IMG/VR virus record: IMGVR_UViG_3300034066_001074
Location: 1 to 39,656 of that record
DNA length: 39,656 bases
Source: a virus
Strand: one strand, 5' to 3'
Positions 1-39,656 of this stretch are shown here, in pieces. The notes under the pieces are model-generated. The model was not told the origin of the DNA and did not search any database. It was given only the letters and a program-made list of their open reading frames with translations. The position numbers and the translations under genes are program-made. How positions within the stretch are numbered: position 1 is the stretch's first letter; every line of letters begins with the position of its first letter.

Positions 1-127
1 TAAAGTACATCGGACCAACGGACTACAGAGGCTCGCGCATCAAAATGAGTCTCCCCCGCTTTGAAGAGTCTCTAACTATCTCTTACGATTACGACGCTAA
101 AGACGCGGAAGACGGCGCTGTTAAGTT
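1..127. repeat. Terminal direct repeat, left copy (assembly circularisation overlap)
   Basis: Bases 1-127 are identical to 39530-39656. A gene is continuous across the join: its start lies at 39475 and its end at 242. The repeat is therefore best read as the overlap left when a circular or circularly permuted genome is written linearly. A length of exactly 127 is typical of an assembler k-mer overlap, so it need not be a biological terminal repeat. Headful packaging, expected for P22-like phages, gives circularly permuted ends and would assemble this way. Confidence 0.95.
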
Positions 128-242
128 CTTGGAAAACAGTGGCTTGTTCCCTGTTGCCCGCGCTTGTGGCGCCGATCATGTCGCGATCCTTTTGTTCTCC
201 TTTGACAGCACAGACGCGCTTCTGTCCCTTTTCCGCAAGTAA
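3..242 (+). CDS. Conserved small phage protein, C-terminal part (gene split by the contig junction)
   Basis: This is the continuation of the gene that begins with ATG at 39475. Joined across the circle it encodes 98 residues. The motif KYIGPTDYRGSRIK near residue 20, followed by a stretch resembling SLTISYDYDAKDAEDGA, resembles a small protein of unknown function that recurs in phages; that resemblance is from memory. The sequence is mixed alpha/beta and soluble, with no membrane segment. It is the fourth gene of a plus-strand set of small genes that runs from 38650 to 596. An in-frame ATG at 45 exists, but it lies inside the conserved motif region, so it is unlikely to be the true start. Confidence 0.85.
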   Translation, partial: KYIGPTDYRGSRIKMSLPRFEESLTISYDYDAKDAEDGAVKFLENSGLFPVARACGADHVAILLFSFDSTDALLSLFRK

Positions 243-255
243 CACTCTCCCAACA

Positions 256-432
256 ATGAACACACCCAAACACTCCCTGTTAATCCGCTTGGCATGTCTC
301 GCCCTTTTTGCGCTGGACTGTCTCACCCTCACCCTTTACCCATCGGCATTTTCCGCCCTTGTCCTATGGCTCTGCGCATCCGCTGCGCTGGTCGTCGCCA
401 TTGCACCCATCAAATCCAAGTTTGCCAAATGA
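256..432 (+). CDS. Small two-helix membrane protein (58 aa)
   Basis: The product has a basic N-terminus (MNTPKHSLLIR) followed by two hydrophobic helices at about residues 8-26 and 29-50, ending in KSKFAK. It is probably an inner-membrane protein. It lies 13 bp after the preceding gene, and its stop overlaps the next start (ATGA at 429-432), so the three genes form one transcription unit. The leader CACTCTCCCAACA has no Shine-Dalgarno sequence. Function is not recognised. Phage early membrane proteins of this size can be superinfection-exclusion or host-takeover factors, but nothing here shows that. Confidence 0.7.
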   Translation: MNTPKHSLLIRLACLALFALDCLTLTLYPSAFSALVLWLCASAALVVAIAPIKSKFAK

Positions 433-596
433 GCGCCAAACTAATCCGCCGGGGCGATGTCTGGATTGTGCGCGCCCTGATTGACCACAAGTTTTTTGAA
501 GCCTCTCATGCTCGATCCTGGGCGAAACAAAACGGCCTGAAATTGACCAGGGCAAAACACGAGGACCTGAGGTGGGTTCATGGAAAACTGACCTGA
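429..596 (+). CDS. Small basic hypothetical protein (55 aa)
   Basis: The start codon overlaps the stop of the upstream membrane-protein gene (ATGA), which implies translational coupling. The product is basic and soluble (MSAKLIRRGDVWIVRALID, then an alpha-helical HARSWAKQNGLKLTRAKHED stretch). It resembles a short beta-hairpin followed by a helix and could bind nucleic acid or protein, but no family is recognised. It is the last gene before the hairpin terminator at 629-672. Confidence 0.7.
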   Translation: MSAKLIRRGDVWIVRALIDHKFFEASHARSWAKQNGLKLTRAKHEDLRWVHGKLT

Positions 597-628
597 CCTA
601 GCAAACATAACAACACGCGACGCCGAAC

Positions 629-672
629 AAGGGCGCCTTCCCACACCGGGAGGGCGCCCTTTCTTGTTTTCA
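629..672 (+). terminator. Rho-independent terminator of the first plus-strand operon
   Basis: A 9-bp GC-rich stem, AAGGGCGCC (629-637) paired with GGCGCCCTT (653-661), is followed by TTCTTGTTTT. It lies 33 bp after the last stop codon of the operon. The stem is strong and the U-tract interrupted. Confidence 0.85.
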
Positions 673-941
673 CGCCCCCGGTCGCACCCCTTTCCACCCC
701 TTCGCACCCCTTTCCCTATACGCTCCCCAGAACGTACAGAATGCCCTTTTAAAAGCCTCTTCCCCTCATTCTGCTATGGCGACACTGCCAACAAACAAAG
801 CACCATCAGAACAGCCCTTCCTGAGTCTAGAATGGCAGGCTCCAAAGGGCTGGAATGACCCTAAAGACACCCCTAGGTCACCCTAGTGACCCCTCAAAAC
901 AGCCTGTTTCCGTAGCCAAAATCCTAAAATCCAAAATCGGT

Positions 942-985
942 AAAACCATTTCTCAAAAGTCAATTTACTCGGAAAAAGGGGACCC
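942..985 (+). repeat. Duplicated leader element, copy 1
   Basis: These 44 bp match 1128-1171 at 39 positions. All five differences are complement swaps (four G/C exchanges and one A/T). The flanking 38 bp upstream are also recognisably related. The copy carries the same A-rich stretch ending AAAAAGGGGACCC, but no ATG follows. A GTG at 995 could open only a 28-codon frame. This copy looks like a duplicated regulatory leader without a gene. Confidence 0.75.
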
Positions 986-1019
986 GCCTGGCTCGTGCCC
1001 AGAGCTGGCCGGCCTGGAT

Positions 1020-1043
1020 CATATCGGTGCCTTCACCGATATG
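1020..1043 (+). promoter_or_regulatory. Perfect 10-bp stem-loop between the two leader copies
   Basis: CATATCGGTG (1020-1029) and CACCGATATG (1034-1043) are exact inverted repeats around the loop CCTT. In RNA the stem can extend by three further pairs including wobbles. No U-tract follows, so it is not a standard terminator. It could be an operator or an RNA structure. Confidence 0.6.
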
Positions 1044-1127
1044 GTTCACCGGACAATCTCACCCGCCTAGGAAGATTCTCCTAAAGAACCCAGTTTCCTT
1101 TGCCGAATCCTTAAATCGGAAATTGGA

Positions 1128-1171
1128 AAAACCATTTCTCAAAACTGAAATTACTCCCAAAAAGGGGACCC
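1128..1171 (+). repeat. Duplicated leader element, copy 2 (leader of the 1177 gene)
   Basis: This is the second copy of the 942-985 element. It ends in AAAAAGGGGACCC, placing an AGGGG Shine-Dalgarno-like run about 9 nt before the ATG at 1177. It is one of the few SD-like sites in the genome. TTGGAA (1123-1128), 17 bp, then TGAAAT resembles a weak promoter. Confidence 0.7.
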
Positions 1172-1176
1172 ATCCC

Positions 1177-1434
1177 ATGAGCACATCCCGCTACTCCAAG
1201 CCTGACATAACTTCACCCTCCAACACAGACGACTACCCAGAACCTCATATGAAACTACACTTCCCAGAAGACAAGGTCTTCACCGTCAAATGGACTCCAG
1301 TCAGGCTGGTCTCTATTGCCGCCCTGCTCTTTATCGACATCCTGGCAATCATTGGTAGCTACGACATCGTTGATGCCATTGCCCTAGTCCTCCTTGTCTT
1401 AGTCAACCTCTGGGCCCTTAACTACGCACGCTAA
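1177..1434 (+). CDS. Small membrane protein with charged N-terminal domain (85 aa)
   Basis: ATG 1177 was chosen over upstream starts because AAGGGG lies about 9 nt before it. Residues 1-40 are hydrophilic (SRYSKPDITSPSNTDDYPEP). Residues about 44-61 and 65-82 form two hydrophobic helices (VRLVSIAALLFIDILAIIG and IVDAIALVLLVLVNLWAL), predicting a helical hairpin in the inner membrane. The next gene starts 1 nt after its stop, so the two are co-transcribed. No family is recognised. Confidence 0.75.
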   Translation: MSTSRYSKPDITSPSNTDDYPEPHMKLHFPEDKVFTVKWTPVRLVSIAALLFIDILAIIGSYDIVDAIALVLLVLVNLWALNYAR

Positions 1435-1435
1435 T

Positions 1436-2029
1436 ATGAGCTTGATGAACGGCCACCCGTACTATTCTGGACCCACAAGACACACTCGCTGCCTTGGAGA
1501 CAGATTCATTGACCAAACTGTTCCTGCTGCACCAAAGGGAATGGAAGAGATGCCCTTCCTTGTCGCCAGAGCCATTGCTGCTGGGCTGATTAAATTACCA
1601 GAGAAGCAAGAAGAACCAGAACCAGAGCCCAAGAATTCAGATGGCTCGACTCGTAAGCAGCGTGTTGCGGACTGGCAAAAGATCACCTGTATCAGGTGTA
1701 AAGAGCCGTTTATCAGGATGGCCATGAAGTACGACACCTGTACAGAGTGCCGGCTTGAGAAGTCGTGCACTGTGTGTGGCAACATGTTTAAGGCCAAAGA
1801 GCGGTGGCTTAAGTGCTGTTCTGACGCATGTGTGCGGAAGTCGTTTAAGAAGCCAGTCAAGCTTAGGCCAGTACATAGCTGCACAGTGTGTGGCTCTCAG
1901 TTTGAAGCCAGGATGTCTGGTGCTGGTTGGGCCAAGACCTGCAATGCTGAATGCGCTAGGACGGCAAGAGACAATCATCACGCCGAAAGGCGAGCATTGC
2001 GATTGGGTGCCAAGGGGACTAAACAGTAG
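1436..2029 (+). CDS. Cysteine-rich protein with three zinc-ribbon-like modules (197 aa)
   Basis: Residues about 83-200 contain three consecutive Cys4 modules: CIRC...CTEC, then CTVC...CCSDAC, then CTVC...CNAEC. The last two have the CxVC-(15-20)-C-x3-C pattern of treble-clef or FCS-type zinc fingers. The N-terminal 80 residues are proline- and glutamate-rich (LPEKQEEPEPEPK) and probably disordered. The C-terminus is basic (HHAERRALRLGAKGTK). These features suggest nucleic-acid or host-protein binding. The gene is coupled to the membrane-protein gene upstream and is followed by a strong terminator. A repeated finger suggests internal duplication. Confidence 0.8.
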   Translation: MSLMNGHPYYSGPTRHTRCLGDRFIDQTVPAAPKGMEEMPFLVARAIAAGLIKLPEKQEEPEPEPKNSDGSTRKQRVADWQKITCIRCKEPFIRMAMKYDTCTECRLEKSCTVCGNMFKAKERWLKCCSDACVRKSFKKPVKLRPVHSCTVCGSQFEARMSGAGWAKTCNAECARTARDNHHAERRALRLGAKGTKQ

Positions 2030-2043
2030 TCGTCCCCCTAAGC

Positions 2044-2081
2044 AAAGAGGGCGCTCCAGTCTCCCGGGGCGCCCTCTTTTT
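2044..2081 (+). terminator. Strong terminator between convergent operons
   Basis: An 11-bp perfect stem, AAAGAGGGCGC (2044-2054) with GCGCCCTCTTT (2069-2079), runs into TTTTT. It ends the plus-strand genes and lies 21 bp from the end of the minus-strand early operon at 2102. On the minus strand the same stem is followed by only TTTGC, so termination there would be weaker. Confidence 0.9.
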
Positions 2082-2101
2082 GTGTCTTGATTTCTGAACG
2101 G

Positions 2102-2290
2102 TTACTGTTCGATTTTCGGCTCAATCAGGTCCAGGTCTTCTTGAGTCCAACCTTCTCGACGCATCTGTGTTTCCAGCGCCTCGACTCGTCTTAGTGCAGC
2201 TCGAAGCTGGCGCTGAGTCCCTGCAACCTTTGCGCCCAAAATATCGAGCGCGATCTCGTGATGGAATCTTTCTTCAGGCTTGATGCTCAT
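2102..2290 (-). CDS. Small coiled-coil hypothetical protein (62 aa)
   Basis: The product begins MSIKPEERFHHEIALDIL and continues as a charged helix (RQLRAALRRVEALETQMR), ending IEPKIEQ. The start at 2290 is chosen because its ATG overlaps the upstream stop as ATGA; a longer frame exists but would overlap the upstream gene heavily. It is the last gene of the minus-strand early operon. Function is unknown. Confidence 0.7.
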   Translation of the reverse strand: MSIKPEERFHHEIALDILGAKVAGTQRQLRAALRRVEALETQMRREGWTQEDLDLIEPKIEQ

Positions 2291-2484
2291 TCCAGTGCCT
2301 CCCTTGCTATTTTCTGCATCCAGTCTGCTCGGCTGTATATTCCCGGTTCTGATCCCGGCCAGTCGCATTCTTTGATTTGCTTGAGTGCAGTTTCCAATCT
2401 GTAAACTTGCTCGGTCTTAACGTCTAGCAGCCACTCCAGTGACTTGATCCTGTGCAGCAGAATCTGTTCGCCTGCTTCGTTCAT
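2287..2484 (-). CDS. Small helical hypothetical protein (65 aa)
   Basis: It is one of a run of very short genes joined by ATGA overlaps: its start at 2484 overlaps the stop of the 2481-2642 gene and its stop overlaps the next start at 2290. The N-terminal half is a heptad-like helix (LHRIKSLEWLLDVKTEQVYRL). The C-terminal half contains WPGSEPGIYSRADWMQKIA. No family is recognised. Confidence 0.7.
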   Translation of the reverse strand: MNEAGEQILLHRIKSLEWLLDVKTEQVYRLETALKQIKECDWPGSEPGIYSRADWMQKIAREALE

Positions 2485-2642
2485 TCCTGCCTCCCTTCAA
2501 TCTCAGCGATCTCATCCTGGATCTCCTCAATCTCCTGCTCCAGCCTTGACGCAATTGGTCTGAGGCTTGTCAGGTCATCAATCACTGACATGGCCCGGTG
2601 CAGTAGCTCCCAGACAGCATCGAGTTCTTCCTTGTTTTTCAT
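2481..2642 (-). CDS. Small acidic coiled-coil protein (53 aa)
   Basis: The frame runs from ATG at 2642 to a TGA that overlaps the next start at 2484. The product starts MKNKEELDAVWELLHRAM and ends in the acidic helix LEQEIEEIQDEIAEIEG. The tight coupling on its downstream side, and the otherwise unexplained gap, support it as a real gene. The start lies inside the last unit of the 11-bp tandem repeat. Function is unknown. Confidence 0.7.
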   Translation of the reverse strand: MKNKEELDAVWELLHRAMSVIDDLTSLRPIASRLEQEIEEIQDEIAEIEGRQE

Positions 2643-2673
2643 TCGTGTTCAATTCGTGTTCAATTCGTGTTCA
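2641..2673. repeat. 11-bp tandem repeat, three units plus degenerate partial copies
   Basis: The unit ATTCGTGTTCA occurs three times in a row (2641-2651, 2652-2662, 2663-2673), with decayed copies reaching about 2700. It covers the 3' end of the upstream minus-strand gene, whose last residues NTELNTN are repeat-encoded, and the start of the next gene. Slippage here would change the C-terminus of one gene and the leader of the other. Confidence 0.85.
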
Positions 2674-2896
2674 ATTCCGTGTTTTTATCGTGTTCAATTA
2701 GCCACTGCTCAAAAGCCTTCCATACGGCTTTGTTTGGATTCTGGCAACTTCTCTCACTCCCGTCTTTCTTGAGCCATAAGGGCCCTAGGCGCCTATCGTA
2801 GTCAAATCGCCACACTTTGCCGTTCACGGTAATTTCTTGATCGGAAAAATCAGAAAACGTGATGATGGTGTTTTCGTCCCAACGGATTGATTTCAC
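2660..2896 (-). CDS. Hypothetical protein (78 aa) with repeat-encoded C-terminus
   Basis: The product (MKSIRWDENTIITFSDFSD...) is mixed beta then alpha, with VWRFDYDRRLGPLWLKKDG in the middle and a helix KAVWKAFEQWLIEHDKN. The last residues come from the 11-bp tandem repeat, so the stop may have moved. Its start overlaps the previous stop as ATGA (2893-2896). No family is recognised. Confidence 0.65.
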   Translation of the reverse strand: MKSIRWDENTIITFSDFSDQEITVNGKVWRFDYDRRLGPLWLKKDGSERSCQNPNKAVWKAFEQWLIEHDKNTELNTN

Positions 2897-3096
2897 TTCT
2901 GCACCTCCCGCTTAAGAATGTCTACGGCCACTGCAAGCTGACTCCATGTCAGTAAACTCTGCCTGTTTCGCACTTGAGGTTGCCCAATCCTGAGCAACTC
3001 TGCCGCTGTCTCCACTGCAATGGTGAGAGCCTCTTTTAGGTCAGCAATCTCATCATCGAGTTGCGCCCTAGTTTTCATATCGTTGGCTGTGGTCAT
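2893..3096 (-). CDS. Small helical hypothetical protein (67 aa)
   Basis: The product is almost wholly helical and charged (MKTRAQLDDEIADLKEALT, then WSQLAVAVDILKREVQK). It starts one base after the upstream stop and overlaps the next start. A second in-frame ATG at residue 7 is possible. It belongs to the run of short coupled genes at the end of the early operon. Function is unknown. Confidence 0.65.
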   Translation of the reverse strand: MTTANDMKTRAQLDDEIADLKEALTIAVETAAELLRIGQPQVRNRQSLLTWSQLAVAVDILKREVQK

Positions 3097-3097
3097 A

Positions 3098-3397
3098 TTA
3101 GTCGAGTGGGTTAGGCACCTTCACGGGGCTGCCAAGGGCCTCTATTGGCAGTTTAGTTAGCTGTTCAAAAGCATGATGCAGGTCTCTGCGATCATTCATA
3201 AACTGAGATTGCGTTCCCCAGTACAAGTTCACGCTGGTCGCGTCAACGTGGTCGAGGAGGCAGATTGCTGCCCTGAGGTGACCTTCGAGTTCGTTGGCTC
3301 GTTGAGCCAGCCGGCTAATGGTGCGTTTAAGCACTGCAATCTCCTCAGGGATGATTACGTCCCTGATGAGCGAGTTGGTGTGGTGTGTCGTTGTCAT
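3098..3397 (-). CDS. Hypothetical protein (99 aa)
   Basis: ATG 3397 is preferred over an in-frame TTG just upstream. The product is histidine-rich at its start (MTTTHHTNS), then helical with leucine heptads (EEIAVLKRTISRLAQRANEL). It ends LGSPVKVPNPLD. It may be a small regulatory or scaffold-type protein. No family is recognised. It lies just downstream of the replication initiator gene in the same operon. Confidence 0.65.
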   Translation of the reverse strand: MTTTHHTNSLIRDVIIPEEIAVLKRTISRLAQRANELEGHLRAAICLLDHVDATSVNLYWGTQSQFMNDRRDLHHAFEQLTKLPIEALGSPVKVPNPLD

Positions 3398-3430
3398 CAA
3401 AGTTGGTATCGGCTTGGGTCGGCTTGGACT

Positions 3431-4099
3431 TTAGGAAAAGTTTTCAGCCTCTGCTTGCCTGCGCTGTTCCGCAATCGCCTCGTCAGCCTCAGCAGCAATT
3501 GCACGCATCATCACCATGTACGCCCTGTCACGCTCTGGCAGGTGCGAAAAGTCGTGGATAATCTCCGGGTTCTTTCGTGGACCACTGCCGCCCGTCAGGG
3601 GCGGGCAAGTGGGCTGCGGTTCTGCTTTCTTTAATACAACGGCGGGGGCTTGAGGCCCCGCCTTGTATTTGTTCTTTTTCTTATTAAGGTGGGACTTATA
3701 GTCCTTCGGTGGTAGGGACTCACAGTCCTTCGGCAATGTGGACTTATAGTCCCTACGTTGGGACTCACAGTCCCTACTAATCGAGGTCAAAAAAAAGGCG
3801 TTACGGGTGTTCCTGTTGCTTCCGTTTGCGCCAGAAAAGATCCTGACAAGGCCGGCCTTTTGCAGGTCGCCCAAGCACCTCTGGATCGTCTTCGTTGAGC
3901 ACTTCAAGTACTCTGCGAGCTGCTCGTAACTGGCAGCAAACCTCCGTTTGTGGTCAGTCGCTGCTGCGCTCTGGAAGTGGGTAAGGGCGCAGTAAACTGA
4001 GTGATGGTTGATGCCTAGCTGGCCTGCCTGGGCAGCAGCATCTCGTGCTTGCCAGCCCCATGGGCCTTCTTCTCTTGGGTTCTCAGAACGTGGATTCAT
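3431..4099 (-). CDS. Replication initiator-like winged-helix protein (222 aa) with the origin inside the gene
   Basis: ATG 4099 is chosen because it overlaps the upstream stop (ATGA); a TTG three codons earlier is less likely. Residues about 40-105 form a winged helix-turn-helix: AASYEQLAEYLKCSTKTIQR then CLGDLQKAGLVRIFSG, of the kind found in phage and plasmid replication initiators. Residues about 110-145 are encoded by four 13-bp palindromic iterons and give a repeated KDxxS pattern (DCES, DYKS, DCES, DYKS). A lysine-rich stretch (NKKKNKYK) follows, then a proline-rich linker and a helical tail. The gene lies immediately after the helicase-like gene and one unknown gene. By analogy with lambda O and P22 gp18 it would bind its own iterons and recruit the helicase. 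Specific family membership is not proven. Confidence 0.75.
   Translation of the reverse strand: MNPRSENPREEGPWGWQARDAAAQAGQLGINHHSVYCALTHFQSAAATDHKRRFAASYEQLAEYLKCSTKTIQRCLGDLQKAGLVRIFSGANGSNRNTRNAFFLTSISRDCESQRRDYKSTLPKDCESLPPKDYKSHLNKKKNKYKAGPQAPAVVLKKAEPQPTCPPLTGGSGPRKNPEIIHDFSHLPERDRAYMVMMRAIAAEADEAIAEQRRQAEAENFS
3663..3773. other. Putative replication origin: four 13-bp palindromic iterons beside an AT-rich tract
   Basis: GGACTTATAGTCC at 3692-3704, GGACTCACAGTCC at 3716-3728, GGACTTATAGTCC at 3740-3752 and GGACTCACAGTCC at 3761-3773 share perfect GGACT/AGTCC arms with a 3-bp centre that alternates TAT and CAC. Start-to-start spacing is 24, 24 and 21 bp, about two helical turns. An AT-rich purine/pyrimidine-biased tract (3663-3690) abuts one side, followed by a 7-bp GC hairpin (3641-3647 with 3656-3662). 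This matches the lambda ori plan of iterons plus an AT-rich tract within the initiator gene. Confidence 0.75.
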
Positions 4100-4647
4100 T
4101 TCTCGCAACTATAGACTGTTTCTTGCAATTTCAACTTTGGTAGCGCATCTGTCGTGAAGCTACGGTCAATGAAGCGCACTCTGTTGGTGGGCTGGATCGT
4201 TAGCCGGCCACAATCGAGCTGCACAAAGATAAACTCCTTGTCCTGATCCGGGCTGTCAGACCAGCCGTCGTGCATGTGAGCAGTCGAAAAAAGGTATTGC
4301 CCATGCGAAATTACGTCGGTTTTTAGCCTTACACTCACCTCCATTCCACGCATAATCGGGTTTTGGAGCACTGCAAAATGGTAGCTGTAGCAGTCCCAAA
4401 GCTGGGCATTACTGATGTTCCATTCCTGCTTCGGACCTGCTGTGAATGAGACAGCATGAGGCGGGATGTTCCTGTACAAGGCGCCCCCGTCTCGCAAGAT
4501 GACATTGATGCCCCATGCCCGCCCGGGAATAGATGTCAGGCCCACCCACATGGCTTCTACGAGGCCACAGGGCTCTTCATGAGTGTACTGACTGTCCACC
4601 CATATGTAGCGGTGTGTTGGTAGTGCTCCGATCTTTGTGTAGTTCAT
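4096..4647 (-). CDS. Unrecognised conserved-looking protein in the replication operon (183 aa)
   Basis: The product begins MNYTKIGALPTHRYIWVDSQ. It is beta-rich with many aromatic residues (WGINVILRDGGALYRNIP, YSYHFAVLQNPIMRGMEVSV), and has no membrane or signal segment. Both ends overlap neighbours as ATGA (start on the helicase stop at 4644-4647, stop on the initiator start at 4096-4099), so it is translated in step with replication proteins. Position suggests a role in replication, such as a helicase loader or accessory factor, but the sequence shows no AAA+ or J-domain motif. No function is assigned. Confidence 0.7.
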   Translation of the reverse strand: MNYTKIGALPTHRYIWVDSQYTHEEPCGLVEAMWVGLTSIPGRAWGINVILRDGGALYRNIPPHAVSFTAGPKQEWNISNAQLWDCYSYHFAVLQNPIMRGMEVSVRLKTDVISHGQYLFSTAHMHDGWSDSPDQDKEFIFVQLDCGRLTIQPTNRVRFIDRSFTTDALPKLKLQETVYSCEK

Positions 4648-5984
4648 CGTCTTCTTTTTGATTTCTCTTCGTCACTTTCGATAATTGGTTTTAAGCATTG
4701 CTGCCAAATCATGCCGTGTTTCTCAGGAGTAGGGCTGTGGCGAATGTAGATCTTTGAAGTGGGAATCCCTTTCTCAAAGCACCTGATGTCGGAGCGCAAT
4801 CTGCGTTTAGTCATCGTCAGACTACACGTCAAAGGGTCTTTATCAGGCGTCTCAACCCGCTGCAACGTGATGACCTCACGCGCCCAGTTAGTCAATGCAC
4901 TCGATCCAAAGCCTGCATAAGCTAGGTCTGAGTCCGTCTTTGGACCGTTCTCTCTTGGCTTTGGAAGGTGATGAATGACTGCCAAAAGTACACCTGTCTT
5001 AGTGCTGATCCTGTTGAGTTCGTTACAGAACTTCGTCACTACTGCTTGGTCACTGATGTCATCTCCCAAGTAGCACATCAGTGGGTCAATCCACACGATG
5101 TCTGGCTGATGCTTGATGACAAGAGTCTCTAGCACCCTGATGAAATCCTGTCCTGAATGGACGTTGTCCCGATAAAAGACAAGCCTCTCATTCAGTAGCT
5201 GCCGCTCAGTCTCTCCACATTGGTGCTTCCCATACTTGCAAAAGACAGATTGCAAGATCTCAGCCTGATCGCCCTGGTCGTTCTCGGCTTGAAGGATCAG
5301 ACTCTTTAGTGGCTTGACCGGCGTGAGCCCAAAGGTGAGCACATGTGAGAAAGCACCAATCCCGTGGAGCGCCCAGCCTATTGCCAACTGCATCGTCAAG
5401 CTGGACTTCCCGATACCAGACTGAGCATTAATGAGCACACTCCCGCCCTTACACAGCCAGCGGTTGCCGATCAGTGTGTTGCTATCGTTCTCTGTATCAT
5501 AGGCCAATAGGTCATTGAACGTAGACTGTACTATAGAACCCAGCCCACGTTCAGCATTGGCCGCCAGCGTTGCCACGCTCAGGCCCGCGACAACCTCTTC
5601 TGTGGCTTCTCCGGCCGAGATGGCCTTAGTAGCCTTCAGGACAGCAGAGAGCAATTCCCTGCGCCGGGCTGCGTCTTGAACCAGTTCGCACCAGCTCGGT
5701 AGCGGTTCAAGAGAGGGCATTGCCGTTGCAAGCTCTGTGAGGAGCGCATACGCAATACCCTTCTTCGCTAAGTGCGTTGCCAGACCAATGGGGTCAAGGC
5801 TCAGGCCAGAACGTACGCCTTCCTGTACGCCGGCGTAAATGGCGCCAAACTGTGGGTTATGAAAGTCGCTTTGGGTCAGCCCCTTTGCGACTAGGGTAGG
5901 CAGTGCCGTATGAGGTGCAAATAACAGGCACCCCAGCACCGCCCGCTCGGCTTGCTCAGCCTGCGGGATGGTTAGGTCTCTCAT
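4644..5984 (-). CDS. Replicative helicase-like ATPase: DnaB N-terminal domain plus RepA/AAA_25-type core (446 aa)
   Basis: Residues about 5-110 resemble the DnaB N-terminal domain (PQAEQAERAVLGCLL, then FHNPQFGAIYAGV), which binds primase or forms the hexamer collar. The C-terminal RecA-like core has Walker A AQSGIGKSS (about 187-195), Walker B PDIVWIDPL (about 294-302) and a sensor-like VIHHLPKP near 337, in the style of the plasmid hexameric helicase RepA. It would unwind the origin with the initiator encoded downstream. No separate primase is seen, so a host primase is probably recruited. The C-terminal tail is basic (EEKSKRRR). Confidence 0.85.
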   Translation of the reverse strand: MRDLTIPQAEQAERAVLGCLLFAPHTALPTLVAKGLTQSDFHNPQFGAIYAGVQEGVRSGLSLDPIGLATHLAKKGIAYALLTELATAMPSLEPLPSWCELVQDAARRRELLSAVLKATKAISAGEATEEVVAGLSVATLAANAERGLGSIVQSTFNDLLAYDTENDSNTLIGNRWLCKGGSVLINAQSGIGKSSLTMQLAIGWALHGIGAFSHVLTFGLTPVKPLKSLILQAENDQGDQAEILQSVFCKYGKHQCGETERQLLNERLVFYRDNVHSGQDFIRVLETLVIKHQPDIVWIDPLMCYLGDDISDQAVVTKFCNELNRISTKTGVLLAVIHHLPKPRENGPKTDSDLAYAGFGSSALTNWAREVITLQRVETPDKDPLTCSLTMTKRRLRSDIRCFEKGIPTSKIYIRHSPTPEKHGMIWQQCLKPIIESDEEKSKRRR

Positions 5985-5987
5985 CGT

Positions 5988-6203
5988 TTAGAGAGTCGCC
6001 TCTAATTCTCGCTGCATCCGCGCCGCACTCGAAAGCGGTTTCGCTTCCAGAGTCCCCTGAAAAATCTGCACTGCCTTAGCCAGTGTCATCACCTCCAGCT
6101 TACCAACATTCAATCCTTCCTGCCCAGTCCTCTTAAAATCGTAATCCACCTTGAACAACTCCGCTGCAATCCTCTCTGCCTCCAACAAGTCTGCTTTCAT
6201 CAT
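5988..6203 (-). CDS. Small helical hypothetical protein (71 aa)
   Basis: The product starts MMKADLLEAERIAAELFKVD and contains a second helix AKAVQIFQGTLEAKPLSSAARMQRE. Two adjacent ATG codons (6203 and 6200) follow ACAAGG, one of the few SD-like leaders in this operon. It lies 3 bp upstream of the helicase-like gene and is surely co-transcribed with it. No family is recognised. Confidence 0.65.
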   Translation of the reverse strand: MMKADLLEAERIAAELFKVDYDFKRTGQEGLNVGKLEVMTLAKAVQIFQGTLEAKPLSSAARMQRELEATL

Positions 6204-6258
6204 GGCCTTGTCCCTGTAAAAATGTGCGTGATCGGATGCGCACCCCCCGATAAGTCAC

Positions 6259-6657
6259 TTAGAACGGGATCTCGTCCCCGCTCACATCTGTCGCGTCAAC
6301 TGGCAGCCACCTCTTGATTTCGAGGTATGCTTTGCCTGTCTTCTCGCTGATCTTCTCGCCGGGGGCAAGCTCTACCTTTGCGACCTTGCCTACGCAGTCG
6401 TCGATTTCGATAGCCAGCGCTTTGCCGTCTACAACTTTCAGACCGATAGCTTCAGCAAAGTCAGCCAGGTTGCGCGAGTTCTTCGTTGTGAAGACTACCC
6501 AACTGTTGAATTTGAGAGGTCCAACTGCGACCTCCAGCTTCAACATGTCGTTGCCGGCTTTAGAGATAGCCTCGACTGCGTCTGTGATCTTGGCAAGGTG
6601 GATACCTGCTTCGATTGCTTGTTTCTGTTCACCTAGTTCGATTTTTACGGATGGCAT
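6259..6657 (-). CDS. Single-stranded-DNA-binding-like protein (132 aa)
   Basis: The sequence is beta-rich at its core (HLAKITDAVEAI, LKLEVAVGPLKFNSWVVFTT, GKAYLEIKRWLPVD). It ends in an acidic tip SGDEIPF, almost identical to the DDIPF tail with which bacterial SSBs recruit partners. It sits directly next to a RecT-like annealase and in the same operon as a RuvC-like resolvase and a helicase, which fits an SSB role. Proteins of the DUF669 type also look like this, so the call is functional rather than a certain family. The leader is A/C-rich (CCCCAAACCAACAAAACC) with no Shine-Dalgarno sequence. Confidence 0.7.
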   Translation of the reverse strand: MPSVKIELGEQKQAIEAGIHLAKITDAVEAISKAGNDMLKLEVAVGPLKFNSWVVFTTKNSRNLADFAEAIGLKVVDGKALAIEIDDCVGKVAKVELAPGEKISEKTGKAYLEIKRWLPVDATDVSGDEIPF

Positions 6658-6675
6658 GGTTTTGTTGGTTTGGGG

Positions 6676-7401
6676 TTAAATTCCGAAAGCGGCAAAGAAC
6701 CTCTCTGGGAAAGCTACAGCCTGCATGGCAATGTCTGCGGGAATGTCAAGGTACGTCTCGCCTTCCTTGATCCAGTTCTTCTTAAGTGCTCCTTCAGTGA
6801 CCTTGTCGCGTTGAGCCTTAGTTTTGTCGGCCAGCAAACGCTGCATCGGGTTGATGCGTTCGATCTTCTCAGGAACCGGCTGTGCTTCAGCTTGAATCTG
6901 AAGCGGCTCTGGTTCAGTAACTGACTGCACTGGTGTGAACTCGCCCACTTCCTCAGGGGCGTAGAGACCAGACAGGACGCCGGGAAAGATGCCTCGGACT
7001 GCTTCAGAAATACAGCGGGCCTTGAGCATCTGCCGTGGGAACTTCTTCCACGTTGGATTACCAGTCAGGCCGGCGCGAGTAGCGTCCTGCATTGTCCAAG
7101 ACACTTTTAGGCTGCCACCCTGGGGATGCGAGAATGTGCCACTGACTGCCTCGTGAGTGTACTCGTGCCAGTCCACCTTGCCGCCGGCCTGCTGAAATCG
7201 TGCAAGCATGGCTTCACTTTTCAAGGATGGCTTGCCGTTGATGATGTGGTAGTCGCGGGCTGCCTCGGCGGGATGGCGCCCTTCAGCTTGGCACAGTAGG
7301 CCAAGAGCAAGAGCTTGAGCCGGCGTCTGAATGCCGAAGAGTTTGGATTCTGCGATGGCTTTTGCCATCAGGGATATTTGGTCAATGGGGATTAGTTGCA
7401 T
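6676..7401 (-). CDS. RecT-like single-strand annealing recombinase (241 aa)
   Basis: Residues about 5-155 match the pattern of phage RecT-like annealases: LMAKAIAESKLFGIQTP, LCQAEGRHPAEAARDY, IINGKPSLKSEAMLARF, QAGGKVDW, and the C-terminal MLKARCISEAVRGIFPG...LYAPEEV. The C-terminal 80 residues are linker-like plus a helix. It would anneal complementary strands made by the nuclease encoded upstream, for recombination-dependent replication and concatemer formation before headful packaging. It overlaps the RuvC-like gene by 10 bp. The leader GAAAACCAA has no Shine-Dalgarno sequence. Confidence 0.85.
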   Translation of the reverse strand: MQLIPIDQISLMAKAIAESKLFGIQTPAQALALGLLCQAEGRHPAEAARDYHIINGKPSLKSEAMLARFQQAGGKVDWHEYTHEAVSGTFSHPQGGSLKVSWTMQDATRAGLTGNPTWKKFPRQMLKARCISEAVRGIFPGVLSGLYAPEEVGEFTPVQSVTEPEPLQIQAEAQPVPEKIERINPMQRLLADKTKAQRDKVTEGALKKNWIKEGETYLDIPADIAMQAVAFPERFFAAFGI

Positions 7402-7850
7402 TTGGTTTTCATTTTTAGCCCAGCCTCAAGGATGAGGAGAGCGTCTGCGGTTTTTAGGGTGACTGACAGGTTTGGGTAGAGCGCCTGAGCGCGTCCTTTG
7501 AGATGAGCTTTCCAGCGGTTGCCATGGGTCTTCTTCTCGCCCAAGCCAAGGATGGACTGCCACTTCTTGGGAGGCAGGTACTCGATCCGCGCACAGTGAG
7601 CGGCCAGCATTCCTTCAATGCGTCCGTAGTTGCGGAACATTGTTGCCATACTGCTGCCGGACATTTTCCCCGCAAATTTGGGCAGTTCTTCGAGAAACAC
7701 GGTGACAATGCCTCTGCACAAAATGCGCAACTGGTGCTCAAGGTCGTGCAATGTTGTCGGCATTGGCAGCGCATGAACACTGCCGTCAGTGTCAACGTAG
7801 GCAATTCCGCCTCCTACACCTGGGTCGATTGCAATGTAGTTTTGGGTCAC
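7392..7850 (-). CDS. RuvC-like Holliday-junction resolvase (152 aa)
   Basis: The N-terminus IAIDPGVGGGIAYV is the RuvC/RNase-H-fold first motif with the catalytic Asp. FLEELPKFAG supplies the second acid and KTADALLILEAG the C-terminal Asp. MFRNYGRIEGMLAA and YLPPKKWQSILGL match the family's helix and strand. A GTG at 7850 that overlaps the upstream TGA (GTGA) is preferred; GTG 7856 is the alternative. The enzyme would cut branched DNA from recombination or before packaging. It sits between the annealase and the DUF2829-like gene. Confidence 0.85.
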   Translation of the reverse strand: MTQNYIAIDPGVGGGIAYVDTDGSVHALPMPTTLHDLEHQLRILCRGIVTVFLEELPKFAGKMSGSSMATMFRNYGRIEGMLAAHCARIEYLPPKKWQSILGLGEKKTHGNRWKAHLKGRAQALYPNLSVTLKTADALLILEAGLKMKTKCN

Positions 7851-8209
7851 GCCCACACCTCCCAGTCACCAGTAAGGATGTCCTCTAATCGCAATTCATA
7901 TACGTGAGCAACTTGAGATTTTTCGTGATCAAAGGTGCATTTACCTTTTTTATCCCAACTGGGGCGACGAATATACTTTGTATCGCTGCGCTTCAATTCA
8001 CTGAATGCAAATTCAATGCTGCAATTTTTGTATCGAATTGATGGCCCTGGTGGCTCTCCTTGCCAGTCGTTCTCCAAAAGTTCTAACCACCCAATTATGG
8101 TGTTCCCGCCGCGCTTGGAACTGCAAGCCATCATTCCCCAACTTTTGCGCCGTACCTGCCAGCCAGCATCAATCTTATCCAGCAATTCGTTTCTTGGTAT
8201 GTCTTGCAT
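7847..8209 (-). CDS. DUF2829/Tad2-like protein with two half-modules (120 aa)
   Basis: The first half reads LLDKIDAGWQVRRKSWG (to residue 25) and ends LLENDWQGEP (45-53). The second reads KYIRRPSWDKKGKC (78-91) and ends LEDILTGDWEVW (108-119). An RRxxW motif followed by a closing DW is the signature I associate with DUF2829, the Thoeris anti-defence Tad2 family. Tad2 proteins normally have one such module, so this looks like a tandem or diverged form. In Tad2 the fold sequesters the NAD-derived Thoeris signal. Whether that pocket is kept here cannot be judged. It sits between the nuclease and resolvase genes. Confidence 0.55.
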   Translation of the reverse strand: MQDIPRNELLDKIDAGWQVRRKSWGMMACSSKRGGNTIIGWLELLENDWQGEPPGPSIRYKNCSIEFAFSELKRSDTKYIRRPSWDKKGKCTFDHEKSQVAHVYELRLEDILTGDWEVWA

Positions 8210-8211
8210 GA

Positions 8212-9201
8212 TTATTTAGAAGCTACGAGTGGAGCCTTTCCAACCTTACGAGACACAATGTAAGCAGGCATCTCGTGACCTGACACACTCCAGAGTTGTT
8301 CAGCTTTCTTCGCTGACAGTGAGCCAAAGGCTGCGATGGCATTGCCTGCGCCAATTAGTCCTTCCTCGACTGCCTTGGCTACATACTCGCTGCTAACAAA
8401 CTCAGTCGCACGAGGCTTCTGTAACCTCCAGCCGGGCACCTTCACGCCAGCTTCAAGCAGCCCGTGAGCCTTCTCCTTGGCTGCGTCCCTAAAGTCTTCC
8501 AGAGTCTGGCAAGCTGCAAGGAACTGTCCCAGCCGGTCAGGATCGTTGAGGAGCGAGAGAAAGGCTTCGTCCTGCACAGTAGGAGCCAAACCAGCCACAG
8601 TGACCAGTGCAGAGTCCTTGGATGCCACACGAGCAGGGCAAGTCAGGCTCTTGGCACACCAGTTGCAGTAATCGTTTTGAACGGGAGCCGTCCCTACGTT
8701 GTCCAAGATGCGCTGTACAGTCTCTTTGGCACTGGTGTACGTCCAGTGCTGAGTCACAACCTGCCTTTGGTCGCAAAACAGCAAGTGAGTCGTCCACTCC
8801 TGCTCAAAGTGAGTCTCCATCAGGCCCAAAGCATAGGCTGCCATCTGGCCGGTGTAGTCGTAAACCTGGCCTGACTTAAGGTCGATCAGCCACTTGCCAC
8901 GGACAGCAACGCCGTCAGCAGTGCCCTTGTGCTCAAGACCACTGGTCTGGATGCGGCATTCAGACTCGCTAGTGGTCAGGCCATCAGCTCCACCGCCAAG
9001 TTGTACACACTGATTCAGTGCCCAGCGCACTGCTGCTGCGTCGTCGTCACTGAGTTCACGAGGCAGTTCGCCGGTGACCCAGGCGTCACGGAATACGCCA
9101 TCCAGCATTGTGCCACGGGAGGCTGCGCTACTGTTGCCTGCTGTACCTTCGTACTGCCCACAGAGGGCCAGCTTAGGGAGTGAGGAGTGTCTAATTTTCA
9201 T
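8212..9201 (-). CDS. PD-(D/E)XK exonuclease with Fe-S cysteines, DUF2800/RecB-nuclease-like (329 aa)
   Basis: The nuclease motif is GTADGVAVRGKWLIDLKSGQ (residues about 93-112), with D96, D107 and K109, then a QMAAYALG helix. C14 near the start (LPKLALCGQY) plus C179, C182 and C188 (YCNWCAKSLTCPA) form the C...CxxCx5C set that binds a 4Fe-4S cluster in AddB- and Cas4-type nucleases. The enzyme would resect double-strand ends to feed the RecT-like protein in the same operon. The C-terminal 120 residues are helical. Its start overlaps the HTH gene by 11 bp. Confidence 0.8.
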   Translation of the reverse strand: MKIRHSSLPKLALCGQYEGTAGNSSAASRGTMLDGVFRDAWVTGELPRELSDDDAAAVRWALNQCVQLGGGADGLTTSESECRIQTSGLEHKGTADGVAVRGKWLIDLKSGQVYDYTGQMAAYALGLMETHFEQEWTTHLLFCDQRQVVTQHWTYTSAKETVQRILDNVGTAPVQNDYCNWCAKSLTCPARVASKDSALVTVAGLAPTVQDEAFLSLLNDPDRLGQFLAACQTLEDFRDAAKEKAHGLLEAGVKVPGWRLQKPRATEFVSSEYVAKAVEEGLIGAGNAIAAFGSLSAKKAEQLWSVSGHEMPAYIVSRKVGKAPLVASK

Positions 9202-9418
9202 ATTTCAAATGGTCCTCAATCTTAAGGTTGAGCTTGTTTGCCTTGGCAACTGCGATGAGTTCCAAGAACCTGTTCATCGGGATGACCCGGTGATACAGCC
9301 AGTTGTCGATTGTGCGGTGACTCAGTTCGATCTGTGCCGCACTGAGCTTCTTGTAAAGCTCGCCTCGGCCACCGAAGAACTGAACCACACTGCTCACATT
9401 GAGCGTAGGTGTTTTCAT
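9191..9418 (-). CDS. Cro-like helix-turn-helix regulator (75 aa), first gene of the early operon
   Basis: The product contains VVQFFGGRGELYKKLSAAQI, then LSHRTIDNWLYHRVIPMNRF, a helix-turn-helix resembling small phage Cro-type or carph-isopro proteins, then a short LNLKIEDH tail. It is the promoter-proximal gene of the minus-strand early operon. Two overlapping inverted repeats lie within 25 bp upstream and cover its probable -10 box, so autorepression is likely. No Shine-Dalgarno sequence precedes the ATG and the mRNA may be nearly leaderless. No partner repressor or integrase is seen, so this is not evidence of lysogeny. Confidence 0.75.
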   Translation of the reverse strand: MKTPTLNVSSVVQFFGGRGELYKKLSAAQIELSHRTIDNWLYHRVIPMNRFLELIAVAKANKLNLKIEDHLKYEN

Positions 9419-9424
9419 TGCGAG

Positions 9425-9459
9425 ACAATGCGTATTGTACGCAGATCAGACGCGCAACA
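9425..9459 (-). promoter_or_regulatory. Early minus-strand promoter with overlapping operator palindromes
   Basis: On the plus strand ACAAT-GCGT-ATTGT (9425-9438) and GCGTA-TTG-TACGC (9430-9442) are perfect overlapping inverted repeats. On the minus strand TACAAT (9439-9434) reads as a -10 box, with TTGTTG about 15 bp upstream as a poor -35 and A/T tracts beyond (TTTTTT and AAAAAA). Transcription would start close to 9427, leaving only about 8 nt before the ATG at 9418. Confidence 0.55.
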
Positions 9460-9564
9460 AAAAACGTAATCTTTTTTCAGCCCCTAACGTAAATGCCTTT
9501 GTTTCATGAGGAAGCACCCCTGCACCCCGTCGCAGGTTCTCCCTGCGCACCATCCGGCAAATCG

Positions 9565-10170
9565 TTATTCTCCAGCAGGCACAAGCCCAGACTCGAACAG
9601 GTCGGCTTCTTTTTCCCTGCGGTTTCTAAGCCCCTGAAGGTCAGGCCACAAACGCTTCATCTCGCGGATTTGCTTGGGAACCTCTTTGAGATTGCCAGTA
9701 CGCAGAAGTGCTTGGATATTAGCCATCTCTCTGCGGCGCTCACCACTAAGGCTAGTTCCACGGTTGAAAACCAAGCCAACAAGAGCAGCGGCACAGTCTC
9801 CGGGCAACTCTACAGCCTGTGGATAGATCCTGAGAGTGCGCATGTACCACACAGGTAGAGTCACATTCTCAAACACAGAAAGTGCTGATTCCCAAGGAAT
9901 CACTAGGTGCTTAACGTGTGGCAATACGTCACTGGCGGCTTCCCCCTTGCGGCCAGACACACTGACAAGCAGAGCCAGTGTAGCTGCATTCAAGTGAGGC
10001 GACCATGCCCGGCTCGTGTCAGTAGCAGAGGTGTGGCCCAAGTCCCAGCCTACACCAATCGTCACACCGGACTGTGCGCCAGGCCAGATTGGGTGGATCT
10101 TGTAATAAGCCTGCCCACTGGTTTCCCAGTTGATGATGGCCTGAATGCCTTTAGTCGATAGATTCGTCAT
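9565..10170 (-). CDS. Endolysin, pesticin-type muramidase (GH24-related, 201 aa)
   Basis: The N-terminal region AIINWETSGQAYYKIHPIWP then GVTIGVGWDLGHTSATD matches the pesticin-like lysozyme pattern. The likely catalytic Glu is at residue 16 and the Asp/Thr pair at about 43-51. A helical domain follows, with LVFNRGTSLSGERRREM and IREMKRLWPDLQGLRNRREKEADLF typical of this group. The enzyme cleaves the glycan strands of peptidoglycan. There is no signal peptide or membrane anchor, so release needs one of the small membrane proteins encoded upstream. It is the last gene of the late operon. Confidence 0.85.
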   Translation of the reverse strand: MTNLSTKGIQAIINWETSGQAYYKIHPIWPGAQSGVTIGVGWDLGHTSATDTSRAWSPHLNAATLALLVSVSGRKGEAASDVLPHVKHLVIPWESALSVFENVTLPVWYMRTLRIYPQAVELPGDCAAALVGLVFNRGTSLSGERRREMANIQALLRTGNLKEVPKQIREMKRLWPDLQGLRNRREKEADLFESGLVPAGE

Positions 10171-10372
10171 CGTCGTCCTCTAGTATGTCCACAGGTTCTT
10201 CTGCCCACCGCATCGCCTGATACAGCCGGGCGAACAAGCTACCAGAGCCGGCCTCAAAGGTCGAGTAGCTGTCAGTGTCTGAGTCGTGAGCCAAGATCTG
10301 GACACAGTCAAAGTGCTCGCCCAAGTCAGCGGCGATCTTCTCCAAGTAAGCCTGCTTTTCTTCGATGGTCAT
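10151..10372 (-). CDS. Small acidic hypothetical protein (73 aa)
   Basis: The product opens with a helix (MTIEEKQAYLEKIAADLGE), then FDCVQILAHDSDTDSYSTFEAGSG and SLFARLYQAMRWAEE, and ends in DILEDDDDESID. The FDxVQIL...GSGxxxAR pattern recalls a small protein common in phages, of unknown function. The start overlaps the upstream stop (ATGA) and the gene overlaps the endolysin start by 20 bp. Confidence 0.7.
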   Translation of the reverse strand: MTIEEKQAYLEKIAADLGEHFDCVQILAHDSDTDSYSTFEAGSGSLFARLYQAMRWAEEPVDILEDDDDESID

Positions 10373-10590
10373 AGCTTTCCAACGTAGTAGTGGGTGACTA
10401 GCAAATCCTTACCGTCTCGGGCTACAGAACGAAACTTCTTGATTGGCCACTTTTTACGCGCAACAAAATTCTCAGTTGCTGTTCGTTTTGAGCCAAGCAT
10501 TTCCATCAACTGTGTAATGGTATACCAGCCTTCAGGAGCTGGCTCTCCCATCAATTCATACCTGAGCTGTTCGAGTAGGGTCTTTTTCAT
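10369..10590 (-). CDS. Small HTH-like protein (73 aa)
   Basis: ATG 10590 overlaps the stop of the metallophosphoesterase gene (ATGA), which fixes the start over a longer frame. The product has WYTITQLMEMLGSKRTATEN then FVARKKWPIKKFRSVARDGK, resembling a MerR-type or Mor-like DNA-binding winged helix. It could regulate late genes or be a small DNA-binding partner. The family is uncertain. Confidence 0.65.
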   Translation of the reverse strand: MKKTLLEQLRYELMGEPAPEGWYTITQLMEMLGSKRTATENFVARKKWPIKKFRSVARDGKDLLVTHYYVGKL

Positions 10591-11336
10591 ACTGGCAACC
10601 GAAAGTCGTTTGCCTGCGTCTCTTTTGCAAGCCACACAACGGTCTCTGTGTCGCAATACTCCCCCCAAGCGAATCCTCTTGACCAACTGGTCGTTGCCCT
10701 ACGGTTTGCAGCGTATCCCATGGCATCCTTGTCCCCCAGCCACCCAACACAGTAGCCCGTAGGATGCGCCCTATTGCGCCCTTCAGCCTGCATGACCCTA
10801 TGCAGGTGAGCGATGACAACTTTGGTCGTGTTGCCAGGGCCACAAACGGCCTCGGCGTGATCGCGCACGGCCTGCTCATTCACCATATACCCGTGCCCAA
10901 AGAGCGTGTCACCAAGCTGCCTCCAGCCGTTCTGGAAATTATAGTCGATCACCTCGCACCGCATACGTCTGGCCTGATCGGTGATCTGGCCCATCACGCG
11001 GCCCGCTAATGCAGCCACAATGGCCTTTGGTGATTCCATCAGCGTGTTCAGCCTAGCCTCGTGGTTTCCCAAGAAGTAGAGCTTGGGTTCAAGCTGGTGC
11101 AGGAAGGCCAGACCGTCTTGCAAGTCGCCTTCTGGATCGGCCGATTCATCTCGTGTTCCAGCGGCTCCAGCCCGAAGACAGGCTAAGTCTATAGCATCAC
11201 CTAGATGAATTGTAGTGTGTGGCTTCCAACGTGACTTGAACGCCAGCACACGTTTTAGGAGCTGCTGGTCAGCGTGGTGACCGTGACTGCAGCCAACTGC
11301 GAGGAACCGTTTCCAGTTCCGGGTAATGTTAGCCAT
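10587..11336 (-). CDS. Calcineurin-like metallophosphoesterase (249 aa)
   Basis: The metal-binding motifs are in order: CSHGHH (16-21), HLGDAID (44-50), FLGNHEARL (88-96), GHGYMVN (about 144-150) and AHLHRVM (about 176-182). The first motif of the family is normally DxH; here C16 replaces the Asp, so one metal site may differ. The C-terminus has TSWSRGFAWGEY. Such enzymes remove phosphate from nucleotides, nucleic acids or proteins, and the substrate is unknown. The gene lies between the small membrane proteins and the endolysin in the late operon. Confidence 0.85.
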   Translation of the reverse strand: MANITRNWKRFLAVGCSHGHHADQQLLKRVLAFKSRWKPHTTIHLGDAIDLACLRAGAAGTRDESADPEGDLQDGLAFLHQLEPKLYFLGNHEARLNTLMESPKAIVAALAGRVMGQITDQARRMRCEVIDYNFQNGWRQLGDTLFGHGYMVNEQAVRDHAEAVCGPGNTTKVVIAHLHRVMQAEGRNRAHPTGYCVGWLGDKDAMGYAANRRATTSWSRGFAWGEYCDTETVVWLAKETQANDFRLPV

Positions 11337-11339
11337 GGG

Positions 11340-11510
11340 CTATTTTCGTAAACTGCGTATCGTCTCGATGATCTTAAGCAGCGTGAAGACTGCTGCCAGT
11401 AGACAGCCGGCAACTCGAATCCACTGTTCAGCCTCAGATAACGAGAGCGCCAGAGCGCCCACGTTAGCAAGGTTTACTGTGGCCAAGTCAAATAGTGGCC
11501 GGCTATGCAT
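11340..11510 (-). CDS. Small holin-like membrane protein (56 aa)
   Basis: ATG 11510 is preferred over an upstream in-frame ATG because it gives a compact protein beginning MHSRPLFDLATVNLANVGAL that overlaps the upstream stop by only 8 bp. Residues about 31-47 (IRVAGCLLAAVFTLLKII) form one membrane helix, and the tail is basic (ETIRSLRK). The type recurs in phage lysis regions. A class III-like holin or pinholin role is possible but not shown. Confidence 0.65.
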   Translation of the reverse strand: MHSRPLFDLATVNLANVGALALSLSEAEQWIRVAGCLLAAVFTLLKIIETIRSLRK

Positions 11511-11736
11511 GAGCAACGAAAGTTGTTCCTGGTCCTGGCACTGTGGGGAGTTTTCCGTTTGCATCGTAGATTCCAGAGTAAGGGTTGATCTTGTCTGGTG
11601 GCAAACCCACGCCGTCAGTGCCCGCTGGAGGGAGGACTCTTTTTACGTTTGCGAGGATTTGGAGTCCCGCTGGAGGCACTGCTCCTAGATACTTTTCTTG
11701 GAACGCCGGAATCACTGGGGTTGGTAGAATTGTCAT
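11503..11736 (-). CDS. Proline/glycine-rich hypothetical protein (77 aa)
   Basis: The product MTILPTPVIPAFQEKYLGAV continues PAGLQILANVKRVLPPAGTD and ends VPGPGTTFVAHA. It has no membrane helix or lipobox. It overlaps the 3' third of the 84-residue gene by 122 bp in another frame, so at least one of the two C-terminal or N-terminal regions is unusual. Its composition looks more protein-like than the basic tail in the competing frame. Function is unknown. Confidence 0.55.
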   Translation of the reverse strand: MTILPTPVIPAFQEKYLGAVPPAGLQILANVKRVLPPAGTDGVGLPPDKINPYSGIYDANGKLPTVPGPGTTFVAHA

Positions 11737-11869
11737 ATTTGTTAAATAGCTGCTTGCCTAAAAAGCCTACAAGAATGCCTGACACACCTGCGACAACAGC
11801 CCAAGTCCCTGGAGCAATTGAAGACGCAATCGCAAGCAGCATTGAGAGGTTGCCCGGCGTAATGGTCAT
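11615..11869 (-). CDS. Membrane protein with basic tail, possible holin (84 aa)
   Basis: Residues about 8-40 (SMLLAIASSIAPGTWAVVAG, SGILVGFLGKQLF) form one or two membrane helices. The rest is serine/proline-rich and strongly basic (NPRKRKKSPPSSGH). The start shares one base with the upstream stop (TAATG). The tail overlaps the next gene in a different frame. A short hydrophobic protein with a basic tail beside an endolysin operon fits a holin, but several neighbours compete for that role. Confidence 0.6.
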   Translation of the reverse strand: MTITPGNLSMLLAIASSIAPGTWAVVAGVSGILVGFLGKQLFNKYDNSTNPSDSGVPRKVSRSSASSGTPNPRKRKKSPPSSGH

Positions 11870-12036
11870 TACCTACGCTCGTTGCGGATTACGTCAATGA
11901 CGCCAAAAATGCTAACGATTACCGTAGTCAAAGCGCCACCTACACCACTCGAATACAGGCCAAATGCTGCGCCCATTTTAGCAAGACCCAGCCAAGTCGA
12001 AGGCTGGCGAACGTATGATTGGATAAGTGTCTTCAT
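11869..12036 (-). CDS. Small glycine-rich membrane protein (55 aa)
   Basis: ATG 12036 lies 2 nt after the upstream stop. The product MKTLIQSYVRQPSTWLGLAK continues into one hydrophobic, glycine-rich segment (GAAFGLYSSGVGGALTTVIV, SIFGVIDVI) and ends RNERR. It is probably one membrane helix or a hairpin. It belongs to the cluster of four membrane proteins preceding the endolysin and could be a holin or antiholin. Confidence 0.65.
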   Translation of the reverse strand: MKTLIQSYVRQPSTWLGLAKMGAAFGLYSSGVGGALTTVIVSIFGVIDVIRNERR

Positions 12037-12038
12037 AG

Positions 12039-12329
12039 TCAGGAAATCCACGAGCGCAACCATGCCACAAAGACACAGACTAGGGAAGGGAGAATGAAAT
12101 CAAGCAGGCCCTTGATGGTCCACGCACGAGGCTGTAGGCCGCCCCAGTAAGGCATGTTTCTACGAAATCCTCCGTAGTTGTGCTCGATGTTGCGGTATTC
12201 AGCTTGGGCGTATTCACGGCCGATGAAGTAGAACGAACCAGCAGCAGCACCAACCCACCAGTCACCGCTTACAAGGCCGATTATGGCTTGCAGTGCGAGG
12301 GCGATGACTGGGTGGGCGAAGTGGTTCAT
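12039..12329 (-). CDS. Conserved phage membrane protein (96 aa)
   Basis: The sequence MNHFAHPVIALALQAIIGLV, DWWVGAAAGSFYFIGREYAQ, AEYRNIEHNYGG, MPYWGGLQPRAWTIKGLLDF resembles a small protein that recurs in podovirus late regions (HPxxA...Q...GA...FIGREhaQAEYRxI...W..K..lD). It has a helix at about 5-21, another at about 27-40 and a C-terminal helix at about 76-92. Function is not established; it may be part of lysis or virion maturation. It follows the second tailspike gene by 4 bp. Confidence 0.75.
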   Translation of the reverse strand: MNHFAHPVIALALQAIIGLVSGDWWVGAAAGSFYFIGREYAQAEYRNIEHNYGGFRRNMPYWGGLQPRAWTIKGLLDFILPSLVCVFVAWLRSWIS

Positions 12330-12333
12330 GCTA

Positions 12334-13911
12334 TTAAGATGCTAGGCGCGTTTTGAGTGTGGAAATGTTGATTTCCTGAGCCGCAACATATCCATTGGAA
12401 ATTTGATATTTTCCAGTTCCTCCGTTGTATGCGAGTCCAATTTGGTTTGCTCCGGCAGCGCCTGCTACGATTGTTGCGGCCCCAGATACCTTTGTAACTG
12501 TGCCAGCAAACACCAAAAACATTCCAAGGTCGCCAGTCGTGTTGCTATGAATCAGTACAAGCCCGGACCCAACGCCAAGCTGGTACGGAGTGCCATTTGC
12601 AATTGAGATTGCACCTTGTTTCGCACAATCAATGCCCCAGTCTACAGAGGGAACTGCGTTTGTCGTAATTGCAGTTCCAGCTCCAATGTTTGGATAGACT
12701 GTTTTGTTCGTTCCAGTGCCTCCGTCAAAAAGTGCGCCTGTTGTGTTCCCAAATAAATTATTATTTGAAACCACATAACTATTTGATGCGCCCGAAGCGA
12801 TGTAAATTCCCCACTGAGAATTGCCAGCAAACTCACCAGTGTCTCCACAGGTGGAATTACTTATTTTGAAATCTGTCATGCCAGAAGCAACAGCAATTCC
12901 ATTCCCGGTATTTCCACCAAACGAGCACCCAAAAACATTTATATTGGTAGCGTACTGTTCAATGTAAAGACCATCTCCAGATCCACCTGATGCACTTGTG
13001 TTTCCAGATGCTTGGACTGAAACAAAATCAACCTGCTGCACAGGGGCGGTTACAGTTCCAGAAACAAGTATTCCTCCTCTTGTGTTTGAACATGCCCAAA
13101 CTTGAGAAAGTTTAACTAGATTTACAAACCCACCAGAAACAAAGACTCCGTACTTATTTCCAGAATCAAAATAACTGTCTGAAATAAACAACGCTTGGAT
13201 TCTTGATGCTGTTCCATTTGGAATCAATTCAAGTCCATTCCCAGAATGCAATGTCGAGACATTTGAAATAACACCATTACCACAGGATGAAATGCTAATT
13301 CCTGCTAGTGATTGCAAAACCGAAGATTGACCTTTAATCGTAAGATTTTTTAACGTGATGTCAGTAGATCCTTGCGCGGCAGGCCCTCCTGTTGTCACTG
13401 AATCAATGACGATATTTTTGTTTGTATTATTTGCAAAAATACAATCAGAAACATTGAAGCCATTTGTGGCAATCCCAGTATGAGTAATCCCATTGTATCC
13501 ATTTAAGAACTGACAGTTCTTAATTTGGATATAATAAACTCCACTGGATCTAATAAATTCTCCAGACGATCTAACTACAGAAGACTTAAAAATTATCGAA
13601 TCAACTGTTGGGCCAGAATCAAAGGCCCACGAAGAAACGGTGGATAAATTCAAAATTGTTCCACTTGTAGTTGTAGAAAGCAAAACAGTGGCATTTTCTC
13701 CAACTAAACTTACTGGAGATTGAATCTGGATTTGACCTGTTACTTTGTAGGTTCCAGTTGGAAGATTAACAGTGCCTCCTGTTGCCACGCTATTGATAGC
13801 CGCCTGAATAGCCGCAGTATCATCAGTCACCCCGTCTCCCACTGCTCCAAACTCCAAGACTGAGACGATGCCGTTTAGCTTTGATGCGTTTTGAAAAGAT
13901 TTGCTGCTCAT
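12334..13911 (-). CDS. Second tailspike or depolymerase with pectate-lyase fold (525 aa)
   Basis: ATG 13911 lies 4 bp after the upstream stop. The product begins directly with a pectate-lyase superfamily entry strand: VLEFGAVGDGVTDDTAAIQA, then TVNLPTGTYKVTGQIQIQSP. A long right-handed beta-helix follows, rich in N/S/G turns (ISISSCGNGVISNVSTLHSG), and a C-terminal beta domain ends LKTRLAS. Unlike the preceding spike it has no head-binding domain, so it must attach through another protein or the first spike. The gene is visibly more AT-rich than its neighbours, suggesting recent acquisition. It probably binds or cleaves capsule or O-antigen. Confidence 0.85.
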   Translation of the reverse strand: MSSKSFQNASKLNGIVSVLEFGAVGDGVTDDTAAIQAAINSVATGGTVNLPTGTYKVTGQIQIQSPVSLVGENATVLLSTTTSGTILNLSTVSSWAFDSGPTVDSIIFKSSVVRSSGEFIRSSGVYYIQIKNCQFLNGYNGITHTGIATNGFNVSDCIFANNTNKNIVIDSVTTGGPAAQGSTDITLKNLTIKGQSSVLQSLAGISISSCGNGVISNVSTLHSGNGLELIPNGTASRIQALFISDSYFDSGNKYGVFVSGGFVNLVKLSQVWACSNTRGGILVSGTVTAPVQQVDFVSVQASGNTSASGGSGDGLYIEQYATNINVFGCSFGGNTGNGIAVASGMTDFKISNSTCGDTGEFAGNSQWGIYIASGASNSYVVSNNNLFGNTTGALFDGGTGTNKTVYPNIGAGTAITTNAVPSVDWGIDCAKQGAISIANGTPYQLGVGSGLVLIHSNTTGDLGMFLVFAGTVTKVSGAATIVAGAAGANQIGLAYNGGTGKYQISNGYVAAQEINISTLKTRLAS

Positions 13912-13915
13912 AGGA

Positions 13916-16018
13916 TTAGTTTGCGCTGCGTGACAATTCGTACCAGTTAGTGCCATCACAAATCAGTGTGAGCGTGTACGAAGCTGCACATGTCCATCCG
14001 CCGTTTAACTTAAGATTGTTTCCGTCAAACACAGAAAGCGTTGCGTTTCCAATGAATGTAAGGATACGCCCCTTGGCCCCTGAATTTGCATCAATGCTTG
14101 TAACATTGTTTGCGCCGGCAAGATAAACTGTATTCTCAGCAAGAGGAACACTCAGCACTCCAGATACATTTGCTGAGACAGTAGACATCATCTTGTCTGT
14201 CAAAATAGTTCCAACCCGAATATTTCTGCCAGAAGAGTCGTTTTGAATGTCTTTGGTAGTGCCCTTAAACCTGCCGTTGATGCTTACCTGGTCTACAGTG
14301 CCGGCAAGATAAACTCCGAATGCTGGAGTAAACATTCCTGACTCTTCAACACATGCAAGCAGCTTGTATCCAGTGCCGCTACCTCCAACAACAATTCCAC
14401 ATCCAGAAGTGCCTGCTGTATTTATGCTGTAAGCAGACTCCAAGTTTACAGTGATATTGTCTCCTTTAAGGATCAAGACTGCATCAAGAACAATGTAAAA
14501 AGCCTGAGCAATTGATACTGTAAAAGGATTTTTAGTTAGACACTCAATTTCAACTCCACGATTACAGTTGTAAACTTGAGCAAGTCGAATGGAATGTGCT
14601 CCCTGATCTCCTGTGTATCCAACGGGCTCCTTGATGTATACGCCGCGTCCATTGGGAACTGAATCAATGTATGTGTTGCTTGTGTTAAGTGCGGTACACA
14701 AAGCAGTCGCATCCTGTGGCTGCACTAGAATAGCGGCACTCTGACAGAATCCAACGTGACCGCCATTAATCCAAACGCCATCAAAGCAATTTAGGATTAT
14801 TCCGTAATCAAGGTAGTTTGCGCCTCCAGCCCTTTGGCCTCTCCAGTCTACCCCGGTAAAGTGAATCTCAGATGGAGTAACTCCACCGGATGCCTTTGAA
14901 ACTGTCAGCAAGTAGCTTCCAGTTTTTAGGGAGGTAAAGTTATTGTCAGAGCGTAGTGTTACTGAAGTAAACAAAGAGTCTGTAACGCTCTCTAAGAGCA
15001 GGCAGCCAAAGTACTCACGAATGTCAACATCAAGGCAGCGGACACCATTGCAGTTTGCAAAACGAACAAGTGCTCCACTGGTTTGGTTTTGTGCGCCGCC
15101 AATAATTGTCATCTCACGGATTCCACCTCCAGACAATGGGGTGCCTGTGGTTCCTGTGTACGACAAGAAATTTCCACTTACCTGAAAGCCATACAAGAAA
15201 GTTGCTGATGTACCAGCGCCGGCAAGGTGAATGTTGTTGCCAGTGATGCTCAGCCCAGAATTGGCCCTGTACGTCCCGGCGGGAAAGTAAACACAGCCTT
15301 GTCCAACTGCCTGTGCTGCATTGATGGCTGCCTGAATAGCAGCAGTATCGTCTATTACGCCATTGCCAGCCGCACCAAAATCCTTAACAGAAAAGACTTC
15401 GCGAGCCTTGTCCTGCATGTTCCGCGTGATTGCACCTGTGCCGGCTTGGATGAATGACACAGCAGAACCAGGAGTTTGGTCACCAGTAATGACTGCACCG
15501 CCTTGGAACAAGAACTGGTCACCAGCAGCAGCCGGCGCAGTCAACGTGATGGTCACGCTGTTCGTTTCCAAGTAGTCGAGACCAAGGTTTAGCCTGAGCC
15601 CGTTTCGGAACACTTGCATCGTGTCAGTACCGGGCAGGTAGCTAAACACAGTCAGCGTAAACGTAAGCTGTCCAGCAGTCGCAGTAATGAGCTGCGTAGA
15701 GATGTCGAACACCGATGTAGGCGCATCAGACTGGTCAAACGCAGAGAAGACAAGAGCACGATTCTTGTTCCTAACCGTGATCGAGTATGTGTCAGTTGCA
15801 GAGTAGAACCTGCTAGGCGTTCCCTGCCTGCTAGGATAGCCACCAACAGTACGAACAGGCTGTGCCGCAGGAATGGTCAATGCTGCGTCCCAGAACACGT
15901 TTACAGGGGCTGTCTCTGGATTCAGGTTAGACTGGCCGATATAGATGTAACCACCCTCTAGCGGGGCTCCTGTCGTGTCAGTGAAGAATGGAAATGGTGA
16001 TACGATGGAAGAGGACAT
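13916..16018 (-). CDS. Tailspike with P22-type head-binding domain and pectate-lyase beta-helix (700 aa)
   Basis: Residues 1-100 match the P22 gp9 head-binding domain (PFFTDTTGAPLEGGYIYIGQ, ALTIPAAQPVRTVGGYPSR, DTYSITVRNK). Residues about 105-175 form a beta domain (TAGQLTFTLTVFSYLPGTDT...MQVFRNGLRL). From about 208, VKDFGAAGNGVIDDTAAIQA then CVYFPAGTYRANSGLSI opens a pectate-lyase-fold beta-helix. The C-terminus is a compact beta domain ending TNWYELSRSAN. The spike should attach to the portal-proximal tail and bind or degrade surface polysaccharide. Its start overlaps the ejection protein stop (TAATG). Confidence 0.9.
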   Translation of the reverse strand: MSSSIVSPFPFFTDTTGAPLEGGYIYIGQSNLNPETAPVNVFWDAALTIPAAQPVRTVGGYPSRQGTPSRFYSATDTYSITVRNKNRALVFSAFDQSDAPTSVFDISTQLITATAGQLTFTLTVFSYLPGTDTMQVFRNGLRLNLGLDYLETNSVTITLTAPAAAGDQFLFQGGAVITGDQTPGSAVSFIQAGTGAITRNMQDKAREVFSVKDFGAAGNGVIDDTAAIQAAINAAQAVGQGCVYFPAGTYRANSGLSITGNNIHLAGAGTSATFLYGFQVSGNFLSYTGTTGTPLSGGGIREMTIIGGAQNQTSGALVRFANCNGVRCLDVDIREYFGCLLLESVTDSLFTSVTLRSDNNFTSLKTGSYLLTVSKASGGVTPSEIHFTGVDWRGQRAGGANYLDYGIILNCFDGVWINGGHVGFCQSAAILVQPQDATALCTALNTSNTYIDSVPNGRGVYIKEPVGYTGDQGAHSIRLAQVYNCNRGVEIECLTKNPFTVSIAQAFYIVLDAVLILKGDNITVNLESAYSINTAGTSGCGIVVGGSGTGYKLLACVEESGMFTPAFGVYLAGTVDQVSINGRFKGTTKDIQNDSSGRNIRVGTILTDKMMSTVSANVSGVLSVPLAENTVYLAGANNVTSIDANSGAKGRILTFIGNATLSVFDGNNLKLNGGWTCAASYTLTLICDGTNWYELSRSAN

Positions 16019-19000
16019 TACTGGGACTCCTGTTGAGGTGTAACAAATGGCTGAGGAGGCGCGACAAAGTACATGCGCACGAACTCGTTTACTTTTGGAA
16101 GGTTTTCTGGAGTGATCTTTTTAAGGGCCATTTTTGCCACTTCTGGGTCGAGCATAGCATCACTCAATAGCTGTATCACTCGATCCTTTGTGTCTCCAGT
16201 CCACTGCTTCCTTATAAGGGACAAGGTGCTTGTAAGCAACTTTCCCTTGCCGGGCTCGATGCCGCTGACGACACGCTCGATGACTCCAAGAATGTTGTCC
16301 TCAATTTCCTTGTCAACACGCTGCTCCAGAACGCCTGCAAGATTGGTAATTGACTCTCCAGGGGATGCCTGAAGTCTGTCAGCCATCATCTTGGCTTTCT
16401 TCTGGGCAGTTCGTATTGCATTTAATTCTGGTGAGTTCTTGCCGAAAACAGCATCAAAAGATTCAACGTTCTTTTTGACTGCAATAAAATTAATTGTATC
16501 TGCAAGCGAAACAGCAAGGTCGGCGGCAGTCAGCTCACCTTCTCTGTATCCAAGTTTTGTTTCCCTTGCGAGTCTGCTGTTCTCTTCAATGTATTGCTTG
16601 AAAGCATTCTGAATAGCCTGCTTTGTGCGCCCAGACTTGTCCAAGTCTGCGAGCTTCATTAGCTCACGGAAACGATTCGGAGCATTATCCTTGTCAGCAA
16701 TACTTTTGACCACCGCAGCCGGGCTGCCCTTGATGAACTTCTTGGCAACAGTGGCATCTATCTTTTTTTCAGCATCTTTATTGATGGCCTTGATTTCTGC
16801 CTTTGCCGTATCTCTGATCTCTTTGGCTTGCTCCTTGGCTGTTGCTATGGCTTCTGCGCCTTGGCCCTGAGCGTTGTCCAAAGCCCGTTTTGCTGCTGCG
16901 TCAGCCTCTGCAAGAATGTTTTTAGAAGACTTCTCAGCAGCCTGTACTCCCGCCTTCGCTTGCTCAACATTCAGGTCGGCTGCCTTTACCCTACCCAGTC
17001 CAGTTTCAATCGGGCCTGTCAAAGACTGCACAAGCGGAGTTAGTTCAGGGAATGCAGTTGTCCAGTCTGCTCCAGTCGCGTTGCCTGGTTTGCCTTCAGA
17101 AAGCCAATTCTGCACGGCCTCTTGAGTTGGTGTCGGTCCAAGCTCAGATGACATGCGCTCCACCATTGCGTCTGTCGTTGCCTTAATCCCGGTAGGGCTG
17201 CCTTCGAGAGCTGCTCTCAGTTGCAACAAGTCTTCCTTGCTGCCAAAAAACTGGTCAAGCGTTTGACTTGCAGGCACTGGACCATCAGCGCGAACAACAG
17301 CTCCCATTGGGCCATCAAGAAATGTTTCAGCAAACCTGAAGTACTTTGAGTTGATTTCTTTTAGAAGCTGGTTTGCCTCTCCAGCCTTTTCCATGTCACG
17401 CTCAATGGCCTTTTTAACTGCTGTAAGAGCGCCTGCTCTCACACGGTTTCCAGACACAACCGCTTCTCCAATCTCGCCCGCAATCTCAGAACGTCTCTCC
17501 TTTAGTATTTCAAGAGAATCAACTTTTTTCTTTTTGTAAGAATTTATAATTGCATTTACCGCCTGAGAATCTTGCCTGCCAATCTCTTTGGTTTTTGCCT
17601 TAAATGCTTTTGCTGCTCCCAGCATGTTTTCTACAGGAACTTCTGCCTGGGCAATGCGTGGATCACGGTAAAGCTCGTCAAACTGCTTTTTTTGGCTTTG
17701 AAAATTCTCTGTAAGAACCTCTTTTGCTAACTCATTCCTTGCGGAACGCTTTGCCTCGCGGCCAAGACGATCCCTGTAAGAAAACAGTGCCTCGTATGCT
17801 GCCTGAAGTTCTAGCTGAACATTGTTTGCAGCCTGCTCCATGCTTAAAAGCCCGTTTCTGGCTCCCTGCATGATGGCATCTGCCCTCGTCATGCCTTCAG
17901 TAAGAATCTGAGAAGCCTGCTGTTCTCCGTTTGCTTTAAGCTCTTCAGCGGCTGCATTTGCCGCGTTCATCAGGGCACTAGCATCGTCTGCTGCGGTCTG
18001 CTTTATTTGCTCTACGCTTGCGCGTTTCCCCAAAATGTACTCGCGCCTAGCAGCTTGAATTCGCCCTGAAATCTCTTCTGGAGACGCGCCTTCCTGTGCA
18101 AGTCTTGCGCTCAGTTCACTGGAAATGGCCTGAATGTTTTTCTGATCTCGCTCTTGCAGTACTGCATTCTTGCTTTTTGCAGTAAGCACGCGCTGAAGAT
18201 TTATGAGATCCTTTTGCCCGGTCACCTCCCCGGTCATTGGCTCAAAGCCTGCCGTCCTGATTTCAGCCGCCCTTTCAATGGCATCAATGGCTGCTGTCGG
18301 GTCTGCTGTAAATGCTCCTAGAGCCTCGTTGCGCTGCTTGATTGCTGCTGCTTCGGTTCTAAGGGCCTTAGACCTAAACATGCCCGGCAGATCCCTTGCC
18401 TGTGCGGCAACTGCTCCTTGAACTGCTCGTTCTGCCAATGCTGATAAATTCAGTTTGCCTTCTTGAGCCTGCCTTACGGCCTCCATACCGGCACTAACTA
18501 CAGCGCCTCCAACTGCCTTGGCAGCTCCAAGTTTTCCTCCTGTTACAAAGGCTGGAAGCGTTTCGCCAGTCAGCTTTGCATACCTGCTTGCACGATCCTG
18601 CTCCGCAAAAGAAGCCCTTGCACGCTCCTCTGTGGTCATTGGGGTGACTGCTTCTTCAATCTTGCCCCCAAGGTAACCTCCAATCAGTCCTGTCTGAACT
18701 GTTCCAACGCCGGGGGTAGCCCCAGTCAAGCCAAGCAGTCCAGCTCCACCAATGGCTCCAGGAATACCTCCTTGTTCGTAACCAAGTACTGCTCCAGTCA
18801 CTGCGCCAACGGCACCACCAATAAGAGGAACACTGCCAGCAGCCTCGCCAACATATCCTCCAATAGTAGGCCCAATAGCCTCTACAAAGCCCTGCTTGAA
18901 CGCGCCTGCCGGACTCTGCATCTCTGACTTGTACTGCTCCCACAGACCAGCAAGAACAGGAGTACGTTCAGCGTCAAACTGCGTGCTTGGATTGATGTTG

Positions 19001-19368
19001 CCGGCAGCTACCTGCTGGTTGAAGTAATCCCTGATTGAGGGATTTCTCGCCATCGTTCCGTAGATCGCATCAACCTCAGACTGGGTGATGCTTTCAGCTT
19101 GAGGCGAAACAGCCTTTAAGATGTCAGCAGCAAGCTCTTTAGGAGGAGGAGTATTGTCGAGAGTTGCTCCAACTTCTTCAGGTGGACGGCCAGCAAACTC
19201 AATGGGAGTCACCAGCATGTCTGGACGCTCAACTGGCATCTGTGCGCCGGCAGAGGCTTGTTGAGCCTGCGTTTCACGAATCCAATCAGCTAACGCTTTA
19301 GCGTCCTCCGTATTGCCGGCGGCATCTGCCTTTTCTAAAGCAGAAAAAAGCTCATCAATAGTAGCCAT
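16018..19368 (-). CDS. Large internal virion / DNA-ejection protein (1116 aa)
   Basis: The protein opens MATIDELFSALEKADAAGNTEDAKALADWI, a helical entry motif seen in phage ejection proteins. Residues about 165-240 are very glycine-rich and hydrophobic (GGAVGAVTGAVLGYEQGGIP, GLIGGYLGGKIEEAV), suitable for membrane insertion. Most of the rest is long alanine/glutamate/lysine coiled coil (residues about 330-900). No lytic transglycosylase motif was found. By position (after gp7-like and the 507-aa gene, before the spike) it corresponds to P22 gp16/gp20-type proteins that leave the capsid and form the channel for DNA. Confidence 0.75.
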   Translation of the reverse strand: MATIDELFSALEKADAAGNTEDAKALADWIRETQAQQASAGAQMPVERPDMLVTPIEFAGRPPEEVGATLDNTPPPKELAADILKAVSPQAESITQSEVDAIYGTMARNPSIRDYFNQQVAAGNINPSTQFDAERTPVLAGLWEQYKSEMQSPAGAFKQGFVEAIGPTIGGYVGEAAGSVPLIGGAVGAVTGAVLGYEQGGIPGAIGGAGLLGLTGATPGVGTVQTGLIGGYLGGKIEEAVTPMTTEERARASFAEQDRASRYAKLTGETLPAFVTGGKLGAAKAVGGAVVSAGMEAVRQAQEGKLNLSALAERAVQGAVAAQARDLPGMFRSKALRTEAAAIKQRNEALGAFTADPTAAIDAIERAAEIRTAGFEPMTGEVTGQKDLINLQRVLTAKSKNAVLQERDQKNIQAISSELSARLAQEGASPEEISGRIQAARREYILGKRASVEQIKQTAADDASALMNAANAAAEELKANGEQQASQILTEGMTRADAIMQGARNGLLSMEQAANNVQLELQAAYEALFSYRDRLGREAKRSARNELAKEVLTENFQSQKKQFDELYRDPRIAQAEVPVENMLGAAKAFKAKTKEIGRQDSQAVNAIINSYKKKKVDSLEILKERRSEIAGEIGEAVVSGNRVRAGALTAVKKAIERDMEKAGEANQLLKEINSKYFRFAETFLDGPMGAVVRADGPVPASQTLDQFFGSKEDLLQLRAALEGSPTGIKATTDAMVERMSSELGPTPTQEAVQNWLSEGKPGNATGADWTTAFPELTPLVQSLTGPIETGLGRVKAADLNVEQAKAGVQAAEKSSKNILAEADAAAKRALDNAQGQGAEAIATAKEQAKEIRDTAKAEIKAINKDAEKKIDATVAKKFIKGSPAAVVKSIADKDNAPNRFRELMKLADLDKSGRTKQAIQNAFKQYIEENSRLARETKLGYREGELTAADLAVSLADTINFIAVKKNVESFDAVFGKNSPELNAIRTAQKKAKMMADRLQASPGESITNLAGVLEQRVDKEIEDNILGVIERVVSGIEPGKGKLLTSTLSLIRKQWTGDTKDRVIQLLSDAMLDPEVAKMALKKITPENLPKVNEFVRMYFVAPPQPFVTPQQESQ

Positions 19369-20891
19369 TAGCGGTACTTGTTAAGAAGTGATTGCCTCTC
19401 AGGCGTGCCAGAAATTTGGCTTGGAGCGGAAACAGGACGAGGCTGTTGCTGCTGCGGAGCGCCACCCAGATTGAACATGTTTGGAACAGGAGTTCTGCCT
19501 GTCTGTTCAGCCTCTTTAATGCGCTTCAGTCTAATAGCATCATCTAGCACATCCTGTTCGCTCTTCTTCTTGTAACCAGCTTGGAGCTTTGTAAGAACCT
19601 GTTGATAGGATTCTCCTGGCTTCACTGTTATGCCGGCCACTTCAAACCCAACAGGAGCCTTGGATTGCAATGAGCGAGCATTTTGCTGCCATGCTGCATT
19701 CAGTTCCTTCCTGTCAGCGTCTGCGAGTTCAACCTTTTGAACCAACCTAGCCCAACTAAGAAGTTCCTGTGGGCCGGCCTTCATTACATCAGGAGCGCCT
19801 TTATCCAGACGAGCACCCTCTTTTTCAGATAGCGACCCCTTCAATCCAGCGGCCTTTGCAATCCACTCTTTGGTTGCGTATGGCTGAATGCTTGCCCGTA
19901 AGTTTTGTGCCCTTGTAGTGTCTCCAGAAATTGAAGAAAAAAAGTTTTGAAAAGAGGCCTCGACTCCAGACTTAAACTCCTTTGGATTCTGTTCAGCAAA
20001 TTTTAGCAATTCATTAACAGAATCAGTAACCCCAGCAACATTCATCCTAGCTGTCACTGCTTCATCTGTAAGAGCATTGATGTCTGACTGCTGCTTGTCA
20101 GAAATCTTTTCTCCACCGGGAGCCAGCTTGGCTTTTTCTGCCTTTGCGCCTGCAAGTTCTTTTTCAGTCTCTGCTTCTGTCTTGGCAAGTTTGCCCTTTA
20201 ACTCAGAGGCATCAATGAACTGCTTTAGTTTCTTTTCGTCCCTAGCAAGATGCCCTACGATAGTTGCGTATGCCTCTGCTGAATCTTCAGCAATTTGAGA
20301 ATCTCCAAACTTAAAGAATGCAGATGCTGTTTTGAATCCAAGTTTATCAGCTTCTGTAATTCCTTGTTTTGTAATCTTATCAGCAACATCTTTACGTCCT
20401 TGAGAGATTGCAATGCCTGCCTTCATTGCATAGTCGTCAATCAACTTCAACTCAGGCTCTTTTTGGCTAGCATAAAAATCTTGCAAGCCTTTTCCAATTT
20501 TTGCGTCTTTAGTTAAAGATAACCTTGCAAGCCTCTCGACATCTTCCTTTGCCCATTCTGAAACCGGCTTACTTGTAAAGGTGTCTACTTCTTTAATGTA
20601 ATCTTGCTGTCTCTTCACCTCGTCAGCACTGAGGTTTAATCCTCGTGTAGATGCGGTAGACTGGGCAGCACTGGCCTGAGCAGCTTTAATCTGCTCCCGA
20701 ACCTTGTCCATCTCTAGTGGCTGCATCTGCTGCTGAAATGCCGCATTCTGCTGCGCAATGGCAGCCTGCTGCTGCTGAATCGCACTCTGGTCCTCCATCT
20801 GCTGGAGTTGCCGAATCCCCATCAGGCTCTGCAAGAAATTCTGAGCAGGAGGCTGAGGGATATTGACAGTGTAGTCGTAGGGTCCGGCCAT
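19368..20891 (-). CDS. Internal virion / DNA-ejection protein, coiled coil (507 aa)
   Basis: The N-terminus is glutamine-rich helix (FLQSLMGIRQLQQMEDQSAI, AAIAQQNAAFQQQMQPLEMD), followed by long charged helices. The C-terminus has PNMFNLGGAPQQQQPRP and ends SLLNKYR. It sits between the gp7-like protein and the 1116-aa ejection protein, where P22 encodes gp20. The low-complexity Q-rich start and coiled coil agree with an ejected capsid protein. The start shares no SD; the leader is A/T-rich. Confidence 0.7.
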   Translation of the reverse strand: MAGPYDYTVNIPQPPAQNFLQSLMGIRQLQQMEDQSAIQQQQAAIAQQNAAFQQQMQPLEMDKVREQIKAAQASAAQSTASTRGLNLSADEVKRQQDYIKEVDTFTSKPVSEWAKEDVERLARLSLTKDAKIGKGLQDFYASQKEPELKLIDDYAMKAGIAISQGRKDVADKITKQGITEADKLGFKTASAFFKFGDSQIAEDSAEAYATIVGHLARDEKKLKQFIDASELKGKLAKTEAETEKELAGAKAEKAKLAPGGEKISDKQQSDINALTDEAVTARMNVAGVTDSVNELLKFAEQNPKEFKSGVEASFQNFFSSISGDTTRAQNLRASIQPYATKEWIAKAAGLKGSLSEKEGARLDKGAPDVMKAGPQELLSWARLVQKVELADADRKELNAAWQQNARSLQSKAPVGFEVAGITVKPGESYQQVLTKLQAGYKKKSEQDVLDDAIRLKRIKEAEQTGRTPVPNMFNLGGAPQQQQPRPVSAPSQISGTPERQSLLNKYR

Positions 20892-20896
20892 AAAAA

Positions 20897-21769
20897 TTAT
20901 GATTGTTTATACCACCCGCCCGGGCCACCTGGGCCTTCTGGTGCAAAATAAGCAACAGGAGCGCCTCCGTACATTTTCTGTGCCTGCTGATACGTCCCAG
21001 CAAACCCGCCAGTTCCAATGCCAGAAGACATGCTGGGCCTACTGGCCTGCTGCATGGCAAATAAATTCTGCCCTAGATTTCCAATGGAAGTTACAGCCCC
21101 ACCAAGTCCTTGTGCTTGAGCATTAGCAGCGCCTGTAATGCCAGCAGCCTGTGCAGCTCCCATTTGTGTCATAAAGTTTCCAACATTTGCAGCGGCTTGC
21201 TGTTCTTGTGAAGTAAGTCCAGCGGCTGTTTGCTGGCCAATTCCAAGTAAGTTTTGAGCTGCTGTTCCACCCATAGCTGTTAATCCAGCCAGCTTGCCGT
21301 ATTGAGACTCAATAAGCTGATTGAGTAGTGCTGGACGAAACTGTGCCAGTGCTCCTTGCACATTGCCACCACGAAGGCCGCCAGTAGCAGCAGCATTTTG
21401 AAGAATGCCCTGTTCCCCCTGTCTTGCCATCTCTTGAAACTGGGCACCCTGTTCGATGCCCTGAATGGCAGCCTGCTGTTCTCCTGCGCCACGAAGCCCA
21501 AGAAGCCCCTGCATTCCCTGAAGTGCCTGTCCTCCAGCTTGGATGTATGGCTGAGTCAGATCAGGTTTTCCGGCTTGGATGTATGGCGCAAGAATGTTGC
21601 GAATAACATCAAGCTGTTGCTGTTGCACTTTTACAGCCTCTTGAGTTGCTGCTGTCTGAGCACGGGCGGCTCCTTTAGCAGCCTTTGCGCCTTTTTGTCC
21701 TGAGTACAGTGATGTCCCTGCGCCCAATAGTGCACTGCCGCCTATGATTCCAGTTACTGGATCTGCCAT
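20897..21769 (-). CDS. P22 gp7-like DNA-transfer protein (290 aa)
   Basis: A hydrophobic glycine-rich start (DPVTGIIGGSALLGAGTSLY) is followed by the segment GAQFQEMARQGEQGILQNAA, ATGGLRGGNVQGALAQFRPA and LLNQLIESQYGKLAGLTAMG, which I recognise as the typical core of P22 gp7-type injection proteins. The C-terminus is alanine/glycine-rich, ending GPGGPGGWYKQS. In P22 gp7 is ejected with the DNA. The gene overlaps the previous one by 16 bp. Confidence 0.8.
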   Translation of the reverse strand: MADPVTGIIGGSALLGAGTSLYSGQKGAKAAKGAARAQTAATQEAVKVQQQQLDVIRNILAPYIQAGKPDLTQPYIQAGGQALQGMQGLLGLRGAGEQQAAIQGIEQGAQFQEMARQGEQGILQNAAATGGLRGGNVQGALAQFRPALLNQLIESQYGKLAGLTAMGGTAAQNLLGIGQQTAAGLTSQEQQAAANVGNFMTQMGAAQAAGITGAANAQAQGLGGAVTSIGNLGQNLFAMQQASRPSMSSGIGTGGFAGTYQQAQKMYGGAPVAYFAPEGPGGPGGWYKQS

Positions 21770-22212
21770 ACAAACTCCTTTCGATACGATTCAAAATCCT
21801 CTCCGTATAACTTCAGTACATCGCCAGAAAGCTCAGTTGCCCTTTTGACTCCATGACATGCCTGAACTGCGATCATGCAAAGGTCATAGAAAGCCGCTCT
21901 CCAAGCAAATGACATCTCGTTAGCCTGTCCTGCACGCTCAACAGCATCACTTCCCTGCCACTTAAGGATACTAAGAGCCACTACTGGAAGCAGTGTTGTA
22001 GAGTTTGCAGCAAAGAAGGGATTCAGCGGCATCGCAACAAGCGTGTTCCAGATGCACTTGTTTAACTCCTCCCGAGAGACTTCGTCACCATCTGCGACAT
22101 CGTCAAAGACCTGGGTCACCTGAAACATCATCAATAGCCACTCAATGGCAGAAGCAGGCAACTGGAAGTGTTCTTCCAGATTCTGCCTCAGTGATGTCAG
22201 GCGCTCATCCAC
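21754..22212 (-). CDS. Helical virion-module protein (152 aa)
   Basis: GTG at 22212 shares a base with the upstream stop (TAGTG), which favours it as the start. The product is helical: LTSLRQNLEEHFQLPASAIE, then NPFFAANSTTLLPVVALSIL and AWRAAFYDLCMIAVQACHGV. It occupies the place of P22 gene 14 (assembly of ejection proteins), just before the gp7-like gene. Its length is similar, but I see no firm sequence match. A role in ejection-protein assembly is inferred only from position. Confidence 0.6.
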   Translation of the reverse strand: MDERLTSLRQNLEEHFQLPASAIEWLLMMFQVTQVFDDVADGDEVSREELNKCIWNTLVAMPLNPFFAANSTTLLPVVALSILKWQGSDAVERAGQANEMSFAWRAAFYDLCMIAVQACHGVKRATELSGDVLKLYGEDFESYRKEFVWQIQ

Positions 22213-22547
22213 TAGGTGATCTCCCTCCCGGAGGCCGTAAACGTCAGCGCAGAAGCAGTCCCAGCCAGTGTCGAGATGAACCCACCGGCCTCAAGGACCT
22301 GACCAACCAACTCAGGACACAGGTAAGTCTCGCCGGGCACAATCGAGCGAGTCTTGACCACTAAGTTCGAGTTGCCGGCAGAGCCACCAGACACGATCAG
22401 ATTGACGCTCAACGTCACGTTGGCTGTGTTCGTATTCGTCACAGTCGCCTTGTCGATGATTGTCTTGCAGTTGACAGCGGTGTACTGCGCAGTCTGAGTG
22501 TTCTCAAGCTGCTTAGGCGGGACGATGTTTTTGACTGTGACAGCCAT
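22212..22547 (-). CDS. Small beta-rich structural protein (111 aa)
   Basis: ATG 22547 lies 2 nt after the upstream stop; a longer frame in front is unsupported. The pattern TAQYTAVNCKTIIDKATVTN, then NLVVKTRSIVPGETYLCPEL, VGQVLEAGGFISTLAG and a final TASGREIT recalls a common small phage structural family (T/N...IIDKATVTN...PGETY...PELVG..L..GG.I). Such proteins are thought to be decoration or tail accessories. Function is inferred. Confidence 0.7.
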   Translation of the reverse strand: MAVTVKNIVPPKQLENTQTAQYTAVNCKTIIDKATVTNTNTANVTLSVNLIVSGGSAGNSNLVVKTRSIVPGETYLCPELVGQVLEAGGFISTLAGTASALTFTASGREIT

Positions 22548-22549
22548 AG

Positions 22550-23335
22550 TTAGGAAATGTTGTCTGTGACCGTAAGAATCACTGAAGGGATGGCAGGAAC
22601 CGGTGCGCTGGCTGCCGAGGCCAATATCTGGCAAGAGGTGTCATCTGTGCTCCAAGTCAACTCGAAGTAGTCTCCGGCGTTGAGTTGCAACACGAAATTC
22701 CACGCGGCAACTGTTTCTGCATTGTTGCCTTGAATACGAATCTGCGTTGCAGAGTCTGGAATGTCAATTCCATTCACCCTAACCCAAATAAAGAAGAATC
22801 CAACTCCACCTGATATTTTATCAAGCTGAGCAGAGAACTGAAAGTTGTAGATGCCTTCTGTATCAATGTAGATCCGGCTGTTTGGTGTCCCGGTGTATAC
22901 ACCAAAAGACAGGTCCGTGACATCAAAAGTCATCGGATAAGCTGTATTGATGACAGCAGCAGTCTGAGTGACTGTGCTGTGAAACGCACCATAGCGTTTT
23001 CTGCGCACCTCGTTGATGACAGGCGGCATGATGTCCGGCTGCGCAGTCACCTGCACAACTGGCGGGGCAATATCAGAAACGCTGCTGACTTCTACACTTC
23101 GAGGGGCCAGTGCCAGCAGTTCGACTGCGTTTGCCAACCTGTCTATAGCGGACAGTGCTTGAACGGCCTTAGAATCGGCATTCTGTGCGTTTATCGAGGC
23201 TTCCTCGATTAGCGTCGTGTTTGAGTCCAGTCCAGACGGGATCAGGTCAAACAATTGCTCAAAAGCCCGAATCGCACGCTGCGACGGAAGGAACTGAGCC
23301 AGCTCGTTCCGCGTGATCTTGTATGGTCCGTCCAT
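22550..23335 (-). CDS. Tail-needle-like protein with C1q/TNF-like jelly-roll knob (261 aa)
   Basis: ATG 23335 lies just after the stop of the gp10-like gene. Residues 1-85 are helical (TRNELAQFLPSQRAIRAFEQ, NADSKAVQALSAIDRLANAV) and could trimerise. A proline-rich linker (PPVVQVTAQPDIMPPV) leads to a C-terminal beta domain, with TEGIYNFQFSAQLDKISGG and AWNFVLQLNAGDYFELTWST, typical of C1q/TNF-like jelly rolls. In P22 the gene after gp10 is the needle gp26, and the relative Sf6 needle carries a TNF-like knob. The helical part is shorter than in Sf6, so a head or tail fibre remains possible. Confidence 0.6.
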   Translation of the reverse strand: MDGPYKITRNELAQFLPSQRAIRAFEQLFDLIPSGLDSNTTLIEEASINAQNADSKAVQALSAIDRLANAVELLALAPRSVEVSSVSDIAPPVVQVTAQPDIMPPVINEVRRKRYGAFHSTVTQTAAVINTAYPMTFDVTDLSFGVYTGTPNSRIYIDTEGIYNFQFSAQLDKISGGVGFFFIWVRVNGIDIPDSATQIRIQGNNAETVAAWNFVLQLNAGDYFELTWSTDDTSCQILASAASAPVPAIPSVILTVTDNIS

Positions 23336-23336
23336 G

Positions 23337-24740
23337 CTAAACAGCCAGAGGTTCGACTCTGGCCTCAAGTCGGGCCACAGTCAGCTGAGCGTCACTTGTG
23401 CCCCGAAACTTCTGCGCTCTCCACTGGCGCATACGGCCCTGCTGCAGCCAAGACAGTCTCTTGCCACGCGCGCCAGTCATGCCGGCCTTGCAGACTCGCT
23501 CCTGACTCCAGGTCAAGCCGTCTTCGGTGTACGAGGTCCAGATGCTTGGATCAGTGCCAAAGATCGAGTTGCCGGTGAGCGCGACAAGCTCAAGTTCGTG
23601 GAACAATAGCCCCCTGCTCTCGTTGTACAGAATGATGGTTGCAAACTCCCAGCCATTCAGGACACCCCAGTGAGATGAGAGCGAGTCAGACAAGTGACCA
23701 AACGCAGTGCTTGCCGGATCACCCACATTCCAGCGGTTATACACCCAAACGAGGTTCTTCGCACGATACTGGCTGTTCCCAACAAGGCTGGTAGCCAACG
23801 TGAACCAGACCGGGGCGCCGGCTCCAGTAGTCGCTGCTGCGTCAAACACGAGTGTCTGGTTGGGCAGATGGATGAACAGGTGCCTGTAGCCTTTGTCCAC
23901 GCGAGCCTCGACAAGCACGTTGGACAACTCTTCCTCTGTAAATTCGGTAAGCAGTTGGTCAATCTCCCTAGTTGCAATACGTTCTGCATTGCTCCCAGTA
24001 ATGAGCCAGACAGAAGGGGCTTCGTTCCGGCCGCCACCAATGAACGCAATGGACTCCATGAACACGCAGCAGGCATGAGTGCCAACTGTGCCACGCTGTA
24101 CCTGTGCGCCTTCTACACGCTGAAACGGGAATAACTGACCACCCACGTTGTCAAAGACTTCGATGGTGTGCCGGTTGAGCGCATAGACCTCGTTGCGGAC
24201 CTTTTGCAGAGCAACAATCGGGTCAGGATCAGCTTCAGCAGAGCCGTACTTGAGTGGGTTTACTGAGAACGGGTCATTAAGCTCTGTGACGATCAAGAAC
24301 TCCCCGTCTGTGGTCATAAAGTAGCCATCCACCCAAACGACATCGACAACAGTTCCCAAATCGGGATCTGTCACCTGCTGAAGCCCGGTGCTGGGCCGAT
24401 ACAGAAACAGATTGCCACCAGAGGCGACAGCCAAGTAGTCGAAGGAATAGTCAAACGTAACCTGACCAGTGCCCCCTACGTCCCCTATGACGGTGACTAC
24501 GTTCGTACTAGAGATTGACACCAGCTTGGTGCCCATCACACGGTAGAGCAGCCCTTGCCACTCAATGGCGCCACGGTCTACGCCGGGGCCAGTGCCAAGG
24601 CTGACAATGCCGTCTGCAGGACGAAAGTAACCATCAGAGATCCCTGACTTTAGCACGACAGGGATCATGTTGCGTGGATACTCCACGCGGAAGTCCCCAG
24701 CGGTATCTGTGTAAATTCCGTTGAGGATTGGGATTTGCAT
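23337..24740 (-). CDS. P22 gp10-like packaged-DNA stabilisation protein (467 aa)
   Basis: The product (MQIPILNGIYTDTAGDFRVE, YPRNMIPVVLKSGISDGYFR, then repeated beta strands such as WQGLLYRVMGTKLVSI) matches the P22 gp10 tail hub family. Other typical segments are DVVWVDGYFMTTDGEFLIVT and HTIEVFDNVGGQLFPFQRVE. Length is close to P22 gp10 (472 aa). It would bind the gp4-like ring under the portal and hold DNA in the capsid. It lies downstream of the fibre locus instead of next to the gp4-like gene as in P22. Confidence 0.9.
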   Translation of the reverse strand: MQIPILNGIYTDTAGDFRVEYPRNMIPVVLKSGISDGYFRPADGIVSLGTGPGVDRGAIEWQGLLYRVMGTKLVSISSTNVVTVIGDVGGTGQVTFDYSFDYLAVASGGNLFLYRPSTGLQQVTDPDLGTVVDVVWVDGYFMTTDGEFLIVTELNDPFSVNPLKYGSAEADPDPIVALQKVRNEVYALNRHTIEVFDNVGGQLFPFQRVEGAQVQRGTVGTHACCVFMESIAFIGGGRNEAPSVWLITGSNAERIATREIDQLLTEFTEEELSNVLVEARVDKGYRHLFIHLPNQTLVFDAAATTGAGAPVWFTLATSLVGNSQYRAKNLVWVYNRWNVGDPASTAFGHLSDSLSSHWGVLNGWEFATIILYNESRGLLFHELELVALTGNSIFGTDPSIWTSYTEDGLTWSQERVCKAGMTGARGKRLSWLQQGRMRQWRAQKFRGTSDAQLTVARLEARVEPLAV

Positions 24741-24886
24741 TACTTCTTTTTGGCAGTCTTGGCAGAAGCCTTAAATGCGGCAGCAGTGGGCGCTCCCTTG
24801 GAACCCGGCTTGCGCATCCGCTCCTTTGAGCCAGCCTCGATGCGTTCGCGCTTCTGATGAATGTTCTTGTAGAGTCCGTCTTTCAT
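24740..24886 (-). CDS. Small basic conserved phage protein (48 aa)
   Basis: The product MKDGLYKNIHQKRERIEAGS continues KERMRKPGSKGAPTAAAF and ends KTAKKK. This pattern (GLYxNIHxKRxRI...RKPGxxGAP) is a small conserved phage protein I recognise, of unknown function. The start overlaps the upstream stop (ATGA) and the stop overlaps the gp10-like start (TAATG). The high charge suggests DNA or capsid binding. Confidence 0.8.
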   Translation of the reverse strand: MKDGLYKNIHQKRERIEAGSKERMRKPGSKGAPTAAAFKASAKTAKKK

Positions 24887-25155
24887 TTGCAGTTCCAGCG
24901 TTTAAGACTTGCAGCCTTGCGTGTTGGCCGGCCCTTCTCATCTTTCATTGGGCCTGGCATTCCAGACATCCTAGCGCAGAAAGACTTCTTGCGTCCAGCA
25001 TCAGCCTTCGTCTTGGGATTCGGAGCAGGAGCCTTCAGGTTCGAGCCAGTCTCTTTGTTGTACTTAGCCCTGCCCTTGGCAGTCAACCCAGCGCCTTTCG
25101 ACACTGGCAGCTTCTCGCCCTTGGACACTGAAAGGTTTACCTGCTTCTTTTTCAT
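24883..25155 (-). CDS. DUF6321-like small basic protein (90 aa)
   Basis: The sequence has KLPVSKGAGLTAKGRAKYNK, GSNLKAPAPNPKTKADAGRK and SFCARMSGMPGPMKDEKGRP, then KAASLKRWNC. This composite recalls DUF6321-type phage proteins. It is strongly basic and carries two conserved cysteines (FCARM and RWNC). Its start overlaps the upstream fibre-related gene stop (ATGA), and it is paired with the 48-aa basic gene downstream. Function is unknown; the two may be minor virion proteins. Confidence 0.75.
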   Translation of the reverse strand: MKKKQVNLSVSKGEKLPVSKGAGLTAKGRAKYNKETGSNLKAPAPNPKTKADAGRKKSFCARMSGMPGPMKDEKGRPTRKAASLKRWNCK

Positions 25156-25568
25156 TGAGGATGAACCTGTTGTTCGAGAGCTGAAATACGTTGAGCCAGA
25201 GCGTCAAGCTGTGCAGACAGCCCAGTAACCTGACCTACGCCGTGACTATGCGAGGCAGCGGCAAAGTCTGCTGCGTTGGAAGTAAGAATGTCGCCACAGC
25301 CCACGAGATCCAGAGGAGTGTGCTGGTGGTCGATCATTGCTGCGCCAATAGAAAGAGGAGTGATGGCATCAGGCTGACCAGCAGCATGAGTGGCTGCGTG
25401 AGGCGCTGCAATGGCTAGGATCTTGCGTACAAGACCAGTCTTGAGCTTAGTCCACAGAGAACCGTTCGACGGGTCAATGGCTAATTCCCTAACCGCTACG
25501 TCTGACGGACTTGGGGCAGAGCCGTCGTTTACTTTGTTATTCAACAGAATAGTTGGCATTTCTTTCAT
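25152..25568 (-). CDS. Tail-fibre-related protein (138 aa)
   Basis: The N-terminus resembles that of the 487-residue fibre: MPTILLNNKVNDGSAPSPSD then VRELAIDPSNGSLWTKLKTG, against LLKYSATSGVVPTS...LRQIALNTADGKLFIKKTDG. Both also have HSH followed by VTGL and a short helix (LSAQLDALAQRISALEQQV). It is therefore a shortened relative of the same fibre type, perhaps an accessory or chaperone. A second ATG at residue 4 is possible. It follows the 25581-25619 terminator, so it may have its own promoter or rely on readthrough. Confidence 0.7.
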   Translation of the reverse strand: MKEMPTILLNNKVNDGSAPSPSDVAVRELAIDPSNGSLWTKLKTGLVRKILAIAAPHAATHAAGQPDAITPLSIGAAMIDHQHTPLDLVGCGDILTSNAADFAAASHSHGVGQVTGLSAQLDALAQRISALEQQVHPQ

Positions 25569-25580
25569 GTAGCACTAACT

Positions 25581-25619
25581 CAAAACAAATCAAGCCGCCG
25601 GATTGGACAGCGGCTTGAT
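25581..25619 (-). terminator. Rho-independent terminator after the 228-aa gene
   Basis: On the minus strand a perfect 10-bp stem ATCAAGCCGC (25619-25610) pairs with GCGGCTTGAT (25598-25589) and runs into TTGTTTTG. It lies 12 bp after the stop of the 25631-26317 gene. The leader of the next gene begins within about 13 bp of it. Confidence 0.85.
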
Positions 25620-25630
25620 GTGAGTGAGTT

Positions 25631-26317
25631 TTACTGAGGGTTGGCAGCGTCGTAGGCAGCCTGTGCGTCGGCCATAGACGGGTACTCTGTTGAGTTGTAT
25701 GCAAACCTACCAGGACGAGCTTCCACAGCGTATTGGTTGACACCAGTGTTGGAAGCCAACCATGCCTGAAATCCAGCCTCGTATTGCGCATTCCTCGCAT
25801 CAGCTTCCGAAGCGTACTCAGTCGAGTTGTACGCCCACTGGCCGTAGTGAGCAGCTTCTGCATCAACAGCATTAGTACCATTGTTCACAGTGACAAACTG
25901 GTTTACGCCAACATTGTTTTGAAGCCACCCTGCATAATTGTACTGGCTATCAAGAGCAAGTGCCCTTGTGTCGAATGGCCCATTTTGGTTATGGAACCAT
26001 TTCCCATTATTGGAACCTACACCACTGTACTGATCAACACCAGAGTTTGCAGCAAACCATGTTGCAAATGGCCCAGCAAAAGTAACAGAACCGCTCACGG
26101 TTCCATTATTGACTGCTGTTTCCTCTGCAAACGTAGCGTTGCCACTAACTGTTGCGCCCGCCTTGTTCTGAGCATTGCCCTCAAACACGGCATTGCCAGT
26201 CACTGTTCCGCTGTTTGCAGAGCCGTCTTGAAACGTCACGTTTCCAGTGACAGTGCCAAAGTTTTCTGAGCCGGCGCCAAAAGTGGCGTCACATGCGATT
26301 GAGATATTTGGATTCAT
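25631..26317 (-). CDS. Repeat-containing surface protein (228 aa)
   Basis: Residues about 1-85 contain beta-strand repeats of the form GTVTGNVTF..., GTVTGNAVF..., ATVSGNATF... and GTVSGSVTF, consistent with a beta-solenoid. Residues about 88-228 contain three copies of a W..xNxGVxQ unit (WFAANSGVDQYSGV, WLQNNVGVNQFVTV, WLASNTGVNQYAVE), the last two followed by AYNSTEY...ADA. It looks like a fibre tip or decoration protein. The gene is flanked by terminators on both sides. Confidence 0.7.
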   Translation of the reverse strand: MNPNISIACDATFGAGSENFGTVTGNVTFQDGSANSGTVTGNAVFEGNAQNKAGATVSGNATFAEETAVNNGTVSGSVTFAGPFATWFAANSGVDQYSGVGSNNGKWFHNQNGPFDTRALALDSQYNYAGWLQNNVGVNQFVTVNNGTNAVDAEAAHYGQWAYNSTEYASEADARNAQYEAGFQAWLASNTGVNQYAVEARPGRFAYNSTEYPSMADAQAAYDAANPQ

Positions 26318-26320
26318 AAT

Positions 26321-26366
26321 AAAAAGAAAAAAGAGCAGGGATGGCCGGTGTTTAGCCAGCCATCCC
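26321..26366 (-). terminator. Strong terminator after the 487-aa fibre gene
   Basis: On the minus strand GGGATGGC (26366-26359) pairs with GCCATCCC (26345-26338), with an extra GG/CC inside, followed by a U-rich tract reading CTCTTTTTTCTTTTTATT. The tract ends close to the start of the 228-aa gene (26317), so termination occurs just before that gene. Confidence 0.9.
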
Positions 26367-26376
26367 CGCAGTTGTG

Positions 26377-27840
26377 TTAGCGATTAAACGCCACGCCATT
26401 GAGCGTGACGATACCTGTTGTGCCGCTAACGCCACAGGTCAAGTTAGCCGAAGGATTTGCCACCGAGGTCAACGTCAGGTCATTCGACCCAATATTGATG
26501 CTCTGCGGCTGCGTCCAAGTATCCAGGTCGGCAGACCCGGAACTGAGCAGTGTTACGTCAGTGGTTCCGTCTGGAAGCTGCGTTGCTGCCTGAGTCATGG
26601 CGCTGTCGCCAAACCAGTTAGCAAGCGTGCCCCAGTCGTTTCCAGAGCTGGCGTAGAAGTAGGCCCCAATCACGGGAGTGGTGTTGCCTCCACCACCCCC
26701 GCCATTAAAACCCGAGAACGTGCCTCCGTCCAAAGTGCTGTTCTCAGTGAGAATAACACCCGAATCGGTGGGAACGGAACCAGCGCCGATCAGGCCGCCG
26801 GTGATCGCAACGTTGTTTGCATCCTGTACAGACATCGTGCCCAGGCCAGCAATCGAGCCTTCTGCACTGGTGAGGCGGGAGTCAAGGTTCTGACCTTCGA
26901 GAGTCGAAACCCGGTCACTCACGTCTTCGATGTCGCTTTCAAGCGAGCCCTGAGCTGAACTAACAGCCGAGCTGATTTTGCTATCCACTTCAGCGGACGA
27001 GTCAACGCTCAGGTTCGAGCGGGAAGCAGCAGCGTCAGCAAGGTCGCTGAGATTTGCAGCGATCTTCAGGGACGCATCAGCGCCAGCCTGCGCGGTTGCA
27101 GCGGCCGAAACGGCGCTATCGGCAGTGGACTGCGCGGCATCAGCAGCCGATTGGGCTGCGTCTGCAGCAGACTGAGCAGCGTCAGCGGCGCTCTGGGCAG
27201 CGTCGGCCGCGCTCTGAGCAGCTACAACATCGCTCTGAAGAGCGTCAACTTCGCCTTCAGCAGTCGAAAGACGGGAGTCAAGGTTCTGCCCTTCCAGCGT
27301 GTCAACGCGGGAAGAAACAGCAGCGATGCTGGAAGCCAGCGCGGTTGCGACGTCAGAGCCAGCGGCCAGAGCGTCAGCAATTTCCTTCAGGGTGTCGAGC
27401 GTCGCAGGACTCCCATTGATCAGGGCTGCGATGGCGGCGTCCGTGTAAGCGTCAGAGGCGCTTTTGGAGGTCGCAATCTTGCCGTCAACTTCAGCAGAGC
27501 TATCAACACTGAGGTTGGTCCGGGCAGCAGAAACGCTGGCGAGATCACTCAGGTTGGAAGCGATCTTCAAGGAAGCGTCTGCACCAGACTGAGCAGCAGC
27601 GGCTGCCGTCGTCAGCGTGTCAAGAGCGCCCTGAAGGCCAGTGACATCAGAAATCGTGTGGCTGTGTACCGCACGAGCAAAGGCAGAAGCACTCTCAAAG
27701 GTGATGATCGTGCCATCAGTCTTTTTGATGAAGAGCTTCCCGTCAGCCGTGTTAAGGGCAATTTGGCGCAGAGGCAACTCTGCGGACGTTGGGACAACGC
27801 CAGAAGTGGCGCTATACTTAAGTAGGAACTGGTTAGCCAT
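26377..27840 (-). CDS. Coiled-coil tail fibre with internal duplications (487 aa)
   Basis: The N-terminal motif LRQIALNTADGKLFIKKTDG with HSHTISDVTGLQGALDTL is typical of phage fibre heads. Residues about 208-242 are five tandem AQSAADA heptads. Two larger blocks are duplicated: GADASLKIASNLSDLASVSA (about 86-122) with GADASLKIAANLSDLADAAA (about 253-289), and VSSRVDTLEGQNLDSRLSTA (about 175-194) with a near copy at about 307-326. After a GGGGGG hinge (about 380-385) a globular C-terminal domain follows (VIGAYFYASSGNDWGTLANW). It is probably a trimeric fibre with a receptor-binding tip. Confidence 0.8.
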   Translation of the reverse strand: MANQFLLKYSATSGVVPTSAELPLRQIALNTADGKLFIKKTDGTIITFESASAFARAVHSHTISDVTGLQGALDTLTTAAAAAQSGADASLKIASNLSDLASVSAARTNLSVDSSAEVDGKIATSKSASDAYTDAAIAALINGSPATLDTLKEIADALAAGSDVATALASSIAAVSSRVDTLEGQNLDSRLSTAEGEVDALQSDVVAAQSAADAAQSAADAAQSAADAAQSAADAAQSTADSAVSAAATAQAGADASLKIAANLSDLADAAASRSNLSVDSSAEVDSKISSAVSSAQGSLESDIEDVSDRVSTLEGQNLDSRLTSAEGSIAGLGTMSVQDANNVAITGGLIGAGSVPTDSGVILTENSTLDGGTFSGFNGGGGGGNTTPVIGAYFYASSGNDWGTLANWFGDSAMTQAATQLPDGTTDVTLLSSGSADLDTWTQPQSINIGSNDLTLTSVANPSANLTCGVSGTTGIVTLNGVAFNR

Positions 27841-27876
27841 ATTGGTTTTTGTTTACTGCGTTTGTCCGGGGGAAAG

Positions 27877-28044
27877 TTAAGGAGCTACGAATGCTCCGTT
27901 GATGTAACTCCAGCCGATTCCTGCGCCAGAGTCACCTATTGCGACTGTATAACATTCAGTGGGAGGAGTCCAAGGCGTAACACCATCCCAGATGATGACG
28001 TTCTCTACGATGTTTGTAGCTGAACTGATTACTGCGTATTGCAT
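27877..28044 (-). CDS. Tail-fibre assembly-like small protein (55 aa)
   Basis: The frame from ATG 28044 gives MQYAVISSATNIVENVIIWD then GVTPWTPPTECYTVAIGDSG and AGIGWSYINGAFVAP. The pattern VIWDGVTPWxPP...GIGWxYxxGxFxxP is typical of small proteins or end modules encoded beside phage fibres. It lies 2 nt after the glycine-rich adhesin stop. It may be a chaperone or a capping module for that adhesin. Confidence 0.75.
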   Translation of the reverse strand: MQYAVISSATNIVENVIIWDGVTPWTPPTECYTVAIGDSGAGIGWSYINGAFVAP

Positions 28045-28046
28045 GA

Positions 28047-28955
28047 TTAAAAATAGGTTACAACCACAACAATGCCTTGTGCTCCATTGCCACCTGCGCC
28101 TGAATCAAATCCCTGCCCTGCGCCACCTCCGCCTCCTCCAGCACCGTACAGCCCACCATTGCCCCCAGACATTGCTACTGCCGTTTTGCTGGCATTTCCT
28201 CCACCCCCTCCACTCCCACCATACGGAAGGTTAGTTGGAACCGAGAATCCATTTTGGCCCACAGGAGTGCCACCGGCCAAGGCTCCGTTGTATATGAATT
28301 GAAATCCTCCAACACCACCGTTTGCAACTGTTCCACCGGCATTGACGCCTCCCCCAGCACCACCTCCACATCCAGATGTTACGTTTCCACCTCCGCCACC
28401 GTTTCCAAATGTTTGAGATCCCGCAGAGCTTGCAACTGCTCCACCAGAGCCGCCAATAAAAACTGCCCTCGTCGAGCCTCCACCCGTGACTGGAATTGGA
28501 GTGGTTGCGGAAGTTCCGCCCCCGCCAAATGATCCTCCACCTGCATATGCCCACAGACCTACAGCACTTGCGCCACCCGCTGTTCCGTTAGCTCCGTTTC
28601 CTGCGTTTGCCAATACAAAAGCCCCACCATTTCCGGCAGCGCCAACAGTAACAGTTTCAGTTGCGCCCAAAAAACTTGCGTCTATCGACACAAATGTCCG
28701 CCCGCCTCCGCCGCCACCCGCACCACCGCCGGCAGCCGTTCCGCTGGGCGAAGAGCAACCAGATCCTCCTCCTGCACCACCACCAATAACATGCATTTCA
28801 ACAACTTTAGCCCCAGCAGGCTTCGTCCATGTGCCACTCGAAGTAAATACCTGAACAATTGTCGCTGCTGGCACACCCAAAGCGGTTCTTGCAGCAGCGT
28901 TGTTGGCTGACTGCATGAAAGAGTCAATGTCTGCGGAAACCGTGAGATTTGGCAT
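28047..28955 (-). CDS. Glycine-rich receptor-binding adhesin, gp38/polyglycine-II type (302 aa)
   Basis: The N-terminal 60 residues (ARTALGVPAATIVQVFTSSG, TWTKPAGAKVVEMHVIGGGA) form a connector found in many fibres. The rest alternates glycine blocks (GGGAGGGGGG, GNGGGGGN, GGSGGGGG, GAGGGGGGAG) with variable segments and ends QGIVVVVTYF. This resembles the polyglycine-II sandwich of T2/S16 gp38 adhesins, whose variable loops between glycine helices contact the receptor. Four or more glycine blocks are visible. It is a likely host-range determinant. Confidence 0.75.
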   Translation of the reverse strand: MPNLTVSADIDSFMQSANNAAARTALGVPAATIVQVFTSSGTWTKPAGAKVVEMHVIGGGAGGGSGCSSPSGTAAGGGAGGGGGGRTFVSIDASFLGATETVTVGAAGNGGAFVLANAGNGANGTAGGASAVGLWAYAGGGSFGGGGTSATTPIPVTGGGSTRAVFIGGSGGAVASSAGSQTFGNGGGGGNVTSGCGGGAGGGVNAGGTVANGGVGGFQFIYNGALAGGTPVGQNGFSVPTNLPYGGSGGGGGNASKTAVAMSGGNGGLYGAGGGGGGAGQGFDSGAGGNGAQGIVVVVTYF

Positions 28956-28957
28956 GG

Positions 28958-29104
28958 CTAGGGTCGGATGTAGATTGAGGTGCCGTCAGGGCGTCTAAAC
29001 TGAGATGTCCCATCGGGACGCAGGTAAGTGAATGTAACGACAGGAGGCACTCCACCAGCCGTTGCAGGAGTCTTGGACCGGCGCCTTGACAGGAAGCGGA
29101 TCAT
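28958..29104 (-). CDS. Small fibre-locus protein (48 aa)
   Basis: The frame begins at ATG 29104, sharing one base with the upstream stop (TAATG). The product MIRFLSRRRSKTPATAGGVP ends in two short repeats, LRPDGTSQF and RRPDGTSIYIRP. It is basic and lies directly before the glycine-rich adhesin. The tight coupling supports it as a gene. Function is unknown; it may be an attachment or chaperone factor. Confidence 0.65.
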   Translation of the reverse strand: MIRFLSRRRSKTPATAGGVPPVVTFTYLRPDGTSQFRRPDGTSIYIRP

Positions 29105-29403
29105 TACAGCCCGATGCCTTGGAGGATGTGAAGCGAGCCAGGGCCAGCAGGAGAGATGAACGAGACAGTGTCATCATCCTGATCCTTGCCAATGCTCACC
29201 TGCGAGCCCACCAGCACCGGATAGCCAGAGGTCGTTGCAGGAGCGCCGCTGCTGGCAGTGCCCACCCGCACATAGACAACAGTCGAGCCAAGGTTGGTGA
29301 ACACAACGGACTCAGATGTGAATCCAAGAGTCACAGAGGCAGAGGTCACATCTGGCGTAACCGTGACGCCAAGGTTGTAAGCGGGTTGAAAAGCGAGGCC
29401 CAT
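29104..29403 (-). CDS. Small beta-rich structural protein (99 aa)
   Basis: ATG 29403 was chosen 11 bp after the upstream stop. The product has VTPDVTSASVTLGF, VVFTNLGSTVVYVRVGTASS, ATTSGYPVLVGSQVSIGKDQ and ends LHILQGIGL. This series of strands with the S/T-A-S...FxNxGS...YVRxG pattern is seen in small phage structural proteins. It is probably a tail or fibre accessory. Specific function is unknown. Confidence 0.7.
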   Translation of the reverse strand: MGLAFQPAYNLGVTVTPDVTSASVTLGFTSESVVFTNLGSTVVYVRVGTASSGAPATTSGYPVLVGSQVSIGKDQDDDTVSFISPAGPGSLHILQGIGL

Positions 29404-29414
29404 AAATTTAGTAG

Positions 29415-29882
29415 TTATCCAACACGATACCAATTACTCAGAATTGGTTCAAACTTCATCAGGAAGAAGCCGTTTGCAGCCAGTGACGTAGGAGCGCCAA
29501 TCACGTTTGCACCATTGCCAAGCACAGTAAGCGTGCCAACAGATTGCGTGCAGTTTACCAGCACTTCCTGACCTTCCTGCACGTTAATGAGTGCCGGCAT
29601 CGTGATTGTGCCAGTAGCAAAGCCTGCTGTGGGCGTAATAACGAGCCATGCGCTCTGGCTTTCGGCCGCAACAGCTACAGACCAGCCAGTCGCAGAGGGG
29701 GCAAAGTATTGAATGGTCTTGTCTCCAAGAATGCCGTCTCCACCACCAAACTCTTCTGTGGCGTTGATGATGTAGTCGTAAACGGACTGGGCGAGAACCC
29801 GGTAGTCCTGTCCATTGACGTTGACGGCAAAGTTGGTCGATGCCGTGACCGTGTCTATAAGTGAAAGGCGTTCAATGGACAT
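29415..29882 (-). CDS. Tail or fibre-base protein (155 aa)
   Basis: The sequence begins MSIERLSLIDTVTASTNFAV then NGQDYRVLAQSVYDYII, a pattern common at fibre bases, and continues as a beta-rich domain with NVQEGQEVLVNCTQSVGTLT and ANGFFLMKFEPILSNWYRVG. It lies right after the gp4-like gene and before the fibre locus, so it may attach fibres to the tail. It is not recognised further. Confidence 0.65.
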   Translation of the reverse strand: MSIERLSLIDTVTASTNFAVNVNGQDYRVLAQSVYDYIINATEEFGGGDGILGDKTIQYFAPSATGWSVAVAAESQSAWLVITPTAGFATGTITMPALINVQEGQEVLVNCTQSVGTLTVLGNGANVIGAPTSLAANGFFLMKFEPILSNWYRVG

Positions 29883-29883
29883 A

Positions 29884-30366
29884 CTAAGAGTTCCTGAAAA
29901 GGATTTGGCCGTTATCCTGCACTTGTATTGGATCTAAGTGCGGTACATCTACAAATACACGCTCTGTGCGCTTGTATCCAGCCCCAAGTGGTAGTGTTTT
30001 GTCGTATTGTTGCTCAATTGGAGCCGCAGCTTGAATCAAAAGCTGGTCATACGTCAGCTTGGCATTCGCTTTTGTGTCAGGAGACAGCGATTTGCCGTAA
30101 GACGGTGCCAAGCGAACAGCTAGGTTAAGCACCAGGGCCTCGTTGGCCTGCATGGGCGTATCAACCTCTTGGTCGATATTGCTGTTCTCAGGACTAATCG
30201 GCAGAGGATAGCCAATACGGATGTTTTTCAGATACCAAGAAGCCACCATCAGATCAAGGCGCCTGAGTGCGCTCTCAAACTGATCTGCGGTCAGATCAAA
30301 GACGTAAGATGCAAGGCCCATCTCCTCGAAGGCCTGCTCAATGATCTGTTTCTTGGTGTAGCCCAT
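29884..30366 (-). CDS. P22 gp4-like tail accessory factor (160 aa)
   Basis: The pattern MGYTKKQIIEQAFEEMGLAS, ALRRLDLMVASWYLKNIRIG and NEALVLNLAVRLAPSYGKSL matches the P22 gp4 head-closure family (helices plus LAxRLAPxYG). Length is close to P22 gp4 (166 aa). It would form the ring below the portal to which the gp10-like protein binds. It is separated from the preceding gene by only 1 nt. Confidence 0.85.
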   Translation of the reverse strand: MGYTKKQIIEQAFEEMGLASYVFDLTADQFESALRRLDLMVASWYLKNIRIGYPLPISPENSNIDQEVDTPMQANEALVLNLAVRLAPSYGKSLSPDTKANAKLTYDQLLIQAAAPIEQQYDKTLPLGAGYKRTERVFVDVPHLDPIQVQDNGQILFRNS

Positions 30367-30367
30367 A

Positions 30368-30673
30368 CTATTTAGCCAGTGCTTCGTCGATTAACTGCGC
30401 GATTTTCTTATCAGAAAACCGGCCATCAAACTTAATGCCAAGCTCAGTAGCCTTTTCCTCAAGTTCCTTGCGAGTAGGAGGTGCAGTGTCATCTTCTTCT
30501 GTGACTTCTTCTTTGTCTTGAGGCTCAATCGCTTCTGAAAGAGATGGAAACCAGCCCTCTTTGAGCTTGGCTTGCAGTTCTTCAGCGTTGTTTACGCCTG
30601 TAAAATCGTAAGTTCCATATGGGCGCACATACTTGCCCGGAACTTTGTAAACCAAAGCAGGAAACTCAGTCAT
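30368..30673 (-). CDS. Head-module protein with HeH/LEM-like C-terminus (101 aa)
   Basis: The N-terminal half (FPALVYKVPGKYVRPYGTYD, ELQAKLKEGWFPSLSEAI) resembles a conserved small phage virion-module protein. The C-terminal 35 residues (TRKELEEKATELGIKFDGRF, SDKKIAQLIDEAL) form a helix-extended loop-helix (HeH/LEM) module, which often binds DNA. An acidic linker (DKEEVTEEDD) separates them. The start overlaps the preceding stop (ATGA). It may assist head-tail joining. Confidence 0.75.
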   Translation of the reverse strand: MTEFPALVYKVPGKYVRPYGTYDFTGVNNAEELQAKLKEGWFPSLSEAIEPQDKEEVTEEDDTAPPTRKELEEKATELGIKFDGRFSDKKIAQLIDEALAK

Positions 30674-30831
30674 TTCTTAAGCTTCCCAACGGGTTTGCCT
30701 GCGGCTTTCTTTGCTGTGCGAGCTGTGCTCAGAGCAATCGCAATGGCCTGCTTTTGAGGGCGGCCAGATTTCATCTCCTTACTGATATTACTGGAGATTG
30801 TTTTTGGGGAATAACCTTTTTTCAGGGGCAT
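30670..30831 (-). CDS. DUF6496-like small basic protein (53 aa)
   Basis: ATG 30831 gives MPLKKGYSPKTISSNISKEM, then SGRPQKQAIAIALSTARTAK and a KKAAGKPVGKLKK tail. The core (PLKKGYSxKTISxNIxKEMxxGRPQKQAxAIAL) is a widespread small phage protein (DUF6496 type). It is strongly basic. It lies between the coat-gene terminator and the HeH-domain gene. Function is unknown, possibly minor virion or DNA-binding. Confidence 0.8.
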   Translation of the reverse strand: MPLKKGYSPKTISSNISKEMKSGRPQKQAIAIALSTARTAKKAAGKPVGKLKK

Positions 30832-30842
30832 AAGTGTTTCAT

Positions 30843-30877
30843 ACACAAAAGGGAGGGCGGAGTCAACCACCCTCCCT
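30843..30877 (-). terminator. Terminator after the coat gene
   Basis: On the minus strand AGGGAGGG (30877-30870) pairs with CCCTCCCT (30857-30850), with two extra GG/CC pairs inside a mismatch, followed by TTTTGTGT. It lies 16 bp after the coat stop. A leaky terminator here would raise coat message above downstream genes. Confidence 0.8.
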
Positions 30878-30893
30878 CTGTGAATCAGGTTGT

Positions 30894-32162
30894 TTAGACC
30901 TGGCCGAACAGGATGATCCCGCTCATTTCAGGCTGCTTGTTCACAACTCCGAAGAGCGTGTCGAGCCTGTAACGGGTCTTCATCGTGTTGATGTCGTACT
31001 GCTTCTGCATGACCAGTTCGATGCCCTGATCGGTGGAAGCACGCATCACGTTTGCGCCGGCGTCCGAAGGCACTGCATAGCGACCGGGGAGGATTTCGAT
31101 CGCGTCCTTCTGCCAGAAGCAGTTGATAGGAGCTGCCGCAGTGTTAAGGAACACAATGGCGCTGTTGGATGCCTTCGTGTTGACCACACAGTTCTGGTAC
31201 TCAGCCGAAGCTGCAGCAGGAACCTGGTTGGACACGATGCCGGGGCTAATCACCATCTGGGTGCTGTTGGTCACGCTGATGACGCGGAAGGTCTTCAACT
31301 GGCCAGTGTCACCCTTGGTGATGTGATGCACTGCATTCACAGCAGCGATCGTGAAGCAGTCGCCAGCGGCAACGCCGGTCGTGCTCGACACGGTCACCGT
31401 CTGGTAGCGGTTGTCCACGTTGAGGCGCTCTGCGGTCGTCGGGGACGAGGTCACCGCTTTCGGAATCTGGTAGTTGTTCGCGGAGTCGCGAGTGTCGATG
31501 GTAATGCTAGAGCCGGCAGCAGCACCAATACGGTTCGCATAGTCCATCTTGAAGGTGTCGAAGCTCGCGACCTGGCCGATGTAGGCGCGGTCGTAAGCGG
31601 TCAACGCCTTACCAGCCAGCGTCTGACGGCCGGCGAGGTTGTTCGCCATGCCGTTGTAGTCGCGGGTCGAGAGCGCCAGATAACGCGAATCGAAGTTCAC
31701 GCCCTGCTCGTTGAAGATGGCTTCGCACTGGGCGACGTCATCAAACCCGGTAGCAGCCGAGAGGCGCTTCACAACGAGTGTTCCCTGAGCGGAAGCCACG
31801 TTGAGGACTGCGACGTTGATGTCGGACGCCAGCTTCTGCTTGGCCGAGTCACCGAGGCGCTGTTCCTGAAGGGCGTCACGCAGTTCAGTGGCCGTCATAA
31901 TCCACGGCACAGACTTGTTGAAGCCAATCGTCGCGGGGACGGAGAGCTGGGTGTAATCAAAGAAGTTCGAGGTCATATCAGTGCCCGAGTACGAGCGGCT
32001 GATATAAGGCTGCGGCCTCCAGATGGTGTTGTTGGTGCGTTCCATCATCGTCTGATCCGTGGTGTAGATCGAGACGTTGCGGGACAGGACAAGGGCGTCT
32101 TGGAAACCTTCAAGGAGGTTTTCAAATGCTACCCGTTCTTCTTTGCTAAATGCGTTAGCCAT
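30894..32162 (-). CDS. Major capsid protein, P22 coat (gp5) family (422 aa)
   Basis: The product matches the P22 coat pattern: an N-terminal helix, NTIWRPQPYISRSYSGTDMT, a long helix with KLASDINVAVLNVASAQGTL, and NVDNRYQTVTVSSTTGVAAG then NCFWQKDAIEILPGRYAVPS. Length is close to P22 gp5 (430 aa). The insertion domain region appears between about 225 and 345. The protein assembles with the scaffold encoded just upstream. The leader AAAAACCAATCCTAGTAT has no Shine-Dalgarno sequence despite the high expression expected. Confidence 0.9.
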   Translation of the reverse strand: MANAFSKEERVAFENLLEGFQDALVLSRNVSIYTTDQTMMERTNNTIWRPQPYISRSYSGTDMTSNFFDYTQLSVPATIGFNKSVPWIMTATELRDALQEQRLGDSAKQKLASDINVAVLNVASAQGTLVVKRLSAATGFDDVAQCEAIFNEQGVNFDSRYLALSTRDYNGMANNLAGRQTLAGKALTAYDRAYIGQVASFDTFKMDYANRIGAAAGSSITIDTRDSANNYQIPKAVTSSPTTAERLNVDNRYQTVTVSSTTGVAAGDCFTIAAVNAVHHITKGDTGQLKTFRVISVTNSTQMVISPGIVSNQVPAAASAEYQNCVVNTKASNSAIVFLNTAAAPINCFWQKDAIEILPGRYAVPSDAGANVMRASTDQGIELVMQKQYDINTMKTRYRLDTLFGVVNKQPEMSGIILFGQV

Positions 32163-32165
32163 ATA

Positions 32166-33017
32166 CTAGGATTGGTTTTTTAACTGGCGTTTGAAGGCAA
32201 TTACTTTCGTCATGTCGCCGGTGCGTGCTGCCTCTTCACGCAGCCGTTCCAACTGTGCGTTGGACGAGTCAAGACTACCGTTTCCGTTAATCTTTTTTTC
32301 AGGAGGAGGGGCTTGTTTTCGAGAGGTCACAGTCAATTGGGTTTCTAGTTTTGCTACAGCAAATGCGAACTTAACAGGATCAGTGATCTCACCAAGTTCT
32401 TTTGCTTTCTTTGGATTCTTGCCCAAAGCATACACAACTATTGCCGGGTTTTGAGCACCCTGAAGAATGATTCCCTGCTGAGTCACATTCAGAGTTTCAA
32501 GAACAGTTTCCTCAGCGTCTTGAAAGTCAGATACTTTAAGTCCAGTCTTGGACTCATTGTAACCGGCTAACTTCTTCTGCCAGGATTCTGCTTCCTCCTG
32601 CTGTTTGGCTCTCTGCTTGGCTTCAGCCTCTTCAGACTGACGCTTGCGTTCAAACCAGCCAGCAAGTTCGTTCTCGAACTTATCTGAATCGTAATCGCAG
32701 TCCTCAAGTGTCGGTTTCTTCCCCGGCGTGACAGGAAATTGCTCTGGTGCCGGTGAAACAGATTTGAGTCTTTCCTCAAGTTCGCGTTTCTCGCGCTGCA
32801 ACTCGCGGTAGTTCTTTCTCAGGTTGCGCACCCATTCGGGCGCCTGCTTCTCTTCCTCTTCCTGGGGCGGCGATTCCCCTGCGATAGTTACTACAGTTTC
32901 ATCTCCGGGATCTTCAGTTTTCTCAGGCTCTGTATTTTCTACAGCCTCTGTTACGACTTCAATCTTATCGGATACTTCTTCTGTTGTATTATCTTCTGCC
33001 GGTGTGGTGCTATTCAT
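32166..33017 (-). CDS. Capsid scaffolding protein (283 aa)
   Basis: The protein is charged and helical. An acidic N-terminus (TTEEVSDKIEVVTEAVENTE) leads to a coiled coil (NYRELQREKRELEERLKSVS, KRQSEEAEAKQRAKQQEEAE) and ends in a basic helix-rich tail (EAARTGDMTKVIAFKRQLKN). This layout and length (P22 gp8 is 303 aa), plus the position between portal and coat, support a scaffold whose C-terminal helix-turn-helix binds coat. Confidence 0.85.
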   Translation of the reverse strand: MNSTTPAEDNTTEEVSDKIEVVTEAVENTEPEKTEDPGDETVVTIAGESPPQEEEEKQAPEWVRNLRKNYRELQREKRELEERLKSVSPAPEQFPVTPGKKPTLEDCDYDSDKFENELAGWFERKRQSEEAEAKQRAKQQEEAESWQKKLAGYNESKTGLKVSDFQDAEETVLETLNVTQQGIILQGAQNPAIVVYALGKNPKKAKELGEITDPVKFAFAVAKLETQLTVTSRKQAPPPEKKINGNGSLDSSNAQLERLREEAARTGDMTKVIAFKRQLKNQS

Positions 33018-33051
33018 ATGTCTAAAACTATCTCAACGCAATAGAATTTAA

Positions 33052-35067
33052 CTATTGCATTGGCTGCGCAGGCTGAGTCAAACGATCAGCAAGCGCAAAG
33101 ATACGGTCCTGATCGGTTGTGCTGACCTTGGAAAGCGTCTCAGTTGTCTTGGCGCGTGCCTCTTCAGCTTTAGCAACAGCAAGAATACTGTCTGCTTGCG
33201 CTTTAGAAGCCCGTGCAATGGCTTCTTCACTCGCAGCCTGCAAGTACTGCGCCTGCGGGTCAGGCTGGGCATTCTGAGCCGCTATAGCCATTTCCTGCGC
33301 CTCTGCCTCTGTAGGCTTGAGAACTCCCATCATGAGAAGCTTCTTACGGAAGTAGTCGCGAACATCACTGATCCCTTCGCCTTCCATGTTAAGCATAGCC
33401 ATAGCAGAGAGCACCTGAGTCATCTCAGGGTCTTGAGTCATGGTCATCATGTCGGTTAGCGCCCGTACAGTAGCGAGCCGCTTAGTGGAGCTGGCAGGGC
33501 CAACAGTGACGACAACATCGTATTCGGCAGACGACATGTCGTTTTCGTACTCGATCTCGCCTTCTTCATTGACGACTGGCTTCATTAGCTCGATTGGCTC
33601 CATCTTGCCAGACTCGTGAACGGTCTTCATCTTGCGGCCTTCTTCGATGAAAATGTCACGAGCGATAGACAGCCAGATTTCGCCACAACGCTTCACAGCC
33701 TTTGCCATGTTAGACATGTAGATGAAGGTCTGCATGTCAAGCCGCTGCTGGACGAGTTCAACGGTCTTGCCAGAGAGATGACTCACCATCTTGTCTCCCT
33801 GCCCTGGGGAGCCGAGGATCTCTTGCATGTCTACTTCAGTCAACTGAAGGAGAGCAGCCATAGAGGGCGGCAGAGCGGGAGGCTTAGTGTAGGCCACGGG
33901 ACCAGCCGCCATGGGGTTGCCATTGGCGTCGGTAAGCGTGTTGATGAGCAGGTAAGGGTAGTTCTTGAGGTTATCCTCTGCCCACATCAACTGGTGTCCC
34001 GCCACCTGTTCAGGGACGAGGATCGGCTTCTCCATCGCAGAGAGCGCACTGATCTCGCCCAGCTTGGAAAGCTGCATGTTCTTAAGGCGCTGGGCGTCCT
34101 TTGCCAGCCTGACGTGCCCCATGCAACGCTCGACGTTGTCTACGAACCAACGCTTCCCGTACACGGGGATGATGGGGATGTTCTTGCCGGCGATGTACCC
34201 ACAGTCTTCAAGGATCTTTGCCCCTGACATGATGTACTTACGCACCTTGCGCGTCTTAACCTTCTTGCGCCGGACTTCTTTCCAGCCAGTGGCAAGCATT
34301 TCCTCTTCCTTGTACAGTTCTTCCGGCCGGAGCGACTCTTCTTCGCCATTGAAGTCCTTGTAGATACGAATCTGCTCAGAAACTTCCTCCACCTTGTAGT
34401 ACTCAGCGACGTAGACAACAGAGGGTGTATACCAGTCAAACTGGGAGCGCGTAATCGTCTTGGGCCAGGTCGCGGGGTCATCGTCGTACTCAGCCTTGTA
34501 GGCTTCACGAGTCATGCTGGTGAGCACAAAGCACCGCTTGGCATCTGCCTTATCCTGCCGCTTGGCGCCTAGGTCGAAGTAGACACTTGTATCAGCGTCG
34601 AAGATTGGCTCAATACAGACACGCTGCTTGTCGTCCTCCGGGTCTTCTTCGTTCTGGTACTCAGTCCTCAGCCTCCAAGCCCCGAAACCACCCATAACAG
34701 CCTCTTCAAAGGCATTGTCGTAGGCTTCCTCTGCCCCTGAGTCCTGCTCATCTGCCCTGTAAAGACCGGCACAAGTGTCAGCGAGTTTGTCGTACTCTTC
34801 TCCTTCTTTGGAAGAGAAGTTCACTGTGATCCGATTATTACGATACTCGTTGATGATCCGAAGCACCGCCATGTGGATCTTGTTTACCTCGAACCTAGGC
34901 TTGTTCTCAAACTGATCGCCAAGAGGGCCTTCCCATTGTGCGCCTGCCAGCGAGCAAAACCTACGGTCACCAAGGCAGTTCATGCGCTCTTGATACATCG
35001 CACCTTGGATCTGGTCGAACTCTGCCCTCGCAGCTTGGTGGATTAGGGAAAGTTTATCTTCGTTCAT
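33052..35067 (-). CDS. Portal protein, P22 gp1 family (671 aa)
   Basis: The segment CSLAGAQWEGPLGDQFENKP then FEVNKIHMAVLRIINEYRNN, and DEQDSGAEEAYDNAFEEAVM with GFGAWRLRTEY, are typical of P22-type portals (P22 gp1 is 725 aa). The C-terminal residues about 575-660 form a helical barrel (NAQPDPQAQYLQAASEEAIA, AKAQADSILAVAKAEEARAK). It forms the dodecameric DNA channel and docks the terminase. Its start overlaps the terminase stop (ATGA). Confidence 0.9.
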   Translation of the reverse strand: MNEDKLSLIHQAARAEFDQIQGAMYQERMNCLGDRRFCSLAGAQWEGPLGDQFENKPRFEVNKIHMAVLRIINEYRNNRITVNFSSKEGEEYDKLADTCAGLYRADEQDSGAEEAYDNAFEEAVMGGFGAWRLRTEYQNEEDPEDDKQRVCIEPIFDADTSVYFDLGAKRQDKADAKRCFVLTSMTREAYKAEYDDDPATWPKTITRSQFDWYTPSVVYVAEYYKVEEVSEQIRIYKDFNGEEESLRPEELYKEEEMLATGWKEVRRKKVKTRKVRKYIMSGAKILEDCGYIAGKNIPIIPVYGKRWFVDNVERCMGHVRLAKDAQRLKNMQLSKLGEISALSAMEKPILVPEQVAGHQLMWAEDNLKNYPYLLINTLTDANGNPMAAGPVAYTKPPALPPSMAALLQLTEVDMQEILGSPGQGDKMVSHLSGKTVELVQQRLDMQTFIYMSNMAKAVKRCGEIWLSIARDIFIEEGRKMKTVHESGKMEPIELMKPVVNEEGEIEYENDMSSAEYDVVVTVGPASSTKRLATVRALTDMMTMTQDPEMTQVLSAMAMLNMEGEGISDVRDYFRKKLLMMGVLKPTEAEAQEMAIAAQNAQPDPQAQYLQAASEEAIARASKAQADSILAVAKAEEARAKTTETLSKVSTTDQDRIFALADRLTQPAQPMQ

Positions 35068-36512
35068 CTCTTGAAAAAGTTAATCACTGGCATCACAAAA
35101 GAGCTATTCTTCTTTGTACCATACTTAGACGGAATAGCAGCCCTACTCAAGCCACTTACTACCAAATACCGTGTTGCGTCCATCAAATGGTCATTATCTT
35201 TTACAACACGCCCCTTTTCATCTCTGCGATAAAGGCGAAATTCCGATAGCCAGTTGCGAAGATTTGGGAAAACACGAAGCTTGCCGGCTGACATCGTCTG
35301 CCAAACCGTGTACAGCCCGCTCTCGACGGCGTTGTTCGCCAAAGTTATGTCGAGACCGTGCCTGCGATACATGCCAAGAAGCTGCTGCCCGTCAGTCTGC
35401 GCTCGACCGCGACTGGCTGGATCAATTACCCCCGGCATCTCGCCACGGGCTTTGATCGCTTCAGCGTGCAAAATCGGCTCTGCTTGGCCGCGATAATACT
35501 CTGAGTACAGATACGTCACTTCTGTATCCGGGTTAGTAGCGCCCCAGACGACAGCAGTCCTGTTCCAGCCTACGTCCATGCCGTAGCACCTCCTCCAGTG
35601 CTCAGGGATAGCAAACTCTTCACAAATGAGTTCACTCTCTGGCACAGGATAAATGGCCCCTGCTCCAAGCTGTGGGACGCCTTTAGAACGAGCGTCCCTT
35701 TGGAAGGGTGGAATAGACGCCCAAAGCTCGTCCTTCTGTTGTTTAGTCAGGTGCGGGACATCGTCCCACGTCGCCATGCCAACGTACTTACTCCCTGAAG
35801 CCTGCTCTTGGACTTCACCATTGGGCATAAACGACATGACTGTCTCACTCATCCCCATAAGAGGCGTGAAGGTGAGCATCGTCATCCCGTTGTTGGTCAT
35901 CGTTCTAAGCAGACACTCTGTGTAGACATCCAGAGGCGGCTCTTCGTCCAACCAGATCACATCCTGTTCAGAGCCCTGAAACGCTTCCCGGCGCTGATCG
36001 TAGGACTTGAATGTAAGGCGAGACTCTCCACCTGAGGCATGGCGAACAGTAATGACTTCAATAGCTTCTGCTACGCCGGCCTTGGCAGTAGTCTTGATGA
36101 GATCAGCCTTAGGAATGAGTCCTGTGCCAAACTCCCCAGGCGGCCCAAGTAACTTCATCTGAAGAATGTCACGAGTCGTCTTGCCGGTGTCCCCCGCTGC
36201 CCAGGCACTAATGGGTTGGTCAAACTTCCTGCCCTTCCACCAAGCGGGATACCTGCCAGTCATATGCAGCACCATCTCGTACCCGCCGATACTCTCAGTC
36301 TTGCCGATACGGTTGGCAGCCATCATAAGGCGCTCACGATACCGTGCCCCAGCCTCGAAGTAAGCGATGTGCTTGGGATACAGTTCACGCCGGTACTCGC
36401 CAGTGTCAGGAAAGTAAGTACCGATCTTACGCTCCTTCCGGCGCCTTAGAGACTCTTCAAGCAAGAGAGTTAGCTCTAGGTTCTTGTCGAGATTGTCGAG
36501 AAGATCACTCAT
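35064..36512 (-). CDS. Terminase large subunit (482 aa)
   Basis: The ATPase has a Walker A variant ANRIGKTES (66-74) and Walker B DVIWLDEE (184-191). The C-terminal nuclease has YGMDVGWNRTAVVWG (acid at about 313), VIDPASRGRAQTDGQQLLGM and DNDHLMDATRYLV. These are the usual acids of headful terminases. A strong terminator hairpin ends only 2 nt before its ATG, so expression must depend on readthrough, antitermination or a promoter overlapping the hairpin. It couples to the portal by ATGA. Confidence 0.9.
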   Translation of the reverse strand: MSDLLDNLDKNLELTLLLEESLRRRKERKIGTYFPDTGEYRRELYPKHIAYFEAGARYRERLMMAANRIGKTESIGGYEMVLHMTGRYPAWWKGRKFDQPISAWAAGDTGKTTRDILQMKLLGPPGEFGTGLIPKADLIKTTAKAGVAEAIEVITVRHASGGESRLTFKSYDQRREAFQGSEQDVIWLDEEPPLDVYTECLLRTMTNNGMTMLTFTPLMGMSETVMSFMPNGEVQEQASGSKYVGMATWDDVPHLTKQQKDELWASIPPFQRDARSKGVPQLGAGAIYPVPESELICEEFAIPEHWRRCYGMDVGWNRTAVVWGATNPDTEVTYLYSEYYRGQAEPILHAEAIKARGEMPGVIDPASRGRAQTDGQQLLGMYRRHGLDITLANNAVESGLYTVWQTMSAGKLRVFPNLRNWLSEFRLYRRDEKGRVVKDNDHLMDATRYLVVSGLSRAAIPSKYGTKKNSSFVMPVINFFKR

Positions 36513-36513
36513 A

Positions 36514-36555
36514 CAAAGAGAAAAACCCGGACACCATCACACGATGGGCCGGGTT
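36514..36555 (-). terminator. Terminator or attenuator abutting the terminase start codon
   Basis: On the minus strand AACCCGG (36555-36549) pairs with CCGGGTT (36530-36524), with an inner CCATC/GATGG stem (36547-36543 with 36538-36534). TTTCTCTTTGT follows and the terminase ATG begins at 36512. It has every mark of a rho-independent terminator but lies inside the late operon. Confidence 0.8.
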
Positions 36556-36640
36556 CCGTTTTCCGTTTCCCCAGCCAAACCCCCGGGTTGACTGGTTGGC
36601 CTGTAGGTTGAAAGATCTCCGAGAATCGTGCAAGTATTTT

Positions 36641-36805
36641 TCATACTTTCATCACTAAAACTTTGTACTCGACTCCATCGTCTGGGCCGCCTTCCAGCTC
36701 GAAGGTGAACTCTTCGTAGTCCATGTCTCGTTCGATCGAGTCCATCAAAAGCGAGTAAGCCAGGTCAGCGGCTTTCTGAGGTGGGGTAGCTGGTTCTAGT
36801 TCCAT
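36641..36805 (-). CDS. Small acidic hypothetical protein (54 aa)
   Basis: ATG 36805 gives MELEPATPPQKAADLAYSLL then MDSIERDMDYEEFTFELEGG and DGVEYKVLVMKV. A longer upstream frame runs through the hairpin repeats and is not credible. The product is alpha then beta with an acidic centre. It lies between the structured RNA region and the terminase. No family is recognised. Confidence 0.65.
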   Translation of the reverse strand: MELEPATPPQKAADLAYSLLMDSIERDMDYEEFTFELEGGPDDGVEYKVLVMKV

Positions 36806-36842
36806 GAAATTGGTCTGCGTGTTTGTCAGATGCGCAGCCCCT

Positions 36843-37026
36843 GGTCTGTCTCTCCAGACTGTCACGCCTCTAAGAGGTGCGTTCCCCACGACTCACACGT
36901 CAATCGCTGACGAAGCTGTCTCTCCAGCTAGTCACACCACTTGCATCGCCGCAGGTGTCGCTGTCTATGGCCGTCTCTCCGGTTGTCACACCACTCAACC
37001 AAACGGGCCTAAGCTAACGGTTGGTG
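36843..37026 (+). ncRNA. Three tandem structured-RNA motifs (unrecognised)
   Basis: Each copy is a hairpin with the constant loop TCTCTC: GTCTG/CAGAC at 36844-36859, AGCTG/CAGCT at 36914-36929, and GGCCG/CGGTT at 36969-36984. After 0-1 nt each is followed by GTCAC and A/G-CC, and then by a second hairpin closing at GGTG. The stems differ in sequence but keep pairing, and copy 3 uses G-U pairs that work only if the plus strand is RNA. Copy spacing is 70 and 55 bp, so the copies fall in different frames and are not coding repeats. It is the plus strand of the region upstream of terminase. No known RNA class fits. Confidence 0.5.
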
Positions 37027-37068
37027 CTGTCCGGCATGGAGCCAGAGGCAGGTGTCGCGGAAGTAGTG

Positions 37069-37110
37069 GCCCGCCGGTTTGAGGATGCTTGCGCACTAGC
37101 CTTGGCGGGC
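37069..37110. other. 7-bp GC stem-loop downstream of the 116-aa gene
   Basis: GCCCGCC (37069-37075) and GGCGGGC (37104-37110) are exact inverted repeats around a 28-nt loop, which itself contains GCTTGCGCACTAGC. No T-run follows on either strand. It lies just past the stop of the 37122-37472 gene and next to the tandem RNA motifs. Confidence 0.55.
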
Positions 37111-37121
37111 TCTAGAGAAAA

Positions 37122-37472
37122 CTAAGCAGCGGCACTAGGGTCCAAGACTACGGTGGCCGGGTCGTCCAGAATAGCCTGAAGCTCTTGGGGGATGACGGGG
37201 GTAGCCTCTGGGGTGATGCCGGCCTCTGGGGTGAGTGCCACTAGAAAGGCGTCTACACTGGCCTTGATAGCCTTGAGCGCCTCACGCTGCTCTTCGACCT
37301 TAGCCTCCAGCGTAACCCTGCTCCTGCGCACAGCCTTCTCTTGCCGAGTCTTTACAGACTCAACCATCCAGGCTGCCTTAAGGGCTGCACTAACGGATTT
37401 CTTTAATGCACTAATCTGGGGATTAGTTTCTTTGCGAGTACGAGGCTTACGGGTCTTAATGAGTGTTTCCAT
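37122..37472 (-). CDS. Basic helical protein near the terminase genes (116 aa)
   Basis: ATG 37472 gives METLIKTRKPRTRKETNPQI then SALKKSVSAALKAAWMVESV, a coiled-coil-like VTLEAKVEEQREALKAIKAS, and ends DPATVVLDPSAAA. The basic start and helical core suggest DNA binding or an oligomeric packaging accessory. It lies between the putative small terminase and the large terminase genes. An extended frame upstream runs through G/C-run hairpins and is rejected. No family is recognised. Confidence 0.65.
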   Translation of the reverse strand: METLIKTRKPRTRKETNPQISALKKSVSAALKAAWMVESVKTRQEKAVRRSRVTLEAKVEEQREALKAIKASVDAFLVALTPEAGITPEATPVIPQELQAILDDPATVVLDPSAAA

Positions 37473-37522
37473 AACTCTGGGAGAGATAGCATGAAGAGAG
37501 GTTTGTGCAACTGGAAAAAAGA

Positions 37523-37592
37523 GGGAGAGGGGGGAGACTCCCCCGAAAAGGGGGAGGGCACTTGGGGTGACTAGGGGGGAGAGTGATGGGGG
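37523..37592 (+). repeat. G-run block with mutually exclusive hairpins
   Basis: Seven runs of three to six G occur on the plus strand within 70 bp. A single CCCCC (37540-37544) can pair either with the preceding GGGGG (37530-37534, loop AGACT) or with the following GGGGG (37550-37554, loop GAAAA). The plus strand can also form a G-quadruplex. It lies about 50-120 bp upstream of the 116-aa gene. Confidence 0.65.
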
Positions 37593-37715
37593 TCTTAGCA
37601 CTGATCTTAGCTGTAAGAGGATTTGCTAAGGTTGAGGTTGTGACGAAGGGCGGCTGTGTAGGGACCTCGACTTTCTTTTCTATAGCAGCGGACCTGGGGG
37701 TGACGACCCCCCCTG

Positions 37716-37765
37716 ACCACAACCTGTAGTGGTTACCCTACCCTGACACCACAACCTGTAGTGGT
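37716..37765. promoter_or_regulatory. Pair of identical 18-bp palindromic sites
   Basis: ACCACAACCTGTAGTGGT occurs at 37716-37733 and again at 37748-37765, with perfect ACCAC/GTGGT arms and an identical 8-bp centre. The copies start 32 bp apart, about three helical turns, so a protein could bind both from one face. They resemble operator or pac-type binding sites. The binding protein is unknown. Confidence 0.6.
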
Positions 37766-37916
37766 CACCTAGTCCAGACCATTACAGACCGACCCCGACC
37801 CCGACCACCAGCGGTCCAGCGGTCCAGCTATACTCCACCGCATCAGTAGGACATGCATCAGCGTAAGTCCCTGATAATCAGGCAAACGTACTCTACATGA
37901 TATACGTTGTGTGACG

Positions 37917-38309
37917 TTATAGACTCTCACCCTCTGTCTGCCCCTGTACCGGCTCCACTACCTCGGCCGCTACCTCGAGCACTGGCGCGCTGGTCAGGCT
38001 ATCAGGCGGGGCCATTAGACCCGCCCGTTGAGCATCCGCGAGTGCCCTAGCCGTACGAGCTTCCAGTTGTGCGTCTGTTAGTTCGGTCAAGGCTGCCAGT
38101 AATGGCGAGCCGTCTGCGTTGGCTAGTTTGGTGGGCAGGAGTTTGCTGAGTAGTGCGCAAAACGTGCGAGGATCGGACCGGCCAACGTGTACCAGATAGC
38201 TTGTGCCGCCGAGCTCGGTAAACGCGTTTTGTATCGCGTCTTTGAGCGCCAAAGTGTGCTTATTCGGGAGCCCCTTCGGTCTGCCCGGTCCTGCTTCCGT
38301 GAATGCCAT
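37917..38309 (-). CDS. Putative terminase small subunit (130 aa)
   Basis: ATG 38309 gives MAFTEAGPGRPKGLPNKHTL, then ALKDAIQNAFTELGGTSYLV and DPRTFCALLSKLLPTKLANA. This GRPKGxxNK...LK.AI..A....GG..YL......P..F..LL.K.LP pattern is typical of genes just upstream of terminase large subunits in phages. An N-terminal DNA-binding region plus a helical oligomerisation core is consistent with a small terminase. The C-terminus is alanine/glutamate-rich (LEVAAEVVEPVQGQTEGESL). It is separated from the large subunit by two small genes, unlike P22. The call rests on pattern and position. Confidence 0.55.
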   Translation of the reverse strand: MAFTEAGPGRPKGLPNKHTLALKDAIQNAFTELGGTSYLVHVGRSDPRTFCALLSKLLPTKLANADGSPLLAALTELTDAQLEARTARALADAQRAGLMAPPDSLTSAPVLEVAAEVVEPVQGQTEGESL

Positions 38310-38649
38310 ATGATCTAGTTTTCTCTTAGTTTTCTTAACTTGGCAACCTTCGCCTCCCCCTCTCCCCGCATTACACAACTCCTACGCATACCCATACTTA
38401 CACAAACTAAGCGCACCTACAACCAGCCTGTTACTCTGTAACTATACGCTTTTTCAACGCTTTGAGCTATCGTTTTCGCAGAAAGGCCCCTTCTGATGCC
38501 CTTACTCATAAAAAACGTATCACGATAGCCGAGCCTCACACCCCCCCCTAGAATTGCCAGCTAAGCGCCTTAAACAGCCAAAAAAATATTTCAGCTAACG
38601 TGCAAATCTTTTGTTGTCTCTCTACGCTTCTTCTACGTAGCTTTGACCC
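38310..38649. other. Divergent intergenic region between minus-strand late and plus-strand genes
   Basis: No gene is seen in these 340 bp. The region separates the late operon from the plus-strand small-gene operon and should hold promoters for both. It contains a 13-bp palindrome GTTACTCTGTAAC (38430-38442) and an 8-bp inverted repeat GCTATCGT (38466-38473) / ACGATAGC (38522-38529). On the minus strand TTGTAG, 16 bp, TAAGTA near 38391-38419 is a weak promoter candidate. No sigma-70 consensus is convincing. Confidence 0.5.
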
Positions 38650-38976
38650 ATGCAAAAGAACCCCGCCCTCCCCGTCCTGTCCGAAACAATCTCCCCCGCC
38701 GATACCATCGGTTTCTTCGAAGGCGTCAAGCTTGTCGGAATGGAAAACGTCCGCATGACAGTCTCCTACGCTGTACAGCGTAAACACTTCGGAAAGATTA
38801 TCTTCGGCAAGAAAACTGTAATCGTTAACGAGATCGGACAGATCTACGTTGTCTGGTCAACAGGTTATAACAAAACCTCTTACGATTGTTGCTTTTACGC
38901 TTACAACGCTGGCGAAAACATCATCTCTCTGGTTCCTGAGATTCATTGGGCAAAGTTTTCCAAATCAGTAGCTTAA
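38650..38976 (+). CDS. Hypothetical beta-rich protein (108 aa), first gene of the plus-strand operon
   Basis: The product starts MQKNPALPVLSETISPADTI and continues GFFEGVKLVGMENVRMTVSY, then short strands (GKIIFGKKTVIVNEIGQIYV, VWSTGYNKTSYDCCFYAYNA). It is compact and soluble. The leader ends GCTTTGACCC with no Shine-Dalgarno sequence. It is promoter-proximal in the plus-strand unit that crosses the contig junction. No family is recognised. Confidence 0.7.
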   Translation: MQKNPALPVLSETISPADTIGFFEGVKLVGMENVRMTVSYAVQRKHFGKIIFGKKTVIVNEIGQIYVVWSTGYNKTSYDCCFYAYNAGENIISLVPEIHWAKFSKSVA

Positions 38977-39077
38977 TCCCCACGTACTCAACCCCCTGCC
39001 AGTCTCCCCTCTCCCCCTACATAAAAAAAGCGCACAATCTTCTTGCCCTTTCTTTGTCCCGTGCGCATATTCAACGC

Positions 39078-39212
39078 ATGCTCACACGCATCCTCTCCAC
39101 TCTTAACACTGTCTTCTCTGTCTTGGCTTACACAGCCCTAGCTTTTCCCTTTGCCCTTATTGCTGGCCTCACAGCCTACGGCTTGGCCAAGTATACTCTC
39201 CACCTTTTCTAA
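39078..39212 (+). CDS. Small hydrophobic membrane protein (44 aa)
   Basis: The product MLTRILSTLNTVFSVLAYTA then LAFPFALIAGLTAYGLAKYT ends LHLF. It is almost wholly hydrophobic, with helices at about 5-20 and 22-38 around a proline. It is probably inserted in the inner membrane. A 100-bp gap precedes it and the AAACC repeat follows. Similar tiny proteins can be toxins or exclusion factors, but nothing specific is seen. Confidence 0.6.
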   Translation: MLTRILSTLNTVFSVLAYTALAFPFALIAGLTAYGLAKYTLHLF

Positions 39213-39260
39213 CCCAAACCAACCCAAACCAAACCAAACCAAACCAAACCAACCCAAACC
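39211..39260 (+). repeat. 50-bp AAACC/AACCC microsatellite serving as a leader
   Basis: The 50 bases directly before the ATG at 39261 are made only of A and C, as a run of CCAAA and CCCAAA units (AACCCAAACC, then AAACC repeats). Its first two bases are the end of the previous stop codon. An unstructured, G-free leader with no Shine-Dalgarno sequence could favour SD-independent initiation. Confidence 0.85.
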
Positions 39261-39434
39261 ATGAACATCCTCCACACTCTCACAGTCTCCAACCACGTCA
39301 CAGGCGAGCAATCAACCCGCCACATCATCCGGTCCCGCCGTCTCACCTATCGCGGTGCAGAGCGCATCCTACGCCGCAATGGCATGTCTGCCGATTGCTC
39401 TGTCGTCCGTTTGGAAACAGCTATTTACGCATAA
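39261..39434 (+). CDS. Small basic hypothetical protein (57 aa)
   Basis: The frame gives MNILHTLTVSNHVTGEQSTR then HIIRSRRLTYRGAERILRRN and GMSADCSVVRLETAIYA. It is arginine-rich in the centre and could bind nucleic acid. It begins immediately after the A/C-only repeat and is followed 40 bp later by the gene that crosses the junction. No family is recognised. Confidence 0.65.
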   Translation: MNILHTLTVSNHVTGEQSTRHIIRSRRLTYRGAERILRRNGMSADCSVVRLETAIYA

Positions 39435-39474
39435 CCCTCCCCACAGCTCCCACAAAATAAACCAAATCCCCAAA

Positions 39475-39656
39475 ATGACTACTATCTACTCCAACAAATC
39501 AGAAGCACAGAACCTTATCGCCATGTCTGTAAAGTACATCGGACCAACGGACTACAGAGGCTCGCGCATCAAAATGAGTCTCCCCCGCTTTGAAGAGTCT
39601 CTAACTATCTCTTACGATTACGACGCTAAAGACGCGGAAGACGGCGCTGTTAAGTT
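39475..39656 (+). CDS. Conserved small phage protein, N-terminal part (continues at position 3)
   Basis: ATG 39475 opens MTTIYSNKSEAQNLIAMSVK then YIGPTDYRGSRIKMSLPRFE, and the frame runs off the window end. It continues in register at position 3 and stops at 242 for a total of 98 residues. The leader ATAAACCAAATCCCCAAA has no Shine-Dalgarno sequence and no G. Confidence 0.85.
   Translation, partial: MTTIYSNKSEAQNLIAMSVKYIGPTDYRGSRIKMSLPRFEESLTISYDYDAKDAEDGAVK
39530..39656. repeat. Terminal direct repeat, right copy
   Basis: This is an exact copy of bases 1-127. One copy should be removed before any map or coverage analysis. Confidence 0.95.

Follow-up and report, generated by a model that had tools for sequence, protein, structure and literature searches.

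Three units lying upstream of the terminase gene in a phage genome are, on comparative sequence evidence, genuine members of a family of small structured RNAs that is absent from Rfam. The stretch of DNA analysed here, called the window in the following, is a circular-type virus record of 39,656 nt, whose direct terminal repeat (Table 1) makes it likely that the genome is complete and was assembled as a circle. Its morphogenesis block is on the minus strand, and the units form an array in the gap between two small ORFs of 55 and 116 amino acids, neither of which had a match in a Pfam search. A sequence-only reading had noticed three plus-strand hairpins with a TCTCTC loop and a GTCAC-R-CC tail, and had proposed that they were tandem copies of a structured RNA motif not described before, selected for its RNA structure and lying on the strand opposite the late genes. 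The hairpins, which occupy 36844-36859, 36914-36929 and about 36971-36982, are all present with their tails, and the array, its novelty and the selection were borne out by covariation, by copies in many phages and by the lack of an Rfam match. The assignment to the plus strand was not.

Table 1. Features of the window and of the RNA array
Feature	Position	Strand	Remarks
Direct terminal repeat, 127 nt	1-127 and 39530-39656
Major capsid protein	30894-32162	minus	Part of morphogenesis block
Portal	33052-35067	minus	Part of morphogenesis block
Terminase large subunit	35064-36512	minus	PHROG 2 and 5653
55-aa ORF	36641-36808	minus	Downstream of array in RNA direction; homologues beside arrays in L092, L096, L054, L037
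Unit C, last on minus strand, type 1	36839-36885	minus	36.5 bits, E 3.1e-7 (cmsearch, model R1); P2 ACGC../..GCGU, linker GAC, P1 GUCUG-GAGAGA-CAGAC (36844-36859)
Unit B, type 2	36909-36961	minus	40.6 bits, E 3.5e-8 (cmsearch, R1; unit B is itself one of the 51 sequences training R1); P2 ACACC../..GGUGU, GAC, P1 AGCUG-GAGAGA-CAGCU (36914-36929)
Unit A, first on minus strand, type 2	36964-37058	minus	27.4 bits, E 3.8e-5 (cmsearch, R1); P1 CCG-GAGAGA-CGG; long insert separates P2 arms (56 positions hidden in cmsearch alignment)
abiF-like RNA, RF03085 variant, orphan	37069-37109	minus	cmscan 26.8 bits, E 0.012; gathering score 37
116-aa ORF	37122-37472	minus	Upstream of array; homologues in L037, L054, L096
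22-nt sequence ACCACAACCTGTAGTGGTYACC, twice	37716-37769		Spacing 32 nt; CCAC/GTGG hairpin possible in each

An exact DNA pattern made from loop and tail occurred in at least 120 stretches of IMG/VR, at least 12 of which held two or three copies, as against 40 stretches, none with multiple copies, for a control pattern of the same composition. When a paired P1 and a partner for P2 were required and near-identical flanks removed, 139 dereplicated copies were left, which belong to phages, to prophages and in a few cases to chromosomes. As the search pattern itself prescribed GGAGAGAC for the loop, GTGAC and the two G of P2, the invariance of these elements is in part a product of the search; mEp390, P7641 and Medea1 have degenerate loops (GGAAAGAC, GGAAGAGAC, GGAAGTAGAC). 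In an alignment of 51 sequences 99.6% of the cells were paired, two P1 pairs showed all four Watson-Crick types, and the covariation score of 0.377 compared with 0.117 (sd 0.011) for shuffles and at most 0.105 for slid partners. Covariance model R1, built from this alignment with unit B included, picked exactly the three hairpin units in the window, the next-best match there scoring 8.6 bits (E 0.8). The search for further copies that the earlier reading had suggested as a check, carried out with this model of 51 homologues and the DNA pattern, yielded many in phages. When the window and a set of the loci were scanned with Rfam 15 at gathering and permissive thresholds, other RNAs only were matched; the motif had no counterpart there, ribozyme families included. 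The folding energy of the island alone was ordinary (z of -0.33 on the minus and 0.13 on the plus strand), and the case for the motif therefore rests on the comparative evidence. Two other identities were tried and rejected: Mu-gpT-DE and the other Rfam downstream-element families had no match in the Mu-like loci, and the GA-rich junctions could not be read as kink-turns consistently in all sub-types.

On the minus strand the consensus runs 5'-RAC-RYC, an insert of about 5-110 nt, GGYGU, GAC, 0-3 nt, the P1 stem around G GAGAGA C, and AC. The resulting RNA of about 40-110 nt is modelled as two simple hairpins. Three sub-types can be distinguished by their P2 arms, ACGCC/GGCGU, ACGUC/GGCGU and ACACC/GGUGU; unit C is of the first type and units A and B are of the last. 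The extent of 36843-37026 proposed earlier covered real units but fell short of the end of the third, at 37058: in unit A, CACC pairs with GGTG near 37050, and the GGTTGGTG hairpin on which the earlier reading relied lies inside the variable insert. In two Anaerolineae loci (L197, L178), units with inserts of about 110 nt are interleaved with mini-tRNA-like sequences consisting of an acceptor stem and a T-arm without a D-arm.

Several observations indicate that the family RNA belongs to the minus strand and has the same orientation as the genes. On that strand 98 of the 139 copies have C-G at pair 4 of P2 and the other 41 have U-G; a plus-strand reading turns these 41 into C-A mismatches within an otherwise intact helix. 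Since the copy filter permitted the U-G type, the test was repeated without an assumed partner on 126 copies, within 60 nt and against a control stretch. GGCGT (69 versus 10 in the control) and GACGT (33 versus 7) were enriched, the plus-strand alternatives GCCGT (13 versus 15) and GTCGT (5 versus 8) were not. Flanking gene pairs were minus-minus in 71 cases and plus-plus in 17. Neighbouring tRNAs were all on the minus strand, mostly 6-15 nt downstream of the RNA, and three Vicinamibacteria chromosomal copies carry on the minus strand a promoter-like TTGACA..TACTTT before and an intrinsic terminator after the motif. Upstream of the plus-strand reading, -10-like hexamers were not enriched in the dereplicated copies. 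P1 is equivocal on this point, its few wobbles favouring plus. The earlier statement that G-U pairs occur only on the plus strand is literally correct for copy 3, but the family-wide wobble points to the minus strand. Lying in sense with the late genes, the RNA would be neither an antisense RNA, which would be found on the strand opposite the genes, nor a stop to head-on transcription, the two roles first suggested for it.

The hosts range from Proteobacteria to Cyanobacteria, Chloroflexi and Acidobacteria, and phage-plasmid-like plasmids carry the motif as well. In whole-record searches, most phage genomes checked had one cluster each, often an array, at unrelated places. Caulobacter phage phiCbK has three copies within one tRNA region of its 216-kb genome, MD18 and CS01 have one copy, MinM2 has two near each other and the window three together; in G352 a fourth copy is found about 5 kb from the main cluster. 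Arrays of 2-4 units occur in the window, L079, L067, L092, L037, L084 and others. The motif fills the gap between the lysis genes and terS in Providencia PSTCR3 and Vibrio 10N.286.54.F2, follows small genes just before terS or a neighbouring gene in Morganella IME1369_02 and Cronobacter CS01, and adjoins terS homologues in L173, L195 and L231. It lies between tRNAs in phiCbK, Phaeobacter MD18 and Microcystis Mwe-JY26, and after the major capsid gene in phiSHP3. In mEp390, Klebsiella P7641 and Medea1 it is part of an extended leader that is untranslated and separates the repressor from the early genes, an early-leader position like that of put or nut, with a promoter-like site in mEp390; most family members are located elsewhere. 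The genes downstream include those for terS, a head-tail adaptor, a head decoration protein, a minor tail protein and an exonuclease. Pfam or PHROG searches of 182 flanking proteins, supplemented for 82 by PADLOC, showed no protein family or toxin that recurred beyond small counts.

Two local roles were discarded. Terminator-like structures were not enriched around the motif: they followed it in 6 of 139 copies and preceded it in 4 of 139, with none of 139 on the plus strand and 11 of 695 at random positions. A Shine-Dalgarno (SD) or ribosome-binding role of the GGAG in the loop does not fit either, most downstream genes having an SD of their own and other copies standing before tRNAs.

Several of these loci contain further RNAs. 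The phiCbK tRNA cluster with the three motif copies (L246, NC_019405), annotated in the record table with tRNAs alone, also holds a GOLLD RNA (165 bits, 4219-4705, plus strand) and a permuted tmRNA (71 bits, tmRNA* in ARAGORN, 3301-3740, minus strand). In Cronobacter CS01 (L247) a sub-threshold tmRNA-like match directly follows the motif at about 2297-2490 on the minus strand; ARAGORN made no call there, and manual reading of the sequence shows a tag-like ORF, ANDDLMLMAA-stop. The early leaders of mEp390 (L248, 2230-3040) and Klebsiella P7641 (L254, 2390-3110) are unannotated and share other structured modules, for example GGACTGGAAGAGTTACCACTTGGAGACGGTCC.

Cellular copies are rare. Model searches of drawn bacterial genomes found the motif in 1 of 185 and 2 of 149, the large draws having stricter filters by which weak matches were lost, and blastn found no match in E. 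coli chromosomes. The sole match in the drawn genomes besides the seed genomes was a CRISPR spacer. In the Acidobacteria MAG ZC4RG22 (L138, about 100-250, and L267) the motif stands as a spacer between 36-nt repeats GCTTCAACGGAGCCGGTGATCTTCATCACCGGAAAG, and the CRISPR array of this organism targets the phage RNA motif. In three Vicinamibacteria loci (L143, L166, L230) a single chromosomal copy is conserved beside a divergent thioredoxin-like gene, with no toxin nearby; it is possibly a domesticated sRNA. A toxin or defence gene beside the motif was looked for in the cellular genomes and none was found, so that a cognate toxin cannot be named.

The arrays, to judge from comparison of related loci, are modular, mobile and fast-changing between phages. 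Pieces of the window's island recur at 93-95% identity in L084, a fragment in whose stretch no homologues of 23 window proteins were detected at E 1e-6, and at 76-94% identity in L010, L037 and L078, which are fragments as well. In the sister phage L092 (TerL 93%, portal 97% and MCP 93% against the window), four scored units of kinds unlike those of the window (the weakest at 12.2 bits), with one small ORF among them, are accompanied by an abiF-like RNA.

Such an RNA also stands next to the array of the window. Its homologue in L084 scored 26.6 bits, likewise below the gathering score of 37, and all abiF consensus features (stem S1, A-AG..CU, CAAAYC and S1') are visible in the alignment of this homologue. 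The 2.05 Mb of loci contained 11 matches to an abiF-like pattern, distributed over the window and ten further contigs. Each of the 11 had a motif copy no more than 400 nt away and with the same orientation, an association confined to the window and the phages of its circle (11 loci). In Clostridioides difficile, AbiF acts as a toxin and is neutralised by an antitoxin RNA of this kind (PMC12373285). No Abi_2 gene (PF07751), and with it no adjacent abiF or abiD, was found in the window genome or five relatives, and the abiF-like RNA is therefore without a toxin gene of its own. The abiF RNA (RF03085), antitoxin of the AbiF/AbiD toxins (PMC12373285), resembles the motif as a small structured RNA in a phage context; sequence and architecture of the two differ.

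Our leading hypothesis, a tentative one, is that the motif acts in trans as an accessory phage RNA, plausibly as a decoy or antitoxin mimic for counter-defence. The two-hairpin cassette would be co-transcribed with the operon where it has landed, in the window on the minus strand upstream of the terminase gene, would most likely be freed from the transcript, and would then act in trans, its target being a host component of wide conservation, with copies gained and swapped as arrays. A hitch-hiking RNA acting in trans is suggested by the single cluster per genome, the arbitrary operon sites, the arrays, the exchange between unrelated phages and the lack of a protein partner, and a conserved target by the broad host range. 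Fast turnover and the adjacent orphan antitoxin RNA make counter-defence the most plausible purpose, which the motif would serve much like its abiF-like neighbour. There is a precedent in phage PhiTE, which evades ToxIN by means of an RNA that imitates its antitoxin (PMC3475682). Its pseudo-ToxI repeats are, like the motif, tandem RNA units on a phage without its own toxin gene. The ToxI repeat, however, is short and its cognate toxin is known, whereas the motif has covarying stems and long variable inserts, and neither a toxin nor an Rfam family could be matched to it. Of the features of type III toxin-antitoxin systems, tandem RNA repeats are present and an adjacent cognate toxin gene is absent. 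Several observations count against the decoy, among them the failure to find a toxin or defence gene beside the cellular copies and the restriction of the abiF-like link to 11 loci. The single Vicinamibacteria copy with its promoter-like sequence and terminator and with no toxin nearby would fit a regulatory sRNA equally, the put/nut-like position in mEp390, P7641 and Medea1 would fit a role in cis, and the outlying copy in G352 departs from the single cluster.

The main rival to a trans-acting decoy is a put-like antiterminator or anti-pausing element in cis, where the nascent two-hairpin RNA would bind elongating RNA polymerase and allow terminator read-through where an operon is long or untranslated. 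The put RNA of HK022 binds the zinc-binding domain of the RNAP beta' subunit and suppresses termination. The likeness of the motif to HK022 putL/putR (PMC9378689) comprises a size of about 70 nt, two stem-loops, an apical GGA and, in some phages, a lambdoid early-leader site; the motif is always in sense, and untranslated tRNA arrays would likewise require antitermination. Fold and consensus differ, however, most copies lie away from early-operon promoters, and the one cluster per genome is at an inconsistent operon site, be it the tRNA region of phiCbK or the stretch behind a capsid gene. Homology to put was rejected, as a regular-expression and an R1 search of the whole HK022 genome missed put, the best match (12.2 bits, 27128-27161) being inside IS903 and at chance level. 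A terminator directly after the chromosomal copies also speaks against read-through, and on balance we regard this explanation as unlikely, though a serious competitor. We see about the same small chance for an RNA that would act in trans as regulator or sponge of a conserved host factor unrelated to defence, such as the ribosome, RNA polymerase, an RNA-binding protein or an mRNA. All evidence for trans action applies equally here, the flanks of the Vicinamibacteria copies suit it, the loop holds an SD-like GGAG, and tRNA, tmRNA and GOLLD RNAs share phage RNA clusters with the motif. The mosaic arrays of sister phages and their fast turnover are better suited to an arms race, and the tolerated loop changes (GGAAAGAC, GGAAGAGAC) run contrary to simple base pairing.

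A processing or mRNA-stability element between cistrons, for instance a nuclease site separating cistrons and tRNAs, seems improbable to us. The intergenic gaps, the short distance to tRNA 5' ends and the location shortly upstream of start codons would be in line with it, but the motif is mostly restricted to one cluster per genome and unlinked to particular genes, and tandem arrays and horizontal exchange would be left unexplained. We hold even less of a packaging RNA or part of a packaging site upstream of terS, as had also been suggested from the sequence. The copies before or beside terS listed above invite this idea; the pre-terS position, however, is seen in only part of the family, contrary to the fixed link to the packaging locus of a phi29 pRNA-like molecule, and in many phages (phiCbK, MD18, phiSHP3, mEp390) the sole cluster lies elsewhere, be it among tRNAs, behind a capsid gene or in an early leader, and the motif stands next to many kinds of genes. 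Least credible of all is a plus-strand RNA that would be antisense or would block head-on transcription, for which the G-U pairs of P1 in copy 3 would speak and against which stand the P2 wobble, the partner-free test, the strands of the neighbours and the complete lack of plus-strand terminators.

Resemblance to other phage RNAs is limited to their company. GOLLD RNA, known from phage tRNA/tmRNA clusters and found in the same RNA cluster as the motif in phiCbK, is several hundred nt long and ornate and has no relation to the motif in sequence or structure. HDV-like ribozymes are nested double pseudoknots. Theta ribozymes, which are of this HDV-like kind and occur in phage tRNA arrays (PMC10879173), are like the motif small RNAs next to phage tRNAs, but would differ in fold from a motif modelled as two simple hairpins.

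In conclusion, the motif family is new to Rfam, which is unexpected for an RNA this abundant in phages (a single scan with an exact pattern gave at least 120 contigs). Its arrays may belong to a set of RNA-based tools for counter-defence. The fuller picture, a new and widespread class of phage RNA whose arrays are exchanged, serve as decoys or antitoxin mimics in trans and form one counter-defence island with the orphan abiF-like RNA, is slightly more doubtful than the decoy role as such. If the motif is a decoy, phages would assemble islands of RNA-based counter-defence and the motif would provide a handle to their host targets; if it is an antiterminator, a put-like system would extend far past HK022.
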